From Halanaerobium praevalens DSM 2228 (GTDB taxonomy: Bacteria; Bacillota; Halanaerobiia; Halanaerobiales; Halanaerobiaceae): a DNA stretch of 64,000 bases. The position numbers were made by a program, and so were the translations under genes. The notes beneath the pieces are model-generated. The model saw nothing but the letters and a program-made list of their open reading frames with translations. It searched no databases and had not been told where the DNA came from. The stretch is from the NCBI RefSeq assembly GCF_000165465.1, contig NC_017455.1:1364001-1428000 (forward strand), read 5' to 3'. Positions 1 through 64,000 of the stretch are shown here, piece by piece (within the stretch, counting starts at the first letter, position 1; each line of letters starts with the position of its first letter).

Positions 1-1839
1 TAAATTAACTCCAAAATTACCACAAACTGAGCAGTTATGACAATCATCAAATCTACAATCATCAATTAAAACTTCTGCCTCAGCATTTTTATATTCTTTT
101 AATAAAAAGGATTTAGGGATTCCAATATCAATTTTTTCCCAAGAAAATATTTCTTCACTAGCTCTTGCTCTCAAATATTGCTCTGGATTTATTTTATTTT
201 CTTTAAAAGCTTCTTCCCAAATTTCAGCTTCAAAGCACTCATGCCAACCTTCAAATCGACTTCCTTTTTTCCAAGCTGAAACAATTACTGGAGCTAATCT
301 TCTATCTCCCCTAGCTAAAACCCCTTCTAAGCGAGAAAGTTGAGGATCATTCCAGCTAAAGGAAAAGCTTCTCCCTTTTATATTAGCTCTTAAATAATCA
401 TGTTTTTTAATAATTGTTTCTCGATCATCCATTTTATGCCATTGAAAAGGAGTAAATACTTTAGGTACAAAAGTTGAAACACTTACTGAAACTTGGATTT
501 TTCTCATCCGTTTTTTAGTGTTTTTTCTAACTTTTTGACCAATTTCTTTAATTTTTTTGGCCATTTCAGCAATTGCTTTTACATCTTCCATAGTTTCAGT
601 TGGTAAACCAATCATAAAATACAATTTAATTTTAGACCAGCCATTTTCAAAGGCAGCTTTAGCAGCTGAATAAATATCTTCTTCACTCACATTTTTATTG
701 ATAACATCTCTTAAACGCTGACTTCCTGCTTCTGGAGCAAAAGTTAAACCAGTTTTACGAACTTTATTTACTTCTTCTGCTAATTCTACTGAAAATTTAT
801 CTACTCTCAAAGAAGATAAAGAAACACTAATCATTTTATCACTAAATTTTTCTGTCATTTTTTTTATTAAGTTTTTAGCATCTGTGTAATCAACAGTACT
901 CAAGGAGGTTAAAGAAATTTCATCATAGCCTGTTGATTTTAAGGCTTTTTCTGCTAATTCAATTAAACGCTCTACACTTCTTTCGCGAACTGGTCGATAA
1001 GCCATTCCTGCTGCACAAAATCTACAGCTTCTAGTACAACCTCGCGAAATTTCTAAAACAACTCTTTCATGAACAGTATCGCGATAAGGAACTAGAAAAT
1101 CAGTTGGATAAAAAGCTTGATCTAAATTTTGGACTACCTGCTTTTTTACCTTTTCTTTTACCTCTGCTTGAGAATTTAAAGCTAAAATTTCTCCCTGCTC
1201 TCCATACTCTTCACTATATAAAGAAGGAACATAAATACCTGGCATTTTACTCAATTTTTTCAAAATTTCAAATTTATTTAGGCCAGCTTTTTTTAAGTTT
1301 TGATACTCATTTAAAAGCTTAATAATCATTGATTCTGCTTCTCCTACAAAAAATAAATCTATAAAAGCTGCTATCGGTTCTGAATTAAAAACAGTTGAAC
1401 CACCAGCAATTATTAGAGGGTCACTTTCCTCTCGCTCAGAAGCAAATAGTTCCATCCCACTTAAATTAAGCATATTTAAAATATTTGTATAACTCATTTC
1501 ATACTGTAAGGTAAAACCTAAAATATCAAAATCTTTAATTTCGTGATAAGATTCCAGAGTGTAAAGGGGAATCTCTTCTTTTTGCATTAAATCTTCCATA
1601 TCCTGCCAGGGAGCATAAACTCTTTCTGCCAGCATATTTTCTTCTTTATTAATTAAATGGTATAAAATTTTAAGCCCTAAATGGGACATCCCGATTTCAT
1701 AAACATCAGGAAAAGCTAAAGCCACTTTTAATCTTTCTTTTTTCCATTCTTTATTAATTGAATTCCATTCATTACCTGTATATCTTTCTGGGTTAGATAT
1801 TTTATATAAATTATCAATTATTTTTTCTTTATACTGCAA
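1..1839 (-). CDS. B12-binding radical SAM protein, TIGR03960-like (3' end outside window)
   Basis: I read this frame directly as 613 codons running off the left edge. The start is TTG at 1839, preceded by a GAGGTGG ribosome binding site 4-5 bases upstream; the only nearby ATG (1853) is out of frame. The N-terminal part reads like a cobalamin-binding domain (KVALAFPDVYEIGMSHLG). The radical SAM cluster motif is RGCTRSCRFCAAG, CxxxCxxC, in the middle of the protein. This matches the large radical SAM family that usually precedes a second radical SAM protein and ribonuclease G next to mre/min genes, so its context after rodA fits. The substrate is not known to me. The visible C-terminus carries a Cys-rich stretch (DCRFDDCHNCSVCGNFG). 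Confidence 0.85.
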   Translation of the reverse strand, partial: MQYKEKIIDNLYKISNPERYTGNEWNSINKEWKKERLKVALAFPDVYEIGMSHLGLKILYHLINKEENMLAERVYAPWQDMEDLMQKEEIPLYTLESYHEIKDFDILGFTLQYEMSYTNILNMLNLSGMELFASEREESDPLIIAGGSTVFNSEPIAAFIDLFFVGEAESMIIKLLNEYQNLKKAGLNKFEILKKLSKMPGIYVPSLYSEEYGEQGEILALNSQAEVKEKVKKQVVQNLDQAFYPTDFLVPYRDTVHERVVLEISRGCTRSCRFCAAGMAYRPVRERSVERLIELAEKALKSTGYDEISLTSLSTVDYTDAKNLIKKMTEKFSDKMISVSLSSLRVDKFSVELAEEVNKVRKTGLTFAPEAGSQRLRDVINKNVSEEDIYSAAKAAFENGWSKIKLYFMIGLPTETMEDVKAIAEMAKKIKEIGQKVRKNTKKRMRKIQVSVSVSTFVPKVFTPFQWHKMDDRETIIKKHDYLRANIKGRSFSFSWNDPQLSRLEGVLARGDRRLAPVIVSAWKKGSRFEGWHECFEAEIWEEAFKENKINPEQYLRARASEEIFSWEKIDIGIPKSFLLKEYKNAEAEVLIDDCRFDDCHNCSVCGNFGVNL

Positions 1840-1885
1840 AAAACCACCTCATGATTTCTAAATCTAATTTGTTAATAATTTTCTT

Positions 1886-3025
1886 TTAAAACATTAATTT
1901 ATTTTTTCTTAAATTGACATTAATTACTATAGCAATTGCAATTAATGAAGTCAACATAAAAGTTCCACCATAACTAATAAAAGGCAAGGGAACACCTGTA
2001 ATAGGCATAATTCCCATAGTCATTCCTATATTCTCTAAAATATGGAACCAAAACATAGCCATAATTCCGATTACTACTAAATAGCCATAATGATCTCTGG
2101 CATTTTCAGCAATTTTTAAAAATTGCCATAATAAAAATAGAAAGAGTAAAATTACAAGCATTGTACCTAAAAAACCAAATTCTTCTCCAATAACAGAGAA
2201 AATAAAATCAGTATGTTTTTCTGGCAAAAAATTAAGTTGATTTTGAGTTCCCGCAAATAAGCCTTTGCCAAAAGTTCTTCCTGAACCTAAAGCGATTATA
2301 GATTGAATAATATTATAGCCACTACCATGTGGATCAATATTAGGATTAATAAAAACAATTAACCTATTTAATTGATATTCTTTTAAAAATGGAAGTGGTG
2401 TCTGCCAAAGCACATGTGCTGTAATAACAGATACCGTTACTAAAAAACCGCCACCAAAAACCAAAGCCATATACTTAAAATTACCTCCACCAGCAAAAAG
2501 CATAACTAAATAAATAAAAAATAAAACTAAAGCTGTACCCAAATCATTTTGCAAAACAACAAGCAAAAAGGGAATTAGGGCAGTTACTGATGGTAAAAAC
2601 ATTCCTTTTAAATAACCCATATCATCAGAATTATTATCAATCACAGCTGCTAAGACTAAAATCAACATTATTTTTGATAATTCTGAAGTTTGAAGATTAA
2701 AAACACCTATGCTTAACCAGCGAGCTCCTCCAGAAATATTTTGACCAATAAATAATGTTCCTGTTAACATCACTAACATTATAATATAAATAACAGCTGC
2801 ATATTCTTTGAAAATTTTATAATCAAAAGCTTGTGAAATTAAAATCACCAGCAGGCCCAGTATAACTGAGACTGCCTGCTTTTGCAAAAATCTTAAAGCT
2901 CCACTATCTACCTGATTTATTTCAACTGCAGAACTAATGCTAATAAAACCAATAATAATTAAGCAAATTACAGTTAAAGGAACATTAAAATTTAAATACC
3001 GCAAAAATTTCTTATTCCAGTTCAT
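1886..3025 (-). CDS. rodA: Rod shape-determining protein RodA (SEDS glycosyltransferase)
   Basis: A 379-residue polytopic membrane protein of the FtsW/RodA/SpoVE family, which polymerises lipid II into glycan strands in the elongation machinery with a class B penicillin-binding protein. About ten hydrophobic segments are visible. Family hallmarks are present: GEEFGFLG near residue 280 and the C-terminal ITGVPLPFISYGGT stretch. The ATG start has GAGGGG upstream at about 9 bases. It is the last gene of the shape/division cluster, 14 bases after minE. Its partner PBP2 lies four genes upstream, which favours RodA over FtsW. Confidence 0.95.
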   Translation of the reverse strand: MNWNKKFLRYLNFNVPLTVICLIIIGFISISSAVEINQVDSGALRFLQKQAVSVILGLLVILISQAFDYKIFKEYAAVIYIIMLVMLTGTLFIGQNISGGARWLSIGVFNLQTSELSKIMLILVLAAVIDNNSDDMGYLKGMFLPSVTALIPFLLVVLQNDLGTALVLFFIYLVMLFAGGGNFKYMALVFGGGFLVTVSVITAHVLWQTPLPFLKEYQLNRLIVFINPNIDPHGSGYNIIQSIIALGSGRTFGKGLFAGTQNQLNFLPEKHTDFIFSVIGEEFGFLGTMLVILLFLFLLWQFLKIAENARDHYGYLVVIGIMAMFWFHILENIGMTMGIMPITGVPLPFISYGGTFMLTSLIAIAIVINVNLRKNKLMF

Positions 3026-3039
3026 AATTAATAGCCCCT

Positions 3040-3297
3040 CTATTTAGAACCCTTAAGGGGGAAATTGGCAACAAGAGCAGTCATATCATCTTCTCTTTTA
3101 ACATCCATCTCTATCTTTTGGGAATCAACATCTATATATTTACTTAAAACTTCAATTAGTTCATCCCTCATTGCATCCATTTCTTCTGGAGTGAGTTTAA
3201 CTCTATCCTGAACAAGTACAAATTGTAATCTTTCTTTTGCAACATTTTTACTTTGCTTATCATCACTTTTTAAACCAAGCCATTTTAATATATCGAT
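3040..3297 (-). CDS. minE: Cell division topological specificity factor MinE, apparent ATC start
   Basis: I translated this gap between minD and rodA and found an 85-residue MinE. The N-terminus reads (M)DILKWLGLKSDD, followed by AKERLQFVLVQDR, the MinD-contact helix region, then a C-terminal topological domain ending in ALVANFPLKGSK and a TAG stop at 3042-3040. MinE stimulates the MinD ATPase and drives pole-to-pole oscillation. There is no in-frame ATG, GTG or TTG between the minD stop (3318-3316) and the conserved N-terminus. The only well-placed codon is ATC at 3297-3295, 4 bases after a run of seven G followed by AG. The product is very likely; the ATC start is inferred from position and family alignment. 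Confidence 0.88.
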   Translation of the reverse strand: MDILKWLGLKSDDKQSKNVAKERLQFVLVQDRVKLTPEEMDAMRDELIEVLSKYIDVDSQKIEMDVKREDDMTALVANFPLKGSK

Positions 3298-3315
3298 TTT
3301 ACTCCCCCCCTTATA

Positions 3316-4110
3316 TTAAGCTAAACCTACTAATTTTTTAAATCGAGTTATAAAATTATCTTTTTCTAATTTCATCATTGGTAAATCTTCACCCATAATT
3401 CTCCGAGCAATATTTCGATAAGCTTTACCTGCTTGAGCATTATCATTTATAACAATCGGCTCACCTTTATTTGTGGAAACAACAATGCCTTCATCTTCTG
3501 GTACAATACCGATTAAATTGATGGCAAGTATTTCGATCATATCATCAATTCCCATCATATCTCCTCGATCAACCATATCAGCTCTAATCCGATTAATAAT
3601 CACTTCTGGATCTCTTACTCCTTCAGCTTCTAAAAGCCCAATAATTCGATCAGCATCACGCACAGCAGAAATTTCTGGAGTTGTTACTATAATTGCTTTA
3701 TCTGCACCTGCAATTGCATTTTTAAAACCTTGCTCAATTCCTGCAGGTGAATCAACAATTATATAATCCATCTCTTTTTTTAATTCTGTGATTAATTCTT
3801 CCATTTGAGCAGGATTAACTGCTGTTTTATCTCTAGTTTGAGCTGCTGGTAGTAAATATAATCCATCATAACGCTTATCTCTAATCATTGCCTGTTCTAA
3901 CCTACAATTATTTTCTACAACATCCACAATATCATAAACAATTCTATTTTCAAGCCCCATTACAACATCCAAATTTCTCAAACCAATATCAGCATCAATT
4001 AAACACACCTTTTTTTTCTGCATTGCTAAGGCAGTACCAATATTAGCCGAGGAAGTAGTTTTTCCTACCCCACCTTTACCTGAAGTAATAACAATTGTTT
4101 TACCTGCCAA
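3316..4110 (-). CDS. minD: Septum site-determining protein MinD (ParA-type ATPase)
   Basis: A deviant Walker A ATPase that recruits MinC to the membrane to block division at the poles. It shows the P-loop SGKGGVGKTT near residue 10, the switch IDADIGLRNLD, and the DSPAGIEQG motif. The C-terminal amphipathic helix RFKKLVGLA is the membrane-targeting sequence. The reading frame could open at TTG 4116, but AGGAGG then lies only 2 bases away. TTG at 4110 has a spacing of 8 and gives the usual MinD start MAGKTIVITSGKGG, so I chose it. It lies between minC and minE in one operon. Confidence 0.95.
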   Translation of the reverse strand: MAGKTIVITSGKGGVGKTTSSANIGTALAMQKKKVCLIDADIGLRNLDVVMGLENRIVYDIVDVVENNCRLEQAMIRDKRYDGLYLLPAAQTRDKTAVNPAQMEELITELKKEMDYIIVDSPAGIEQGFKNAIAGADKAIIVTTPEISAVRDADRIIGLLEAEGVRDPEVIINRIRADMVDRGDMMGIDDMIEILAINLIGIVPEDEGIVVSTNKGEPIVINDNAQAGKAYRNIARRIMGEDLPMMKLEKDNFITRFKKLVGLA

Positions 4111-4133
4111 ATTCAATCCCTCCTGAAATTATA

Positions 4134-4730
4134 TTAAATTTTATTTACCATAATTTGGCCTTCATTAACACAAGCTCTTTCTGCTTCTAGACCTGAACTA
4201 TCATCATCTGGTGATCTAGCAATAAAAGAGGCTATTCTAAGTTGAGTTGGATTTAATTTCCGAGCTACAATTTGAGCCTTATCATTTCCACCAGCCCCAG
4301 CGTGAACAACTCCTCTAATCTTTCCAAAAACTATAATATCTCCACCTGCAATTACTTCTGCACCTGGATTTACATCTCCAACAATAACCACATTTGAATG
4401 ATGTTTTAATCTTTGACCTGAACGTAAGGTTCTATTGATGATTACAGCTTCTGGATTTTGCTTTTTACTTTTTTCTACTTTATTTTTAGCGGTAAAATAT
4501 ATTTTATTAACCTGATTATAATTTTTTACTATTTCCATTAACTCTGCTAATTCTGTATAAGTTAATTCTAAACCGCTTAAATTTAAATATAAATTAACCC
4601 CTTTAAAAAAATCAGCTGCTTCAAGAGCATGTATTTTAATAGCCTTTTTTAAGTTACTAAAACTACTCCCTTTTCTAAAATTCATAACTATACCATCAGA
4701 AACTGCTTGAAAAGAAAAAACAGAAGCCAT
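4134..4730 (-). CDS. minC: Septum site-determining protein MinC
   Basis: A 198-residue inhibitor of FtsZ polymerisation. The N-terminal domain (about 1-95) is variable, as usual. The C-terminal beta-helix domain begins near residue 100 with RTLRSGQRLKHHSNVVIVGD and continues with GGDIIVFGKIRGVVHAG, the signature MinC_C region that binds MinD and FtsZ. It is followed by minD after about 20 bases. The protein is at the short end of the family. A GGGAGAGA ribosome binding site precedes the ATG. Confidence 0.93.
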   Translation of the reverse strand: MASVFSFQAVSDGIVMNFRKGSSFSNLKKAIKIHALEAADFFKGVNLYLNLSGLELTYTELAELMEIVKNYNQVNKIYFTAKNKVEKSKKQNPEAVIINRTLRSGQRLKHHSNVVIVGDVNPGAEVIAGGDIIVFGKIRGVVHAGAGGNDKAQIVARKLNPTQLRIASFIARSPDDDSSGLEAERACVNEGQIMVNKI

Positions 4731-4756
4731 AAAATCTCTCCCTTTTAGAACTTAAT

Positions 4757-6640
4757 TTAATAAATATTTTCACGACTATGGTAATAAACTCTATTCTTTT
4801 GGTTTTTAGAATTTTTTAGACCAAAATAATAAGCCATTATTTCTCTAGCAACAGGAATTGCATAACCACTTGATCCCCCATTTTCAACAAAAACTACTAT
4901 TGCAATTTGCGGGTCTTCATAAGGGGCAAAAGCTCCAAACCAACCATGGTTAGCTCCTCCAGTTTGAGCAGTACCTGTTTTACCAGCAATAGTAACTGGA
5001 AAATGTCTAAAATGTCTAGATGCAGTCCCATAATTTTTATTAACAACATCATGCATTCCCTGTTTTAGAGTTTTAAAAACTCTGTTTTCAATTTCACTTT
5101 TTAAATTGATATTAACTACTGGTTTAAATTCTTTTATTATTTCTCCCTCTGAATTTCTAATTTCTTTTACTAACTGAGGTTGATAGGCAATACCTTCTCC
5201 TGCTACAGCTGAAATAAGAGAAACTAATTGAACTGGAGTTGTCATTAAACTTCCTTGACCAATAGCTAAATTAACTGAATCCCCAGGATACCAACCCTGA
5301 TCAAGATTCTTTCTTTTCCACTTATCATCTGGAACTAAGCCTGCTTTTTCACTTGGTAGATCAATATTAGTTTTAGTTCCTAATCCATATTTGCGTGCAT
5401 ATTCTGCTAATTTTTCACCTTGATATTCTTTATATAATTCATATCCTAGTTCATAAAATACTACATTATTAGAACGGGCAATTGATCTTACAAAATCTAA
5501 TCTGCCTTCTCCATAAGGATTCCAATTTTTAAATGGACGAGACCAATTAGGAATTTTAAAAGTTCCATTTGAATCATAAAAACTTGTATTAGCTCTAACT
5601 CCTAATTCTTTCATGGCTGCTGTACCTGTAACTAATTTAAAAATAGAGCCAGGAGGAACAGTTGTCATAATATTTCTATTAACCATTGGTCTTAAAGGAT
5701 TACTTCTCAATTTTTGGTAATCTTGATTACTAATTCCTCTTGCAAACAAATTTAAATTATAATCAGGCAAACTAGCAGCAGAAATAATACCACCTGTATT
5801 AATATCCATCACAACCGCTGAAATAGCTGTTGGGGCAGATCGATCTTCATCTTCTTTTGCTTCTTTTCTTAATCTAGAATAATTATTTTCTAATATTTTT
5901 TCTACATTATGCTGAAGGGCAAAATCAATATTTAATACTAGATCATTGCCTGGAGTTGGTTTTTTGACCCCAATCGTTTTTATCTTTTTCCCTCGACTGT
6001 TAATTTCTATTTGTTCAGCCCCAGGATTTCCTTTTAAGTAAAATTCGTATTCTTTTTCCAGTCCATCTTTACCAACAAAATCACCACCACTATAATCATA
6101 ACCAGCTTCATTAAATGCAATTAATTCTTTACGATTAATTTCTCCAATATAGCCAGTAATATGAACTAATTCTTCAGGATAAATATAATCACGCATTGAA
6201 GCTTCTTTAACTAATAAACCTGGTAATAAATCCTTGTTTTCTGCAATTATTACCATATCTTCTTTAGTTAGATGACGCGCTAAAATTATTGGTCTAACTG
6301 AATTTTTGGATTCAGAATTCTGATAATTATTCATTAAACGTGATTTTGACAAAGAACTCAATTCTGAGAGTTTAGATAAAATTGTTTTAGCTGTACTTTC
6401 AGGTGGAATTTCATTTTGCATTAGATAGAGGTTATAGCTGAGTCTATTAGAAACAACAATTTCACCTCTGCGATCATAAATTTTACCTCGAGGAGCATTT
6501 ATTGGCCTAACTGAAATTCTATTTCCCTCAGAAAGCTGATAATAATAATCACCAGAAATCAACTGTAAATATCCTGCCCTTACTAAAAGAAGCAAAAAAA
6601 CTAAAATAATAGCTATTTTTAAAAACTTATGTCTATCCAT
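4757..6640 (-). CDS. mrdA: Penicillin-binding protein 2 (elongation transpeptidase)
   Basis: A 627-residue class B PBP that cross-links peptidoglycan during cell elongation. One N-terminal membrane anchor (about 7-25) is followed by a dimerisation domain with the NAPRGKIYDRRGEIV motif, then the transpeptidase domain. The catalytic motifs are visible: SxxK in PPGSIFKLVTG, SxN in ARSNNVVFY, and KTG in AGKTGTAQTGG. Its start overlaps the mreD end by 8 bases, so it is coupled to mreBCD. RodA lies in the same operon and is its expected glycosyltransferase partner. Confidence 0.94.
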   Translation of the reverse strand: MDRHKFLKIAIILVFLLLLVRAGYLQLISGDYYYQLSEGNRISVRPINAPRGKIYDRRGEIVVSNRLSYNLYLMQNEIPPESTAKTILSKLSELSSLSKSRLMNNYQNSESKNSVRPIILARHLTKEDMVIIAENKDLLPGLLVKEASMRDYIYPEELVHITGYIGEINRKELIAFNEAGYDYSGGDFVGKDGLEKEYEFYLKGNPGAEQIEINSRGKKIKTIGVKKPTPGNDLVLNIDFALQHNVEKILENNYSRLRKEAKEDEDRSAPTAISAVVMDINTGGIISAASLPDYNLNLFARGISNQDYQKLRSNPLRPMVNRNIMTTVPPGSIFKLVTGTAAMKELGVRANTSFYDSNGTFKIPNWSRPFKNWNPYGEGRLDFVRSIARSNNVVFYELGYELYKEYQGEKLAEYARKYGLGTKTNIDLPSEKAGLVPDDKWKRKNLDQGWYPGDSVNLAIGQGSLMTTPVQLVSLISAVAGEGIAYQPQLVKEIRNSEGEIIKEFKPVVNINLKSEIENRVFKTLKQGMHDVVNKNYGTASRHFRHFPVTIAGKTGTAQTGGANHGWFGAFAPYEDPQIAIVVFVENGGSSGYAIPVAREIMAYYFGLKNSKNQKNRVYYHSRENIY

Positions 6641-7124
6641 TTAAATTCCACCTTTGCCAAAGCAAATAGCTTAAATAGCTAATAAAAGTAATTGTAGTAT
6701 TTAAAATAGCCATTGGTAAAATTATTTGTTTAAACAATAGTAAATAATCGGTTGTAAATAAATAATTTTCTTTAAGCAATAAATATAATATTTCATGAAT
6801 TAAAGTTGCTATAAAAACTGCTAAAGGTGGGATCAATAAATTTTCCTGAAAAAATCTATCTGTTAACAAAGATGCTAAAAAAGCTATAGCAGTTTTAACT
6901 GGGGTGAAAATACCAATTAAAGAATTTAAAAAAACATCCTGTAAAATCCCACCAGTTGCAGCAAATAGCATTCCATCTTTAGCACCAAACATAATAGCTC
7001 TCATTACTACATAAATTAAGATAAAATCAGGTATTAAGTTTAAAGCTGGAAAAATGATACCTATTAAGAGCTGACAAATTAAAAGAAAAATTAAAATTAA
7101 TAGATTAAATAGGTATTTTTTCAA
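6633..7124 (-). CDS. mreD: Rod shape-determining protein MreD
   Basis: A 163-residue hydrophobic protein with five or six predicted membrane segments, between mreC and pbp2, where MreD is always expected. The family feature GIFTPVKTAIAFLASLLTD is visible near the middle. MreD is an integral membrane part of the elongasome that links MreC/PBP2 to the membrane. Sequence conservation in the family is low, so position and topology carry most of the weight. Confidence 0.88.
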   Translation of the reverse strand: MKKYLFNLLILIFLLICQLLIGIIFPALNLIPDFILIYVVMRAIMFGAKDGMLFAATGGILQDVFLNSLIGIFTPVKTAIAFLASLLTDRFFQENLLIPPLAVFIATLIHEILYLLLKENYLFTTDYLLLFKQIILPMAILNTTITFISYLSYLLWQRWNLNG

Positions 7125-7148
7125 TTCAAACTCTCCATTATATTTTTT

Positions 7149-8069
7149 TTAATCTTTATTTTCTCCAATTTTTGCATCTTTTTCACTTTCCTCATTACTA
7201 TTAATATCTTTTTTAGGATTAACTTTATTTTCTGCTTTAGTTTTAAAATTTGTAATGACCATTACCTCTTCTAAAGTAGTTTTATTGATAAATAAGTTAA
7301 CTTTAGATTTTTGAGAAAGACCATAATTATCTGCCTCAATATCTTTAACTTTTCCAATTTTTAAACCAGAAGGAAAATTATTAGATAAACCTGAAGTTAA
7401 AACAAGATCACCTTTTTCAATTTCAGCATCCCAAGCTATATTATCCATTATATTTGCTTGATCAGAACGACCACTACCTCTAACCAAAGCAATCTCTCTC
7501 GAATCAGCCCGAGCAATAATAGCTCCTACTACAAATTCGCGATCTGTAATCAATCTCACTTGAGCAGCATTTTTACCTACTTTTTCTAAACGACCAACTA
7601 AATAGCCAGAATAAGTTATTACTGGCATTCTTTTTTGTAAACCATCTGCAGTACCACGATTAATGGTAATACTTTTGTCCCAAATGGAAGGAGAATTAGC
7701 TATTACCTCTGCCCCTAATAACTCATAATCCACTTTTTCTTTAAAATGAAGCAGTTTTCTTAATCTTTTATTTTCACTGTTAATATTTTCTAGAAAGTGA
7801 ATCTGTCTTGTGAGTGTATTATTTTCCTGTCTTAAATTGGTAAGTTCTCGGTTTATCTCATCAATTGAAAAAAGGGTAACAAAAAAATCTTTAATATTTT
7901 CAAATATACTTTCTAATAAATTTAAAATTGGAGTAATCGTATTATAAATTAAATTACTCAACCAATTTATTAAGGGGATATCTATACCTTTAATATTGAT
8001 CAAACTAAAAAATAAAACACAAAAAATAATAACTGCTATAATTAAAGTATTCCTGCTAAAGTCAAACAA
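7149..8069 (-). CDS. mreC: Rod shape-determining protein MreC
   Basis: An exported bitopic elongasome protein of about 306 residues. It has one N-terminal membrane helix, a coiled coil (about 70-105, INRELTNLRQENNTLTRQ), then the beta-rich MreC core (ITINRGTADGLQKRMPVI, GLVLTSGLSNNFPSGLKIG-type segment). The tail is acidic and charged. A GTG at 8078 could open the frame, but it overlaps the AGGGGG ribosome binding site. TTG at 8069 has about 6 bases of spacing and is preferred. The gene begins directly after the mreB stop, indicating translational coupling. Confidence 0.9.
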   Translation of the reverse strand: MFDFSRNTLIIAVIIFCVLFFSLINIKGIDIPLINWLSNLIYNTITPILNLLESIFENIKDFFVTLFSIDEINRELTNLRQENNTLTRQIHFLENINSENKRLRKLLHFKEKVDYELLGAEVIANSPSIWDKSITINRGTADGLQKRMPVITYSGYLVGRLEKVGKNAAQVRLITDREFVVGAIIARADSREIALVRGSGRSDQANIMDNIAWDAEIEKGDLVLTSGLSNNFPSGLKIGKVKDIEADNYGLSQKSKVNLFINKTTLEEVMVITNFKTKAENKVNPKKDINSNEESEKDAKIGENKD

Positions 8070-8081
8070 CAGGTACACCCC

Positions 8082-9122
8082 CTAAGATAATTTTTTGGGT
8101 GTAATTAGAATTTTTTTCAAAGAATCAATTTCCTCTAAAGCCATGCCTGTTCCTTTAGCTACACAGTCTAAAGGATTATCAGCAATATGAACTGGCATTT
8201 GAGTTTCATCAATTAACAATTTATCCAGCCCCTGTAATAAGGCACCACCACCTGTTAAAATAATTCCTCTATCCATAACATCTGAAGCTAATTCTGGTGG
8301 TGTTTTTTCTAAAGTCATTTTTACTGCATCAATAATATTAATAACTGGTTCTTCTAAAGCACTTTGAATTTCTGCTCCATTGATTTCAATTGTTTTTGGC
8401 AGGCCACTTACTAAATCACGACCTCTAATTTCTTTAGTTCCTTCTGGATCATCACTAAAAGCGGCTCCAATATCAATTTTGATTTCTTCAGCTGTTCTTT
8501 CCCCAATCATTAAATTATATTTTCTTTTAACATATTGAACAATAGCGGCATCCATATCATCACCACCAATTCTAATAGAACGGCTTGTTACAATTCCACC
8601 TAAAGAAATAACAGCAACTTCTGTAGTTCCACCACCAATATCAACTATCATATTACCTGTTGGCTCGTGAACTGGTAGACCAGCTCCAATTGCTGCTGCC
8701 ATCGGTTCTTCAATCAAATAGGCTTCTCTTGCTCCAGCATGAACTGCAGCATCAATAACAGCTCTTTTCTCTACTTCTGTAACTCCAGAAGGAACACAGA
8801 TGATTATTCGTGGTCTAACCATTCTACTTCTTTTATGAGCCTTAGTTATAAAATATCTTAACATTGACTCTGTAACATCAAAATCAGCAATTACTCCGTC
8901 TTTCATTGGCCTGACTGCAATAATATTCCCAGGTGTTCTACCAATCATTCTCTTTGCTTCATTTCCAACAGCAAGTACTTCTTGTTTATCTTTTTTTAGA
9001 GCCACAACTGAAGGCTCTCGAATAAGAATCCCTTTACCTTTAATATAAACTAATGTATTTGCTGTCCCAAGGTCAACACCCATATCCCTTGAGAATGGCG
9101 CACTTAAAAATTTAAAAACCAT
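8082..9122 (-). CDS. mreB: Rod shape-determining protein MreB (bacterial actin)
   Basis: A 346-residue actin-fold ATPase that forms membrane-bound filaments positioning the elongation machinery. Nucleotide-site motifs are visible: [13 protein letters not shown] (phosphate 1), [20 protein letters not shown] (phosphate 2), and [14 protein letters not shown] (adenosine). The N-terminal [13 protein letters not shown] is a likely membrane-binding amphipathic segment. It heads the mreBCD-pbp2-minCDE-rodA run, 43 bases after radC. Confidence 0.97.
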
Positions 9123-9165
9123 TTAAATAAAACCCCTTTCAAATTAAATAAAACTTTAATAAAAA

Positions 9166-9864
9166 TTAAAATAAACCTTTTTCTTTAAAGCTTAAATATT
9201 TATCACCAGCAATAATAATATGATCAATTATTTCTATTCCAATAATTTTTCCTGTTTTGACTAGTTTTTTAGTAATACTTAAATCGTCAGCACTAGGAGT
9301 TGGATCACCACTAGGATGATTATGAACTAAAATTATTGCTGCACTACTACGTCGAATTGCTTCTTTAAAAACCTCTCTGGGATGAACAATTGAACTTGAA
9401 AGACCACCTCGAGAAATTTCAGGTACAGAAATTACCTTATTTTTAACATCAAGTAAGATAACTCTTAAAACTTCCTGCTTTAAAAATCTCATTTCAGCTG
9501 CTAATAATTCTGCTGCTTGAATTGGATTACTTACCAAATCATTTTTTTGGTTTTTTAAAGCAGAAATTCTGCAGCTTAACTCAATTAGAGCATTTATTTG
9601 AGCTGCTTTGGCTGTCCCGATTCCATTAATCTTTTTTAGTTCTTCACAACTTAAATCTTGTAAACCCTTTAAGCCCCCATAAAGATTAAGTAAATCTTGA
9701 GCTAGTTCAACTGCAGTTCTTTCTTTATTACCTGTTCTAATAATTAAAGCTAGCAATTCAGCGTTTGATAAAAATTTACTTCCTTTTCTTAATAGTTTTT
9801 CTCTTGGTCTTTCTGCTGCTGGTAATTCTTTGATGGTAAAGTTACTTTTTAAACCTTCCATCAA
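9166..9864 (-). CDS. radC: RadC family JAB/MPN-domain protein
   Basis: A 232-residue protein of the UPF0758/RadC family. The N-terminal part carries a helix-hairpin-helix-like region (LKKINGIGTAKAAQINALIEL, about residues 75-95). The C-terminal half is a JAB1/MPN metalloprotease-like fold with the metal motif LVHNHPSGDPTPSADD. The historical link with DNA repair is not well supported and the biochemical role is unknown. It sits between maf and mreB, its common location in Firmicutes. Confidence 0.92.
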   Translation of the reverse strand: MMEGLKSNFTIKELPAAERPREKLLRKGSKFLSNAELLALIIRTGNKERTAVELAQDLLNLYGGLKGLQDLSCEELKKINGIGTAKAAQINALIELSCRISALKNQKNDLVSNPIQAAELLAAEMRFLKQEVLRVILLDVKNKVISVPEISRGGLSSSIVHPREVFKEAIRRSSAAIILVHNHPSGDPTPSADDLSITKKLVKTGKIIGIEIIDHIIIAGDKYLSFKEKGLF

Positions 9865-9881
9865 AAATTAGCTCCTTTCTC

Positions 9882-10478
9882 TTATAAGATTCCATAGTTA
9901 AACTCTTTTAACAATTTAGCAAGTTGATGAATAGGCATTCCCATAACTGAATAATATGAGCCTTTTATTTCCTCAACAAAAATACCGCCTAAACCTTGAA
10001 TAGCATAAGAACCAGCTTTATCTAAAATATTTTCTTGCTCAATATATTTTTCAATTTCTACTTCTGTTATATTAGACATTTTAACTTCAGTAATATTATT
10101 TGCAGCTTGAACTTCGTCAGAAACTGAATTTAAAACTGCTAAACCAGTTATCACTTGATGCTCTTGACCACTTAATTTTTTAAGCATTTTTTTAGCTTCA
10201 ATTTTATTTTTTGGTTTACCTAAAATTTGATCATCAGCTACAACTACAGTATCTGCAGCTATAATTATTACATTTTCTACTAATTTAGCAACTGCTTTTG
10301 CTTTTTCTACAGCTAAAATTTCTACTAATTCAACTGGATTGTCAGCCTTAAATTCACTTTCATCAATTTTAGAAGGTACTACTGTAAATTTTAATTTTAA
10401 TTGTTTTAAAATTGCTTCTCTTCTAGGAGAAGCTGATGCTAAAACTAATTTTAAGTCATTTTCTTTGGCCTCTTTAAT
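9882..10478 (-). CDS. maf: Maf family nucleotide pyrophosphatase, apparent ATT start
   Basis: A nucleoside triphosphate pyrophosphatase of the Maf/YhdE family, thought to hydrolyse dTTP/UTP or modified nucleotides. I extended the frame upstream of the first internal ATG and recovered the whole conserved N-terminus: LVLASASPRRE, then IIIAADTVVVADDQILGKP, giving 198 residues, the usual family length. In-frame codons between an upstream TGA and LVLASASPRR include no ATG, GTG, TTG or CTG. The best start is ATT at 10478-10476, 8 bases after GGGGAGG and overlapping the stop of the upstream Gx transporter gene. Starting at the internal ATG (10187) would delete the catalytic half. Confidence 0.88.
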   Translation of the reverse strand: MKEAKENDLKLVLASASPRREAILKQLKLKFTVVPSKIDESEFKADNPVELVEILAVEKAKAVAKLVENVIIIAADTVVVADDQILGKPKNKIEAKKMLKKLSGQEHQVITGLAVLNSVSDEVQAANNITEVKMSNITEVEIEKYIEQENILDKAGSYAIQGLGGIFVEEIKGSYYSVMGMPIHQLAKLLKEFNYGIL

Positions 10479-11001
10479 CTTTAAAACCTCCCCTCAAAAT
10501 AGAATTTGGTAAATATTTGAGAGTGAAATAACTGACTAAGCCTACTCCCAAACCAGTTGGAAGGGCTAAAATCATTAGAAAAGGAAGATAATAAAAAATA
10601 CCTTGATTAGCAATAATAAAATAAGCTGCTATAATTTGAGCTATATTATGTGCTACAGCTCCAATTATACTAATTCCAATTAAAGAAAATTTATTTTTTA
10701 AAAAATAATAAACTAAATACATTAAAACAAAGCTTAAAAGACCACCACTAAAACTTAAATAGAAATTGATAGTCATAAAAGTTCCTGCAAGTAAAGAACC
10801 TAAGATAACTCTAAAAATAACCACTTCCAAAGCTGCAGTAAAAGGAAATAAATAAATAGCTAGTAAAGAAACAATATTAGCTAATCCTAGTTTAGCTCCT
10901 GGAACAATTGTTGCCAAGGGAAAAAAACTTTCTACCAGATGTAAAACTAGTCCTAATGAAATCAAAAGCGCTATGATAACTATTTTTTGAGTTTTTTTCA
11001 T
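10474..11001 (-). CDS. Gx transporter family membrane protein
   Basis: A 175-residue membrane protein with about five hydrophobic helices. It matches the Gx transporter family (older name heptaprenyl diphosphate synthase component I), which belongs to the ECF S-component-like group. Visible signatures are ESFFPLATIVPGAKLGLANIVSLLAIYLF cut into its conserved core PGAKLGLAN, and the C-terminal LALPTGLGVGLVSYFTLKY. Its neighbour, the NusG-domain-II protein, is a classic partner. The substrate is unknown. The stop overlaps the apparent maf start, suggesting coupling. Confidence 0.8.
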   Translation of the reverse strand: MKKTQKIVIIALLISLGLVLHLVESFFPLATIVPGAKLGLANIVSLLAIYLFPFTAALEVVIFRVILGSLLAGTFMTINFYLSFSGGLLSFVLMYLVYYFLKNKFSLIGISIIGAVAHNIAQIIAAYFIIANQGIFYYLPFLMILALPTGLGVGLVSYFTLKYLPNSILRGGFKD

Positions 11002-11002
11002 T

Positions 11003-11410
11003 TTACCAGCTCATCCCATCTATCTCAGAATCATCATTTTCTAGCCAGATACTCAATTTATTCGGAACACAAACAATAATTGGGCCTGCTCTCTCAATCC
11101 ATCCTGTTTGTTCACAGATTTTTAAAGGATCATCTTTAGGAGCTTCTTCGACCCTAACTCGGCCTTGATCTACTTCAATCTTATGAATCCCAATTGGCCC
11201 CTGAACTTGAAAATGAATTGGCTGCTCATAACTTGCAGCAAGATCTATAGTTTTTATTAATTCATTTTCTAGCTGAACTTTTAATATCAAATTATTATTA
11301 GAATTAAAGTCAAAATTATAAAAAGGAAATAAAAATAAAATAATACTTAAAGAAATTACAAAAACTATTAAAATTTTATCATAAAGTGTTAAGATATCTG
11401 TTATTTTCAT
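11003..11410 (-). CDS. NusG domain II-containing membrane-anchored protein
   Basis: A 135-residue protein with one N-terminal membrane segment (about 13-32), followed by an extracytoplasmic beta domain typical of the NusG domain II family. The family motif C-x-Q-TGWI-R-GPIIVCVPNKL is visible near residues 97-120. The function is not established. The family repeatedly occurs beside Rnf and Gx-transporter genes, as here. It ends one base before the Gx transporter start. It lies downstream of the rnf terminator and so probably has its own promoter at 11411-11490. Confidence 0.8.
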   Translation of the reverse strand: MKITDILTLYDKILIVFVISLSIILFLFPFYNFDFNSNNNLILKVQLENELIKTIDLAASYEQPIHFQVQGPIGIHKIEVDQGRVRVEEAPKDDPLKICEQTGWIERAGPIIVCVPNKLSIWLENDDSEIDGMSW

Positions 11411-11497
11411 TTATTTCACCACTAATTTCTTTTTGACTACCATTACTATATATTTTAACATCTTTATCAGCAGATGTCCACACTATGCAAGTTAAGA

Positions 11498-11530
11498 AAA
11501 CCCGTCCCCATTTATAATGGAGACGGGTTT
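11498..11530 (-). terminator. Rho-independent terminator after rnfB
   Basis: A 14-base stem (AAACCCGTC.. / ..GACGGGTTT with one G-T pair) surrounds a 5-base loop and is followed by TTTTCTT on the minus strand. It lies 20 bases after the rnfB stop and separates the Rnf operon from the NusG-domain-II gene. Confidence 0.85.
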
Positions 11531-11550
11531 AAGCTTAATTAGCCTTTATT

Positions 11551-12540
11551 TTAATCTTGATAAAAAACGTCAACAGCTTTAACATTACAAGCTTCAAAAC
11601 AGAGTCCACATTGAATACATTTATCTTGATCAATCTGGTGTCTATTTTTTACCTCTCCCTCGATTGCTTCAACAGGACAGGCGCGAGCACAGAGAGTACA
11701 ACCTACACAATTATCATTAATTTCAACTTTTTCAATCATTTTTCCTTCAAATTGAATTGTGCCAGTTGGACATTTTTCTGCACATTTACCACAGTTAACA
11801 CATTTTTCGTAGTCAATAACTGCCAAATTATCTTTGATTTCAATAGCATCTACTGGGCAAACTTTAGCACAAAGACTACAGGCAATACATCCTACTTCAC
11901 AGCTTTTTCGAACAATTTTACCACTATTATGAGAAGAACATCTAATATGATTTTGAGCAGACATTGGTGCTAATAACAAAATATTCCGTGGACATTCTGT
12001 TATACATTTACCACAAGCAGTACACTTTTCTGGATCAATTTGTGGCAAACCATTTTCGCTCATATAAATAGCATCAAAAGGACAAACTGACTCACAATCA
12101 CCAAAACCAAGACAGCTGTATTGACATGATTTTTCTCCACCATTAACAGCATTTGCAGCTTTACAAGTCTGAATTCCTTGATACTTACCAGATTTAGCTG
12201 TTTCTTTTATACCACCAGCACATAATAATTCAGCTACTAGTTTATCACCACTGTCATCTGAGTCAGCTCCCATAATTTCAGCTACTTCAGCTGCAACTTT
12301 ATCTCCACCTACAGGACAACCATTAACTGGCGCTTCTCCAGCTGCTACGGCTTCTGCAAAAGCACTACAACCGGCATAACCACAAGCTCCACAGTTTACT
12401 CCCGGTAGGGCGTCTTCGACTTTACCAACTCTAGGATCTTGTTCTACTTTAAAACGTTCTGAGGCAAAACCTAAACCTGCAGCTAAAACAGCTGCTATTC
12501 CCCCCATACTAACTAAAGAATATAAATATGTTGGATTCAT
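11551..12540 (-). CDS. rnfB: Rnf complex subunit RnfB (multi-[4Fe-4S] ferredoxin)
   Basis: The electron-entry subunit of the ion-translocating ferredoxin:NAD+ oxidoreductase. It has an N-terminal membrane anchor (about 5-25), then a four-Cys cluster domain (GVNCGACGYAGCSAFAEAV), then several CxxCxxCxxxC ferredoxin motifs spread to residue 325. That makes at least six clusters at 329 residues, the long clostridial form of RnfB. It ends the rnfCDGEAB operon. Confidence 0.95.
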   Translation of the reverse strand: MNPTYLYSLVSMGGIAAVLAAGLGFASERFKVEQDPRVGKVEDALPGVNCGACGYAGCSAFAEAVAAGEAPVNGCPVGGDKVAAEVAEIMGADSDDSGDKLVAELLCAGGIKETAKSGKYQGIQTCKAANAVNGGEKSCQYSCLGFGDCESVCPFDAIYMSENGLPQIDPEKCTACGKCITECPRNILLLAPMSAQNHIRCSSHNSGKIVRKSCEVGCIACSLCAKVCPVDAIEIKDNLAVIDYEKCVNCGKCAEKCPTGTIQFEGKMIEKVEINDNCVGCTLCARACPVEAIEGEVKNRHQIDQDKCIQCGLCFEACNVKAVDVFYQD

Positions 12541-12560
12541 TTAATTTACTGGCACCTCCA

Positions 12561-13151
12561 CTACATTGAGATGAGACCGGAAAAGCCCATAAAAGCCATA
12601 GCCATAATACCTGCAATAATCAAGGTAACTGGCACACCTTTTAAAACTTCCGGCACATCGCCAAATTCTAATTTTTCTCTCAAACCTGCTATTAATACAA
12701 TTGCTAAGGTAAAACCGACTCCAGCTCCAAAACCAAAAACTACACTGGCTATAAAACTATAACCATTTAGTGGAATTAACAAAGCTAATCCCATAATAGC
12801 ACAGTTTGTTGTAATTAAAGGAAGGAAAATACCTAAAGCCTTATATAAAACTGGACTTGTTTTTTTAATAAACATCTCAACAAATTGAACTAAAGAAGCA
12901 ATTACAATAATAAAAGATACATATTGTAAAAATGGTAAATTAAAAGCTTCTAAAATAAAGGTATTAATCATCCAGGTTGCTGCAGCTGTTAAAGTCATAA
13001 CAAAAGTTGTAGCAAGCCCCATACTAAAAGCTGTTTCAATTTGTTTTGATACTCCTAAGAATGGACAAATACCTAAAAATCTAATTAAAACAAAGTTATT
13101 TATTAAAACAGTACTAATAAATAATAATAATATTTGTGTAAACTCTTCCAT
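12561..13151 (-). CDS. rnfA: Rnf complex subunit RnfA
   Basis: A 196-residue integral membrane subunit with six predicted helices, homologous to NqrE. The conserved motifs NNFVLIRFLGICPFLGVS near residues 20-37 and TTNCAIMGLAL carry the cysteines that hold the membrane [2Fe-2S] cluster shared with RnfE. Its ATG directly follows the rnfE stop, so the two are translationally coupled. Confidence 0.95.
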   Translation of the reverse strand: MEEFTQILLLFISTVLINNFVLIRFLGICPFLGVSKQIETAFSMGLATTFVMTLTAAATWMINTFILEAFNLPFLQYVSFIIVIASLVQFVEMFIKKTSPVLYKALGIFLPLITTNCAIMGLALLIPLNGYSFIASVVFGFGAGVGFTLAIVLIAGLREKLEFGDVPEVLKGVPVTLIIAGIMAMAFMGFSGLISM

Positions 13152-13759
13152 TATTTACCCTCCCTGCTGATTTGATTCATTATACCTACTAAAATACCTA
13201 AAGTTATAAAAGCTCCAGCAGGTAAAACCATAATAACCATTGGACGATACCATTCACCTAATAGTTGGATTCCAAATAATGAGCCCATACCAAAAAATTC
13301 TCTAATTATTCCTAATAAAGTTAATACCCAGGTAAAACCAATCCCCATACCAAGGCCATCTGCAATTGCTCTATGAGTAGGATTTTTAGAAGCAAAAGCT
13401 TCTTGACGCCCCAAAATTAAACAGTTAACAACAATCAAAGGTATAAAAATACTCAATGAAGCTGCTATACCTGGAAAAAATGCCTTTAAAAAATAATCAG
13501 TAAATGTTACAAAACTAGCAATTATTAATATGTAACTAGGAATACGAACATTAGCTGGAATTAACTTTTTTATAATTGAAATAACTATCTCTGACATAAT
13601 CAAAACAAAAGAAGTTGCAAGTCCCATTGCTAAACCGTTAGAAGCGGTATTTGTTACAGCAAGTGTTGGACACATTCCAATTACAAGTCTAATAACTGGG
13701 TTTTCAGCCCAAAGTCCATTTTTAAAATCATTAAATAATTCTTTAAAATTCAAAGTCAT
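13151..13759 (-). CDS. rnfE: Rnf complex subunit RnfE
   Basis: A 202-residue integral membrane subunit homologous to NqrD and pseudo-symmetric with RnfA. The motif VIRLVIGMCPTLAVTNTASNG near residues 22-42 and LIVVNCLILGRQEAFA supply the paired cysteines of the membrane iron-sulfur centre. It overlaps rnfG and rnfA by one base each. The position in the rnfCDGEAB order confirms the assignment. Confidence 0.95.
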   Translation of the reverse strand: MTLNFKELFNDFKNGLWAENPVIRLVIGMCPTLAVTNTASNGLAMGLATSFVLIMSEIVISIIKKLIPANVRIPSYILIIASFVTFTDYFLKAFFPGIAASLSIFIPLIVVNCLILGRQEAFASKNPTHRAIADGLGMGIGFTWVLTLLGIIREFFGMGSLFGIQLLGEWYRPMVIMVLPAGAFITLGILVGIMNQISREGK

Positions 13760-14319
13760 TAAATTCCACCCCCATAAGCTGAAGTTACTATCTCTAATCC
13801 TTCTTGTATTACTTCAGTTATACTATCTGAAGAAATTGTTGCTCCAGCAATAGCTTCTACTTGTGTTTCTTTAGTAGGTGGAGTTTTTACAACTTGATAA
13901 TTACCAAATGGCTTATTTTCGAAATTAGATTTAAAATCAGGCTCAGTAATTCTAGCACCTAGTCCAGGTGTTTCCTGGTGATTTAAAACACTAATTTTAT
14001 ATATTTTCTCATTTTCTAAGTTAACCCCGATCATTACTTCAATTTGGCCATTATAGCCACCACCACTATTTTTGAAAGCAACTCCAATTCTACTTCCATT
14101 TTGATCATAGCCTTCATAAAAAACATTATTATCTTTTTCTACTTCTTTAACTTCTTCTACTCCAGGTAAAACTTCATTAATCGCTTGTTTTTGAGCTTTA
14201 GCTTGATTTGCCTCAATATAAGGAGTAGTCCATTCATAAACAAAGGTTAAAGCTAAAGCAGAAACGATTCCAATTACAGAAAGTGTTATGATTAAGCTTT
14301 TCATGCTATTTTTTTCCAT
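13759..14319 (-). CDS. rnfG: Rnf complex FMN-binding subunit RnfG
   Basis: A 186-residue membrane-anchored flavoprotein with one N-terminal helix and an extracytoplasmic FMN-binding domain. The covalent flavinylation motif is visible as AIAGATISSDSI near residues 156-167; the threonine normally receives FMN from ApbE. No apbE gene is present in the window. The HQETPGLGARI motif is also typical. It is adjacent to rnfD, the second flavinylated subunit. Confidence 0.94.
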   Translation of the reverse strand: MEKNSMKSLIITLSVIGIVSALALTFVYEWTTPYIEANQAKAQKQAINEVLPGVEEVKEVEKDNNVFYEGYDQNGSRIGVAFKNSGGGYNGQIEVMIGVNLENEKIYKISVLNHQETPGLGARITEPDFKSNFENKPFGNYQVVKTPPTKETQVEAIAGATISSDSITEVIQEGLEIVTSAYGGGI

Positions 14320-15228
14320 TTATCTCACCTCTCCTAAACTACGAGGTCTTGTATAACGATCAATTAGAGGTACAGCTGTATTCATTAATAAAATACTATA
14401 CATTACCCCTTCTGGATAACCACCCCAGAGTCTAATAACAACAACTAATAAACCAGCTCCAATTCCAAAAATCCAACGTCCTGCCTTAGTAGTTGGACTA
14501 GAAACCATATCTGTTGCCATATATAAAGCACCGATCATTAATCCACCACCAAATAGATGGAAAATAGGATCTGCACCAAAAATAAATGCTCCTAAAAAGA
14601 CTGATCCGATCATAGCTAGTGGTATTCTCCAGTTAACATAACCTTTATATAATAGATAAGCGAAACCTAATAAAAGTGCTAAAGCAGAAGTTTCTCCTAA
14701 AGAACCACCAATATGACCAATAAATAGCTCCCAAGTATCAGTTGCTATTCCATCCATCTTCATTTTACTTAAAGGTGTAGCAGTTGAAACTCCATCTACA
14801 GTCCAGGTAGTCATTAAAACTGGATAAGCTGCAGTTAAAAATGCTCTACCAACTAAAGCTGGATTAAATGGGTTTTGACCAATACCACCAAAAACCTGTT
14901 TACCTAAACCAATTGCAACTACTGAACCAAAAAAAGCTGTCCAAAGTGGAATTGAAGGTGGTAGAGTTAAAGCTAAAAGTAAACCTGTTAAAACTGCACT
15001 TCCATCTTCAATAGTAATTTTTTTATTCCTAACTTTTTGAAATATGTACTCTGTTAAAACCGCACCAAAAACAGCTGTCAAAATCACTGAAATTGCTCTG
15101 GTATTAAAGAAATATACCGCTGCAAAAACTGCAGGAAGTAGAGCCAGAACAACTGACCACATAATTTTTTTAACTGAATCTTGTGATCTGACATGTGGTG
15201 AGGATGTTATAATTAATTCATTATTCAT
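14320..15228 (-). CDS. rnfD: Rnf complex subunit RnfD
   Basis: A 302-residue integral membrane subunit homologous to NqrB with eight or more helices. Hallmarks are SSPHVRSQDSVKKIMW at the N-terminus, GGIGQNPFNPALVGRAFLTA in the middle, and DGVSTATPL near residue 150, which contains the threonine used for covalent FMN attachment. It couples electron flow to Na+ or H+ transport across the membrane. It lies 14 bases after rnfC. Confidence 0.95.
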   Translation of the reverse strand: MNNELIITSSPHVRSQDSVKKIMWSVVLALLPAVFAAVYFFNTRAISVILTAVFGAVLTEYIFQKVRNKKITIEDGSAVLTGLLLALTLPPSIPLWTAFFGSVVAIGLGKQVFGGIGQNPFNPALVGRAFLTAAYPVLMTTWTVDGVSTATPLSKMKMDGIATDTWELFIGHIGGSLGETSALALLLGFAYLLYKGYVNWRIPLAMIGSVFLGAFIFGADPIFHLFGGGLMIGALYMATDMVSSPTTKAGRWIFGIGAGLLVVVIRLWGGYPEGVMYSILLMNTAVPLIDRYTRPRSLGEVR

Positions 15229-15242
15229 TATTGATTATCCTC

Positions 15243-16568
15243 CTAATTTTCTTCTCTTTTTTTAGCCATAACCTGAGCCTTACCAAGACGCAGATAATGA
15301 ACAAGAGGTATTTTGGCTGGACAGACATAAGCACAAGATCCACATTCTATACAGCTCATAATCTGCCAATCATTCATTTCTTCTACCATCTCACTTTTTT
15401 GATAATTAACCAATTGAGTCGGCATTAAAAACATGGGACAAGCATCAACACATTTAGCACAATTAATACAAGGAGAAGGCTCATAAGCTTCTACTTCAGA
15501 TTCAATTAAAACTAAAATACCTGAAGTACCTTTAACTGCAGGAATATTTAAGTTCTTTTGGGCAGCTCCCATCATTGGCCCACCAGTAATTACTTTAGCA
15601 GCATTATCTTTTAGTCCTCCTGCTTCTTCAACTAAATCACCAATATTTGTACCAACTCTAAAAATTAGATTTTGTGGTTTATTAATTCCACGACCTGTAA
15701 TTGAAATAGATCTTTCATATAAAGGTTTTCCATCTCGAATTGCATCTGCAACAGCAGCTGAAGTAGAGGTATTATTCACAACAACTCCTACATCTAGTGG
15801 TAAACCACCAGCAGGAACCTCTCTTCCAATTAAAGCTTCAATTAACATTTTTTCTCCACCTTGTGGATACTTGGTCTCTACAGCCTGAACTTTAATATTA
15901 TTTTCACTTTCACAAGCGTCTTCCATACTAGCTATTGCCTCTGGTTTGTTATCTTCAATACCAATAATCGCTTTTGGAGCTCCAGAAGCTTTCATTAGTG
16001 CTTTTAAACCAAAAACAATACTTTCTGGTCTTTCGACCATAACTCGATGGTCAACTGTTAAATATGGTTCACATTCAGCTCCATTTAAAATTACATAATC
16101 AACATTTTTATCTTCTGGAATAGTTACTTTAACATGAGTTGGAAACATTGCTCCACCCATTCCAACAATTCCAGCTTCTCTAATTATTTTTCTGATTTCA
16201 GCTTGACTAAGATCAGCTAAAGTCTGGTGTTTTTCCAAACCAGAATTTAAAGTATCTTCTGCATCAGCTTTAATAACTACTGCTTCAACAGTATTACCAC
16301 CTGGATCTGTAACCTTTCTAAATTCTTTTACTTTTCCAGATACTGAAGCGTGAATTGGAGCAGAGACAAAACTATCACCATCTGCTATCTTTTGTCCTAA
16401 GTCAACGTGATCTCCTTTTTTGACAAGTGCCTTTAAAGGAGCACCTATGTGTTGTTTGAGAGGAATTATTACTTCCTCAGGTCTCTTAGCATTTTTTAAG
16501 GGTTTATCCTTTGTTAAATCTTTATTATAGTCAGGATGTATTCCCTGTTTAAACGTCAAAGCTTTCAC
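15243..16568 (-). CDS. rnfC: Rnf complex NADH-binding subunit RnfC
   Basis: A 441-residue peripheral subunit that carries the NADH/FMN site and passes electrons to or from NAD+. The nucleotide-binding stretch GGAMFPTHVKV, the SLBB region, and two ferredoxin motifs near the C-terminus (CINCAKCVDACPMFLMP and CIECGSCAYVCPAKIP) are visible. The GTG start at 16568 follows AAGGGGTG. It is the first gene of the operon, with a promoter upstream. Confidence 0.95.
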   Translation of the reverse strand: MKALTFKQGIHPDYNKDLTKDKPLKNAKRPEEVIIPLKQHIGAPLKALVKKGDHVDLGQKIADGDSFVSAPIHASVSGKVKEFRKVTDPGGNTVEAVVIKADAEDTLNSGLEKHQTLADLSQAEIRKIIREAGIVGMGGAMFPTHVKVTIPEDKNVDYVILNGAECEPYLTVDHRVMVERPESIVFGLKALMKASGAPKAIIGIEDNKPEAIASMEDACESENNIKVQAVETKYPQGGEKMLIEALIGREVPAGGLPLDVGVVVNNTSTSAAVADAIRDGKPLYERSISITGRGINKPQNLIFRVGTNIGDLVEEAGGLKDNAAKVITGGPMMGAAQKNLNIPAVKGTSGILVLIESEVEAYEPSPCINCAKCVDACPMFLMPTQLVNYQKSEMVEEMNDWQIMSCIECGSCAYVCPAKIPLVHYLRLGKAQVMAKKREEN

Positions 16569-16634
16569 TATTTAATTTCACCCCTTAGATTTTTTTATGA
16601 TTTTTAATTGAAAATTTAGGCTGCAACCATAATT

Positions 16635-16663
16635 ATTATATACCAATTGTTAAATAAGAACAA
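16635..16663 (-). promoter_or_regulatory. Candidate promoter of the rnf operon
   Basis: Read on the minus strand, a TTGTTC -35 (16663-16658) and a perfect TATAAT -10 (16640-16635) are separated by 17 bases, about 70 bases upstream of the rnfC start. This resembles a housekeeping sigma promoter. It was found by eye only. Confidence 0.55.
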
Positions 16664-16682
16664 CAGTATTTTGGAAAAAATT

Positions 16683-17198
16683 TTATTCTAAATGCACAAT
16701 AAAGCCTTCACATCCTTTTGATTTAAGTTCTTTAGCCGCTGATTCTGCTTCTTTACGAGAAGAATAATTAGTAACTTGAACCTGATGTGGACTTGAATCT
16801 GTTATTTTTACTTTAAATCCTAATTTTTCTATTTCTTCTTTTAAAAGCACAGCATTATTATAATCAGTAAATGCTCCTATTTGAACTGCAAATTTGCTTT
16901 CTGAACTTTGATTTGAGTCAGATTTAGAACTGTTATTTTTTTTGATTGCATTAGTTTGCTTTTCAGATTTATCTAGGTCTGGAGCTGTTAAATTATTTTT
17001 ACTATTATTTATTTCTGCAGTAGATTTTTCTTTGACCTTTTCAGTTTTAGAAACTTTAGTTGCTAAATCTGAATTTTGATCATCAGCAACTAAAAAAGAA
17101 ATTAACCAGCTACCTGCTAAATAACCAATAAATAAAGCAGCTATAGACATAAAGACAACAATAATAATTAAGGAAAAACCTTTTTCATCTTTATTCAT
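16683..17198 (-). CDS. SPOR-domain membrane protein
   Basis: A bitopic protein of 171 residues. It has a cytoplasmic N-terminus, one membrane helix (about 9-33), a low-complexity Ser/Asn/Lys-rich linker, and a C-terminal SPOR domain (FAVQIGAFTDYNNAVLLKEE to the end) that in known members binds denuded septal glycan. A GTG at 17207 opens the frame but is part of the GAGGTG ribosome binding site, so ATG at 17198 is preferred. That start overlaps the folC stop by 8 bases, indicating coupling. Confidence 0.82.
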   Translation of the reverse strand: MNKDEKGFSLIIIVVFMSIAALFIGYLAGSWLISFLVADDQNSDLATKVSKTEKVKEKSTAEINNSKNNLTAPDLDKSEKQTNAIKKNNSSKSDSNQSSESKFAVQIGAFTDYNNAVLLKEEIEKLGFKVKITDSSPHQVQVTNYSSRKEAESAAKELKSKGCEGFIVHLE

Positions 17199-18516
17199 TT
17201 TTTTCACCTCTAATCTTCTTTGACCTCAATTCAATTCCAGCTTCAAAAACAGTATTAAAAGAACCAGCTGCAATTATTAAATCATTTACTCCAGCCTTTT
17301 TTAAAACAGTTTTACTTGCTTTAGCTAAATTTGAAAAAGTCTTAAAATTAAAATTATGTGCTTCTATTGTCTGAGCCAAATTTTTAGTAGAAATAGATCT
17401 AAATGATTTATTTGCAGCTAAATAAAATTCTGGTTTGAGTTTTTTTGCTTTAAATTCTTTTAAGATAGCAGTTAAATCTTTGTCAGCTAAAATCGAAAAT
17501 ACTAGAAATAAGTTTTCAAATTCATTTTTAGAATTATCAATATTATTAACTAACTCTTTAAAGGCAGCTGGATTATGAGCCGCATCTAAAATTATTATTG
17601 GCTTTTGAGAAATCATTTGCATTCTTCCTGGCCAAACAATATCTTTTAAAGCCTTTTTTATTTCATTTTCAGCAACTGGGAATTTAGCCTCTAATTCTGA
17701 AATAGATCTTAAAGCTAAAGCTGTATTTCGGGCCTGATGTTGGCCTAAAAGTGAAAGCTGATATTCTTTTGGCTCTGCTTTTTTGCTTCTTAATTTAATC
17801 AAGTTTTGAGTCAAACTACCACTGCTTTCTATTAAAGAAAATTCTTTATCTAAATCAATAAATTTAGAGTTTTGAGACTGAGCTTTAGTTTTTAAAACTT
17901 TGATTACAGATTTTTGCTTAGCAGCAGTAATAATCGGAGTTTGCTTTTTAATTATACCTGCTTTTTCAGCAGCTATTTCAGTTAGGGTATCACCTAATAA
18001 ATGACTATGCTCTAAACTAATATTTGTAATAATTGATAAAAGAACATCTTCAACTATGTTTGTAGCATCAAGCCTTCCTCCTAAACCTGTTTCTAAAATA
18101 ACTAAATCTGGATTCTGTTCTTTAAAATATTGAAAGGCTAGAGCAGTAACTAATTCAAAAAAACTAATTTCAAAACCATCTTTTCCCATTTCTTCTACAG
18201 CTTTTTTTATATCTTTTACAATTTTAGTTAGCTGATAAGTAGAACAAGCTCTTCCATTGATTTTTATTCTCTCATTAAAATGAAAAATATGAGGAGAACT
18301 GTAAAGACCAGTTTTATAGCCAGCTTCTCGATAAATTCTTTCTAAGATGGCTGCTGTTGATCCTTTACCATTTGTACCAGCTAAATGAATAATATTTAAA
18401 TCTTGTTGAGGATTGCCTAAATAATTAAGTAATTTTTTAATTCTTTGCAGACCAGGCTTATAACCAGAACCGCTTCCAAAAAGCGGAAATGAATTTATAT
18501 ATTCAAAAACTTCCAT
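17191..18516 (-). CDS. folC: Bifunctional folylpolyglutamate/dihydrofolate synthase
   Basis: A Mur-ligase-fold enzyme of 441 residues that adds glutamate to folates, and possibly to dihydropteroate. The start motif YINSFPLFGSGSGYKPGLQR, the P-loop HLAGTNGKGSTAAIL, and VILETGLGGRLDATNIV are diagnostic. ATG at 18516 has GGAGGG 6 bases upstream and matches the family N-terminus. The longer frame from 18543 includes that ribosome binding site and is less likely. Confidence 0.94.
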   Translation of the reverse strand: MEVFEYINSFPLFGSGSGYKPGLQRIKKLLNYLGNPQQDLNIIHLAGTNGKGSTAAILERIYREAGYKTGLYSSPHIFHFNERIKINGRACSTYQLTKIVKDIKKAVEEMGKDGFEISFFELVTALAFQYFKEQNPDLVILETGLGGRLDATNIVEDVLLSIITNISLEHSHLLGDTLTEIAAEKAGIIKKQTPIITAAKQKSVIKVLKTKAQSQNSKFIDLDKEFSLIESSGSLTQNLIKLRSKKAEPKEYQLSLLGQHQARNTALALRSISELEAKFPVAENEIKKALKDIVWPGRMQMISQKPIIILDAAHNPAAFKELVNNIDNSKNEFENLFLVFSILADKDLTAILKEFKAKKLKPEFYLAANKSFRSISTKNLAQTIEAHNFNFKTFSNLAKASKTVLKKAGVNDLIIAAGSFNTVFEAGIELRSKKIRGEKNE

Positions 18517-18645
18517 TTTTTCCCTCCAATTCTTAATTTGCATTAGCCACTAATAATAGGGTAAAATATAATTAACACTATTGTTATTATACACAAAATT
18601 AAAGCAAAGAACAAAATAATATATCCAATTTTCGGGGGAGATCGT

Positions 18646-19071
18646 ATGTCATTACTGGAAGTATCTATGTTTTCTTTATTTACTGCTCAATTTTTAAAAA
18701 TATTTTTTATTCGGCCAATGAACTTTTACACTTTTTTTACTTCTGGGGGAATGCCTAGTTCTCATTCTTCTTTTGTTGCTTCTCTAACAATCACTGTCGG
18801 TTTAAAATATGGTTTTAATTCTGATCTATTTGCAATTGTAACTGTTTTTGCCTTAATTGTTACTTATGATGCAAGTGGTGTTAGAAGAGCTGTTGGCCAA
18901 CAAGCTAATGTTTTAAATAATTTGGTTAAACATTTAGAAAGTAAAAGTTTTAGTGATAAACAATTAATTAAAGAAGATTTAAAAGAATTAATTGGTCATA
19001 CTCCTTTTGAAGTCTTTGCTGGAGTTTTGCTAGGAGCAATTATTGCTTTAATTAATTGGTTTTTTCTTTAA
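18646..19071 (+). CDS. Divergent PAP2 family protein (YuiD-like)
   Basis: A 141-residue membrane protein of the DivPAP family, related to acid phosphatases. The motif TSGGMPSSHSSFVASL near residues 32-47 and YDASGVRRAVGQQANVLN near 83-100 are the family signatures; a conserved HTPFEVFAGVLLG segment follows near the end. The substrate is not known with certainty. It is transcribed alone, divergently from folC, with GGGGGAG before the ATG. Confidence 0.9.
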   Translation: MSLLEVSMFSLFTAQFLKIFFIRPMNFYTFFTSGGMPSSHSSFVASLTITVGLKYGFNSDLFAIVTVFALIVTYDASGVRRAVGQQANVLNNLVKHLESKSFSDKQLIKEDLKELIGHTPFEVFAGVLLGAIIALINWFFL

Positions 19072-19087
19072 ATTTAAATATAAAAGA

Positions 19088-19132
19088 AATCCGTCTAAGC
19101 AATCACTAATTTAAGCTGAGCTAGACGGATTT
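19088..19132. terminator. Bidirectional terminator between DivPAP gene and transketolase
   Basis: An 11-base perfect stem (AAATCCGTCTA / TAGACGGATTT) has a smaller inner pairing AGC/GCT. It lies between two convergent genes, with T-rich sequence on both exits. Confidence 0.8.
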
Positions 19133-19177
19133 TCTTATTTACTCAATCCTTGATTTTTAATTTTAAGTTGTTTTGAA

Positions 19178-21142
19178 TTATTTTAAAGCAGCTTCAATTT
19201 TTGCTACTACTTTTTCTGCTTTAAATCCTAATTCTTCCCCAACTTCAGCACCTTTACCACTTAAGCCAAAACGGTCAAGGCCAATTACTAATCCATCTCT
19301 ACCTACTAATTTATACCAGCTATTTGTCACTCCAGCTTCTATAGCAACTCTTAATTTTACTTCTGGCAATTCATTTTCAGCTATATAATTTTCTAATTTT
19401 CTTTTTTCTGGAACTGACATAACAGCAGCTTTAATGCCTTTTTCAGCTAATAATTTTGCACTTTCCTCTGCTAAATTAACTTCACTTCCACTCGCAAAGA
19501 TAATAGTATCAGCAGCCTTTGGATCACTAACAAAATAACCACCATTATTAAAGTTATTAAGTCCTTGATATTTTTCTATATGCTCTAAATTTTGTCTAGT
19601 CAAAATTAGAGCTGTTGGTTGATCTTTAGTTTCTAGAGCTTCAACCCAAGCTGCTTTAGCTTCTTCTTCATCTCCTGGGCGCATTACTTTTAAACCAGGA
19701 ATAATTCTTAAAGCTTCTACATGTTCTATTGGTTGGTGAGTTGGGCCATCTTCTCCCACAAAAATAGAATCATGAGTGAAAATATAAATTACTGGCTGTT
19801 TCATTAAAGCAGCTAACCTAATTGAAGGTCTCATGTAATCAGAAAAGACTAAGAAAGTAGAAGCAAAAGGACGTAATCCCTGGTGTAAGGAAATACCATT
19901 TGTAATAGCTCCCATTGCATGTTCTCTAACTCCAAAGCGGAAATTTCGTCCCTCATAATTACCTTTTTGAACTTCACCATATTCTCCATTATAAGTTTTG
20001 TTAGAAGGTGCTAAATCAGCAGAACCTCCTACTAAATAAGGAACTGATTCAAAAATCTTAGTTAAAGCTGCTCCAGCAGATTTTCTGGTAGCAATTGGAG
20101 TTTCTATTTCCAGATTCATAATTTCTTCTTTTAAGTTTGCAGGTAATTCTAAAGCCATTGCTTGATCCCAATCTTTTTTTAGTTCAGGATTTGCTTTAGC
20201 CCAAGCAGCAAATTCTTTTTCCCATTCTAAGCGTTGTTCTTTCATTTTTTGAGCTTGATTTTGGAAAAATTCTTTAACTTCAGTTGAAATATAAAATTTC
20301 TCATTTTCAGGTAAACCGAATTCTTTTTTCAAACCTTTAATTTCTGCTTCACCTAAAGGAGCTCCATGAGCATCACTAGTATCTTGTTTGTTGGGCGCTC
20401 CTAAAGCAATATGTGTTTTAGCCATAATTAATGTTGGTCTTTCTTTATCAGATTTTGCCTGATTAATTGCATCTCTTAATTGTTCTATATTATGACCATC
20501 AATGTTTTCTATTACTTGCCAGCCAAAAGCTTTAAACCTATCAGCTACTGATTCTGTAAAAGCTAAATTAGTATTACCTGCAATAGAGATATTATTATCA
20601 TCATAAATTGCTACTAATTTATCAAGCCCTAAATGACCTGCAAGTGAAGCTGCTTCAGAAGTGATTCCCTCCATCATACAGCCATCTCCCATAATAGTAT
20701 AGGTATAATGATCTACAATACTATGAGCTTCTGTATTGTATTTTGCAGCTAACATTTTTTCAGCTAAGCTCATACCAATTGCATTGGCAAAACCTTGACC
20801 TAAAGGTCCAGTTGTTGTTTCAACCCCTTCTGTTTCCCCAAATTCAGGGTGACCTGGAGTTTTAGAATGAAGCTGTCTAAATTCTTTTAAATCTTCCATT
20901 GACAAATCATATCCTTTTAAATGAAGAAAAGAATATAAAAAAGCTGATCCATGTCCTGCTGAAAGTACAAAACGATCTCTATCTGGCCAATCTGATTTTG
21001 ATGCATCTAAATTCATGATTTCTCCAAATAATAGAGCACCTATATCAGCACAGCCAATTGGCATTCCGGGATGTCCAGAATTAGCCTTTTCTACAATATC
21101 TGCAGATAAACCTCGTACTGTGTTTGCAACTTCTTTTAACAA
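19178..21142 (-). CDS. tkt: Transketolase
   Basis: A full-length 654-residue thiamine-diphosphate enzyme of the non-oxidative pentose phosphate pathway. Hallmarks are KANSGHPGMPIGCADIG near residue 19, the TPP-binding GDGCMMEGITSEAASLAGHLG near 151-171, and THDSIFVGEDGPTHQPIEHV near 455. The start is TTG at 21142 with GGGAGG 8 bases away. A TGGACA-17-TAAAAT promoter lies upstream. RpiA of the same pathway is encoded separately at 41924. Confidence 0.97.
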   Translation of the reverse strand: MLKEVANTVRGLSADIVEKANSGHPGMPIGCADIGALLFGEIMNLDASKSDWPDRDRFVLSAGHGSAFLYSFLHLKGYDLSMEDLKEFRQLHSKTPGHPEFGETEGVETTTGPLGQGFANAIGMSLAEKMLAAKYNTEAHSIVDHYTYTIMGDGCMMEGITSEAASLAGHLGLDKLVAIYDDNNISIAGNTNLAFTESVADRFKAFGWQVIENIDGHNIEQLRDAINQAKSDKERPTLIMAKTHIALGAPNKQDTSDAHGAPLGEAEIKGLKKEFGLPENEKFYISTEVKEFFQNQAQKMKEQRLEWEKEFAAWAKANPELKKDWDQAMALELPANLKEEIMNLEIETPIATRKSAGAALTKIFESVPYLVGGSADLAPSNKTYNGEYGEVQKGNYEGRNFRFGVREHAMGAITNGISLHQGLRPFASTFLVFSDYMRPSIRLAALMKQPVIYIFTHDSIFVGEDGPTHQPIEHVEALRIIPGLKVMRPGDEEEAKAAWVEALETKDQPTALILTRQNLEHIEKYQGLNNFNNGGYFVSDPKAADTIIFASGSEVNLAEESAKLLAEKGIKAAVMSVPEKRKLENYIAENELPEVKLRVAIEAGVTNSWYKLVGRDGLVIGLDRFGLSGKGAEVGEELGFKAEKVVAKIEAALK

Positions 21143-21184
21143 AATCGATCCCTCCCAAAATTATATAAAGTTTTCTCAATTATT

Positions 21185-21213
21185 ATTTTATATGTTTGCT
21201 ATTAAAATGTCCA
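21185..21213 (-). promoter_or_regulatory. Candidate transketolase promoter
   Basis: On the minus strand, TGGACA (21213-21208) and TAAAAT (21190-21185) are separated by 17 bases, about 40 bases upstream of the tkt start. It was identified by eye. Confidence 0.5.
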
Positions 21214-21283
21214 GCCAGAGAAGAAATAATTTAAGCTGGTAAATATAATTTAAATTAAATCAATAACTAAATTGCAATTTAGA

Positions 21284-22183
21284 CTAATTTTTAACGCCTT
21301 GCAGTTTTTTATCTTTTTGCTGCTGATGATAGTTATAAACAGAGGCTAAATAAATTCCTCCTAAAATAAAGACTCCTCCTAAAATTGTAGTTAACATCAC
21401 TTCTTCTTTTAGTAAAAGCCAGGCTAAAGTAGTAGTAATTATTGGTTCTCCTAAAACAAATAAAGAAACTACAGAAGTCGATAAAAAACGAACAGAATAA
21501 TTTAAAATTGAATGACCAACTAAAGTTGGCCCGAGAGCTAAAGCTAGAAAAATAAAATAGTTTTTAACTCCATACCCAGTAAAAGGAATTTTAAATAAAT
21601 AAGCTCCAATACCTAAAAAGACTGTTGCATAACTATATAAAATATAGAGATATGGGAAATAATCAAGTTTTTTTCTAACTCCTCTCCCGATAAATAAATA
21701 AGCTGCTGCAAAAAAGGCTGCAGAAAGGGCTAAAAAGTTACCAAATAATTTATCACCTAATTGATAAAAATCACCAATACTAATTATTACACTACCTAAA
21801 ACAGCCATTATAATTCCAATTACAGCACCTTTTTGTAAATCTTCTCGGGCAAAGAAATATTCCAAAATTATTGTAAATAAAGGTTGCAAAGCTACAAAAA
21901 TAACTGAATTAGAAATATCAGTATATTGAATTGAAGAAATCCATAAAATAAAATGAATTGCCAACAGAAAACCGACCACCACAGGTCGGTAATCTAAAAA
22001 ATACCTTATTTTGCTTCTATATTTTAACAAAAAGAATGGTGTTAAAATCAAAACAGAAAAAAGCATCCGATAAAAGGCAGTAATTAAAGGTGGGGCCTCT
22101 GCTAATTTAATTAAAATTCCTGCAAGTGATAAAAAGAAAAGGCCGATTGTTAATAAAATGTATATTTTTTTCTTAGAATCCAT
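21284..22183 (-). CDS. DMT superfamily transporter (EamA type)
   Basis: A 299-residue permease with about ten membrane segments arranged as two EamA repeats, of the drug/metabolite transporter superfamily. Visible family features are LAEAPPLITAFYRMLFSVLIL near the N-terminus and LGPTLVGHSILNYSVRFLSTSVV with VSLFVLGEPIITTTLAWLLLKEE in the second repeat. The substrate cannot be assigned. It follows the GH65 gene by 22 bases and may be cotranscribed with it. Confidence 0.88.
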   Translation of the reverse strand: MDSKKKIYILLTIGLFFLSLAGILIKLAEAPPLITAFYRMLFSVLILTPFFLLKYRSKIRYFLDYRPVVVGFLLAIHFILWISSIQYTDISNSVIFVALQPLFTIILEYFFAREDLQKGAVIGIIMAVLGSVIISIGDFYQLGDKLFGNFLALSAAFFAAAYLFIGRGVRKKLDYFPYLYILYSYATVFLGIGAYLFKIPFTGYGVKNYFIFLALALGPTLVGHSILNYSVRFLSTSVVSLFVLGEPIITTTLAWLLLKEEVMLTTILGGVFILGGIYLASVYNYHQQQKDKKLQGVKN

Positions 22184-22205
22184 TCAATATCCCCGCTTTA
22201 TTAAT

Positions 22206-24539
22206 TTAAATTTTTAATTCTTGACTTAAATTATTTTTTTCTAAAATAACAATTTGATCATAATGTTTAAATTCTATTTTTTGACCAGAAATCAACAAAT
22301 ATTTAACTTTATCTTGGCTGACAGTTACTTCTAATTGACTCCCTTTAAAATAAATTCTAAATTGATAACTATCCCATTTATCAGGTAAATGAGGGTGAAA
22401 ATATAATTTATTATTAAACATTCTCATTCCAGCAAAACCCTGAACAAGGGCCAGCCAAGTCCCCCCCATACAAGCAGTATGAACCCCTTGATAAGCATTT
22501 TCATTATAATCATCAAGATCAAGCCTTGCTGTCTGCATAAAATAATTATAAGCTTGATTTTTATAACCAATTTCTGCAGCAATTATACTATAAATTGCTG
22601 GTGAAAGAGAAGAATCATGGGTGGTTTTTGGCTCATAATAATCATAGTTTCTAATTTTTAGTTCACGACTAAACTTATTGCCGAGCTGAAGCATCAACAA
22701 AATAACATCAGCTTGTTTAATAACTTGATAACGCCAAATTATAAGAGGATGCCAATTTTTAACTAGTGGCAATTCTGCTTCTGAAATACTATCAATCTCA
22801 ATTGGATCTTTATATAAAAAAGAATCATCTTGTGGTGTTATTTCAAGTTCTTTACTATAAGGCAAATAAATATCTTCTTTTATCTCTTTCATATTTTTTA
22901 ACTCGTTTTCACTAAAATTAATACTTTTAATCAAACTCTCATATTTTTCGGGAGCTTTTGCTTTAATTAGCTGAGCCATTTTAACTGCTGTATCTAAATT
23001 AAATTTAGCCATATAATTAGTATAAGCATTGTTATTTACCCCTGGTTTATATTCATCTGGCCCACAAACTACATTAAAACAAAATTGATTATCTCGCATC
23101 GGGATATAGCTGCCTAAACTGATCCACATTCTGGCTGTTTCAATTAAAATTTCCAACCCATAATTTTCCATAAAGTCCTGATCTCTACTCACCTGATAAT
23201 ATAGATTAACCGCATAAGCAATATCTGCATTAATATGATATTGTACAGTTGAGCCCATAAAAAAACCAGAGGCTTCTTGGCCATTAATTGTCCTCCAGGG
23301 AAATAAAGCTCCATCTAATTTCATTCGATCTGCATTTTTCCTAGCTTGATCTAAAGTATTATATCTAAATAAAAGTAAATTGCGGGCTACTTCTGGTCTC
23401 TGAAAAGCATAAAATGGTAAAACATAACTTTCAGTATCCCAAAAATAATGACCCTCATAATGCTCCCCACTAATTCCTTTAGCTGCAACACTAGTCTGGC
23501 CATCTTTACCAGTCGCCTGTAAAATATGAAAGGCATTAAATCTAAAAGCCTGTTGTAAAGAATCATCACCATTAATTTTAACATCTACATCCTGCCAGTA
23601 ACCTGACATAAATTTGGTCTGTTCTGCAACTAAATTTTCAAAACCATTGATTGAGGCTCTAGCAACTGAAGCTCTAGCAGCACTTAAAGGATTTTTGGCC
23701 TTTTTTTGACAATGGTTAACACCTACAATTTTATCAATTGTATATAATTGACCTTCAGCAGCCTTGATCTCAAAAATCCAATCAACTCGATTATTAGAAG
23801 CTCTTTTTTTTATTTCAGAGCGAGCTTTTGTTTGCTCATCCATTAAGTGTTCAACTACATAAGCAATTTTAAACTTAGTAGTTTTTAGCTGATGTAAAAG
23901 ATAACCTGTCTTAGTCTCAACTTTAGTTGCCAAAACTTTTAAAGGTTTTTTCTCTCGTAAATGATGGTGATTACTAACATCTCCATTTACTGCAGAATTA
24001 ATACTAAGTTTTCCAGAAAAATTAAGTGGTTTAACCTGATATCTAATTGCACCTATATGTTCTCTACTTAAAGAAATTAAACGGGATATTTTAATCTTAA
24101 GTTTTCTACCCTGTCTATCTTCCCAAATTATTTCTCTATTTAGAATACCTTTTTTTAAATTAAGTTCTCTTTGATAGTCTAAAATTTTTCCTTTAAGTAA
24201 ATTAAACTTTTCTTCATTGATATATAAGTTAATTTCACTCCAATCTGCCAAATTGACTATTGTTTGTCCTTTTTGAGGCAAATTAGGAGCTTTTTCTCCA
24301 TAAATAATTTCTTCTGCAGCATAAACACCATTAATATAAAAGCCAGGAGTAGTAGTTTCTTCACTACCTGGATAATCTTCTTCTAAAGTTCCTCTTAATC
24401 CCATATATCCATTTCCCAAACTAAAAATAGCTTCATTTTGATGATTAGAGTCAACTAAAAATTCATTTTCTGTAATTTTCCAAGCCTGATAAAGATAATT
24501 TGCTTCTTTATTCATTTTTTTAGCGTGATAAGCTCTCAA
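22206..24539 (-). CDS. GH65 disaccharide phosphorylase (maltose/kojibiose/trehalose type)
   Basis: A 777-residue glycoside hydrolase family 65 enzyme that phosphorolyses an alpha-linked glucose disaccharide to beta-glucose 1-phosphate. The N-terminal beta-sandwich contains FSLGNGYMGLRGTLEED. The (alpha/alpha)6 barrel has SGEHYEGHYFWDTESYVLPF and CGPDEYKPGVNNNAYTNY, where the glutamate of the latter is the expected general acid. The TTG start at 24539 has GGAGG 8 bases away, and that site overlaps the stop of the preceding gene. No beta-phosphoglucomutase is adjacent. The exact linkage specificity cannot be told. Confidence 0.9.
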   Translation of the reverse strand: MRAYHAKKMNKEANYLYQAWKITENEFLVDSNHQNEAIFSLGNGYMGLRGTLEEDYPGSEETTTPGFYINGVYAAEEIIYGEKAPNLPQKGQTIVNLADWSEINLYINEEKFNLLKGKILDYQRELNLKKGILNREIIWEDRQGRKLKIKISRLISLSREHIGAIRYQVKPLNFSGKLSINSAVNGDVSNHHHLREKKPLKVLATKVETKTGYLLHQLKTTKFKIAYVVEHLMDEQTKARSEIKKRASNNRVDWIFEIKAAEGQLYTIDKIVGVNHCQKKAKNPLSAARASVARASINGFENLVAEQTKFMSGYWQDVDVKINGDDSLQQAFRFNAFHILQATGKDGQTSVAAKGISGEHYEGHYFWDTESYVLPFYAFQRPEVARNLLLFRYNTLDQARKNADRMKLDGALFPWRTINGQEASGFFMGSTVQYHINADIAYAVNLYYQVSRDQDFMENYGLEILIETARMWISLGSYIPMRDNQFCFNVVCGPDEYKPGVNNNAYTNYMAKFNLDTAVKMAQLIKAKAPEKYESLIKSINFSENELKNMKEIKEDIYLPYSKELEITPQDDSFLYKDPIEIDSISEAELPLVKNWHPLIIWRYQVIKQADVILLMLQLGNKFSRELKIRNYDYYEPKTTHDSSLSPAIYSIIAAEIGYKNQAYNYFMQTARLDLDDYNENAYQGVHTACMGGTWLALVQGFAGMRMFNNKLYFHPHLPDKWDSYQFRIYFKGSQLEVTVSQDKVKYLLISGQKIEFKHYDQIVILEKNNLSQELKI

Positions 24540-24544
24540 TTATT

Positions 24545-25372
24545 TTACCTCCCAAATTCTTGACTACTAAGTTTAAGAGAATAAATTTCTAAGTTGATTT
24601 TCTCAACCTTAATACCAGTATTATTTTCTAAGTATTCTCTTAAAACTGCTTTGAATTTATTAGCAAATTTAATTAAATTTGGACCATAGACTATTTCTAA
24701 GCTCAGATTAACAAATAAATGACTATCTATTTCTTCTACTTTTATTTTTTTAAAAGAACTAATTCCTTGATAATTATTAAGTGAATTTTCAATTAAATCT
24801 ACTAATACCCGGTTACTAATACTTAAATTTCCATAAAAACTAAATTTAGGTCGAACTATACTTTTTTCATGCCTAAAAGTCTTATTATCTTTTTTAAAAA
24901 ATAATTCTAAAGAATGGAGTAAATAACCTGAAAAATCTTTTTCAACCTCAATTGTGGGAACTGGAATTACATGTTTTCCTTCATTATTGCGAACTGAAAG
25001 AGCTTTTTCTATTTCTTGAGCAGAAGATATATCTTCTATATTTATATACTGGTCAATACCTCCCAGTTCTAAGCGCTCCTCTATTCTTTCGACCATACCA
25101 AGTGAAGTTCCTAAAATTAATATCTTATCAGCTTTAATTTTTTTGAGACAACTTTTAACTGCTTCTGTCTGTTTTTGATCATAAAAAAGTGCTCTTCTAA
25201 TTGCTGCCATTTTACTTATTTCTCTTTTAGCTGAGCTACCAGCCATAATTTTGCCGTCATAGATTAAAAGACCATCATCTATAATTAATGGAATTTGATA
25301 TTTATTAGCTAGTAAAACTGCTCGATGACTTTTACCCGTTCCACTTGCTCCAACCAGAGAAAATACTTTCAT
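24545..25372 (-). CDS. P-loop ATP-binding protein fused to an Asp23/Gls24-like domain
   Basis: A 275-residue protein in two parts. Residues 1-150 are a nucleotide-binding domain with the P-loop VGASGTGKSHRAVLLANKY, followed by a DDGLLIYDG segment. Residues 170-270 resemble the Asp23/Gls24 (DUF322) fold (YGNLSISNRVLVDLIENSL, VNLSLEIVYGPNL), associated in other Firmicutes with envelope stress or membrane-linked processes. The function is unknown. The stop codon lies within the ribosome binding site of the GH65 gene, so the two are coupled. Confidence 0.7.
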   Translation of the reverse strand: MKVFSLVGASGTGKSHRAVLLANKYQIPLIIDDGLLIYDGKIMAGSSAKREISKMAAIRRALFYDQKQTEAVKSCLKKIKADKILILGTSLGMVERIEERLELGGIDQYINIEDISSAQEIEKALSVRNNEGKHVIPVPTIEVEKDFSGYLLHSLELFFKKDNKTFRHEKSIVRPKFSFYGNLSISNRVLVDLIENSLNNYQGISSFKKIKVEEIDSHLFVNLSLEIVYGPNLIKFANKFKAVLREYLENNTGIKVEKINLEIYSLKLSSQEFGR

Positions 25373-25460
25373 AGTTTTTAAATTACCTCTTTTCTAAAAA
25401 ATATAATGCTGACCTAAATAAATTATATATTTTTTAGGCACTAATTTCAATTAAATTAAT

Positions 25461-25492
25461 ACTACCAGCTGCATTTTAAGTCAGCTGGTAGT
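25461..25492. terminator. Perfect 11-base hairpin after fabF
   Basis: ACTACCAGCTG and CAGCTGGTAGT flank a 10-base loop, 15-46 bases past the fabF end. The T-run on the minus strand is weak (ATTAATTTAA), so termination there is probable but not certain. Confidence 0.5.
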
Positions 25493-25506
25493 AAAATCTT
25501 TCTCTT

Positions 25507-26754
25507 TTATTTTTGATATTTTTTTATAACTAAACAAGCATTTTGACCACCAAAACCAAAAGAATTACTCAAAGCAGCATTTAATTTTGCTTTTCCAGCT
25601 TGAGCTGGTTGATAATCAAGATCACATTCTTCACTACCTTCTTTAAAGTTAATAGTTGGTGGAACAATATCTTCTTTAACTGCTAAAGCAGAAATAATTG
25701 CCTCAACTCCACCAGCAGCACCTAGTAAATGACCAGTCATGGATTTAGAAGAAGAAACTTTTAGTTTAAAAGCATGTTCACCAAATAAATTTTTAATTGC
25801 TGTTGATTCATATTTATCATTTAAAGGAGTTGAAGTCCCATGAGCATTAATATAATTGATTGCTTCTGGCTTCATTCCTGCTCTCTCAATTGCAGCCTGC
25901 ATTGCTCTTACTGCACCTTCTCCGGCTGGAGCTGGTGAAGTAATATGATAAGCATCACCTGAAGCACCATAGCCAACAAGTTCTGCAATAATATTAGCGC
26001 CACGCTTTTGAGCACTTTCTAATGTTTCTAAAATTAAAATTCCAGCACCTTCTCCAATTACAAAACCATCTCTATCTTTATCAAATGGTCTACTAGCTTT
26101 TTCTGGTTCCTCATTTCTAGTAGATAAAGCTTTCATATTCCCAAAGCCAGCAACGGCTGATGGAGTAATTGAAGCTTCTGTACCTCCAGCAATCATAATA
26201 TCTGCTGCTCCTCTTTTGATTGTTTCAAAAGCTTCTCCAATTGCTGTTGTTCCTGAAGCACAAGCTGTGACTGTATTCATATTTGGCCCTTTTGCTCCAG
26301 AATAAATAGCCACATTACCTGCAGCCATATTTGAAATCATCATTGGAATAAAGAAAGGACTGACTCTACGAGGACCTCGCTTATTTAATTTTCCAACCTG
26401 TTCTTCAAAAACTTCTATGCCTCCAATACCTGAACCTACAATTACTCCGGTGCGGTCTGCAATTTCATCAGTTATTTTTAAATCTGCATTCTCTAAAGCT
26501 TTCATAGCAGCTACAATACCATATTGACTGTAAAGGGCTAAACGTTTAGCTTCTTTACGATCTATGTATGCTGCTGGATTAAAATCTTTTAATTCTGCTC
26601 CAATTTGACTTGGAAAGTCTTGAGGATCAAATTTTTCGATTTTAGAAACTCCAGATTTACCTGCTTTTATATTTTCCCAGAATTCATTTAATTCTGTGCC
26701 TAAAGCATGAACAATCCCTGCACCTGTAATTACTACTCTTTTATCTTTATCCAT
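25507..26754 (-). CDS. fabF: Beta-ketoacyl-ACP synthase II
   Basis: A 415-residue condensing enzyme of type II fatty acid synthesis that elongates acyl-ACP with malonyl-ACP. The catalytic cysteine lies in [17 protein letters not shown], and the two histidines in [16 protein letters not shown] and [17 protein letters not shown]. It has full length and a normal start, and lies 54 bases downstream of fabD. fabG and acpP, which often stand between fabD and fabF, are absent here. Confidence 0.97.
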
Positions 26755-26808
26755 TAAATTAATCTCCTCCTAAAATAATCTTTGTCAATTATTTTTAGTT
26801 TCAATTGT

Positions 26809-27738
26809 TTATTTTAATTTTTTTAAAGTTTTTTCTAAACTTTTTTGATCTTCAACATTATAAGCCTTAAGTGAGCGATCAATTCTGCGCATTAGTCCTT
26901 TTAAAACTCTACCTGGCCCTACTTCAATATAATTTTTATAGCCATCTGTTTTAAATTTTTCTATAGTCTCTAACCAGCGCACACTATTATCTAATTGTTT
27001 AATCAAAGCAGATTTAATTTCACTACTTTCTTTTACATAATCAGCTTCAACATTTGCAATCAAAGGGATTTGGGCATCTTTAAATTCTACTTCTTCAATA
27101 GCTTTTTTTAATTCTTCTTTAGCTGGTTCCATTAAAGGAGAATGAAAAGCTCCACTAACTGAAAGATTAATTACTCTTTTGGCTCCTTTTTCAGTTAACA
27201 ACGCTTGAGCTTTTTTGACTGCTGCAACTTCACCTGAAATCACAACTTGAGTCGGAGAATTATAATTAGCTACTGTAATAATCCCTTCAATTTCTCTTAA
27301 TACTTTTTCTACTTTTTTTGCCTCTAAACCAATTACAGCTGCCATTGTCCCATTATTTTCAGGATCTGCTTGGTCCATTAATTGGCCCCGAAGTCTTACT
27401 AATTTTAAACCTGCTTCAAAACTAAGCACTCCAGCTGCATAAAGAGCTGAATACTCACCTAAACTATGGCCTGCTACTGCTGCTGCCTGAAGCCCTTTTG
27501 CTTTCAGAACAGCTTTAACCATTGCACTAACAGTATAAATTGCAGGTTGGGTGTTTTTAGTATTATTTAATTTCGCCTCTGGTCCTGCAAAAATCATTTC
27601 CTTTAAATCAAAATCTAATATTTGATCTGCTTTATCTAAAATATTTTTTGCTTCTTCAAAATTTTGATATAATTCTTTTCCCATGCCAACATACTGTGAA
27701 CCCTGACCAGAAAATAAAAAAACTAAATCATTAGTCAT
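26809..27738 (-). CDS. fabD: Malonyl-CoA:ACP transacylase
   Basis: A 309-residue acyltransferase that loads malonate onto acyl carrier protein. It shows FLFSGQGSQYVGMGKELY at the start, the nucleophile serine in AVAGHSLGEYSALYAAG near residue 92, and the histidine in SGAFHSPLMEPAKEELK near 200. It lies between fabH and fabF on the same strand. Confidence 0.97.
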   Translation of the reverse strand: MTNDLVFLFSGQGSQYVGMGKELYQNFEEAKNILDKADQILDFDLKEMIFAGPEAKLNNTKNTQPAIYTVSAMVKAVLKAKGLQAAAVAGHSLGEYSALYAAGVLSFEAGLKLVRLRGQLMDQADPENNGTMAAVIGLEAKKVEKVLREIEGIITVANYNSPTQVVISGEVAAVKKAQALLTEKGAKRVINLSVSGAFHSPLMEPAKEELKKAIEEVEFKDAQIPLIANVEADYVKESSEIKSALIKQLDNSVRWLETIEKFKTDGYKNYIEVGPGRVLKGLMRRIDRSLKAYNVEDQKSLEKTLKKLK

Positions 27739-27796
27739 TATAAAGCCTCCAATTAATTATTAATTTTATATTTTCACTTAAATTTCATTTAGTATT

Positions 27797-28786
27797 TTAT
27801 TTTAAGTTATTCCATTCTAAAACTGCTGAAGCCCAAGTTAAACCAGCTCCGAAAGCAACTAAAACAATTTTATCACCTTTTTTTAACAAGCCTTTTTCTT
27901 TAGCTTCTGTTAAAGCTATGGGCACAGAGGCTGCTGAAGTATTACCGTATTCTGGTAAGTTGACATAAACTTGTTCATCTTTTAATTTTAATCGCTTAGC
28001 AGCAGCTGCTATAATTCTAGTATTTGCTTGGTGGGGAACTAATAAATCTACATCTTCTTTTTTAATACCTGCTTTTTTTAACACTTTAAGTGAAGCTTTA
28101 CCCATTGTTTTAACTGCAAATTTAAAGACTGGAGTACCTTCCATCTTAAGATAATGTTCTCGATTAGCTACTGTTTGCTCAGAAGCTGGCTTACGAGATC
28201 CTCCTGCAGTTTGATAAAGAGCATCTGCTCCTGAACCATCTGCTCCTAAATCAGTCGCTAAAATACCACCCTCATCTGTTGCTGAGAAAACTGCTGCTCC
28301 TGCTCCATCACCAAATAAGACACAAGTACTTCGATCTTCCCAATCCATGATTTTAGAAAGTACTTCAGCCCCAATTACTAAAATATTTTTATATGTTCCT
28401 GATTCTATAAAATTAGCTGCAACACTAACCCCATAAACAAAGCCTGAACACCCTGCCTCTAAGTCAAAAGCTGCTGCATTTTTTGCACCAATTTTATTTT
28501 GAATAATACATGCAGTAGCAGGAAACATCATATCTGGAGTTGCTGTCGCTACAATAATTAGCTCTAAATCTTCAGCCTTAATTTCTGCATCTTCTAAAGC
28601 TGCCTCAGCTGCTTTGATTCCCAAATCAGATGCTGCCTGATCTGCTGCAGCTATTCTTCTTTTTTCAATTCCAGTTCTTGTTTTTATCCATTCATCACTT
28701 GTATCTACCTTTTTTTCTAAGTCATGATTAGTTACTACTTTATCTGGCAGATATTTGCCCAGACCAATAATTGTTGCTCTACTCAA
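27797..28786 (-). CDS. fabH: Beta-ketoacyl-ACP synthase III
   Basis: The priming condensing enzyme of fatty acid synthesis, about 329 residues. The triad is visible: Cys in DLEAGCSGFVYG, His in LLVPHQANTRII, Asn in LPEYGNTSAASVPIAL. A GTG at 28795 overlaps the AAGGTG ribosome binding site, so TTG at 28786 with 6 bases of spacing is preferred; the protein then begins MSRATIIGLGKYLP. It is the first gene of the fab run. Confidence 0.95.
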   Translation of the reverse strand: MSRATIIGLGKYLPDKVVTNHDLEKKVDTSDEWIKTRTGIEKRRIAAADQAASDLGIKAAEAALEDAEIKAEDLELIIVATATPDMMFPATACIIQNKIGAKNAAAFDLEAGCSGFVYGVSVAANFIESGTYKNILVIGAEVLSKIMDWEDRSTCVLFGDGAGAAVFSATDEGGILATDLGADGSGADALYQTAGGSRKPASEQTVANREHYLKMEGTPVFKFAVKTMGKASLKVLKKAGIKKEDVDLLVPHQANTRIIAAAAKRLKLKDEQVYVNLPEYGNTSAASVPIALTEAKEKGLLKKGDKIVLVAFGAGLTWASAVLEWNNLK

Positions 28787-28925
28787 AATAGTCACCTTCC
28801 TTAGTTTGTCTATCTAAATTTATATCACTTTTTCGACTCTTAGTCAAGTTGATTAAAAAAAATAGCTTTATAAAATAAAACTATTTTAATTAATTATTAA
28901 ATTGATGAATTAGAGAATAGTTTAT

Positions 28926-29531
28926 TTAAAAAATACCTAATTTACATTTAACTATTTCTACATCTTGTTCCTTGACAATTTTTCCGATTTCAGAAACTGA
29001 TTTTTTTAATAATTCAGCTAGTAAATGAGCTTGGTAACAAGTCATTTTTTCTGGTTGAATTATAAAGGGCAGATTTTTAATTTTACCTGCAGAAAGTAAG
29101 GCATTAGTATTTATTTTTATATTAGCCCTATTTTTTACCATTTTAGCTGATTCTTTTTCTTTTTCATCTTTTTTTTCTAAATAAAAAAGCAAATCTGGGT
29201 TTAAAAAATTAATTATTGTATTACCTTCGATAAAAAGTCTTTCTATATCATCATCAAGAAGATTTCTAGCTAATTGATAAGCACTAGGTAATTCTGCTGC
29301 AGGGCTTTCTAATAATATAACCTTATCTGCACCATGCTCAACAACTCTAGCTGTATCAGTGCCTTCTTTATTAATTATTTTGGGATCATTAATAACTTTA
29401 TATTGTTCAAGTTCATTATTAACTGATGTTTTAATTACTGCTGTTTTAGGACAACTATCTGCTAACATTAAAGAAATCAAGGTTGTTTTACCTGCTTTAG
29501 TAGCAGAAGCACTGACTCCTATCATTTCCAT
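28926..29531 (-). CDS. Small P-loop protein, MobB/CobB-like, function unknown
   Basis: A 201-residue protein whose N-terminus, EMIGVSASATKAGKTTLISLM, resembles the Walker A of MobB- or CobB-type P-loop proteins, although the usual leading Gly of the loop is not obvious. A later stretch, ADKVILLESPAAELPSAYQLA, resembles the second strand region of such folds. There is no Cys-rich or membrane part. I cannot name a substrate. It stands alone between the valS terminator and fabH. Confidence 0.5.
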   Translation of the reverse strand: MEMIGVSASATKAGKTTLISLMLADSCPKTAVIKTSVNNELEQYKVINDPKIINKEGTDTARVVEHGADKVILLESPAAELPSAYQLARNLLDDDIERLFIEGNTIINFLNPDLLFYLEKKDEKEKESAKMVKNRANIKINTNALLSAGKIKNLPFIIQPEKMTCYQAHLLAELLKKSVSEIGKIVKEQDVEIVKCKLGIF

Positions 29532-29620
29532 ATTATTCCTCCTAGAATTTTATTTAACTAGATCAATACTTACAATAAAATATTAAGGGATAATTAGCCA
29601 AAAATCAAATTTAAATACAA

Positions 29621-29664
29621 ATATAGGTAGCTATGCAAGCTATTTTTGCAATTGCTACCTATAT
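29621..29664 (-). terminator. Terminator-like hairpin after valS
   Basis: ATATAGGTAGC (29621-29631) and GCTACCTATAT (29654-29664) form an 11-base perfect stem around a 22-base loop with further internal pairing. It lies 17 bases after the valS stop, on the minus-strand exit side TTTGTATTT. Confidence 0.65.
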
Positions 29665-29680
29665 TAGTTAAGTATTCATT

Positions 29681-32335
29681 TTATTTTGCTAATTCTTTTT
29701 GACGTTCAATTAATTTTTCTTTCTTTTCTTGATATTCTTTAAGCTTTTGCTTTTCTCCTTCAACTAAATCTGCTGGAGCATTATTAACAAAACCCTCATT
29801 ATTTAGTTTTCCTTGAGCTCTTTTAATCTCAAATTCCATTTCTTTTATTTCTTTTTTCATTCTTTCAATCTCTTTATCAAGGTCGATCATCCCAGCTAAG
29901 GGCAAAATAACTTCTACTTCTTTAACAATAGAGGTAGAAACCTTATCAGGTCTTTCCAGTTCATCGCCTCCAATTGTTAAATCTTTAATTCTAGCTAAAT
30001 TTTCTATATACTCTCTACCTTCTTTTAAAATTTCAATTTTAGACTCTGGAGCAGTTAAGAGAGCTTTAATTCTGCGCCCAGGATTTACTTTCATTTCATT
30101 TCTAATATTTCTTACTGCTTTAATTACATTCATAATTAATTCCATTTTTTCTTCAGCCTTACTATTTAAGCAATTTTCTTTTTGCTGAGGATATTTAGCT
30201 CTCATAATAGTTCCTTCAGTTCCCGGTAGTTTCTGCCAAATCTCTTCTGTAATAAAAGGCATTACAGGGTGTAATAATCTGAGCAAACTTTCAAGTGTAT
30301 TTAAAGCATAATACTGAGCAGTTAGTTTTGCTTTCGGGTCTTGATCTTGATATAATCTAGCTTTTAAAAGTTCTATATACCAATCACAAAATTCATTCCA
30401 AATAAAGTCATATAAGGAACTGGCCATTTCGCCAAAATCATATCTTGCTAAAGTTTTATCAATTTCACCAGCTACAGTATTTAAACGACTCTGCATCCAA
30501 TTATCAGCTAGAGTTGGTTTTAAATCTTCTTTTTGAACAGAAGCTAGCTCAAAATCTTCCAAATTCATCAGTACAAAACGAGAAGCATTCCAAATTTTAT
30601 TAGCAAAATTACGGCTAGCCTCTAATCTTTCTTCTCTAAAGCGCATATCATTACCTGGAGTATTGCCTGTAATTAAAGTAAAACGCAAAGCATCTGTTCC
30701 GAATTGATCAATAATATCTAAAGGATCAATTCCATTACCTAAAGATTTACTCATCTTTCTACCTTGAGCATCACGGATTAAACCGTGGATATAGATATCA
30801 GAAAATGGTTTTTGATCCTGGAATTTAAGCCCCATAAAAATCATCCGAGCTACCCAGAAGAAAATTATATCACGACCAGTTACTAAGACATCTGTTGGAT
30901 AAAAACTCTCTAAATCAGCTGTTTCTTCTGGCCAACCTAAAGTAGAAAAGGGCCAGAGTGCAGATGAAAACCAGGTATCTAAAACATCCTCATCCTGACG
31001 CAAATTGCTGCTACCGCAGTTTGAACAAGTTTCAGGCTCTGTTTTACTTACCATTACCTCATCACAGTCATTACAGTAATAAACTGGAATCCGATGGCCC
31101 CACCAAAGTTGTCTGGAAATACACCAATCACGAATATTATTCATCCAATTCATATAAACTTTAGAAAAACGGTCAGGTACAAAATTAATATCACTTTCTT
31201 CTACAGCTGCAATCGCTGGTTCTGCCAAAGGCTGCATCTTAACAAACCACTGTTTTGAAATTAAAGGTTCAATTACAGTATCACAGCGGTAACATTCACC
31301 TACATTATGCTGATGATCTTCAATTTTAACAAGCAATCCTTCTTTTTCAAGATCTTTAATTACCTTTTTTCTTGCTTGATAGCGGTCTAAACCAGCATAA
31401 GCCTCTCCTGCTGCTTCTGTCATCTTAGCATCTTCATCAATTACAGTTACAATTTCTAAGTCATTACGGCGGCCAATTTCAAAATCATTAGGATCATGAG
31501 CTGGTGTAACCTTAACCATTCCAGTTCCAAAATCACTATCAACATATTCATCAGCTATAATTTCAATTTCACGATTAACTAAAGGAACAATTACTTTTTC
31601 TCCTACTAAATCTTGATAGCGCTCATCAGAAGGATGAACTGCAATTGCAGTATCTCCGAGCATAGTTTCTGGCCTAGTAGTAGCAATAGTAATCTGACCT
31701 TCTCGATCTTTATAAGGATATTTATAATGATAAAATTTGCCTTCACTTTCTTGGTGTTCAACTTCAATATCACTTAAAGTTGTATGACAGCTAGGACACC
31801 AGTTAACAATATAATCTCCCTGGTAGATTAAACCTTCTTCATATAATTTAATAAATACTTCTTCAACTGCATCTGAACAGCCTTGATCTAAAGTAAATCT
31901 TTCTCTTGACCAGTCACAAGAAGAGCCCATTTTCTTTAACTGATTAGTAATTCTAGTACCATATTCTTCTTTCCATTCCCAGGCTTTTTCTAAAAATTCT
32001 TCTCTTGTAATATCTTCTTTTGCTATTCCTTCTTCTCTTAACTTATTCACAACCTTAACTTCTGTTGCAATACTTGCATGATCAGTACCAGGCAACCATA
32101 AAGACCTATAACCCTGCATTCTTTTCCAGCGGGTTAAAATATCCTGTAAAGTATTATCTAAGGCATGTCCCATATGTAACTGACCAGTAATATTTGGGGG
32201 AGGCATTACAATACTAAAAGTCCCCTTTTCAGTTTCACTCTCTTCTCTTGGTGCAAAATAATTATTTTCCAGCCAATAATTATACCATTTATCTTCACTT
32301 TTAGCTGGATTATAAGTTTTTTCTAAATTCTTCAT
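29681..32335 (-). CDS. valS: Valyl-tRNA synthetase
   Basis: An 884-residue class I aminoacyl-tRNA synthetase. The HIGH-type motif appears as PPPNITGQLHMGHALDNT and the KMSKS motif as GRKMSKSLGNGIDP. The editing domain and a C-terminal coiled-coil arm (residues about 815-880, rich in Lys/Glu) are present, as in other ValRS. A CxxC...CxxC zinc site, YYCNDCDEVM...CSNCGSSN, is visible. Expression is probably controlled by the T-box leader upstream. Confidence 0.98.
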   Translation of the reverse strand: MKNLEKTYNPAKSEDKWYNYWLENNYFAPREESETEKGTFSIVMPPPNITGQLHMGHALDNTLQDILTRWKRMQGYRSLWLPGTDHASIATEVKVVNKLREEGIAKEDITREEFLEKAWEWKEEYGTRITNQLKKMGSSCDWSRERFTLDQGCSDAVEEVFIKLYEEGLIYQGDYIVNWCPSCHTTLSDIEVEHQESEGKFYHYKYPYKDREGQITIATTRPETMLGDTAIAVHPSDERYQDLVGEKVIVPLVNREIEIIADEYVDSDFGTGMVKVTPAHDPNDFEIGRRNDLEIVTVIDEDAKMTEAAGEAYAGLDRYQARKKVIKDLEKEGLLVKIEDHQHNVGECYRCDTVIEPLISKQWFVKMQPLAEPAIAAVEESDINFVPDRFSKVYMNWMNNIRDWCISRQLWWGHRIPVYYCNDCDEVMVSKTEPETCSNCGSSNLRQDEDVLDTWFSSALWPFSTLGWPEETADLESFYPTDVLVTGRDIIFFWVARMIFMGLKFQDQKPFSDIYIHGLIRDAQGRKMSKSLGNGIDPLDIIDQFGTDALRFTLITGNTPGNDMRFREERLEASRNFANKIWNASRFVLMNLEDFELASVQKEDLKPTLADNWMQSRLNTVAGEIDKTLARYDFGEMASSLYDFIWNEFCDWYIELLKARLYQDQDPKAKLTAQYYALNTLESLLRLLHPVMPFITEEIWQKLPGTEGTIMRAKYPQQKENCLNSKAEEKMELIMNVIKAVRNIRNEMKVNPGRRIKALLTAPESKIEILKEGREYIENLARIKDLTIGGDELERPDKVSTSIVKEVEVILPLAGMIDLDKEIERMKKEIKEMEFEIKRAQGKLNNEGFVNNAPADLVEGEKQKLKEYQEKKEKLIERQKELAK

Positions 32336-32419
32336 TTTAAATCTCCTCCACTAATTATTAATTAAATAATTTTAAAATTTATTTCTAGTTTTAAATAACT
32401 CTTTTTCCACAAAATAAAA

Positions 32420-32700
32420 AAAGCTCCCCCATCCAATTAAGGACGAAAGAGCATTAAAATCGCGGTACCACCTTAGTTCTTCCTGTTGAGACAGAAAGCT
32501 CTCATTTTTTAACGACTTTTGTGCCGTTACTGATTAACAAAAATTATTAAAAAAATTAAATTTAAGCTTAGTCAGTAAAACTCAGAGATGACTTCATTTC
32601 TTTTAACTGCCAGAATCTTACAGCCTTTGGATTCTGTTCTCTTTCAGCTTAGCAGAAATTACTACTTCTCTTCTCAGTTTTTAAATATTTAGCTATTATT
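32420..32700 (-). ncRNA. T-box leader riboswitch, valine specific (GUC specifier)
   Basis: The canonical T-box sequence AAGGTGGTACCGCG lies at 32474-32461 on the minus strand. It is followed by a terminator hairpin (stem GCTCTTTCGTCC / GGATGGGGGAGC, with wobble pairs) and seven T at about 32453-32417. Upstream is a long stem I whose base pairs GAGAAGAG-like with CATCTCTGAG-like sequences. The candidate specifier GTC lies in GAAGTCATCTC on the 3' side (about 32594-32588), matching a valine codon and the downstream valS gene. Uncharged tRNA-Val would favour readthrough. Confidence 0.92.
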
Positions 32701-32730
32701 ATAGTATCTTATTGGCTGGCCTTCTGTCAA
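32701..32730 (-). promoter_or_regulatory. Promoter of the valS T-box transcript
   Basis: A perfect TTGACA (32730-32725) and TACTAT (32706-32701) are separated by 18 bases on the minus strand, directly before the leader RNA. Confidence 0.7.
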
Positions 32731-32785
32731 GAGCCAAACTTTAAATTTCTAATACTTATTTTAAGTTTTAATTTATTAACTTCGA

Positions 32786-34252
32786 CTAATTATCAATTAC
32801 TTCAACTTCTAAACCAGCAGCTTCAAATTGGGGTAAAATCTCAGCTTTAGGTCCCACAATAACTGTAAATAATATTTCAGGATAAATATTTTCTCTAAAT
32901 ATTTTTTTTACTTCTTTAACTTGAAGTCCATTATATTGCTCTATATAATTATTTAAATAATTATCAGTTTTATTATAAAATTCTTTTTGATAAACGAGTT
33001 GGTCTAAAATATCAATTTGTTCTTTATAAGCTTTAGGAAAAGTAGCATTGTATAAATTTATGTTTTCAAAAAGTTCTTTTTGAGTAAAGGGATCTTTGCC
33101 TTTTTTAATTTTTTCTAATTCATTTTTTACTGCTTCCATTCCCAATAGAGTTTTAGCTGGATTAAGACTTAAATTAATAGTATAAGCTCCTCCATAATCA
33201 TGATATCTAGTCTGAGCATTTATCCCATAAACATAACCTTTATCACTACGTAAATTTTCCATTAAACGACTATTAAAAGAACCACCACCAAATATTTTAT
33301 TACCCAGCATAAAAGGTATTTTTTTTGCATAATTTGTAGTATAAAAATTATAACCCATTTTCAGCTTAGCTTGAGTGGAATCTTCTTTATTTACTAAAAT
33401 TATTTTATTATGAATCTCAGGCCTTACATTAACCAGCTCTTTATTTAACTTCTGATTTTTATTTTGCTTTTCCCAATTAGCAAATTCAATTTTAAGCTGT
33501 TTTTTAACTTCTCTTAGATTAAAATCACCATTAATTACAATTATAGTAGATTCTGGTTTAACAATCTGATTATAAAAATCAGCAAGGTCTGTAGCTTGAA
33601 CTCTACTTAAAAAATCTAAAATTAAATTATAATTATAATTATAAGCATAAGGATGCTCTCCATATATATTTTTATAAAAATACATATTTAAAAGAGCAGA
33701 ATCATTGTGAAAACGCTGTTGATATAATTGTTGGTATTCCTTAACAGTTCTCTTAAAATGCTTTCCTTTAAATTTAGGTTTTTCTAAAACTTCTGCTAAT
33801 AAAGAAATAAGCTCCTTGCTTTCAGAACTCAAAGCATTAGCATTAATTGAAATCCTGTCAAAACCAGCAGCCAAATCTAATGATAAAGCATTTGCTTCTT
33901 TAAAAAATGAAAGTTCTTTTTCACTATAATTTTGTGTTTCTAGGAGCATAATTTCAGTCATCAAAGCTGTAATTCCAGCTTGATCACGGTTTTCATTTAT
34001 TTTTCCACCATTAATATAACCTCTAATTTCTATAAGAGGTAAACTTTTATCTTGAGCTAAATAAAATTTCATTCCATTAGCTAATTCTAAAGTTTCATAA
34101 GCTGGAATCTCAATTTCAGGTTTTTCATTAACTGTTTTAGCTAATTCTTCAAAAAATTGAGTACTGAAATTTTGTGGACTAGCAAAAATACTTATAGTTG
34201 TAGCAAAAACTATAAGTAAAGTATAAATTATAATTTCATTTAATTTTTTCAC
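32786..34252 (-). CDS. Exported M16 family peptidase-like protein lacking the HxxEH zinc motif
   Basis: A 488-residue protein with an N-terminal signal or anchor (MKKLNEIIIYTLLIVFATTISIFA), then two M16 modules. At the position of the zinc-binding HxxEH the sequence reads MTEIMLLETQNYSEKE, so the metal site is missing. The C-terminal module keeps the RYHDYGGAYTINLSL-type segment of M16 partners. The preceding gene encodes an M16 protein with an intact motif, and the two overlap by one base. A noncatalytic subunit of a heterodimeric peptidase is the likely role, by analogy with known M16 pairs. Confidence 0.8.
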   Translation of the reverse strand: MKKLNEIIIYTLLIVFATTISIFASPQNFSTQFFEELAKTVNEKPEIEIPAYETLELANGMKFYLAQDKSLPLIEIRGYINGGKINENRDQAGITALMTEIMLLETQNYSEKELSFFKEANALSLDLAAGFDRISINANALSSESKELISLLAEVLEKPKFKGKHFKRTVKEYQQLYQQRFHNDSALLNMYFYKNIYGEHPYAYNYNYNLILDFLSRVQATDLADFYNQIVKPESTIIVINGDFNLREVKKQLKIEFANWEKQNKNQKLNKELVNVRPEIHNKIILVNKEDSTQAKLKMGYNFYTTNYAKKIPFMLGNKIFGGGSFNSRLMENLRSDKGYVYGINAQTRYHDYGGAYTINLSLNPAKTLLGMEAVKNELEKIKKGKDPFTQKELFENINLYNATFPKAYKEQIDILDQLVYQKEFYNKTDNYLNNYIEQYNGLQVKEVKKIFRENIYPEILFTVIVGPKAEILPQFEAAGLEVEVIDN

Positions 34253-35631
34253 TATTGAGCACCACCTTTATTTTGAGGAAGAATATAGCCAGTTTTTTGT
34301 TTTGATTTAGAAAAATATTTTTTAGCGATTCTAATAAGCTCATCTTTATTTAAATTGTTTATATAATCAATTTTTGCTGCCAGTAAATCTGACTGATCAA
34401 AACGAAGCTTATTTAAAGCATAAGTAGAAGCAGCCGAGTTAATGTCTTTTTGAGAAAAGATTAAAGATTTTTGGTATTGTTTTTTGACTAATTTAAATTC
34501 TGCTTCTGTTATTCCTTGATTCAATATTTTTTGCATTTGTTGGTCAAAAGCAGTTTGAGCTTTTTTAACTAAGTTTTCATTTCTAGGAATAAAATAAACT
34601 AAGGCAAATGAATCACTTCTTAGTGGATAACTAAAACCACCGCTAGCAAGAATTAATCCCTTTTCTCTTTTTAGTTTTTGCTGTAAACGAGAGCTTTGAT
34701 TATTTGCTAAAATATCTAGAAAAATTTCAATTGCAGTAATTTCTAAATTATCTGCTGCTGGAATTTGATAAAGTTGGAGTGCATAAGGCATATTTGTATC
34801 TAAATAAACTTGATGCCTATTTTTATTTTGATCTAGTTTTAATTCTAAATCTTTAGCTTTTATAGCTGCAGGCTGATAATCAGAATAATACTCTTTAGCG
34901 AATTTTTTTACTTGTTCCATTTTAACATCTCCACTCACAACAACAAGAGCATTATTAGGAGAATAGTAACGTTGGTAGTGATTTTTAAGATCTGAAACTG
35001 AAATATTATTTAAATCATCCATCCAACCAATCACACTGTGTTCTAAATATGTATCTTTAAAGATTTCTGCTCTAATTTCTTCAAAACCTTTAGCAAAGAT
35101 ATTATTTTCAGTCCTCATTCTTCTTTCTTGTTTAATTACTTCTCTTTCTCTATTGATTTCTTTAGGATCAAATTTAAGGTTATTCATTCTATCTGACTCT
35201 AAAGCCATAACTAATTCCAACATTGAAGAAGGCACTTCATGGTAATAATAGGTATAATCATAAGAAGTAGCAGCATTAAGCTGACCTCCAACTGAAGAAA
35301 TTAAATCATCAATATTAGCTTCTGGCAAATTTTTAGTTCCTAAAAACATTAAATGTTCTAAAAAATGAGAAATACCTGTATTAGTTTTCGCTTCATCAAT
35401 TGAACCTACATTGTAATAAATTGAATATCTAATTAGAGGCAGTGAATGATCTGGAAAAACCATAAATTCTAAACCATTATCTAATTTAAAACTCTGATAA
35501 TCTGGCTTAACTAATTCTATTTTTTCAGCTTTAATTGCTGGGCTTAAAAATAGAAAGAAACTTAAAAGTATAATAGCTGTTAATAATAAATTTTCTTTTT
35601 TAATTAAAATCATATTTTTTATTTTTTTCAA
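34252..35631 (-). CDS. Exported zinc-dependent M16 family peptidase
   Basis: A 459-residue peptidase with an N-terminal hydrophobic export signal (about 12-32). The inverted zinc motif HFLEHLMFLGT (HxxEH) is near residue 91, and a downstream glutamate comes from the NREREVIKQERR region. The start is TTG at 35631 with GGGGGA about 8 bases upstream. It pairs with the motif-less paralogue that follows. It probably acts outside the cytoplasmic membrane, on peptides. Confidence 0.88.
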   Translation of the reverse strand: MKKIKNMILIKKENLLLTAIILLSFFLFLSPAIKAEKIELVKPDYQSFKLDNGLEFMVFPDHSLPLIRYSIYYNVGSIDEAKTNTGISHFLEHLMFLGTKNLPEANIDDLISSVGGQLNAATSYDYTYYYHEVPSSMLELVMALESDRMNNLKFDPKEINREREVIKQERRMRTENNIFAKGFEEIRAEIFKDTYLEHSVIGWMDDLNNISVSDLKNHYQRYYSPNNALVVVSGDVKMEQVKKFAKEYYSDYQPAAIKAKDLELKLDQNKNRHQVYLDTNMPYALQLYQIPAADNLEITAIEIFLDILANNQSSRLQQKLKREKGLILASGGFSYPLRSDSFALVYFIPRNENLVKKAQTAFDQQMQKILNQGITEAEFKLVKKQYQKSLIFSQKDINSAASTYALNKLRFDQSDLLAAKIDYINNLNKDELIRIAKKYFSKSKQKTGYILPQNKGGAQ

Positions 35632-35660
35632 CTTGATTTTCCCCCTTTATAATTTTTTAA

Positions 35661-36041
35661 TTAACGATCTTCAAGTACATGTTCTAATCCTTGACCAAAA
35701 AGACACATTATATGGTCATCATCTAAAGAATAATAAACTGACCTCCCTTCTTTTCTATATTTTACTAATTTGTTATTTCTTAAAACTCTAAGTTGATGTG
35801 AAATAGCGGAAGAACTCATATCTAAAAGCTCTGAAAGATCACAAACACAAAGTTCTCTTTCTTTTAAAGCATAAAGAATTTTAATTCTTGTTGGATCACC
35901 CATTGTTTTAAATAATTCTGCTAAATCATAAACTACTTGATCACTTAAAGTCTTTTCTTTCATCATTTTTACAACTTGATTATCTGGATTAAAAACCTCA
36001 CAAATATCACAAATTGAATTCTTTTTAAGCTCTGCTATCAT
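35661..36041 (-). CDS. ArsR/SmtB family metal-responsive repressor (CadC-like)
   Basis: A 126-residue winged-helix repressor. CadC-type ligands are visible: an N-terminal Cys pair (ICDICEV, residues 10-15) and CVCDLSELL in the recognition region; an alpha-5 type site, DDDHIMCLFGQGLEHVLE, is also present. The helix-turn-helix is SSSAISHQLRVLRNNKLV. This points to sensing Cd/Pb/Zn. It follows the efflux ATPase by 53 bases in the same operon and probably represses it through the operator at 38275. Confidence 0.9.
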   Translation of the reverse strand: MIAELKKNSICDICEVFNPDNQVVKMMKEKTLSDQVVYDLAELFKTMGDPTRIKILYALKERELCVCDLSELLDMSSSAISHQLRVLRNNKLVKYRKEGRSVYYSLDDDHIMCLFGQGLEHVLEDR

Positions 36042-36094
36042 TATAAACCTCCCCAGTTTTTGAATCTGTTAAATTAAATTTAATACTTTTTTAT

Positions 36095-38242
36095 TTAAAT
36101 ATTTTCGCTTCTTAAAATCCGCATTACATTAAAAACAGCCATTAAAGCAACTCCTACATCTGCAAAAACAGCAGCCCACATTGAAGCAAGACCAAAAATA
36201 CTTAAAATCATAACTACTGCTTTAATAGAAAGTGCCAAAACAATATTTTGCCAAACTAATTTTTTAGTTTTAGCTGCTATTTTTAAAGCTGTCACTATTT
36301 TAGAAGGTTCATCAGTCATTAAAACTACATCTGCAGCTTCAATTGCAGCATCTGAACCTAAGCCCCCCATTGCTATCCCTAAATCTGAACGAGCAAGTAC
36401 AGGTGCATCATTAATTCCATCACCAACAAAGGCTAATTTTTTAAATTTAGTCAATAACTCTTCTACTTTTTCTACCTTTTGATCAGGCAGTAATTCAGCA
36501 TAAAAATCATCTAAATTTAACTTTGAAGCTACTTTTTTAGCAGTTTCTTTATTATCTCCAGTTAACATTGATAAGCTCTTAATTCCTAATTTTTTTAAAT
36601 CAGAAATTGCAGCTCTAGAATCTTCTTTTAATTGATCAGAAATTATAATAGAGGCTAAAAACTTACCATTTTTAGCTAAATAAATTTCAGTTCCTGCAGA
36701 ATTAGATTTTTGGTAACTAATATTATTTTTCTGCATAAGTCTTTCATTTCCTGCTAAAATTTCTGAGCCTGCTAAAACCGCCTTAATTCCTGCCCCAGAA
36801 ATTTCTTGATAATTACTTTTTGTCGAATGCTGTTTATAATCTCCAGCTGCTTCAATAATTGATTTTGCTATTGGATGATTAGAAAATTGTTCTACTTCTG
36901 CTGCAATTTTTAGGATTTGTTCTCGACTATGATCACTATAAATTTTCACTTCTCTCAACTTAAATTTACCTTCAGTTAGAGTTCCAGTTTTATCAAAAAC
37001 AATAGCATCTAATTGGTTTAAAGCTTCTAAATAATTTCCACCTTTAACTAAAATACCATGTTTAGATGCTAAACCAATACCACCAAAAAAACCAAGAGGA
37101 ATAGAAACTACTAAAGCACAAGGACAGGAAACTACTAAAAAGATAAGAGATCTATAAAACCATTGACTAAAAGAGGCTCCAAAAAATAAGGGTGGTAAAA
37201 TAGCCACTAAAGCTGCTATTAAAACTACAACTGGAGTATAATATGAAGCAAATTTACTAATGAATTTTTCAGTAGGAGCTTTTTGGGCACTAGCATTTTC
37301 AACTAAGTCTAATATTTTTTTTACAGCTGAATCTTTATATTCTTTAGTAACTTTAACAGTGATTAATTTATTTAAATTAATCATCCCACTTAAAACTTGA
37401 TCACCTTTTTTTACATCTTTTGGCTTTGATTCTCCAGTCAAAGCAGAAGTTTCTAAGGCACTTTCCCCATTAATAATTTCCCCATCTACAGGTATTTTTT
37501 CACCAGCTTTAACTGCAATTTCATCCCCAACTTTTAATTCTTGAGGCTCCACAATAATAATTTCTTCTCCTTTAACTAAATTTGCATATTCAGCTTGGAT
37601 ATCCATTAAATCTTTAATTGAACGCCGTGAATTATTAACTGCTCTTTCTTGGAATAACTCACCTACCATATAAAAAAGCATTACTGCAACTGCTTCTGGA
37701 TATTCTTTGATGGCAAAAGCACCCATAGTAGCAATTACCATTAAAAAGTTTTCATCAAAAATCTGGCCTCGACCAATATTTAAAATAGCAGTTTTAAGCA
37801 CTGGATAACCAATTAATAAGTAAGCTGCTATATAGGCTGGCAAAGCAAAGTCTTTTAATTCTGAAGCTAGACTTAAATGTTCTAAACTCAAAGCTAAACT
37901 AAAAAATAAAGCACCTATAAAAATATTTTTCTTTTGCCATAGATATTCTTTAAGTGATGATCTTGTTTTAGCTTTAGCTTGATTTTCATTTTCTTCTTTA
38001 ACTTTAACTCCTGGTTCTATTCGGTCTGAAATCTGCTGTAATTCAGTTTTTATTTTTTCTAATCTCTTTTCTTCTGCTGCAACTTTAAGAGTTGATGTTG
38101 CAAAGTTAAGCTCTACATTTTCCATTCCTTCTAAATTTTTAACTTCTTTTTCAATTTTTAAAGCACAATTAGAACAGTTTAAACCTTCAAGTTCAAATTT
38201 CCTTTCTTTTTTTTGATTATTTTTTTCTAAAGTACTTTTCAT
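36095..38242 (-). CDS. cadA: Heavy-metal translocating P1B-type ATPase (Cd/Zn/Pb type)
   Basis: A 715-residue metal-efflux ATPase. One N-terminal HMA domain has GLNCSNCALKIEKEV. Then come membrane helices with the transport motif SCPCALV, the phosphorylation motif FDKTGTLTEGKF, the TGES actuator motif (ALTGESKP), and GDGINDAPVLARSDLGIAMG. The CPC motif and CadC-type partner favour Cd2+/Zn2+/Pb2+ over Cu+. The first gene after the consensus promoter at 38306. Confidence 0.93.
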   Translation of the reverse strand: MKSTLEKNNQKKERKFELEGLNCSNCALKIEKEVKNLEGMENVELNFATSTLKVAAEEKRLEKIKTELQQISDRIEPGVKVKEENENQAKAKTRSSLKEYLWQKKNIFIGALFFSLALSLEHLSLASELKDFALPAYIAAYLLIGYPVLKTAILNIGRGQIFDENFLMVIATMGAFAIKEYPEAVAVMLFYMVGELFQERAVNNSRRSIKDLMDIQAEYANLVKGEEIIIVEPQELKVGDEIAVKAGEKIPVDGEIINGESALETSALTGESKPKDVKKGDQVLSGMINLNKLITVKVTKEYKDSAVKKILDLVENASAQKAPTEKFISKFASYYTPVVVLIAALVAILPPLFFGASFSQWFYRSLIFLVVSCPCALVVSIPLGFFGGIGLASKHGILVKGGNYLEALNQLDAIVFDKTGTLTEGKFKLREVKIYSDHSREQILKIAAEVEQFSNHPIAKSIIEAAGDYKQHSTKSNYQEISGAGIKAVLAGSEILAGNERLMQKNNISYQKSNSAGTEIYLAKNGKFLASIIISDQLKEDSRAAISDLKKLGIKSLSMLTGDNKETAKKVASKLNLDDFYAELLPDQKVEKVEELLTKFKKLAFVGDGINDAPVLARSDLGIAMGGLGSDAAIEAADVVLMTDEPSKIVTALKIAAKTKKLVWQNIVLALSIKAVVMILSIFGLASMWAAVFADVGVALMAVFNVMRILRSENI

Positions 38243-38274
38243 TTTTTTTCCACCTCAATTTTTATTTATTATAT

Positions 38275-38292
38275 ATGAACAATTATTCAAAT
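38275..38292. promoter_or_regulatory. SmtB/CzrA-type operator
   Basis: The 18-base site ATGAACAATTATTCAAAT is an imperfect inverted repeat that closely resembles the SmtB/ArsR-family 12-2-12 operators (ATGAACA-N-TTATTCA core). It sits just downstream of the -10 of the cadA promoter, where a bound repressor would block transcription. The cognate regulator is probably the ArsR protein encoded at 35661. Confidence 0.8.
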
Positions 38293-38305
38293 GTTTGTTA
38301 TACTA

Positions 38306-38334
38306 ATTATAAATTAGATTTTGACTAGTGTCAA
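38306..38334 (-). promoter_or_regulatory. Consensus promoter of the metal-efflux operon
   Basis: Perfect TTGACA (38334-38329) and perfect TATAAT (38311-38306) with the ideal spacing of 17 bases on the minus strand. This is the best promoter match in the window, as expected for an operon held off by a repressor. Confidence 0.88.
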
Positions 38335-38352
38335 ATTTAAATTTAAAATCAA

Positions 38353-38384
38353 AAGATCCCTACTAAATTAATAATAGGGATCTT
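38353..38384. terminator. Terminator after the M23 peptidase gene
   Basis: AAGATCCCTA and TAGGGATCTT form a 10-base perfect stem around a 12-base loop, 19 bases after the M23 stop, with T-rich flanks. Confidence 0.75.
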
Positions 38385-38402
38385 AATCTTTTCTATATTT
38401 AT

Positions 38403-39458
38403 TTACTTATTTATATAATTTAAAGGATTTTCAGGACGTCCATTAACCTGGACTTCTAAATGTAAATGAGGTCCAGTAGAATTACCTGTATTCCCTGAAC
38501 GTGAAATAACTTCTCCTTTAGCAACTGATTCTCCAGTTTTAACCAAAAGTTTTGAATTATGAGCATAAAGTGTTCTTAAACCTTTTTGATGTTCAATAAT
38601 AACTACATAACCATAACCAGTGGCCCAACCACTATAAACAACTCTTCCAGAACTAACTGCTCTAATTGGACTCCCCATAGGAGCTGCAAAATCTAGACCT
38701 TCATGCATTCTGCCCCAGCGTTTACCATAATAAGAAGTAATCCGACTATCAATTGGATACATAAATTTCTGATCAAGTCGATCTTGATAGCTAAATTCTG
38801 GTTTAGCACCTCTTAAAATTAATTTTTGATCTATTTTTAATTTTGTAGGATCTTCAATATTATTATCTTCCATTACTTTTTCTTTTTCTAAATTAAATTT
38901 ACGACTAATACTACTTAAACTTTCACCTGGAGAAACTCGATAGATAATACCTTTAACAGGCAAAATTTTAAATTCTTGACCTGGTTTAATACTATTCATA
39001 TTACTAATATTATTAGCACCAATTAAAGTATCAATATTTAGATCATGTTGATGGGCAATATCCCAAAGTGTTTCCCCTTTTTTAACTTGATGAACTTTTA
39101 TTTGTTTCATCATAGTTTGAGTTTTTCTTTCTCCAAAAACTTTTAGCTTGTCATTACCCTTTTTTTCTTGTGGTTGATCAGTAGGGAAAACTGAAACAGC
39201 TTCTTTTGGCTTTAATTCAGTTTTATCGTTTTTTCTCTCAGTTAATTCTTTTTCAGATTTAATTTTGAGCTTTGAATTTAACTCTGGAGACATATTTTGT
39301 TCTAACTTAACTCCATTTTCACTATTTTCTTCAATTTTCAAAAAATTAGTGTCAATACTTTTAGATCTGCCACCAATATTCATAGAATTACTATAAGCAG
39401 AAAAAACAAGTAAAATAAAAATAATAAAAAAACCAGTTAAGCGCTCTCTTCTCCTCAA
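38403..39458 (-). CDS. LysM and M23-peptidase domain envelope protein
   Basis: A protein of about 351 residues. One N-terminal membrane anchor (about 8-24) is followed by a charged linker, two LysM repeats (about 120-165 KVKKGETLWDIAHQHDLN-like and 170-215 VSPGESLSSISRKFN), and a C-terminal M23 endopeptidase domain. Metal ligands are in MHEGLDFAAPMG and GPHLHLEVQ. It probably cleaves or binds cell-wall peptide bridges. A GTG at 39470 overlaps the ribosome binding sequence GGTGGAG; TTG at 39458 with 6 bases of spacing is the more likely start. Confidence 0.88.
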   Translation of the reverse strand: MRRRERLTGFFIIFILLVFSAYSNSMNIGGRSKSIDTNFLKIEENSENGVKLEQNMSPELNSKLKIKSEKELTERKNDKTELKPKEAVSVFPTDQPQEKKGNDKLKVFGERKTQTMMKQIKVHQVKKGETLWDIAHQHDLNIDTLIGANNISNMNSIKPGQEFKILPVKGIIYRVSPGESLSSISRKFNLEKEKVMEDNNIEDPTKLKIDQKLILRGAKPEFSYQDRLDQKFMYPIDSRITSYYGKRWGRMHEGLDFAAPMGSPIRAVSSGRVVYSGWATGYGYVVIIEHQKGLRTLYAHNSKLLVKTGESVAKGEVISRSGNTGNSTGPHLHLEVQVNGRPENPLNYINK

Positions 39459-39573
39459 TTTAGTCTCCACCTTTTTAAAATTAGTAAATTATTTTTCTTT
39501 ACAATAAATTGTTAACTACTTTACTATTATAACAGAATTTATTAACTATTTAAAGAAATTGTTAAATAATTAA

Positions 39574-40269
39574 CTAATTATTTGCTATTTTTAGGTTATC
39601 TAAAAATATTTTAACTATTTGAGGCGAAAATTGTTGTCCCATATTTGCTTTAATTTGAACTAAAGCCTTAGTTTGAGGCATAGCTTTTTTATAAGGTCTA
39701 TCAGAACACATTGCATCCCAAGCATCTGCTAAAGCAACAATTTGAGCAATTAAAGGTATTTCTTTAGTTTTTAAACCTTTGGGATAACCCTCTCCATTCC
39801 ATTTTTCATGGTGATAAAGCACATAGTTTGCAATTTCTTTTAAATCTGAAATTTCTTTTAAAATTTGATATCCCCAAATAGAATGTTTTTTAATTAGTAA
39901 AAATTCAGCTTCAGTTAAAGCTTTCTTTTTATTTAATATTTTAAGTGGAATCATTGTTTTACCAATATCATGCAAAAGTCCAGCCAAATAAGAATTTTTT
40001 ATTTCAATCTGAGTTAAATTTAAATTTATTGCAATCTTTTTGCTTAAATGAGCAACATTTTGAGCATGTATTTTTGTATAATAATCATATAAGCCAAGTA
40101 ATTTAATTAAAGCACTAATCTTTTGCTCTGCTTTAGTCATCTTTTCAATTAGTTCAAGCATAATTTTAATATTTGAATTAAATTTAATCATTTTAAAAGG
40201 AGTTTCTCTTAATTCAGTTTTTTGATTGCTAATTATTTGATTTAAAGCTTGAATATAAATATTTTCCAT
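39574..40269 (-). CDS. HD-GYP domain phosphodiesterase-like protein
   Basis: A 231-residue protein without membrane segments. The HD motif is in LAGLLHDIGKTMIPL, followed by YHHEKWNGEGYPKGLK with the GYP signature and IVALADAWDAMCSDRPYKKA. Such domains hydrolyse cyclic di-GMP or related cyclic dinucleotides. The first 60 residues have no recognised domain. It stands alone, and no input domain is visible. Confidence 0.85.
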   Translation of the reverse strand: MENIYIQALNQIISNQKTELRETPFKMIKFNSNIKIMLELIEKMTKAEQKISALIKLLGLYDYYTKIHAQNVAHLSKKIAINLNLTQIEIKNSYLAGLLHDIGKTMIPLKILNKKKALTEAEFLLIKKHSIWGYQILKEISDLKEIANYVLYHHEKWNGEGYPKGLKTKEIPLIAQIVALADAWDAMCSDRPYKKAMPQTKALVQIKANMGQQFSPQIVKIFLDNLKIANN

Positions 40270-40448
40270 TTTTTCTCCTTTCTTAAAATATGAATAATTT
40301 TATTTAACTAAATTTATTATACCATATTTTTACATAAATGTAATTTTTATATTTAAAATAATTTAAATTAGATAAAGGAATCTTATAATTTAAATAGAAA
40401 CTATTTATTAAGATAAAGAAATAATATACTTTAAGAAAGGATGATAAG

Positions 40449-40694
40449 ATGTCTGATTTAAGTTTATATTATTTTCCAAGCTGTCCTTATTGCAGAAGAG
40501 TCTTAGATTTTATTGAAGAAAATGAATTAGAAAATATTGAATTAAAAAATATTAGAAAAGATAAAGCTGCAAAAGACAAATTAATTGAAGTTGGCGGTAA
40601 AAGCCAGGTTCCTTGTCTTTTAATTGATGATGAGCCTTTATATGAATCAAATGATATTATTAATTGGCTTCAAAACAATTTACTTGAAAATTAG
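40449..40694 (+). CDS. Glutaredoxin-like protein
   Basis: An 81-residue thioredoxin-fold protein with the dithiol motif SCPYCRRVLDFI near residue 11, the cis-proline segment SQVPCLLIDDEPL, and a C-terminal YESNDIINWLQNNL helix typical of glutaredoxins. GAAAGGATGATAAG precedes the ATG. It lies just upstream of the half-permease pair but is separated from it by a hairpin. Confidence 0.9.
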   Translation: MSDLSLYYFPSCPYCRRVLDFIEENELENIELKNIRKDKAAKDKLIEVGGKSQVPCLLIDDEPLYESNDIINWLQNNLLEN

Positions 40695-40718
40695 TTATAA
40701 TACAATTTGATTTTAATT

Positions 40719-40744
40719 AAAGCCGCTCTTTAAAGAGCGGCTTT
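40719..40744. terminator. Hairpin after the glutaredoxin gene
   Basis: AAAGCCGCTCTTT and AAAGAGCGGCTTT form a perfect 13-base palindrome with almost no loop, 25 bases after the stop. A strong stem, but only a short T-run follows. Confidence 0.65.
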
Positions 40745-40800
40745 AAATTATTTATCATATAGATAGCTCTTAAAATATAAAAACTAAATTAAATTTTGAA

Positions 40801-40844
40801 AGGAGGAATTTGTTTTTAATTAAAATTAAAAACAAAAAAATATG
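40801..40844 (+). promoter_or_regulatory. Detached ribosome binding site with an AT hairpin before the half-permease start
   Basis: AGGAGG at 40801-40806 lies 35 bases from the ATG at 40842. Between them TTTTTAATT and AATTAAAAA (40813-40832) form a perfect 9-base inverted repeat. A 10-codon frame starting TTG at 40810 ends in TGA overlapping the ATG as ATGA. Folding of the hairpin or passage through the leader peptide could bring the ribosome to the start. Confidence 0.45.
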
Positions 40845-41321
40845 ATTTATTATTTTACAATTTTATTAACTATTATCTTATTTTTAATTGATAAGCAAAA
40901 GACAATTAAGGGTTTAAAAATTGGTTTTAAAAAAATAAGAAAAAACTCTCCTGTCTTTTTAAATATGATAATTTTAGTAGCATTATCACTATATTTTGTT
41001 TCTGATGAACTAATTTTAAAATTTTTAGGTGATGGAAGTGGACTAGCAGGTGTAGCACTTGCTGGAGGTCTAGGTTCAATTGCTTTTATGCCTGGCTTTG
41101 TTGCCTTTCCTCTTGCTGGAATCTTGTTAGAAAAAGGGATAAGCTATACAGTCATAGCAGCATTTACTACTACTCTAATGATGGTTGGTATAGTAACATA
41201 TCCAGTTGAAAAAGATTTCTTTGGCTTAAAGATTACCATTATAAGAAACGTTATTTCTTTAATTATAGCCCTTATAGTTTCTATTTTGATTGGTCTTTTT
41301 TACGGGGAGCTGTTTATCTAA
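40842..41321 (+). CDS. Permease half-protein 1 (PF03773/ArsP-like)
   Basis: A 159-residue membrane protein with four or five helices, resembling one half of the PF03773 permease family. The conserved stretch LAGGLGSIAFMPGFVAFPLAG near residues 71-91 corresponds to the family core. Family members are linked to efflux of arsenic compounds or other small molecules; the substrate here is unknown. Its stop overlaps the start of the second half (TAATG), so both halves should be made together. Confidence 0.75.
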   Translation: MIYYFTILLTIILFLIDKQKTIKGLKIGFKKIRKNSPVFLNMIILVALSLYFVSDELILKFLGDGSGLAGVALAGGLGSIAFMPGFVAFPLAGILLEKGISYTVIAAFTTTLMMVGIVTYPVEKDFFGLKITIIRNVISLIIALIVSILIGLFYGELFI

Positions 41322-41848
41322 TGAAAACAAATTTAAAAGATTACTGGTTATTTATAATATTTAGCATTTTAATAATTATTGGATTTAGCTTGGATTTAAA
41401 TATAGCCTATGGTGTTTTTGATAATTTTTATTCTTTCTTTTTGACAATGATAAAGTTTGTACCAGCTGTTTTTATTTTAATTGGTCTTTTTGATGTCTGG
41501 GTTGATAAAAAATTAATTGAAAAGCATTTAGGAGAAAACTCAGGTTTTTTAGCCTATTTTTGGGTTATAGTTTTTGCAAGTACAACAGTTGGTGGCTTAT
41601 ATGTTGCTTTTCCAGTTGCTTCTGCTTTATATAAAAAAGGAGCAAGTCCTAGAATTATATTTAGCTATATTGGAACTGCAGCTATTTGTAGAATCCCAAT
41701 GACACTTTTTGAAGCAAGCTATGTAGGTGTCTCTTTTACAGCAATTAGATGGTTTGTTTCTATACCTTTAGTTATTATTAGTAGTATTTTTATGGAAAAA
41801 ATAATTCCCAAAAAAGATTTAGCTAATATTTCTAAACTTGCTAACTAA
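41321..41848 (+). CDS. Permease half-protein 2 (PF03773/ArsP-like)
   Basis: A 175-residue membrane protein with four or five helices and the matching half motif GLYVAFPVASALYKKGASPRI near residues 86-106. A pair of half-length proteins is a known clostridial layout for this family and would form a heteromeric permease with the gene before it. An upstream glutaredoxin suggests a thiol-dependent or metal-related substrate; this is an inference from context. Confidence 0.75.
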   Translation: MKTNLKDYWLFIIFSILIIIGFSLDLNIAYGVFDNFYSFFLTMIKFVPAVFILIGLFDVWVDKKLIEKHLGENSGFLAYFWVIVFASTTVGGLYVAFPVASALYKKGASPRIIFSYIGTAAICRIPMTLFEASYVGVSFTAIRWFVSIPLVIISSIFMEKIIPKKDLANISKLAN

Positions 41849-41852
41849 ACTA

Positions 41853-41887
41853 TTTAAGGGAGCTAAATTTGATTCAGCTCCCTTAAA
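41853..41887. terminator. Bidirectional terminator between half-permease and rpiA
   Basis: TTTAAGGGAGCT and AGCTCCCTTAAA make a perfect 12-base stem with an 11-base loop between two convergent genes. Confidence 0.8.
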
Positions 41888-41923
41888 ATATATCTAATTT
41901 ATAAATATTTATTTTTACTTAAG

Positions 41924-42595
41924 TTATTTTTCTAAAACTTCCACATGACCATCATTATAGCCTACAATAACAATTTCTGCCATTTCAGCAAAAATTCCAT
42001 TTTCAACTACTCCAGGCAGTTTATTTAATTCAGTAGTAATTTTAATTGGATCTTCAATTTTACCAAAATCACAATCCAAAATATAATTACCATTATCCGT
42101 TTTATAAATTTCTCCAGCTTCTTTTCTAATCTCAGAATCACAACTAAATTTTTCTATCATTTGTTGAGTATATTTCCAACTAAAAGGTGTCACTTCAATT
42201 GGTAATTTAAAAGTACTTCCTAAATTATCAACTAATTTAGACTCATCCACAACAATAATTAGCTTATCAGTAGCAGAAGCTACTATTTTTTCTCTTAATA
42301 ATGCTCCACCACCACCTTTAATTAGATTAAAATCTGGATCGACCTCATCTGCTCCATCAATAGTTAAGTCAAGTGATTTTGCTTCAGCTAAATCAATTAG
42401 CTCAATTCCTTCACTAAGAGCTAAATCTGCTGTTTCTTTAGAAGTAGGAACAGCTTTAATTTTCAAGCCATTTCTAACCATTTCTCCAACTTTTTTAATA
42501 GCATAATAGGCAGTTGAACCAGTTCCCAAACCAATAATCATTCCATCTTTAATATAATCTGTAGCTTTTTCACCTGTTAATTTTTTTGCTTTCAT
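41924..42595 (-). CDS. rpiA: Ribose-5-phosphate isomerase A
   Basis: A 223-residue isomerase interconverting ribose 5-phosphate and ribulose 5-phosphate. Hallmarks are GLGTGSTAYYAIKKVGE near residue 22, SLDLTIDGADEVDPDFNLIKGGGGALLREK near 79-108 (active-site Asp, Glu and Lys) and KLPIEVTPFSW. It is a single-gene unit. Confidence 0.97.
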   Translation of the reverse strand: MKAKKLTGEKATDYIKDGMIIGLGTGSTAYYAIKKVGEMVRNGLKIKAVPTSKETADLALSEGIELIDLAEAKSLDLTIDGADEVDPDFNLIKGGGGALLREKIVASATDKLIIVVDESKLVDNLGSTFKLPIEVTPFSWKYTQQMIEKFSCDSEIRKEAGEIYKTDNGNYILDCDFGKIEDPIKITTELNKLPGVVENGIFAEMAEIVIVGYNDGHVEVLEK

Positions 42596-42720
42596 TAATT
42601 ATCACTTCTCCTTTAATAATATATAAAAATTAATTTTAAATTTTCAAGTCACTTAAATATTATCAGAATGTCTAATTAGAATCAACTTCAACTAATTTTA
42701 GACTTTTAAACAAATTATAT

Positions 42721-42749
42721 TTGATAAACTAAAAGCTATGTGGTAATAT
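42721..42749 (+). promoter_or_regulatory. Candidate promoter of the PLC-like gene
   Basis: TTGATA (42721-42726) and TAATAT (42744-42749) with 17 bases between them, about 48 bases upstream of the apparent CTG start. Confidence 0.5.
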
Positions 42750-42796
42750 TAAAATATTGAAAGAGTTAATCGCACAAATTCTCAGGAGGTATAAAA

Positions 42797-43411
42797 CTGG
42801 ATACTAGAACCCATAAATTATTAGCTTATAAAATTCACAATCATTTTGCTAAAAATGACATTTGGCTTTCTAAAATGGCTTTGGCTTGGGGAAGTATGAA
42901 ACCTGATTTTATAGAAGGAAATATTAATCATTTTAAAGATGAGACAATGGAAAATTTTTATAAACAATATGAGCAATTACAAGCAATGAATCCAGATCAA
43001 AGACCTTACAAATTCGCAGTTAAATTAGGAGAATTATTCCATTACACTGCTGATTATTTTTGTAGGGCTCATAATGATCCAGAGCTTAACCCAGGTAGCA
43101 TTTGGGAAAAGACTGTTCATATTTTTCATGAATGGAAATTAAATCAACATGCTCAAAGTTTACACCCAGATTTTTTTAAAAAAGAAATAGAAGAAAGCTT
43201 TGTTTATAAAAATGATTTAAAAACTATTATTGAAAAAGAACACAGCTCTTTTTTAAAAAGAGAATATAGTTTTGAAAATGATCTTAATTCAGCTTTTAGA
43301 GTTTGTATTTTAATGACAAATAAGTTAATTTATGAATTACAGCTAAAAGAGAATTATTCATTTGCTCAAGTTTTTAATTTGAGACATCGCTTACTTTATC
43401 AAAATGCTTAA
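42797..43411 (+). CDS. Zinc-dependent phospholipase C-like protein, apparent CTG start
   Basis: A 204-residue protein resembling the Zn_dep_PLPC family. The sequence DTRTHKLLAYKIHNHF at the N-terminus holds the early conserved TH; KMALAWGSMKPDF, GELFHYTADYFCRAHND and HEWKLNQH are further metal-ligand-like segments. The first in-frame ATG (42875) would remove the conserved N-terminal His. CTG at 42797 has AGGAGG 7 bases upstream and restores it, with only ATA or AAA as other nearby codons. Lipase activity has not been shown for short members of this family. Confidence 0.75.
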   Translation: MDTRTHKLLAYKIHNHFAKNDIWLSKMALAWGSMKPDFIEGNINHFKDETMENFYKQYEQLQAMNPDQRPYKFAVKLGELFHYTADYFCRAHNDPELNPGSIWEKTVHIFHEWKLNQHAQSLHPDFFKKEIEESFVYKNDLKTIIEKEHSSFLKREYSFENDLNSAFRVCILMTNKLIYELQLKENYSFAQVFNLRHRLLYQNA

Positions 43412-43430
43412 ATTATAATAATAAATATTA

Positions 43431-43462
43431 AAAGAGGAGTCAGTAAAAATAGACTCCTCTTT
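43431..43462. terminator. Bidirectional terminator between PLC-like gene and fxsA
   Basis: AAAGAGGAGTC and GACTCCTCTTT form an 11-base perfect stem with a 10-base loop, followed by six T on the plus strand, between convergent genes. Confidence 0.85.
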
Positions 43463-43472
43463 TTTATTTAAT

Positions 43473-43982
43473 TTAAGATTTAAAGTTATAATCTGTTTTA
43501 TCTTCTTTTATTTCTTCTGCTTCTACATCAATAAAATCTTCATTTTCCAGATTAGTCTTTTGAGTTTCATTTTGACTTTGCTTAAATTGGCCACCATAAT
43601 GAACTTTAACTTTATTTTCTTTGACATATTTAAAAAAGTATTTTTTAACTAAACTTGCAATTAAATCTCTTGAACCTGGTAAAATTAATAAAAAACCAGA
43701 AATATCAGTTAAAAAACCAGGAGTTAATAAAGTTACTCCCCCAACTAAAATTAATAAAGCACTAATTAAATCATCTGTTGGCATTTTTCCAGAGTTTAGA
43801 CTAGAACGAATATTATTAACTACTTGGTAGCCTTGTCTTTTGGCAATACTTATTCCAGCTGCTCCAGTACATATGATAATCAGCACAGTTGTAAAAACTC
43901 CTATATACTGACTTATTTCTAATAAAAAATATAACTCAAGCAGAGGAACTATAATAAAAATCATTAATAATTTCAAAAACAT
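43473..43982 (-). CDS. fxsA: FxsA family membrane protein
   Basis: A 169-residue membrane protein with helices at about 3-25, 28-45 and 70-95, then a charged acidic cytoplasmic tail. The motifs PLLELYFLLEISQYIGVFTT and LVGGVTLLTPGFLTDISGFLL are diagnostic for FxsA, known in E. coli for blocking F-exclusion of phage T7. The normal role is unknown. Confidence 0.88.
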   Translation of the reverse strand: MFLKLLMIFIIVPLLELYFLLEISQYIGVFTTVLIIICTGAAGISIAKRQGYQVVNNIRSSLNSGKMPTDDLISALLILVGGVTLLTPGFLTDISGFLLILPGSRDLIASLVKKYFFKYVKENKVKVHYGGQFKQSQNETQKTNLENEDFIDVEAEEIKEDKTDYNFKS

Positions 43983-44019
43983 AATTACCTTCCTTAATTA
44001 AAACATTAATTTTTAAATT

Positions 44020-44697
44020 CTATTCTTCTTGATAATCCACATGTCCTAATAGTTCAAGATCATTAATTAAGAGTCTAAAACGACAACCTAAATATTTAGC
44101 TGCAGCTTTACAAAGTTCCATCCTATATAAATAAATTTCAAAGTAATCCATTACCTGACTAATAGAAGAATCATAATCAATACTTAAAGTTATAGTTTCT
44201 TCTTCTGCATCTACAAATATTTTTGAGTCCATTATTGCTAAATTAACTCTGTCATGAATAAAAGTAGAATCTTTTTTATCAACTCTAGTCCTGTGAGCAT
44301 CACTTTTATCTGCAAGTATTAAAGCTGCTGTAATAGGACTAACTGGTTGACCAATTTCTACATCATGATTAGCTATAGCTGTAGTAATCTTTGTTATATC
44401 AGCTAAAGGAACTTCCATTCTTCTTAATTCAGTATAAACTATATTAGCTCCTGAGATACCATGGTGTTTACGATTAAACATATTACCTATATCATGCAAA
44501 TAGCCTGTAATGGCTCCAAGCTCTACTATTTTTTTATCAAAACCTAAATCATTTAAAATTCTTTCTGTAGTTTCCGAAACATAATTGACATGTCTAAAAC
44601 CATGTTCGGTATAACCTTTTTCAGAAAGATAATGATTAGCTTCCTTAATCATATGCTGAAAATCAGGATTATTTTTAATTTCTTTTAAAGTCAACAT
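44020..44697 (-). CDS. HD domain phosphohydrolase-like protein
   Basis: A 225-residue protein with the HD metal motif spread over YTEHGFRHVNYVSETTER, GYLHDIGNMFNRKHHGIS and ITTAIANHDVEIG. The substrate cannot be told from sequence; family members cleave nucleotides or cyclic nucleotides. No membrane segments. It lies downstream of the AIM24-family gene but with a 110-base gap. Confidence 0.8.
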   Translation of the reverse strand: MLTLKEIKNNPDFQHMIKEANHYLSEKGYTEHGFRHVNYVSETTERILNDLGFDKKIVELGAITGYLHDIGNMFNRKHHGISGANIVYTELRRMEVPLADITKITTAIANHDVEIGQPVSPITAALILADKSDAHRTRVDKKDSTFIHDRVNLAIMDSKIFVDAEEETITLSIDYDSSISQVMDYFEIYLYRMELCKAAAKYLGCRFRLLINDLELLGHVDYQEE

Positions 44698-44807
44698 AAT
44701 ATTACCTCCCTTAACTTTATTATAATTTTACTAATTAAATTATAAGTATTAGTTTACATTATCTAATATTAAGGGAGTGATTGCAAGTAAATAAGATTAC
44801 AATTTAA

Positions 44808-45605
44808 TTAGAAACCATCTCCATCAAAAATATTTCCAAGCTGACCTAATACGGAACCTTCTCCTTTTTGCTTACCACCAAAGCGAGGAGCACTTTTAAT
44901 TATCCGATCTGCAAGACGAGAAAAAGGTAAACTTTGTAAATAAACAGTTCCAGTGCCTGCTAAAGTTGCTAAAAACAAGCCTTCGCCCCCAAATAACATT
45001 GATTTTAACTTGCCTGCTTTTTCAATATTATAATCAATTCCAGCTGTAAAGCCAACTAAACAACCTGTATCAACTTTCAGCTTTTCATTTTTGAGCTCTT
45101 TTTTTACAACAGTACCACCAGCATGAATAAAAGCTTTACCATCACCACTAATTTTTTGAAGAATAAAACCTTCTCCTCCAAATAAACCACTACCAAATCT
45201 TTTACTAAAAGTAATATCTACCTTTGTTCCCAAAGCAGCACATAAAAAAGCATCTTTTTGACAAGTAAATTGATTAGCTTCGAGTTCTGCTAAATCTAAA
45301 GCTATAATATTACCAGGATAAGGAGCAGCAAAAGCAATTTTCTTTTTTTCATAATCAGTATTAGTAAAATGAGTCATAAATACTGATTCACCTGTAATTG
45401 CTCTTTTTCCAGCTCCAAAAACTTTGGCTAAAATAGAATTATTTAGCTCAGTTCCATCTCCCATTTTTGCCTCAAAAGATATACCATTATCCATCCAGTT
45501 CATTGCACCTGCTTCTGCAATTACAGTTTCTTCTGGATCTAAATCAACCTCTACAACCTGCATATCATTGCCAATTATTTGATAGTCAATCTCATGGCTT
45601 AACAA
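44808..45605 (-). CDS. TIGR00266/AIM24 family protein
   Basis: A 265-residue beta-rich protein of the AIM24-like family. The N-terminus [22 protein letters not shown] followed by [15 protein letters not shown], and the repeating glycine-rich strands [18 protein letters not shown] and [17 protein letters not shown], are the family signature. The biochemical role is unknown. TTG at 45605 has GAGGG about 5 bases upstream. It lies 21 bases after the small Cys-rich gene and is probably cotranscribed. Confidence 0.85.
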
Positions 45606-45626
45606 AATTATCCCTCTTTTCTATTT

Positions 45627-45923
45627 TTATTCAACTAAATCAGAAATTTCAGCTGGAGTTATCAACCGGTCATCATAAGCTATTATAACTTCATCTGCTG
45701 TAAACTCAACTTCATCTACAATTCCAGTATAAGCTTTAACTCTGTCTATTAATTCTTCAGCTGTACACTGCATTTCTGCTAATTTAACTTTATATTTTAT
45801 ATTGTATTTACGTCTATTTTTATTTCTTTTTTTAATTATTTCTTCTAATTCAGTTTGATCTAATTGCTTAGTTTTACAATTAGAATGAGATCCACAACCA
45901 CAACTACCACATTTATTAGCCAT
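45627..45923 (-). CDS. Small Cys-rich protein with degenerate HMA-like fold
   Basis: A 98-residue protein I cannot name. The N-terminus KCGSCGCGSHSNCKTKQ holds four Cys and one His in 12 positions, a likely metal or cluster site. After a basic helix, residues 39-98 read YNIKYKVKLAEMQCTAEELI ... GIVDEVEFTADEVIIAYDDRLITPAEISDLVE. This has the order of a heavy-metal-associated domain but with a single Cys in place of CxxC. AAGGAGGAAAAAT precedes the ATG. It heads a unit with the AIM24-family gene. The fold is an inference by eye. Confidence 0.6.
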   Translation of the reverse strand: MANKCGSCGCGSHSNCKTKQLDQTELEEIIKKRNKNRRKYNIKYKVKLAEMQCTAEELIDRVKAYTGIVDEVEFTADEVIIAYDDRLITPAEISDLVE

Positions 45924-46095
45924 ATTTTTCCTCCTTTAGATCTTTTTAATTTATTAATTAAAATTATCTTAATTTCTCTTAAATTTAATTATTTTAGTTC
46001 TGATATAATAATATATTAGATTTTAAAGGATTTCAATCAATTTTATAGAAATGAGAAAGTAAGGATTCTATTTTAAAGAGTAGGGAGTGTAATTT

Positions 46096-47715
46096 ATGGA
46101 CTTAAATGGATTAGCACCAATTAGAAAATTAGATATTGGAATGTTAAGGCAGGCTTTAAATACTGATAACCTTAGTTCTGATGAAAAACAAGCTAAAAGT
46201 CAAAGCACAGAACTTTTACCAGAAATTTTCCGCCTTTTAGCTTCACTTGAAGATGATACTCAAAAAATGTTATTAGATAGCTGGGCTAAAATGGAAATGC
46301 CTTTGAATGAAAAAACTGTTAGTAATTTAATTAGTTATTTAGAAAACAATCCTGCTTTAACAGCAGAAGATAAAATGGCTGTAATTAAAGCTTTTGCTTT
46401 TTTAGAAAGTAATGGTCTGCCGTTTTCTGAAAAAATGGTCGATGCTTTAAGATCAATTTTTAATAATAATGGTAATTTAAGCTCAACTTTAGACAATTTT
46501 ATGAGTTCCCAAAATTCCCTTAACCAAGAACAATTAAATAATTTGCTTGCTAATTTAAATTTAAGTGAACTAAAAGATTCTTTAATAAATATTGATAATT
46601 TTAGTCAGCATACTCAAGAAAATGTTAATCAAGAAGCTGCTGCTTCTACTGCCAACCTTAATTCTAATAATTTAAATTCAGAAAATTTAAATGAGCAGCC
46701 AGTTCAAAATATAGCTCAGGCTGGACAAGAAAATCAGAGCCTAAATCAAAATTTTAAATTAGATGAACAGATTTTAAATAAATTTAACAATTTAGATCAA
46801 GAAACTAAAAACATAATCCTCAACAATTTAGATAGTCTAGGGAAAAACTTTGACCAAAATACAATTAAAATTTTAAATAATTTTTTAGCAAATAATAATA
46901 TTGAACAAGGCAGTCAAAAAACTGCTTTATTAAAGGCTTTTGCTTTTTTAGAAAATAATCAACTTCCTTTAACAGAAAATCTCATTAAAGAAATAACAGC
47001 TAAATTTGAACAAAATGTTAATCAAGTTGTAGCTAACTTAAATAATAAAGAAGAAATATTGACCAATTTAAATAAATCTGAACAAGCTCTACTTAGTCAA
47101 AATGAAAGTAATATTAATTTAGCAGCTGAAACAAGTCAAATTGCAGAGAGACTGAGTCTTCAGGCAAAAATTTCAGATCAAGTTTTGGCTCTTTTTAATC
47201 AAATTGAAGGCCAAAATGAAGAAAAAATCGCTGATAACTTACTTGGACAAAAATTAATTAATTTACAACAGCAAAATCAAGCTACCCCTCTTATGTTAGC
47301 ACTTGAAATTCCAGTTCAATTACCAAATAAAAAACTCTCTTCTTTACTTTTGAAAATAGAAGCTGAAAAAGAAAAATCAGAAACTAAAAATAATAAAAAT
47401 AAAGGTTATAATATTTCTTTTATTTTAGAATTCGAAAAGATTGGACCGATTCAAACAAATGTTGAAATCAATAAAAATAAGATCAATACTACTTTTTTTA
47501 CTGAAAGTTCAGATACCGCTGAATTAATTAAAAATAATTTTTCTAAATTACAATCTGTTTTGCAAGCTAAAGGTTTTAATATTCAAAATGTAAAAATCAA
47601 AAACTTTGATAATCTAGCAGAAAAAAAACAAGACTTTTTTAATGATTTAATTCTACCTAAATTAAATAATTTAGATGAGAATGGAAAATATAGGCATATT
47701 GATATTAAAATATAA
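46096..47715 (+). CDS. Flagellar hook-length control FliK-like protein with internal duplication
   Basis: A 539-residue Asn/Gln-rich protein. Residues 51-122 and 233-304 are two copies of one module, sharing the core KAFAFLE-S/N-N-x-LP-x-x-E at 98-112 and 280-294. The C-terminal 110 residues (ISFILEFEKIGPIQTNVEIN ... LQSVLQAKGFNIQNVKIK) resemble the FliK C-terminal domain, which switches export specificity. A FlhB-C-like gene follows after 28 bases, supporting a flagellar export role. The hook-length function is inferred. Confidence 0.65.
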   Translation: MDLNGLAPIRKLDIGMLRQALNTDNLSSDEKQAKSQSTELLPEIFRLLASLEDDTQKMLLDSWAKMEMPLNEKTVSNLISYLENNPALTAEDKMAVIKAFAFLESNGLPFSEKMVDALRSIFNNNGNLSSTLDNFMSSQNSLNQEQLNNLLANLNLSELKDSLINIDNFSQHTQENVNQEAAASTANLNSNNLNSENLNEQPVQNIAQAGQENQSLNQNFKLDEQILNKFNNLDQETKNIILNNLDSLGKNFDQNTIKILNNFLANNNIEQGSQKTALLKAFAFLENNQLPLTENLIKEITAKFEQNVNQVVANLNNKEEILTNLNKSEQALLSQNESNINLAAETSQIAERLSLQAKISDQVLALFNQIEGQNEEKIADNLLGQKLINLQQQNQATPLMLALEIPVQLPNKKLSSLLLKIEAEKEKSETKNNKNKGYNISFILEFEKIGPIQTNVEINKNKINTTFFTESSDTAELIKNNFSKLQSVLQAKGFNIQNVKIKNFDNLAEKKQDFFNDLILPKLNNLDENGKYRHIDIKI

Positions 47716-47743
47716 TTAATCTAAAGAGAAATGAGGACTTAAA

Positions 47744-48013
47744 ATGAAAGAACAAAAAAATAAAAAAACTGTAGCTTTAAAATATGATCAAAAAAATGAT
47801 CAGGCACCAAGGATAATTGCAAGTGGTAAAGGTAGCATAGCAGAAATGATAATAAAAAAAGCTAAAGAAGAAAACATCCCTATCAAAAAAGATAAGGATG
47901 TTGTTCAAGTTTTAGCTGAGCTAAATATTGGTGAGCAAATCCCAGAAGAACTATATACAGTTATTGCTGAAATTCTTTCTTTTTTCTATGATTTAGAAGA
48001 TTTAAGCTCATAA
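47744..48013 (+). CDS. FlhX: stand-alone FlhB C-terminal-like protein
   Basis: An 89-residue soluble protein that matches the cytoplasmic, export-gate half of FlhB/YscU: APRIIASGKGSIAEMIIKKAKEENIPIKKDKDV, LAELNIGEQIPEELYTVIAEILSFFYDLED. The autocleavage NPTH motif is absent. Free copies of this domain (FlhX) occur next to FliK-like genes in Firmicutes, as here. It may modulate the export switch. Confidence 0.85.
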   Translation: MKEQKNKKTVALKYDQKNDQAPRIIASGKGSIAEMIIKKAKEENIPIKKDKDVVQVLAELNIGEQIPEELYTVIAEILSFFYDLEDLSS

Positions 48014-48019
48014 TTAATT

Positions 48020-50110
48020 CTATAACTTAAACTTATTTACCGATTCTTGTAAGTCATTTGCCATATTTGCTAAATCCTCAGCTGCACTAACTATTTCTTC
48101 AGTTGAAGCAGTTTGCTCTTGACCAGCTGCTGCTACTTCTTCTGCATTACTTGCAGCTTCTTGACTAACTGAAGCTATTTCATGAATTGTAGCTTCTACA
48201 TTTTTACTATCTCTAGTTTCTTCTGCTGATTTTTTATTAACACTTTTTATTAATTTTCTTAAACTTAAAGCAGCCTTATTTATTTGTTCAAATATAGAGC
48301 CCGTATTTTCTATTGATTCGACACTATTTGTTACTGCTGCTTCTGTTTTATCCATTCTATTAACTGCATTTCCAACTCCATTTTGAATTTCTTTAATTAA
48401 ATCATTAATCTGATTAGTAGCTTTTTCTGACTCTTCTGCTAACTGTCTAATTTCATCTGCCACTACAGAAAAACCTCGTCCTGCCTCTCCGGCTCTAGCT
48501 GCTTCTATAGCAGCATTTAAAGCTAATAAATTTGTTTGAGAAGCTATATTATTTATCAACTCGACTATTTCTCCTATTTTATTAGATAAGTGGCCTAGCT
48601 GATTAATAGTAGTCGAGACCTCTTGACTATTTTCTTTAACATTTTCAACCTGATTAACAGCTACCTTAATTGACTGATTTCCTTCTCCTATATTTTCCAT
48701 TACATTATCAGCCTGTTTATTCATTTTACTTGCCATCATAGAAACACTCTTTATTTCATCAATTAAAGAATTAATCTGGTTTGTTGTTTCTTCAATTTGA
48801 GCAGATTGTTCCTCTGCTCCTGATGCTACTTGCTGAATTGCTTCACCTACTTGTTGAGCAGCTACAGCTACTTCTCCACCTGAGGCGTTAAGTTCTTCAC
48901 TATTTGCTGACAAATTTTCAGCTATATTCATGATATTAAAAATTATTTCTTTTAAATTTTCTAACATTTTATTTAAAGCATTAGCTAGTTCACCAATTTC
49001 ATCTTTAGATTTAACTTCTAATTTTGTAATTGACAAATTACCTTTTGCTATTTCTTTGGCCATTTTTACTGCTTTTAAAACAGGCTTAGTTATCTTTTTA
49101 GCCACAAAATAAGCAATAATTGTTACAAGTAAAGCAATAATTAATAATTCTAAATATAAATTTCTTAACATTAAATTAATTTTAGCAAAGGCTTCATTTT
49201 GATTAATTTCTGCTAAAATAGACCAGTTTAAATCTTGAAGCTTTAATTTACTATAAGAACTCAAAACCTTAGTTCCACGATAATCTTTAATTTTTTCTAT
49301 ACCATTTTGACCAGCAAAAGCTTTTTTAACAGTTTCTGTATCGACCTTTTTGTTTAAAATATCAATTTCATCTGAGAATCTAGAGTTTGATCTCATTAAG
49401 AGATCAGAACCAACGAGATAAGTCTCTCCAGTTTTTCCCATTCCAGTAACTTCATTCATAATATTATTTATAGCAGTATCTGCAATTTGTAAGGCTACAA
49501 CTCCTAATACTTCTGAATCTCTTCTGATAGGAGCTGAAATAAAAATAGCTGGAGCTGAAGAAGGCTGATAATATTTATAGTCAGCTATTGTAATTTGGCT
49601 TAGCCCCTGACTAAAAGCATTGGCTAAATTAGTCTCTTGTAGTTCTCCTTGAACTAAATTCCCTCCTAAATCATTTTCTTGTGCTGCAGTATAAATAATA
49701 TCGCCTTTAGTATTAATTAAAAATAAATCGTAATAATCATATTTAGAAGTATAGTTATTAAAATATTTATTATATTTTTTAAGCAAAGTTTGATAGCTTG
49801 AACTATTAATTCCTTGATTTTGATAAATACTTTCAAAATCATTTAAAGCCTGATTAACAATTGGTGTTGCAGCTAAAACATTGATATCTGCTCTTCGTTC
49901 TTCAAAAAATGATTCAATTTGATTTGCTTTAATAGTTTTAATAGCATTTAACTGATTAAAAGTAGAATTTTCTAAAGCTTCTTTGCTATTATTAATATTT
50001 AAATAAGCAAATATTAAGAGAGGAACCAAACTAATTAATAGCATTATTAATATCATCTTGTAATTAAGACTTAAACCCTTATTAGAATTTTCACTTTTAA
50101 GCTTAAACAT
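48020..50110 (-). CDS. Methyl-accepting chemotaxis protein
   Basis: A 696-residue receptor. It has TM1 (about 20-40), a large extracytoplasmic sensor (about 45-315, dCache-like), TM2 (about 318-340), a HAMP region and a long signalling domain whose tip reads [41 protein letters not shown]. Glu/Gln methylation-type sites flank it. The ligand is unknown. The 5' leader carries a terminator-like hairpin only 15 bases before the ribosome binding site. Confidence 0.95.
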
Positions 50111-50146
50111 AATAACTTCCTCCTTTTTTATTTTTAAATAATAAAA

Positions 50147-50179
50147 AGTCAGTAAACCTCAAAAAAAGGTTTACTGACT
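50147..50179 (-). terminator. Terminator-like hairpin in the MCP leader
   Basis: AGTCAGTAAACCT (50147-50159) and AGGTTTACTGACT (50167-50179) form a perfect 13-base stem with a 7-base loop, followed on the minus strand by TTTTTATTATTT. It lies 100 bases after the DUF2294 stop but only about 20 bases before the MCP ribosome binding site, so it may act as an attenuator rather than a simple gene end. Confidence 0.75.
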
Positions 50180-50281
50180 CATAATAAATAAATTTATTAA
50201 TCTATCAGTATTTTATTTTTCATTCTATAAAATGGTTCAAAAAAATACTATAATTATTTATAGTTTTTTTATCTTCCAATT

Positions 50282-50638
50282 TTATAAAATGTTTTCTTTA
50301 ATTGTAATTGTTAAAACTATTTCTGAAGCTACTTTTTCTGAATCATAATAAATTTCTTTAATCTCCTGTGAAATTAAATTTTCATATTTAGCTTTAATTT
50401 CATTTTTAAAAAGATTAAAAAGCTTTTTTCTAATCATTTTTAATAGTTCTATCCCTTCTTCACTTCTCTTTAAATTATTAAAAATAATATTATCATATCT
50501 TTCAATCCGAACAATAATTAAATCATCAATAATTGTAGTTCTGACTCTTTTAGGTCCTTTGCCCACCATTTTTTTATAAAATTGAGCAGTGATTAAATTT
50601 AGCTTTTCTTCTACTTCTCCTTTATTCACATTGACCAC
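50282..50638 (-). CDS. DUF2294 family protein
   Basis: A 118-residue soluble protein of the DUF2294 family. The N-terminus KGEVEEKLNLITAQFYKKMVGKGPKRVRTTIIDDLIIVRI and the EEGIELLKMIRKKLF helix are typical. No catalytic motif is known. It follows the unknown membrane protein by 28 bases and precedes the MCP. Confidence 0.82.
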   Translation of the reverse strand: MVNVNKGEVEEKLNLITAQFYKKMVGKGPKRVRTTIIDDLIIVRIERYDNIIFNNLKRSEEGIELLKMIRKKLFNLFKNEIKAKYENLISQEIKEIYYDSEKVASEIVLTITIKENIL

Positions 50639-50666
50639 TCTCTTCTTTAAATTATATTTTTATTTA

Positions 50667-51191
50667 TTATTCAAGAGCAATATCAGCTTGATACCATTTA
50701 ATAAATTCTTTTAAAAAATCATCAGCTAATAATTCAAGGTAAATAATTAATTCAGTTTCAACTGTTTCTGATTCAAATTTTATTACAATTTTTCTGCCAG
50801 CTAATTGGTATAATTCTTGATCAATATCTTCTAATTTTCTAAAATGAGGTATTTCTATATCTTCTCCTCTTAAAGAACGAAATATTATTCGCTCAATATC
50901 TTTTCTGGCTATAACCTTAGTTTCTAAATGATCATCACCTGCAACCACAATAGTTCTATTTTTTAAAATTATCTTTTTATTCCAAACTTTATAAGTCTTA
51001 ATTATTATTGGCCAAGTATCAAAAGCAAATAAAAGCACAGCTGATAAATAAATTAGATAAATTAATAACTTTTGATAAAAGCCAATTCCTGGATAAAAAA
51101 ATTGTAATAAAATACCTGCAAGTATAATTCCAATTGGGGTATAAAGTTTTTCTAAAAATTTATATTTATTATAATTATAAATTTCTTCCAT
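50667..51191 (-). CDS. Unknown membrane protein with two TM helices and PH-like domain
   Basis: A protein of about 174 residues that I do not recognise. Two membrane helices (about 15-35 and 38-60) are followed by a beta-strand-rich segment (NKKIILKNRTIVVAGDDHLE ... KIVIKFESETVETELIIYL) that could be a PH-like fold. ATG at 51191 has GGAGG 8 bases away; the longer frame from TTG 51206 includes that site. It may be cotranscribed with the DUF2294 gene. Confidence 0.5.
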   Translation of the reverse strand: MEEIYNYNKYKFLEKLYTPIGIILAGILLQFFYPGIGFYQKLLIYLIYLSAVLLFAFDTWPIIIKTYKVWNKKIILKNRTIVVAGDDHLETKVIARKDIERIIFRSLRGEDIEIPHFRKLEDIDQELYQLAGRKIVIKFESETVETELIIYLELLADDFLKEFIKWYQADIALE

Positions 51192-51280
51192 AATTTCTGC
51201 CTCCAACTATTAACATTATTTATTTAGTACTCTTAATATATTATTCTAGATTCCAAAAAAATATCCTGCTTATAAATAAA

Positions 51281-51303
51281 AAAGCTCCCGCAGGAGCCTT
51301 TTT
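51281..51303 (-). terminator. Terminator after cheX
   Basis: A short strong stem (AAAGGCTCC / GGAGCTTTT on the minus strand) with a small GC loop is followed by a T-run, just past the cheX stop. Confidence 0.75.
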
Positions 51304-51305
51304 AT

Positions 51306-51761
51306 TTATTTAACTGAAAATCCAACATCAAATTCTCCTAAATCTGTTACAAAATTAACTTTTAATACTTTATCTGCTTCAGATGAAATATTAATATTTG
51401 AACCAGTAACTATTTGGGGAGGAGCAATATCACAATTTAAATCTTGATCTGCTAAACCAGTGGTTGCTTGGCCACTAATTATATTACCAAGTTCTCCCAT
51501 AGCAGAAGTAACAAATTTATCCAGTTCTTTCATTTCCATACCTGACATAGCTTCAACTACTTTTAAAGCCATAGCTTGGGAAAAACTGTATACAATTGAT
51601 CCTTTAATATCTCCAGTCATACCAATAATTACATTTGCTTCTTTATCAGTTACTAAATCTTCCTGTACTGAAATTTCTCCTTTTTTCGGTTCAAGTGAAA
51701 GCATTGTTTTAAAAACTGAATCAGTAGCTGAAATTATTGGATTTAAGTATTTAACATCCAT
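51306..51761 (-). CDS. cheX: Chemotaxis phosphatase CheX
   Basis: A 151-residue CheX/CheC-family protein that dephosphorylates CheY. The core signature MTGDIKGSIVYSFSQAMAL and the active-site helix FVTSAMGELGNIISGQATTGL, with its ExxN element, are visible near residues 48-105. It starts one base within the bacteriohemerythrin stop (TAATG), so the two are translationally coupled. Confidence 0.92.
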   Translation of the reverse strand: MDVKYLNPIISATDSVFKTMLSLEPKKGEISVQEDLVTDKEANVIIGMTGDIKGSIVYSFSQAMALKVVEAMSGMEMKELDKFVTSAMGELGNIISGQATTGLADQDLNCDIAPPQIVTGSNINISSEADKVLKVNFVTDLGEFDVGFSVK

Positions 51762-52192
51762 TAATTATTTTCCTCCTCTTTTTTCTCAATAGAATTTATA
51801 TAATCTCCTATACTTTGATCTGTAGAAGCAACATGATTAATTAACCAAGTTAATAAACGTCCACTAAATTCCATTACAAAATCATCATCATATTTATTTG
51901 CTTGATATTCAGCTTGAAATTCTGCTACTTCTGCCTTAAAATCTTCATGAATTTTATGATGTTCATCATAATCAGGATAATCATATTTTTTTTGTAGTGC
52001 CTCTTCAGCATCAAAATGAGTAACTACATATTCGCCCATAAAATTTAAAGTCTTTTCTATTTCTGCTTTTTTCTTTGATTTTTCTTGGTCACTTCTAACA
52101 GTTTGTATAAAGTTGCCTAAGCGTTTAAATAGCTCTTGGTGCTGTTTATCAACCAATTCAACTCCAATTTCATATTCTTTTTTCCAAATCAT
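51761..52192 (-). CDS. Bacteriohemerythrin
   Basis: A 143-residue hemerythrin-fold protein with the diiron ligands expected in order: H in VDKQHQELFKRLGNF, H and E in VTHFDAEEALQKK, H in YDEHHKIHEDFKAEV, and H..D in LINHVASTDQSIGDY. Such proteins bind O2 reversibly or buffer it. Its coupling with CheX suggests an oxygen input to taxis. Confidence 0.93.
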   Translation of the reverse strand: MIWKKEYEIGVELVDKQHQELFKRLGNFIQTVRSDQEKSKKKAEIEKTLNFMGEYVVTHFDAEEALQKKYDYPDYDEHHKIHEDFKAEVAEFQAEYQANKYDDDFVMEFSGRLLTWLINHVASTDQSIGDYINSIEKKEEENN

Positions 52193-52315
52193 TTAGTTCC
52201 ACTCCTCTAAATTATGTAAATTTTTTAGCTATAATTAATTTATTCTTTAAAATGATAACTATTCCTGCTTTTGAATTAAAGTTGTTAAATTCAAAATATT
52301 GTTTTTTTGACAACA

Positions 52316-52343
52316 AAAAAGGACGGATTTAACCGTCCTTTTT
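52316..52343 (-). terminator. Terminator after the Spy-like gene
   Basis: AAAAAGGACGG and CCGTCCTTTTT form an 11-base stem with a 6-base loop, 68 bases after the stop, with T-runs on both sides. Confidence 0.8.
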
Positions 52344-52410
52344 AACTACTGTTTATATTCTATTATAAATTATTTTTTATTTCAAATTTTAAAATACAAA
52401 ACCTTTTTGC

Positions 52411-53022
52411 TTAATGACACCAACCAGGACCAGATCCATAACCTTGATGATATCTATTTCCATTTCTATTTCCAGAGAATCCCCAGCCCATCATACCCAT
52501 CATATCTGGGCCAAAACCATTATGATGACCTAAAAACATCCGATTATCAGTGCTTCTATTATAATCATCTTTAAATCTTCTCTGATAATTTTCTTGATAT
52601 TGAGAGCGATTTTCTGCTAATAGATCCAATTGTTCATCTGTTAAAACTGATTCTATTTTTTGTTGATGTTCAGCTCTTTTTTTGTCCATTTCTACTAAAA
52701 GCTCTTCTAATTGATCTTCAATTTCATCAATTTCTCTATTACTAGCCCCTCGAAATTCTAAGTTTCTAAGCTCATATTTTAAATCTCTAATTTGAGCTTG
52801 TAACTTTTCAGTCTGATTATAAAAATCATCTCTTAAATCAGCAATCTGATTAAGCTGTTCCTGGTTAAGCTCAATTCTATTATAATCCCTTGTCTCTGAA
52901 TTATAATGATGATTCTCATTATAATTTCTCATTTGTCTTTGAGAATTATGAGCAAAAATTGTACCTGTAAAAACTGCTGCAATTAAAGTAATTACGAATA
53001 AACTAGTTAATACTTTTTTCAT
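52411..53022 (-). CDS. Spy/CpxP-like exported protein with Gly/His/Met-rich tail
   Basis: About 203 residues. A signal peptide (MKKVLTSLFVITLIAAVFTGTIFA) is followed by a helical domain (about 45-130) with the LTXXQ-like element VLTDEQLDLLAENR and a long charged coiled region. The C-terminal tail is rich in Gly, His and Met (HHNGFGPDMMGMMGWGFSG) and ends in CH, a likely metal-binding tail. Spy/CpxP proteins act in the periplasm, which fits a two-membrane cell. A GTG at 53031 overlaps the ribosome binding site, so ATG at 53022 is preferred. Confidence 0.75.
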   Translation of the reverse strand: MKKVLTSLFVITLIAAVFTGTIFAHNSQRQMRNYNENHHYNSETRDYNRIELNQEQLNQIADLRDDFYNQTEKLQAQIRDLKYELRNLEFRGASNREIDEIEDQLEELLVEMDKKRAEHQQKIESVLTDEQLDLLAENRSQYQENYQRRFKDDYNRSTDNRMFLGHHNGFGPDMMGMMGWGFSGNRNGNRYHQGYGSGPGWCH

Positions 53023-53168
53023 TTTTATCACTCCTATAATTTTGTCTTTGCTTGATTTCTAATTTAATTATATGAGTAGATTATGAAGAAAATATGAATT
53101 TAAACAATAATTTTAGATTTTAAATAAGATTAAGCAAAGTTTTGCCTTTAAATTAAGTTATATCAAAG

Positions 53169-53570
53169 TTAAATTTTAAAATAATTAATTAACAGATAAC
53201 TAACTAAAGAAGTGATTCCACATAAAAAGCTTCCCCAAACTATATCAATAACAGTAATTAAAACTGGCCAATCTTTAACTGTAGCTAAATTTGTCATATC
53301 ATAAGTTGAATAAGTAATAAAACCAAAAAAGGCACCAACAAATAAAGCATATTGCCAACTAGATAATTCTACAGCCCTATTGATTACAAAAAATAACATA
53401 CCTGCAATAAAAAATAAATAAAAAGCAAAAGCAGCTACTGCATTAAAATTATCTTTTAATAAAAAACCTAATTGTTCTTGATATAAATCTTTAGCTAAAA
53501 ATTCTAACCAAACTATATCAATAGCAAAAAAAACAATAATTGTAATTAAATAAGATTTAGAATAAAACAT
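53169..53570 (-). CDS. DUF2177 family membrane protein
   Basis: A 133-residue protein with four hydrophobic helices. The motifs FFAIDIVWLEFLAKDLYQEQLG at the N-terminus and GAFFGFITYSTYDMTNLATVKDWP in the middle are the family signature, with SFLCGITSLVSYL at the end. The function is unknown. Confidence 0.85.
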   Translation of the reverse strand: MFYSKSYLITIIVFFAIDIVWLEFLAKDLYQEQLGFLLKDNFNAVAAFAFYLFFIAGMLFFVINRAVELSSWQYALFVGAFFGFITYSTYDMTNLATVKDWPVLITVIDIVWGSFLCGITSLVSYLLINYFKI

Positions 53571-53615
53571 TTTTCCACTTCCTTTTATTTTATTATATTA
53601 TTTAATCTTGATTAA

Positions 53616-55256
53616 TTAATATATTCTTTTTAGATCTTCTAAATAGCGAAAATCATCAGCTAAAATCCTAAATATTTTAGCTTTAATTTTCAAATCATTT
53701 TCTGCAGCAAAAGTTTCAAATTTAACTTTAAAATTTTCAGACTTAACTAGCTGATTTAAATATCCCCTTATTTTAATTAAGCTTTCATTTTCAATTTCTC
53801 CTGCTTTTTGAATTAAAGACAATCTTTTTAAGATATAATTTTGCATTGCTAAATAAGATTTATTTTTATTTCTATTTGGTAATCTAGCTTTTTTAGAATA
53901 AATTCCTGCTGCTAGTGTCTGATAATCATTTTTAGTTAAGTGAGCAGCTGCAAATAAGGAATTCCCATTTGGATTAATTTTATTAACTTCTTTTAACTGC
54001 TCAAGCATTTGGGCCTGATTTAATTTAAAAACTGAAATTCCAGGATATAAAGGGCTATTAATTGTTTTTCTATCTGATTTAATCCAATTATTAAGTTCAG
54101 AAAATAGATTTTCAGTATAAGTCATCGGCAAAACAAAATCTAAATATTCATTTTCAAGCCATAAAGACCAATTTTGCAAAGCTCGATAACGTGCTTCTTC
54201 TGTACCTGGTATCACATCTGCAGAAACTAATAAATGAGGATCAATCTTTTTTAATTTCAAAGCAGTTTCTGCCACCATTTCAGTAATTAAATCTTCTCTA
54301 TATTTATTCCAAATTGAAAACTCAAAATCTCCATTCTCAATTTTAAAAGGATCTAAATTATATTCTTTTTCAAACCTTTGAACTGTATGCTGATCATAGC
54401 CAAAACTACCTCTATACTCTTCTGGAAAACGAATATAATCTAAATTTATTCCAGCTAAATCATAATTTTTAACTAAATATTCATATTTTGTCTGCAAAAA
54501 TTGTTTTACTTCTTTATTAGCAGGAGATAACCAACTTGAATTATGATAACTAATGGTTTCTCCTTTTTTATTTTTAGCTGCCCAACTTGGATTTTCTAAT
54601 AATATTGGTCCCCAATTCCCCTTGGTATTTTCATTGAAAACCCAAACCCAAGCATGAACTTCAATTTCTCTTTTTTTAGCTTCTTTAATTAAAATTTGCA
54701 GGGGATCTTTTTCCCAATCTTTAAATCTTGAATCTTGTTGAAAGAATTTATTAGTTGGAATAGCGGAAACACCTTTATAAAATGTTTCGGCAAAAATAAC
54801 ATTGAAATTAGCCTCTTCCATTAAATCTAAAAGTTCTTTTAAGCCAGCAGCTCCCCCAGTTTTAGCCCATGTACCACTGTCTAACCAAATTCCTCTTAAT
54901 TGAACAGGTTTTGATTCCACAAGTTTTAACTGTATTTTTTGTGAACGATCTATAATTTTAGTGCTTAATTTAGTTACTACTAGATCATTATTATTTTCAT
55001 ATGCTAAAATTTGTTTTTGATATAAATTATCTAAATTATTTAAAATATTTTCAGAATCAGCAACTCCAATCAAATCAAATTCTTTTTTAGCCTGATCTAA
55101 CTTCTGTTCTAAATCATTTAAAGCTCTTTCACTTGCTCTAAGTTCTAAAAGAGAAACTCTATAGTTTTGAGGTTGATAATAAGCTGCTGTAGTTAAAGTG
55201 AAATTAATTAATAAAAAAATAATTAGTAAATTAATTATAATAATTTTTTTAATCAT
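53616..55256 (-). CDS. GHL10 (DUF187) family glycoside hydrolase-like protein, exported
   Basis: A 546-residue protein with a signal anchor (about 4-24), a helical region (about 35-110), then the catalytic-like barrel of the GHL10 family: QLRGIWLDSGTWAKTGG, EVHAWVWVFNENTKGNW, YDLAGINLDYIRFPEEYRGSFGYD and LDFVLPMTYTENLF. Related proteins act on polysaccharides or cell wall sugars. It is coupled to the solute-binding gene before it (8-base overlap). Confidence 0.85.
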   Translation of the reverse strand: MIKKIIIINLLIIFLLINFTLTTAAYYQPQNYRVSLLELRASERALNDLEQKLDQAKKEFDLIGVADSENILNNLDNLYQKQILAYENNNDLVVTKLSTKIIDRSQKIQLKLVESKPVQLRGIWLDSGTWAKTGGAAGLKELLDLMEEANFNVIFAETFYKGVSAIPTNKFFQQDSRFKDWEKDPLQILIKEAKKREIEVHAWVWVFNENTKGNWGPILLENPSWAAKNKKGETISYHNSSWLSPANKEVKQFLQTKYEYLVKNYDLAGINLDYIRFPEEYRGSFGYDQHTVQRFEKEYNLDPFKIENGDFEFSIWNKYREDLITEMVAETALKLKKIDPHLLVSADVIPGTEEARYRALQNWSLWLENEYLDFVLPMTYTENLFSELNNWIKSDRKTINSPLYPGISVFKLNQAQMLEQLKEVNKINPNGNSLFAAAHLTKNDYQTLAAGIYSKKARLPNRNKNKSYLAMQNYILKRLSLIQKAGEIENESLIKIRGYLNQLVKSENFKVKFETFAAENDLKIKAKIFRILADDFRYLEDLKRIY

Positions 55257-56523
55257 TTAAAGTCTCCTCTTCTAAAATCTTGTTCCACTTTTTTTCCATT
55301 TGATTTAAAGCCTCTTTGGCAGATATTTTATTGGCAAAAGCTCGGCTGAATTCTGTTTCCATTACTTTTAATAATTTGTCTGCTTTGGGATGAATTAAAG
55401 TTAAATCTTGATTACGAGATAATTGTTTTTTTAAAATAACTTGAACTTTTTTAGTTAAACTTATTTGATTATTAGCAGTATCTAACAATTTTTCTTGTTT
55501 TAAATTAGAATCTAAATCAGTAGATTTTGTTGAAGCTAATACAGGTGCAATTCGGCTAAATTCTGACTGTGATTTGTGAGAACTAATAAAAGCAGCAAAT
55601 TTTAAAGCTTCTTTTGGATGAGGATTATTTTTTGGTAAAACTAAATTCATTAAAGCAGCATTAACTAAACCTTTTTCGGCTGTTGGAATCACAGCAGCTT
55701 GACTTATATCTTTTAGATATTTAGATTCAGATTCAATTTCTTTTATAAACTGCTGTGGACTAAATAAAATAGCAAGCTCATTTTTTTGATAACGCTCTAA
55801 AGCAATATTAAACCCTGCGGTGAGACTGTCTTTTGGAATTACTTTTTTCTGAACTAAATCTTGATATCTTTTAATTATACTTTCTGCTTTTTTATTATTA
55901 AAAGCTGCTTTTTGTTTTTTAGCTGGATCTTCAAATAAATTAATTCCCGCTTCCATAAATTCTTGTTCAATTTTTATTTGAGGCATTAGAGCATAAATTC
56001 CAGTTTTAGTTGTTATTTTTTCTGCTGCTTTGTATAAAGCAGCTTTATTTTGAGTTAAGTCAGTTTTATTTAGACCAGCAATTTTGAGTATTTCTTGATT
56101 AAAAATCATTACTTTAGAACTTAAATACCAAGGAAAAGCATAATATTTACCTTGATAATAACCATTTTCCCATAATAAAGGATAGTAATTTTTATTATAA
56201 TCTTTTTGGAAATCTGAAATTGGTCTCAAAAGATCATCTTTTAAAAGTGGTGCCATCAGTTGAGGTGAAAGATTAACTAGTGCTGGTGCTTTTCCAGCTG
56301 CAATTTGATAACGTAATTTTTGATTAATGCTGGAGAAATTAATATCCTGCCAAATAATTTTTAAATTAGGATTTTTTTCTTCAAACTCTTCTATTTTCTC
56401 TAAAAAATAGTTATCGTAATTAGGACTTAAATTAATTGTCCAAAATTCCAGTTCGGTTTTGGCCTGAATTGGTGAAGCTGTAGCCAGAATTATTAATAAC
56501 AAAGTAAATAATATTTTTTTAAT
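55249..56523 (-). CDS. Extracellular solute-binding protein (sugar type), apparent ATT start
   Basis: About 424 residues. The family fold of carbohydrate ABC binding proteins is shown by LEFWTINLSPNYDNYFLEKI, YYAFPWYLSSKVMIFNQEILK and LNLVLPKNNPHPKEALKFAAFI. A TTG at 56502 would cut the signal peptide and has no ribosome binding site. Reading upstream in frame gives KKILFTLLLIILATASPIQA, a complete signal peptide, beginning at ATT 56523 (or ATT 56526) with GAGGGAG 6-9 bases away. No permease or ATPase is adjacent. Confidence 0.8.
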   Translation of the reverse strand: MKKILFTLLLIILATASPIQAKTELEFWTINLSPNYDNYFLEKIEEFEEKNPNLKIIWQDINFSSINQKLRYQIAAGKAPALVNLSPQLMAPLLKDDLLRPISDFQKDYNKNYYPLLWENGYYQGKYYAFPWYLSSKVMIFNQEILKIAGLNKTDLTQNKAALYKAAEKITTKTGIYALMPQIKIEQEFMEAGINLFEDPAKKQKAAFNNKKAESIIKRYQDLVQKKVIPKDSLTAGFNIALERYQKNELAILFSPQQFIKEIESESKYLKDISQAAVIPTAEKGLVNAALMNLVLPKNNPHPKEALKFAAFISSHKSQSEFSRIAPVLASTKSTDLDSNLKQEKLLDTANNQISLTKKVQVILKKQLSRNQDLTLIHPKADKLLKVMETEFSRAFANKISAKEALNQMEKKWNKILEEETLND

Positions 56524-56607
56524 AATTTTAATCTCCCTCTTTATAACTAATTTTAATACTTAAACTAAATTTTATTTTAGTAATTGTTTCTTAATTTTAT
56601 TAATAAA

Positions 56608-57498
56608 TTAACCTGTAAAAACTTTTTGAGCAGTTGGAATTAATTTGATTTCTAAGGGAAAAGCTGGCCCCTTATCTCCATCAAGGTCACAATGCTGTTC
56701 TTTATTAGTTTTCATTGTAATTTTAAAATAATCATCCTGAAGGTAAACTAAATTTTTATTTTTTATTTCTTTACCATTAAATAAATCAGCAGCAGCAGAA
56801 CTTAGTTTTAAAATATTACCAGTTTTAACTGCTAAAAGATCAAATAAACCATCATCAATGGAAGCTAGTTTAGCAATGTTTTTAAAACCACCTGCGTCTT
56901 TGCTATTAAAAATAAAAAAACCTAAAAAATCACCTTCAATAACCTGCTTAGAAGTTTCAATTTTTAGTTGCATTGATTTAATATTAGGAATTTCTTTTAG
57001 CCCTTGTAAATAATAAGCTGCTTTACCTAAACGATTTTTCATTTCTGTTTCTGTTCCATGGGCTATTTGAGAAATTATACCACCTACACAAATATTTAAA
57101 AAATGCCTATCATTTACTTTACCTATATCAATTTCTTTTATTTTCCAATTTAAAATTCTTTTAATACTTTGTTCAATATCTTGAGTCATACCTAAAAAAG
57201 ATGCAAAATCATTAGCTGTACCTGCTGGAATTATACCTAAAGGTAAGTCAATTTTTCTTTTTTGCATTAAATCGACCATTTCACTAGCTGATCCATCTCC
57301 TCCAGCAACAATTAAAGCTTCATAGCTTGAATCTAAATTTTTTAAACCATATTTGAAATCTCCTGCTTCCATACTTCGATAAATATCTACTTTGAAACCA
57401 GCTGCTTGAAAATGTTTTAAAAACTTATCCAAATAAGAATTAAAAGATTTATCTCCAGCTGCAGGATTATAAATTAACTTAACCTTTTTATCTAACAT
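56608..57498 (-). CDS. Diacylglycerol kinase-type lipid kinase (YegS/DagK family)
   Basis: A 296-residue lipid kinase. The N-terminal KLIYNPAAGDKSFN, the nucleotide-binding GGDGSASEMVDLM near residue 67-79, PAGTANDFASFLG near 92 and DIGKVNDRHFLNICVGG are diagnostic; the C-terminal CDLDGDKGPAFPLEIKLIP element is also typical. Whether it uses diacylglycerol or another lipid is not known. Confidence 0.92.
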   Translation of the reverse strand: MLDKKVKLIYNPAAGDKSFNSYLDKFLKHFQAAGFKVDIYRSMEAGDFKYGLKNLDSSYEALIVAGGDGSASEMVDLMQKRKIDLPLGIIPAGTANDFASFLGMTQDIEQSIKRILNWKIKEIDIGKVNDRHFLNICVGGIISQIAHGTETEMKNRLGKAAYYLQGLKEIPNIKSMQLKIETSKQVIEGDFLGFFIFNSKDAGGFKNIAKLASIDDGLFDLLAVKTGNILKLSSAAADLFNGKEIKNKNLVYLQDDYFKITMKTNKEQHCDLDGDKGPAFPLEIKLIPTAQKVFTG

Positions 57499-57590
57499 TG
57501 ATTTAATCAGCTCCTATTAAACACTTAAAAATAAAATTAAATTCTTCTTTTTTATCTAATTTTGCTAGCAAATGATTTTTATTACAAAAA

Positions 57591-57622
57591 AGAGATTACC
57601 TAAATCAAGCTAGGTAATCTCT
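57591..57622. terminator. Terminator after the nitroreductase gene
   Basis: AGAGATTACCTA and TAGGTAATCTCT form a perfect 12-base stem with an 8-base loop, 14 bases past the stop codon; A/T-rich runs flank it on the minus strand exit. Confidence 0.82.
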
Positions 57623-57635
57623 ACCAAATTTATTA

Positions 57636-58421
57636 TTATCTATTTTTAATAAATGAAGCGAGTCCTAAGCCTCCAAATTTTATTTTACCTTCTGCTCCAC
57701 TATCTAAAGCCCCAACTTCAAGATGTAAAAGAGAAATTCCACATTCTAATCTTTTATAAGAGGAAGGTTCACCTACAGAATCAAGTAGAAGTTTATTTTC
57801 TCCGTAATAAAATCTCCAGGGCTGTCTATTTAATCTAGAGGGAGCATAACTGGCAATTTTAATGGCATTTTTAACCCAACTTGGCCAATCCGGATCATAA
57901 CCATCAGGGCAAAGTTCTTTTACATTTTTACGATCTCGATGCGGAAATAATTTTGAAATAAAATGTCTAGTTAAATTATAACTTTCAGATGAATAGCCTA
58001 AAGGACTAACTGCAACTAAACGTTCTCCTCTTTTTAAGTCAATATTAAAATCTGATTTTCCTTTTAAATAACGACCTGCTATCCAACAACTCCCAAGACC
58101 TAAAGCTGTGGCTTCTAAAATAGCAGCTTCACCTATATACCCCATTTTAGTCCAACGATGTTCTCCTTTATCATTAATAATAAAAGCAATAAAAGCAGGA
58201 GATTCAGTAAAATTACCATATTTACCTTTTAAAGCTGGTAAAATTTCTTTAATTGAATTTGGAAGTATTTCTATTCTAACTTCTGGATAAATCTTATTTA
58301 ATTTTTCAACCTTATTTCCTAGAGACCTTAAAGTGAATTCCTTAATTTCTTTAGCCATGTATTTTTGTTGAGAATATCGATTCTGGACAGCTTCATACCA
58401 TCTTTTTACAGGAATATCCAT
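57636..58421 (-). CDS. Nitroreductase family protein (FMN-dependent)
   Basis: A 261-residue protein of the TM1586-like nitroreductase family (PF14512 type). It has an N-terminal NRYSQQKYM and two similar FMN-fold segments: ATALGLGSCWIAGRYLKG and VKNAIKIASYAPSRLNRQPWRF, the latter with the FMN-binding RLNRQPW-type motif. The substrate is unknown. ATG has GGGAGC 9 bases upstream. Confidence 0.88.
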   Translation of the reverse strand: MDIPVKRWYEAVQNRYSQQKYMAKEIKEFTLRSLGNKVEKLNKIYPEVRIEILPNSIKEILPALKGKYGNFTESPAFIAFIINDKGEHRWTKMGYIGEAAILEATALGLGSCWIAGRYLKGKSDFNIDLKRGERLVAVSPLGYSSESYNLTRHFISKLFPHRDRKNVKELCPDGYDPDWPSWVKNAIKIASYAPSRLNRQPWRFYYGENKLLLDSVGEPSSYKRLECGISLLHLEVGALDSGAEGKIKFGGLGLASFIKNR

Positions 58422-58477
58422 AGAACCCGCTCCCTTCTCATAAAAATAGCTTAGATTTATTATAAGTTAAATAGTAT

Positions 58478-59821
58478 TTAATCCACATCCATAACTTTTC
58501 TAATTTCTTTTAGTTTTTGATCTAAAAGCTCTTGGGTTTTGGCTTCAACAACTAATCTTAAATATGGTTCTGTATTAGAAGGCCTAACATTAAACCACCA
58601 ATCTTTATATTCTAAACGATAACCATCAAAATCATAAAAATTTAGAGGCTCTTCTTTTTCAGAAAAGTGATCTTTTAAATTTTCCATAACCTCAACTTTA
58701 TTTTCTATTTTAAAATTAACCTCACCAGAGCTTGCATATTTATCTAATTGCTTAATATATTCAGAAATAGTTTTTCCTTCTTTTTTGAGTCGAGCTACAA
58801 CATTTAAGACAATTAAGGCAGTTAACATCCCAGAATCACAATAGAAAAAGTCTTGATAATAATAGTGACCAGCAAGCTCACCACCACATATGCCATTGAT
58901 TTCTCTTAATTTAAGTTTAGCATAAGCATGCCCTACTTTCCACATATGGCACTTACCACCAAGTTCTTCAACATGTTCTTTAACAGACCAAGAAGTTCGA
59001 ATATCATATAAAATATTTTTACCCTTATCTTGGTTAATATAATATTCAGCCAAGAGAGCAATAATTAAATCAGGTGAAATAAAATTACCTTTTTCATCTA
59101 AAAACATAACTCTATCACCATCACCATCAAAAATTAAACCAAGGTCAGAACCTTTTTCTAATAACAACTTTTTTAAATCTTTTCTATTTTCGGCTTCTAA
59201 GGGATTAGCTTCATGGTTAGGGAAAGTTCCATCAAGTTCATTATAAAGATAATCTGGCTGCTCTCCAAAGATTGCATCTGTCAAGATTGCAACCATTCCA
59301 TTTGAAACATCTATTGCAAGATCAAGATCTGAAAGATCAGGTAAATAATTTTTCTGGAATTCTATATATTCTTTTTTTAAATCATGTTCTAAAATATTCC
59401 CTTTTTTATTTTTACCAACAGGTTCAATACTTTGATTTTCAATCATTGCTTCTAATTCTTTTAAACCAGAATCATAACCAACTGGTAAAGCATTTTCCCG
59501 AGAAATTTTCAGTCCATTATATTCAGGTGGATTATGAGAAGCTGTAATCATAACTGAAGCTTTATAGCCATGTTTAGCTGTTCCATAATAGACCATTGGA
59601 GTTGTTGCATAGCCAATCTTATAAACATCTGCTCCTTGATCTGTGATCCCATCTGCTAAAGCTTGAAATACTTCTGGTGTGGATTCTCGATCATCATAAC
59701 CAACTAAAATTTTATCTGCTGCCAGAAGTTTTGGCAAAAAATATCCTATTTTGTAAACATCTTCTTTGTTAAAATCTTCGTTATAGATTCCTCTAATATC
59801 ATATGCTTTAAATGCTTTCAA
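58478..59821 (-). CDS. manB: Phosphomannomutase/phosphoglucomutase
   Basis: A 447-residue alpha-D-phosphohexomutase. The N-terminus FKAYDIRGIYNEDFN, the phosphoserine loop VMITASHNPPEYNGLK near residue 92, the metal loop LIFDGDGDRVMFLD near 231, and the sugar-binding GGELAGHYYY followed by the phosphate-binding RPSNTEPYLRLVVEA are all present. The substrate (mannose or glucose phosphate) cannot be decided. TTG at 59821 has GGAGG 7 bases upstream. Confidence 0.92.
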   Translation of the reverse strand: MKAFKAYDIRGIYNEDFNKEDVYKIGYFLPKLLAADKILVGYDDRESTPEVFQALADGITDQGADVYKIGYATTPMVYYGTAKHGYKASVMITASHNPPEYNGLKISRENALPVGYDSGLKELEAMIENQSIEPVGKNKKGNILEHDLKKEYIEFQKNYLPDLSDLDLAIDVSNGMVAILTDAIFGEQPDYLYNELDGTFPNHEANPLEAENRKDLKKLLLEKGSDLGLIFDGDGDRVMFLDEKGNFISPDLIIALLAEYYINQDKGKNILYDIRTSWSVKEHVEELGGKCHMWKVGHAYAKLKLREINGICGGELAGHYYYQDFFYCDSGMLTALIVLNVVARLKKEGKTISEYIKQLDKYASSGEVNFKIENKVEVMENLKDHFSEKEEPLNFYDFDGYRLEYKDWWFNVRPSNTEPYLRLVVEAKTQELLDQKLKEIRKVMDVD

Positions 59822-60003
59822 ACTATCGCCTCCTTGAATATTTTATATTTAACTATATAATTTTATCATAATAATTATAATATTTTATAAATGCTTCTAT
59901 TATATACATTCTATATTAAACTAATATTTCCTTGTTCTTAAATATAAAAAATCTAAGATAATAATAATTTTAGAAAATCAGCTGAATTTTTGGACCAATT
60001 TAT

Positions 60004-60870
60004 TTATATTTTAGTCAATAAAGCTGAAACTAATTTTGCCTTCTTAAACTCACTAATCAATTTAGGAGTCAAAGAATCTAAACCATTATCTGCTGCTATG
60101 ATAGCTGCTATTACCATTGCTCGAGAAGAAGTATCTCCTCCTGCCATAATATTTAAAGTTAAAGCATCTAATAAATCATCTGCATTCCAGAGAACATCTA
60201 AAACAATTGGAAATCCCTGTTCAATTGAACAACCTTGACCACGATCATCTGCATTAGCTACAATCTTAGCTTTAGAACCTATCTTTCTAAAATTATCTGC
60301 AACAAATTGATTAATTTCTTTCTGATCTTCAATTGCTTTTCTATAATTTTCACCTGCAAGCACTTCCTGTATAAGATTAAAAACAAAACTAGCTGTTTGA
60401 TCTACAACTTCTCCATTATGAGTTAAATGAACTAAATCTAAAAATTCTTTTTTTGAAATTTCTTCTTCTATAAAAATAGGTAAACTGCGAGCAATTCCTC
60501 CCAGTTCATGATTTTCTGCTCCAATAAGAGTCTCAGATTCTTTAAATTTTTCTAATGAATCTTTCATCGCATGATCCAGATACATTTCATTATTTTCTAG
60601 ATGTTCAATCCAATCATTTCTGAACTGCTTTAAATCAAAACTCTGATTCTCAGAAATTGATTTCAAAAGTACAAAAGCCTGTTCGCCATAATGAGATAGG
60701 TCACCTGCTTTTTTTCCTTCGTGAAATTTAGACATAGGATCTCTGTATTCATCAATTATTCCACTGTATTCTTCTTTTAATTTATCTGTGCTGTAAACCC
60801 AGTGAGATCCGAATGAAAGTGCATCAGCGACAAAAACTGCCTTAACTAGTTCTTTTCTTTTATTTGACAT
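60004..60870 (-). CDS. ADP-ribosylglycohydrolase homologue (crystallin J1-like, altered metal site)
   Basis: A 288-residue helical protein of the DraG/ARH fold. The first motif reads AVFVADALSFGSHWVYSTDKL instead of GDALG-x-P, and the last motif reads MAGGDTSSRAMVIAAI, where the usual second Asp of GGDTDT is Ser. These changes match the eye-lens J1-crystallin-like subfamily as I know it, whose enzymatic role is doubtful. The ATG start is preceded by GGAGGG. Confidence 0.78.
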   Translation of the reverse strand: MSNKRKELVKAVFVADALSFGSHWVYSTDKLKEEYSGIIDEYRDPMSKFHEGKKAGDLSHYGEQAFVLLKSISENQSFDLKQFRNDWIEHLENNEMYLDHAMKDSLEKFKESETLIGAENHELGGIARSLPIFIEEEISKKEFLDLVHLTHNGEVVDQTASFVFNLIQEVLAGENYRKAIEDQKEINQFVADNFRKIGSKAKIVANADDRGQGCSIEQGFPIVLDVLWNADDLLDALTLNIMAGGDTSSRAMVIAAIIAADNGLDSLTPKLISEFKKAKLVSALLTKI

Positions 60871-60956
60871 ATTTATCCCTCCATAAATTATCGATTATAT
60901 TTTAAATCTATTATATTCCGATTGATAAAGAAATAAAATTAAATTAATTACAATTA

Positions 60957-61294
60957 TTATAATCCCCAAAAAAGCTTAATTAATAGAGGCACCACAACCA
61001 AAAGTATTAACTGCAAAGGTAAACCGGTCCAGAAAAAATCCTGGAACTTATAACCTCCTGGTCCATAAACCATCATATTCGTCTGATAACTCATTGGAGT
61101 TAAAAAAGCTGAACTGGCCCTAAAGCAAATGCCATAGGGTTTAATCCCAACTGCCTGGCAGCATCTAAAGCTATAGGCAGCATTAATATTACTGGAATAG
61201 AAAGAGCAATTATATCTATCCGAATAGGTTCTAGAATAAACATTGTTATTAAAAATATTAAAAGTAATATCATAAAAATAATTCCTGCTTCCAT
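60957..61294 (-). pseudogene. SLC13-type permease remnant (internal deletion and frameshift)
   Basis: Two disjoint pieces of one permease family are fused. Residues 1-38 (MEAGIIFMILLLIFLITMF..., IDIIALSIPVILML) match the first membrane helix; immediately afterwards comes PIALDAARQLGLNPMAFA, which belongs near the C-terminus of SLC13 proteins. The frame then stops, but another frame continues with RASSAFLTPMSYQTNMMVYG, PGGYKFQDFFWTGLPLQLIL and an LFWGL end at 60957. Most of the normal protein (several hundred residues) is missing, so this is not functional. Confidence 0.85.
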
Positions 61295-61407
61295 AGATGA
61301 ACCTTTATATATAAAAAAATTATAGCTTAATTTTTAATTTCACTCTATATATTTTATTCTTGATAAATTAAAACAAACCTTTAAATTAAGTTTAGATAAA
61401 AAAATCC

Positions 61408-61462
61408 CTAACTACTGTTAAGTACTGATTTAATCAGCCTTGCAATAATTAGAGATAGTTAG
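61408..61462 (-). terminator. Hairpin A after the PD-(D/E)XK-like gene
   Basis: CTAACTA / TAGTTAG (61408-61414, 61456-61462) with an inner CTGATT / AATCAG stem, followed on the minus strand by GGGATTTTTTT. Its sequence resembles hairpin B at 62751. Confidence 0.6.
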
Positions 61463-61500
61463 AAATTAAGGCTTTAGTTTGTTAATTTTTAATTTTAAAA

Positions 61501-62625
61501 TTAAAACAAGTTTTCTGTATAGCCTAAATGAATTTGCTTGATTTCAAAACCAATATTATCCTTATTTTGGGGAATATAAAAATCTTTTATTTTATCTAAA
61601 TCTTGATGAAAAATATTAGCTGCTATGTAAGCAATAAATTTTGATTTATTCGAAACTTTTAATTCAGAATATAAATCATTATATTCATACTTATTTTTTA
61701 TATCTTTTAAATTATTTTCTTGATAATTTTTTTTATGTTTTTGAAAATGAATAGCATAATCTAAAACTTGAGATAAAATTGCTAAGTCTTTTACACATTT
61801 CAATTCTATTATTGAAAGTTTATTACTACTATTATTAGCACCTGAAGCATTAACTGTTAATAAATCTAATTTATACTCAGGTAAAATATTATTATCATCT
61901 GAAACAGTAAATTCTTTTATTAAATATCGCTCTGCAACATCTTTACTACACCAAAAATCTTCTCCTAATAGTTTGAGTCTATTTTTTACATTATTTAATC
62001 TCTGATCATTTTCAATTCTATTTTGATCTCCAAAAACAATAAAATCTTGCAGCTGTTTTTCTAGACCTGCCTCTTCACTAGTGCTTTCCTTAACTTTTTC
62101 AGTACTGACTGAAAATTTAAGCTTTGGCTTTTCTTTTCCAGGAGCAAATAATTTTGATCTACTATCTAACTCTAAACTTTCATTATTAACTACTAAAAAA
62201 AATTCTTCAAAATTAAAATTGTTAAAATATGAAAGTCTTCTCCTTAAGCTTTCTATATGTTTTCGGTCTTTTTTTTGATTTATTTTTAAATTAAATTTAA
62301 CATTTAAACTAGAATTTTGATCATACAATTTATTTAATTTTGCATAAGCTAATAATTTTAAAGTATAAGCATCGATATCACGATATGAAAAATCACTATT
62401 TTTTCTAAGTTTATCTTTTTGATCCGTAGTTATTTCATTTTTAACAGTTGTATTTGAAATATCAATTCTTATTTCAAGAGTATTTTTCTGATTATCATAA
62501 TTAAAATCAAGTGATTCTTTATATCTATCTGTCCCTTGGCCACCACTATTAGCATAATTAATTAACTCATCCCAATTTTTATAACAATCATTTTTTTGTT
62601 CAACTTTAATTTTATTTTTTTCCAT
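61501..62625 (-). CDS. Unknown protein with PD-(D/E)XK nuclease-like C-terminal region
   Basis: A protein of about 374 residues that I cannot name. The C-terminal half has an order typical of PD-(D/E)XK nuclease folds: a helix with E191 (LEKQLQDFIVFG), a strand with D256 (EYKLDLLTVN), then E276-x-K278 in SIIELKCVKDLAILSQVLDYAIHF (numbering from the longer frame). The N-terminal 190 residues are Asn/Lys-rich without a recognised domain. ATG at 62625 has GGAGG 7 bases away; the ATG at 62631 is too close to it. No restriction or repair partner is adjacent. Confidence 0.55.
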   Translation of the reverse strand: MEKNKIKVEQKNDCYKNWDELINYANSGGQGTDRYKESLDFNYDNQKNTLEIRIDISNTTVKNEITTDQKDKLRKNSDFSYRDIDAYTLKLLAYAKLNKLYDQNSSLNVKFNLKINQKKDRKHIESLRRRLSYFNNFNFEEFFLVVNNESLELDSRSKLFAPGKEKPKLKFSVSTEKVKESTSEEAGLEKQLQDFIVFGDQNRIENDQRLNNVKNRLKLLGEDFWCSKDVAERYLIKEFTVSDDNNILPEYKLDLLTVNASGANNSSNKLSIIELKCVKDLAILSQVLDYAIHFQKHKKNYQENNLKDIKNKYEYNDLYSELKVSNKSKFIAYIAANIFHQDLDKIKDFYIPQNKDNIGFEIKQIHLGYTENLF

Positions 62626-62750
62626 CTTCATTCCTCCAATTACTATTTTAATTTAACTTTAAATTCAACTTTTACTTTATTATTTACTAATTTTTCTTTC
62701 ATTTATAAATTTCTTGATTAACTAAAATAACCCTTTAAATCTAAACTAAA

Positions 62751-62803
62751 AATCCCTATTTACTGTTTAACACTAATTAATAGTGCCACAATAAATAGGG
62801 ATT
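62751..62803 (-). terminator. Hairpin B after the M20 gene
   Basis: AATCCCTATTTA (62751-62762) and TAAATAGGGATT (62792-62803) form a 12-base perfect stem; an inner CACTA/TAGTG stem (62771-62785) sits in the loop. The minus-strand exit is GGGATTTTT, 30 bases after the M20 stop. It resembles hairpin A in sequence. Confidence 0.75.
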
Positions 62804-62832
62804 AATAAAATTATATAATTAAAATAAACAAA

Positions 62833-63999
62833 TTAATACTTTTTTAAAAATTCCAAAGCAAAATTAAAATAAAGTTCTGTTCCTTGTTTTAAACTTTCTT
62901 CGTTAATCTTAAATTTTGCATTATGATGGGGATAATTTTTAGATTCATCTGCAAAAGCTGCTCCAACAAAGGCTATTACTCCAGGAACCTCTCTTAAATA
63001 ATAGGCCATATCTTCACTTCCAGTAGTCTTTTCCATCTCAATTAAACTATCTTTTGCTATTTTCCGAGCTGCCGTTTCTGCTATCTGGGTACACTTTTGG
63101 TCATTAATAGTAGGAGGCGTTCCTTTTTGAATTTCTACTTCAGCTTCTCCTCTATATGATTTTGCTATTTTTTCAGCATATCTTTTAATTGCTTGACTAG
63201 CCTTAATTCTAGTTTTTTCTTTAAAACATCTTAAAGTTCCTACAATCTCTGCCTCTCCAGGAATTACATTAAATCTACTGCCTGACTTAATTTTACCTAA
63301 AGTAAAAACTACTGGATCTAAAGAATTTGTCTCGCGGCTTAAAATAGCCTGAGATTCTAAAATAAAAGAAGAAGCCATAATTATTGGGTCTACAGCTTGA
63401 TGAGGCATTGAACCATGGCCGCCCTTTCCTTTAAAATTGACAATTACATAATCACCTGATGCCATTCGGGAACCGGACTCCACATTTATCCTACCTGTCG
63501 GCAGATCAGCCCAAAGATGAATACCCATAATTCCATCTACATCTGCTAAAACTCCTTCTTCAACCATCTTAGCCGCTCCCTGAACCATTTCTTCTGCTGG
63601 TTGAAAAATAAGTTTGATTTTCCCTTTTATTTGCTCTTTAATTTCCGAAAGAGCTCGAGCTGCACCTAAAAGCATTGCTGTATGGCCATCATGACCACAG
63701 GCATGCATTACTCCTTTATTTTTCGATTTAAATTCTAAATCAGTTTTTTCTTCAACTGCTAAAGCATCCATGTCTGCCCTTAAAGCTACAGTTTTGCCGG
63801 CTGCTTGACCTTCAATAACTGCAGCAACTCCTGTTTTTGCATATTCTTGATAGTCTATTCCTAACTTATATAATTCCTCTTTTATACGTTTTGAAGTTCT
63901 CTCTTCCTTCCAACTAGTTTCAGGATACATATGAAATTCTCTTCTTAACTCTTTAACATAAGCTTCTTGTTTTGCTAATAATTCTTTATAAGCAATCAT
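62833..63999 (-). CDS. M20 family amidohydrolase (IAA-amino acid hydrolase type)
   Basis: A 388-residue metal-dependent amidohydrolase that cleaves N-acyl amino acids. Metal ligands and catalytic residues are in HACGHDGHTAMLLGAARAL, FQPAEEMVQGAAKMVEEG, GIHLWADLPTGRI, and ATGSEDMAYYLREVPG with YPHHNAKFKINEESL at the end. The ATG lies one base inside the window edge, so any promoter or ribosome binding site is not visible. Confidence 0.93.
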   Translation of the reverse strand: MIAYKELLAKQEAYVKELRREFHMYPETSWKEERTSKRIKEELYKLGIDYQEYAKTGVAAVIEGQAAGKTVALRADMDALAVEEKTDLEFKSKNKGVMHACGHDGHTAMLLGAARALSEIKEQIKGKIKLIFQPAEEMVQGAAKMVEEGVLADVDGIMGIHLWADLPTGRINVESGSRMASGDYVIVNFKGKGGHGSMPHQAVDPIIMASSFILESQAILSRETNSLDPVVFTLGKIKSGSRFNVIPGEAEIVGTLRCFKEKTRIKASQAIKRYAEKIAKSYRGEAEVEIQKGTPPTINDQKCTQIAETAARKIAKDSLIEMEKTTGSEDMAYYLREVPGVIAFVGAAFADESKNYPHHNAKFKINEESLKQGTELYFNFALEFLKKY

Positions 64000-64000
64000 T

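Follow-up and report, generated by a model that had tools for sequence, protein, structure and literature searches.

The window, by which we mean the whole 64,000-nucleotide stretch of the Halanaerobium praevalens DSM 2228 genome analyzed here, carries on its minus strand a maf reading frame that overlaps the end of a gene of the Hpre_diP_synt_I / Gx-transporter type (Table 1). After a TGA at 10496-10494, the maf frame is open from 10493 to 9882 and spans 203 codons from stop to stop. Its earliest ATG, GTG or TTG is an ATG at 10187-10185, which is codon 103 and has 102 codons ahead of it. This reading of the frame agrees with an earlier note on this DNA, which had found no conventional start between the TGA and LVLASASPRR; the further prediction of that note, that gene calling limited to ATG, GTG and TTG would return a 101-residue C-terminal fragment, was reproduced by a mechanical ORF reading. 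The full frame matches the Pfam Maf family (PF02545) over residues 15-198 with 209 bits against a cut-off of 27, and scores 200.6 against a cut-off of 117.15 with TIGR00172, in keeping with a full-length Maf nucleotide pyrophosphatase domain. Because the PF02545 match extends over nearly the whole frame, the 101-residue reading would be without about half of the Maf domain.

Table 1. Features of the window discussed in the text, with positions counted from its first nucleotide
Feature	Coordinates	Strand	Remark
maf coding sequence, if begun at ATT	9882..10478	-	198 codons plus stop, open frame
Internal ATG, first conventional start of the maf frame	10185..10187	-	product of 101 aa
TAA of the upstream Hpre_diP_synt_I / Gx-transporter-type gene (10474-11001)	10474..10476	-	overlaps the ATT by one base
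ATT, proposed maf start	10476..10478	-	corresponds to the second maf codon (ATT/ATA/ATC) in close congeners
AAG at the putative ancestral ATG position	10479..10481	-	from comparison with congeners
Shine-Dalgarno (SD) region GAGGGGAGGT (GGGGAGG = 10493-10487)	10486..10495	-	8 nt from the ATT
minE, proposed start ATC 3297-3295 after AAGGGGGGG	3040..3297	-	first 45 codons of its frame without a conventional start
Zn-dependent phospholipase C family gene	42797..43411	+	proposed start CTG 42797-42799 after AGGAGGT (42784-42790)

From the TGA to LVLASASPRR, just two codons differ from ATG by a single base, namely the ATT and the AAG at 10481-10479. The earlier note had placed the ATT at 10478-10476, with GGGGAGG eight bases away and with bases in common with the upstream TAA, and this proved exact: the spacer (10486-10479) is 8 nt long and a single base is shared. 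As in infC, a near-cognate codon lies at a functional distance from a strong SD, and no AUG, GUG or UUG precedes the conserved domain as far back as the in-frame stop; as in translationally coupled pairs, the stop (TAA, 10476-10474) and the start (ATT, 10478-10476) overlap. The computed duplex of the maf SD with the 16S tail has an energy of -16.1 kcal/mol. None of the 53 window ORFs used for comparison pairs as strongly at its best start; the set was hand-picked, and the best conventional start within 26 codons was taken for each ORF. The near-cognate codons ATT, ATC, ATA and CTG together make up about 8% of the codons in ten long window ORFs, so that an ATT at this spot is by itself weak evidence and the case depends on the relatives. 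Local RNA structure at the junction was weak and showed nothing unusual (z +0.6 and +1.5). Two possible causes of an altered start were considered and rejected: the 16S tail that was searched for, containing the anti-SD, is present four times in the genome, and the IF3 protein looks normal beside those of 11 congeners.

All 38 Halanaerobiales genomes examined contain maf. When the starts were compared in close relatives, a check that the earlier note had suggested, ATT was found in the place of a conventional start only in H. praevalens DSM 2228, and the start was ATG, GTG or TTG, correctly positioned, in 37 of 37 other genomes. On this comparison, it is the absence of a conventional start, not the position of the ATT, that is beyond chance, with 0 of the 37 relatives being without one. 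As a start codon, ATT is conserved in none of these relatives, in contrast to the non-AUG starts of infC and minE, which are conserved. The junction in close congeners can be written GGAGG-TAATTTTA-ATG-ATH-AAA, or, for seven of them, GG(A/G)GG-TAATTTT(T)A-ATG-AT(T/A/C)-AAA, while in the window it is GGAGG-TTTTA-AAG-ATT-AAA, i.e. GGAGG-TTTTAAAG-ATT-AAA. The simplest account would be a change of the ancestral maf ATG to AAG by one substitution, plus a deletion of 3 nt from the spacer. Through this deletion, the old second codon ATT would now be as far from the SD as the ancestral start was, and the 8 nt between SD and ATT in the window indeed equal the distance between SD and ATG in most of the seven congeners. 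As judged from the aligned junctions, the maf ATT is simply inherited as the old second codon. The computed SD pairing of the seven congeners with the same junction, -9.8 to -10.9 kcal/mol, is weaker than that in the window. Among the 13 relatives compared, L021 equals the window in SD strength (-16.2 kcal/mol) and yet starts with ATG, and three others that start with ATG (L020, L023 and L024) reach -14.2 to -15.3 kcal/mol; strong SDs thus occur with ATG starts as well and do not single out the maf gene with the ATT start.

The presence of conventional starts in all 37 relatives and the single substitution that separates AAG from ATG would also fit a sequencing or assembly error in an ordinary gene, in which the correct base would give back the ATG at 10481-10479 or create some other conventional start. 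However, the DSM 2228 genome is described as finished with 174x 454 and 201x Illumina coverage, base polishing and an error rate of less than 1 in 100,000 (PMC3156398). By our own arithmetic, this stated rate corresponds to fewer than about 0.06 affected start codons out of 2,110. An error at the start would also leave the 3-nt spacer deletion and the stronger SD unexplained, and we regard this explanation as quite improbable. A broken maf, which has lost its start, yields at most the 101-residue C-terminal fragment and is turning into a pseudogene, would agree with the loss of the ancestral ATG and with the 42 pseudogenes reported in this genome (PMC3156398), but the 203 codons are free of stops and the gene is the sole maf copy in the genome (one contig of 2,309,262 bases). 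If the internal ATG were the only start, nothing would keep the upstream half of the frame from decaying. Amino-acid identity between the window and 13 relatives is 0.684 before the internal ATG (0.693 for the other pairs) and 0.641 after it (0.672 for the other pairs). By this measure there is no relaxed conservation in the N-terminal half, although a very recent start loss would look identical, and we consider a broken gene improbable. With the N-terminal half as conserved as elsewhere, AUU is most likely the codon from which the full-length protein is translated.

The comparative case makes translation of full-length Maf from AUU the best explanation and, in our judgment, a probable one. 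The ancestral ATG would have changed to AAG in the H. praevalens lineage, and translation would begin at the next codon, the ATT that ancestrally encoded isoleucine. There, fMet-tRNA would presumably read AUU with a mismatch at the third base only, while the strong SD 8 nt upstream would hold the codon in place. The predicted product is full-length Maf, fMet-KEAKENDLKLVLASASPRR..., probably made at reduced yield, and ribosomes may arrive either de novo via the SD or, if the two genes are coupled, by re-initiating once they have terminated at the overlapping stop of the upstream gene. The proposal of the earlier note is thereby upheld in part: its non-AUG start at the ATT is well supported by the lost ATG, the ancestral SD distance, the strong SD and the conserved N-terminal half. 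The weak local RNA structure, the non-AUG starts of infC and minE in related genomes and the precedents in Staphylococcus aureus described below also speak for this start, while one point against it is that the ATT-start maf is seen in one genome of one strain. Switches from AUG to AUU are very rare, with 1 found among 61,358 ancestral AUG starts in a survey of related genomes (PMC5622118), which gives a rough guide only because it covers close relatives and presumably annotated starts.

Two further readings of the junction were rejected on anatomy. The AAG at 10481-10479 occupies the ancestral start position and could in principle be the start codon in place of ATT, but it is just 5 nt from the SD and would mismatch the initiator tRNA at the middle base. 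In vitro, IF3 is described as requiring Watson-Crick pairing at the first two bases, so that mismatches there are excluded, and as tolerating some mispairing at the third (PMC10158994), which favors AUU over AAG; a start at AAG is highly improbable. A +1 frameshift from the upstream membrane protein into a fused Maf would be allowed by the position of the maf frame, which is +1 relative to that of the upstream gene and stays open across the final codons of this gene. Such a fusion is extremely improbable, as there is no good +1 slip at GAT-TAA, where tRNA-Asp would need to re-pair with ATT, and the relatives have a separate maf start.

Under the preferred AUU start, full-length Maf might be produced mainly by termination-reinitiation after the upstream gene, a special form of the same explanation whose probability overlaps with that of the whole. 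The one-base overlap of stop and start would suit this route, and an SD is known to help re-initiation (PMC2268962). Counted from the ATT, the upstream gene and maf overlap by 5 nt in the window, compared with 8 nt in the ATG congeners (ATGATTAA), and by this comparison the stop/start overlap is ancestral. Because the ATG congeners overlap too, the overlap is no evidence for the ATT, and coupling, if present, would be ancestral and would not need it. The strong SD would also allow ordinary de novo initiation, and we rate re-initiation as the main route as possible, at somewhat less than an even chance.

The maf ATT is most likely a further case of the kind of start known from infC and pcnB. 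The AUU, AUA and AUC starts of infC, which encodes IF3, differ from AUG at the third base only and follow a strong SD, as in maf; the infC start is conserved and linked to the way IF3 regulates its own synthesis, whereas the maf ATT is confined to one genome. Escherichia coli pcnB is, like maf, a single chromosomal gene with an AUU start, and this start has been reported to limit expression. Pairs coupled by termination-reinitiation share with the maf junction the overlap of stop and start, and their usual start codons are conventional. For Staphylococcus aureus, a report describes an AUA start in infC and conserved non-canonical starts with extended SDs in cvfC1 (AUU) and ccpN (AUA); Ribo-Ret and reporter data support these AUU and AUA starts as active, if weaker than AUG (PMC13009471). 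The cvfC1 and ccpN starts are conserved and backed by such experiments, in contrast to the putative maf ATT start, which is not conserved. They are the closest parallel to the minE gene of Halanaerobiales, in another gene and another taxon.

This minE gene seems to be non-AUG-started through most of the order, and its conserved start is the part of our results most worth pursuing, beyond the single maf case. Within the region examined (3040-3315, minus strand), the window minE begins ATC-GAT-ATA-TTA after TATAAGGGGGGGAGTAAA. In 33 of the 38 Halanaerobiales genomes, the stretch from the minE SD to the N-terminus of MinE is free of conventional start codons. The codon at that spot is ATC in 28 of these, ATA in two (L075 and L077) and ATT in three (L079, L133 and L134); in L067 and L079, two of the 33, a conventional codon occurs ahead of the SD. 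The remaining five genomes have ATG, which is 5 nt from the SD in L131 and just 2 nt after it in L135-L138, where an ATT follows at 8 nt. All of these starts were assigned by eye on printed codons (loci L053-L082 and L131-L138). As ATC accounts for only 0.5% of codons in the ten long window ORFs, its occurrence at the minE start spot is unlikely to be due to chance. Outside Halanaerobiales, minE starts with ATG, GTG or TTG in all 40 sampled genomes (conventional start missing in 0/40); these were taken, mostly one per family, from the best-scoring of 320 phylum genomes with a match, and genomes with weaker matches were left out.

Similar starts were found in three other genes. The infC gene starts with ATC after AGGAGGTGCATAA in all 12 Halanaerobium genomes (L041-L052). 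For the phospholipase-C-like gene, 13 of the 15 order homologues with a readable start have CTG and the other two TTG (loci L159-L168 and L254-L258, and 42770-43411 on the plus strand of the window; 17 genomes matched, the weak partial L259 and L260 being left unread). A subtilase-family gene of the congener G011 (L187:8421-10229, minus strand) has ATC after an SD in seven of the nine congener homologues read (L240-L248), with GTG in one of the other two and TTG in the last, a fragment; it had no match in the H. praevalens DSM 2228 genome.

These genes suggest, tentatively and as a rather unlikely possibility, that Halanaerobiales may have a standing set of near-cognate-start genes that is kept by selection, translationally throttled and tunable by IF3. 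The set would comprise minE (AUC, AUA or AUU, in most of the order), infC (AUC), the phospholipase-C-like gene (CUG) and the subtilase gene (AUC, in most congeners having it); the MinE dose would be set relative to MinD, and maf would be a recent recruit in H. praevalens. The conserved minE AUC start, if confirmed, would connect the choice of start codon with the ratio of MinD to MinE, by which the division site is positioned, and the maf junction looks like a natural one-codon start shift with a changed SD and spacer. Gene callers limited to ATG, GTG and TTG would halve Maf and truncate or miss MinE, so that species would wrongly seem to be without them. A literature search over titles and the opening of abstracts, with most subscription journals outside its reach, returned nothing on non-AUG starts of minE or maf, or on non-AUG starts in Halanaerobium.

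We also surveyed sampled stretches for ORFs that combine coding character before the first conventional start with an SD and a near-cognate candidate. This gave 4 of 411 in the H. praevalens genome (including the window, which is a non-random sample), 3 of 334 in G011, 2 of 348 in G332 and 0 of 337 in G282. The approach misses genes with any nearby ATG, GTG or TTG, and the phospholipase-C-like gene came from a separate search and is outside these counts. The counts are too small and partly spurious, and a genome-wide excess of non-AUG starts in the genus is not demonstrated by the sampled stretches. Several rows look spurious, L150, L189, L198, L204 and L212 having been assessed by eye. One candidate for a start-less gene, L151:14928-17909 (minus strand), was rejected as a broken ROK-family gene that continues, without a change of frame, into a gene of glycoside hydrolase family 2.

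An FAD-binding flavoprotein gene of H. praevalens (L147:7733-9745, plus strand) has ATT at a position occupied by ATG in six congeners and by TTG in two; its SD is weaker, and an in-frame ATG-GGG-TAG stands just upstream. Elsewhere in the window, positions 60957-61333 (minus strand) hold what looks like the remains of a gene of the sodium:sulfate symporter type. A short, hydrophobic N-terminal segment and the final portion of the Pfam domain are present in different frames, and the gene has probably been internally deleted and frameshifted.
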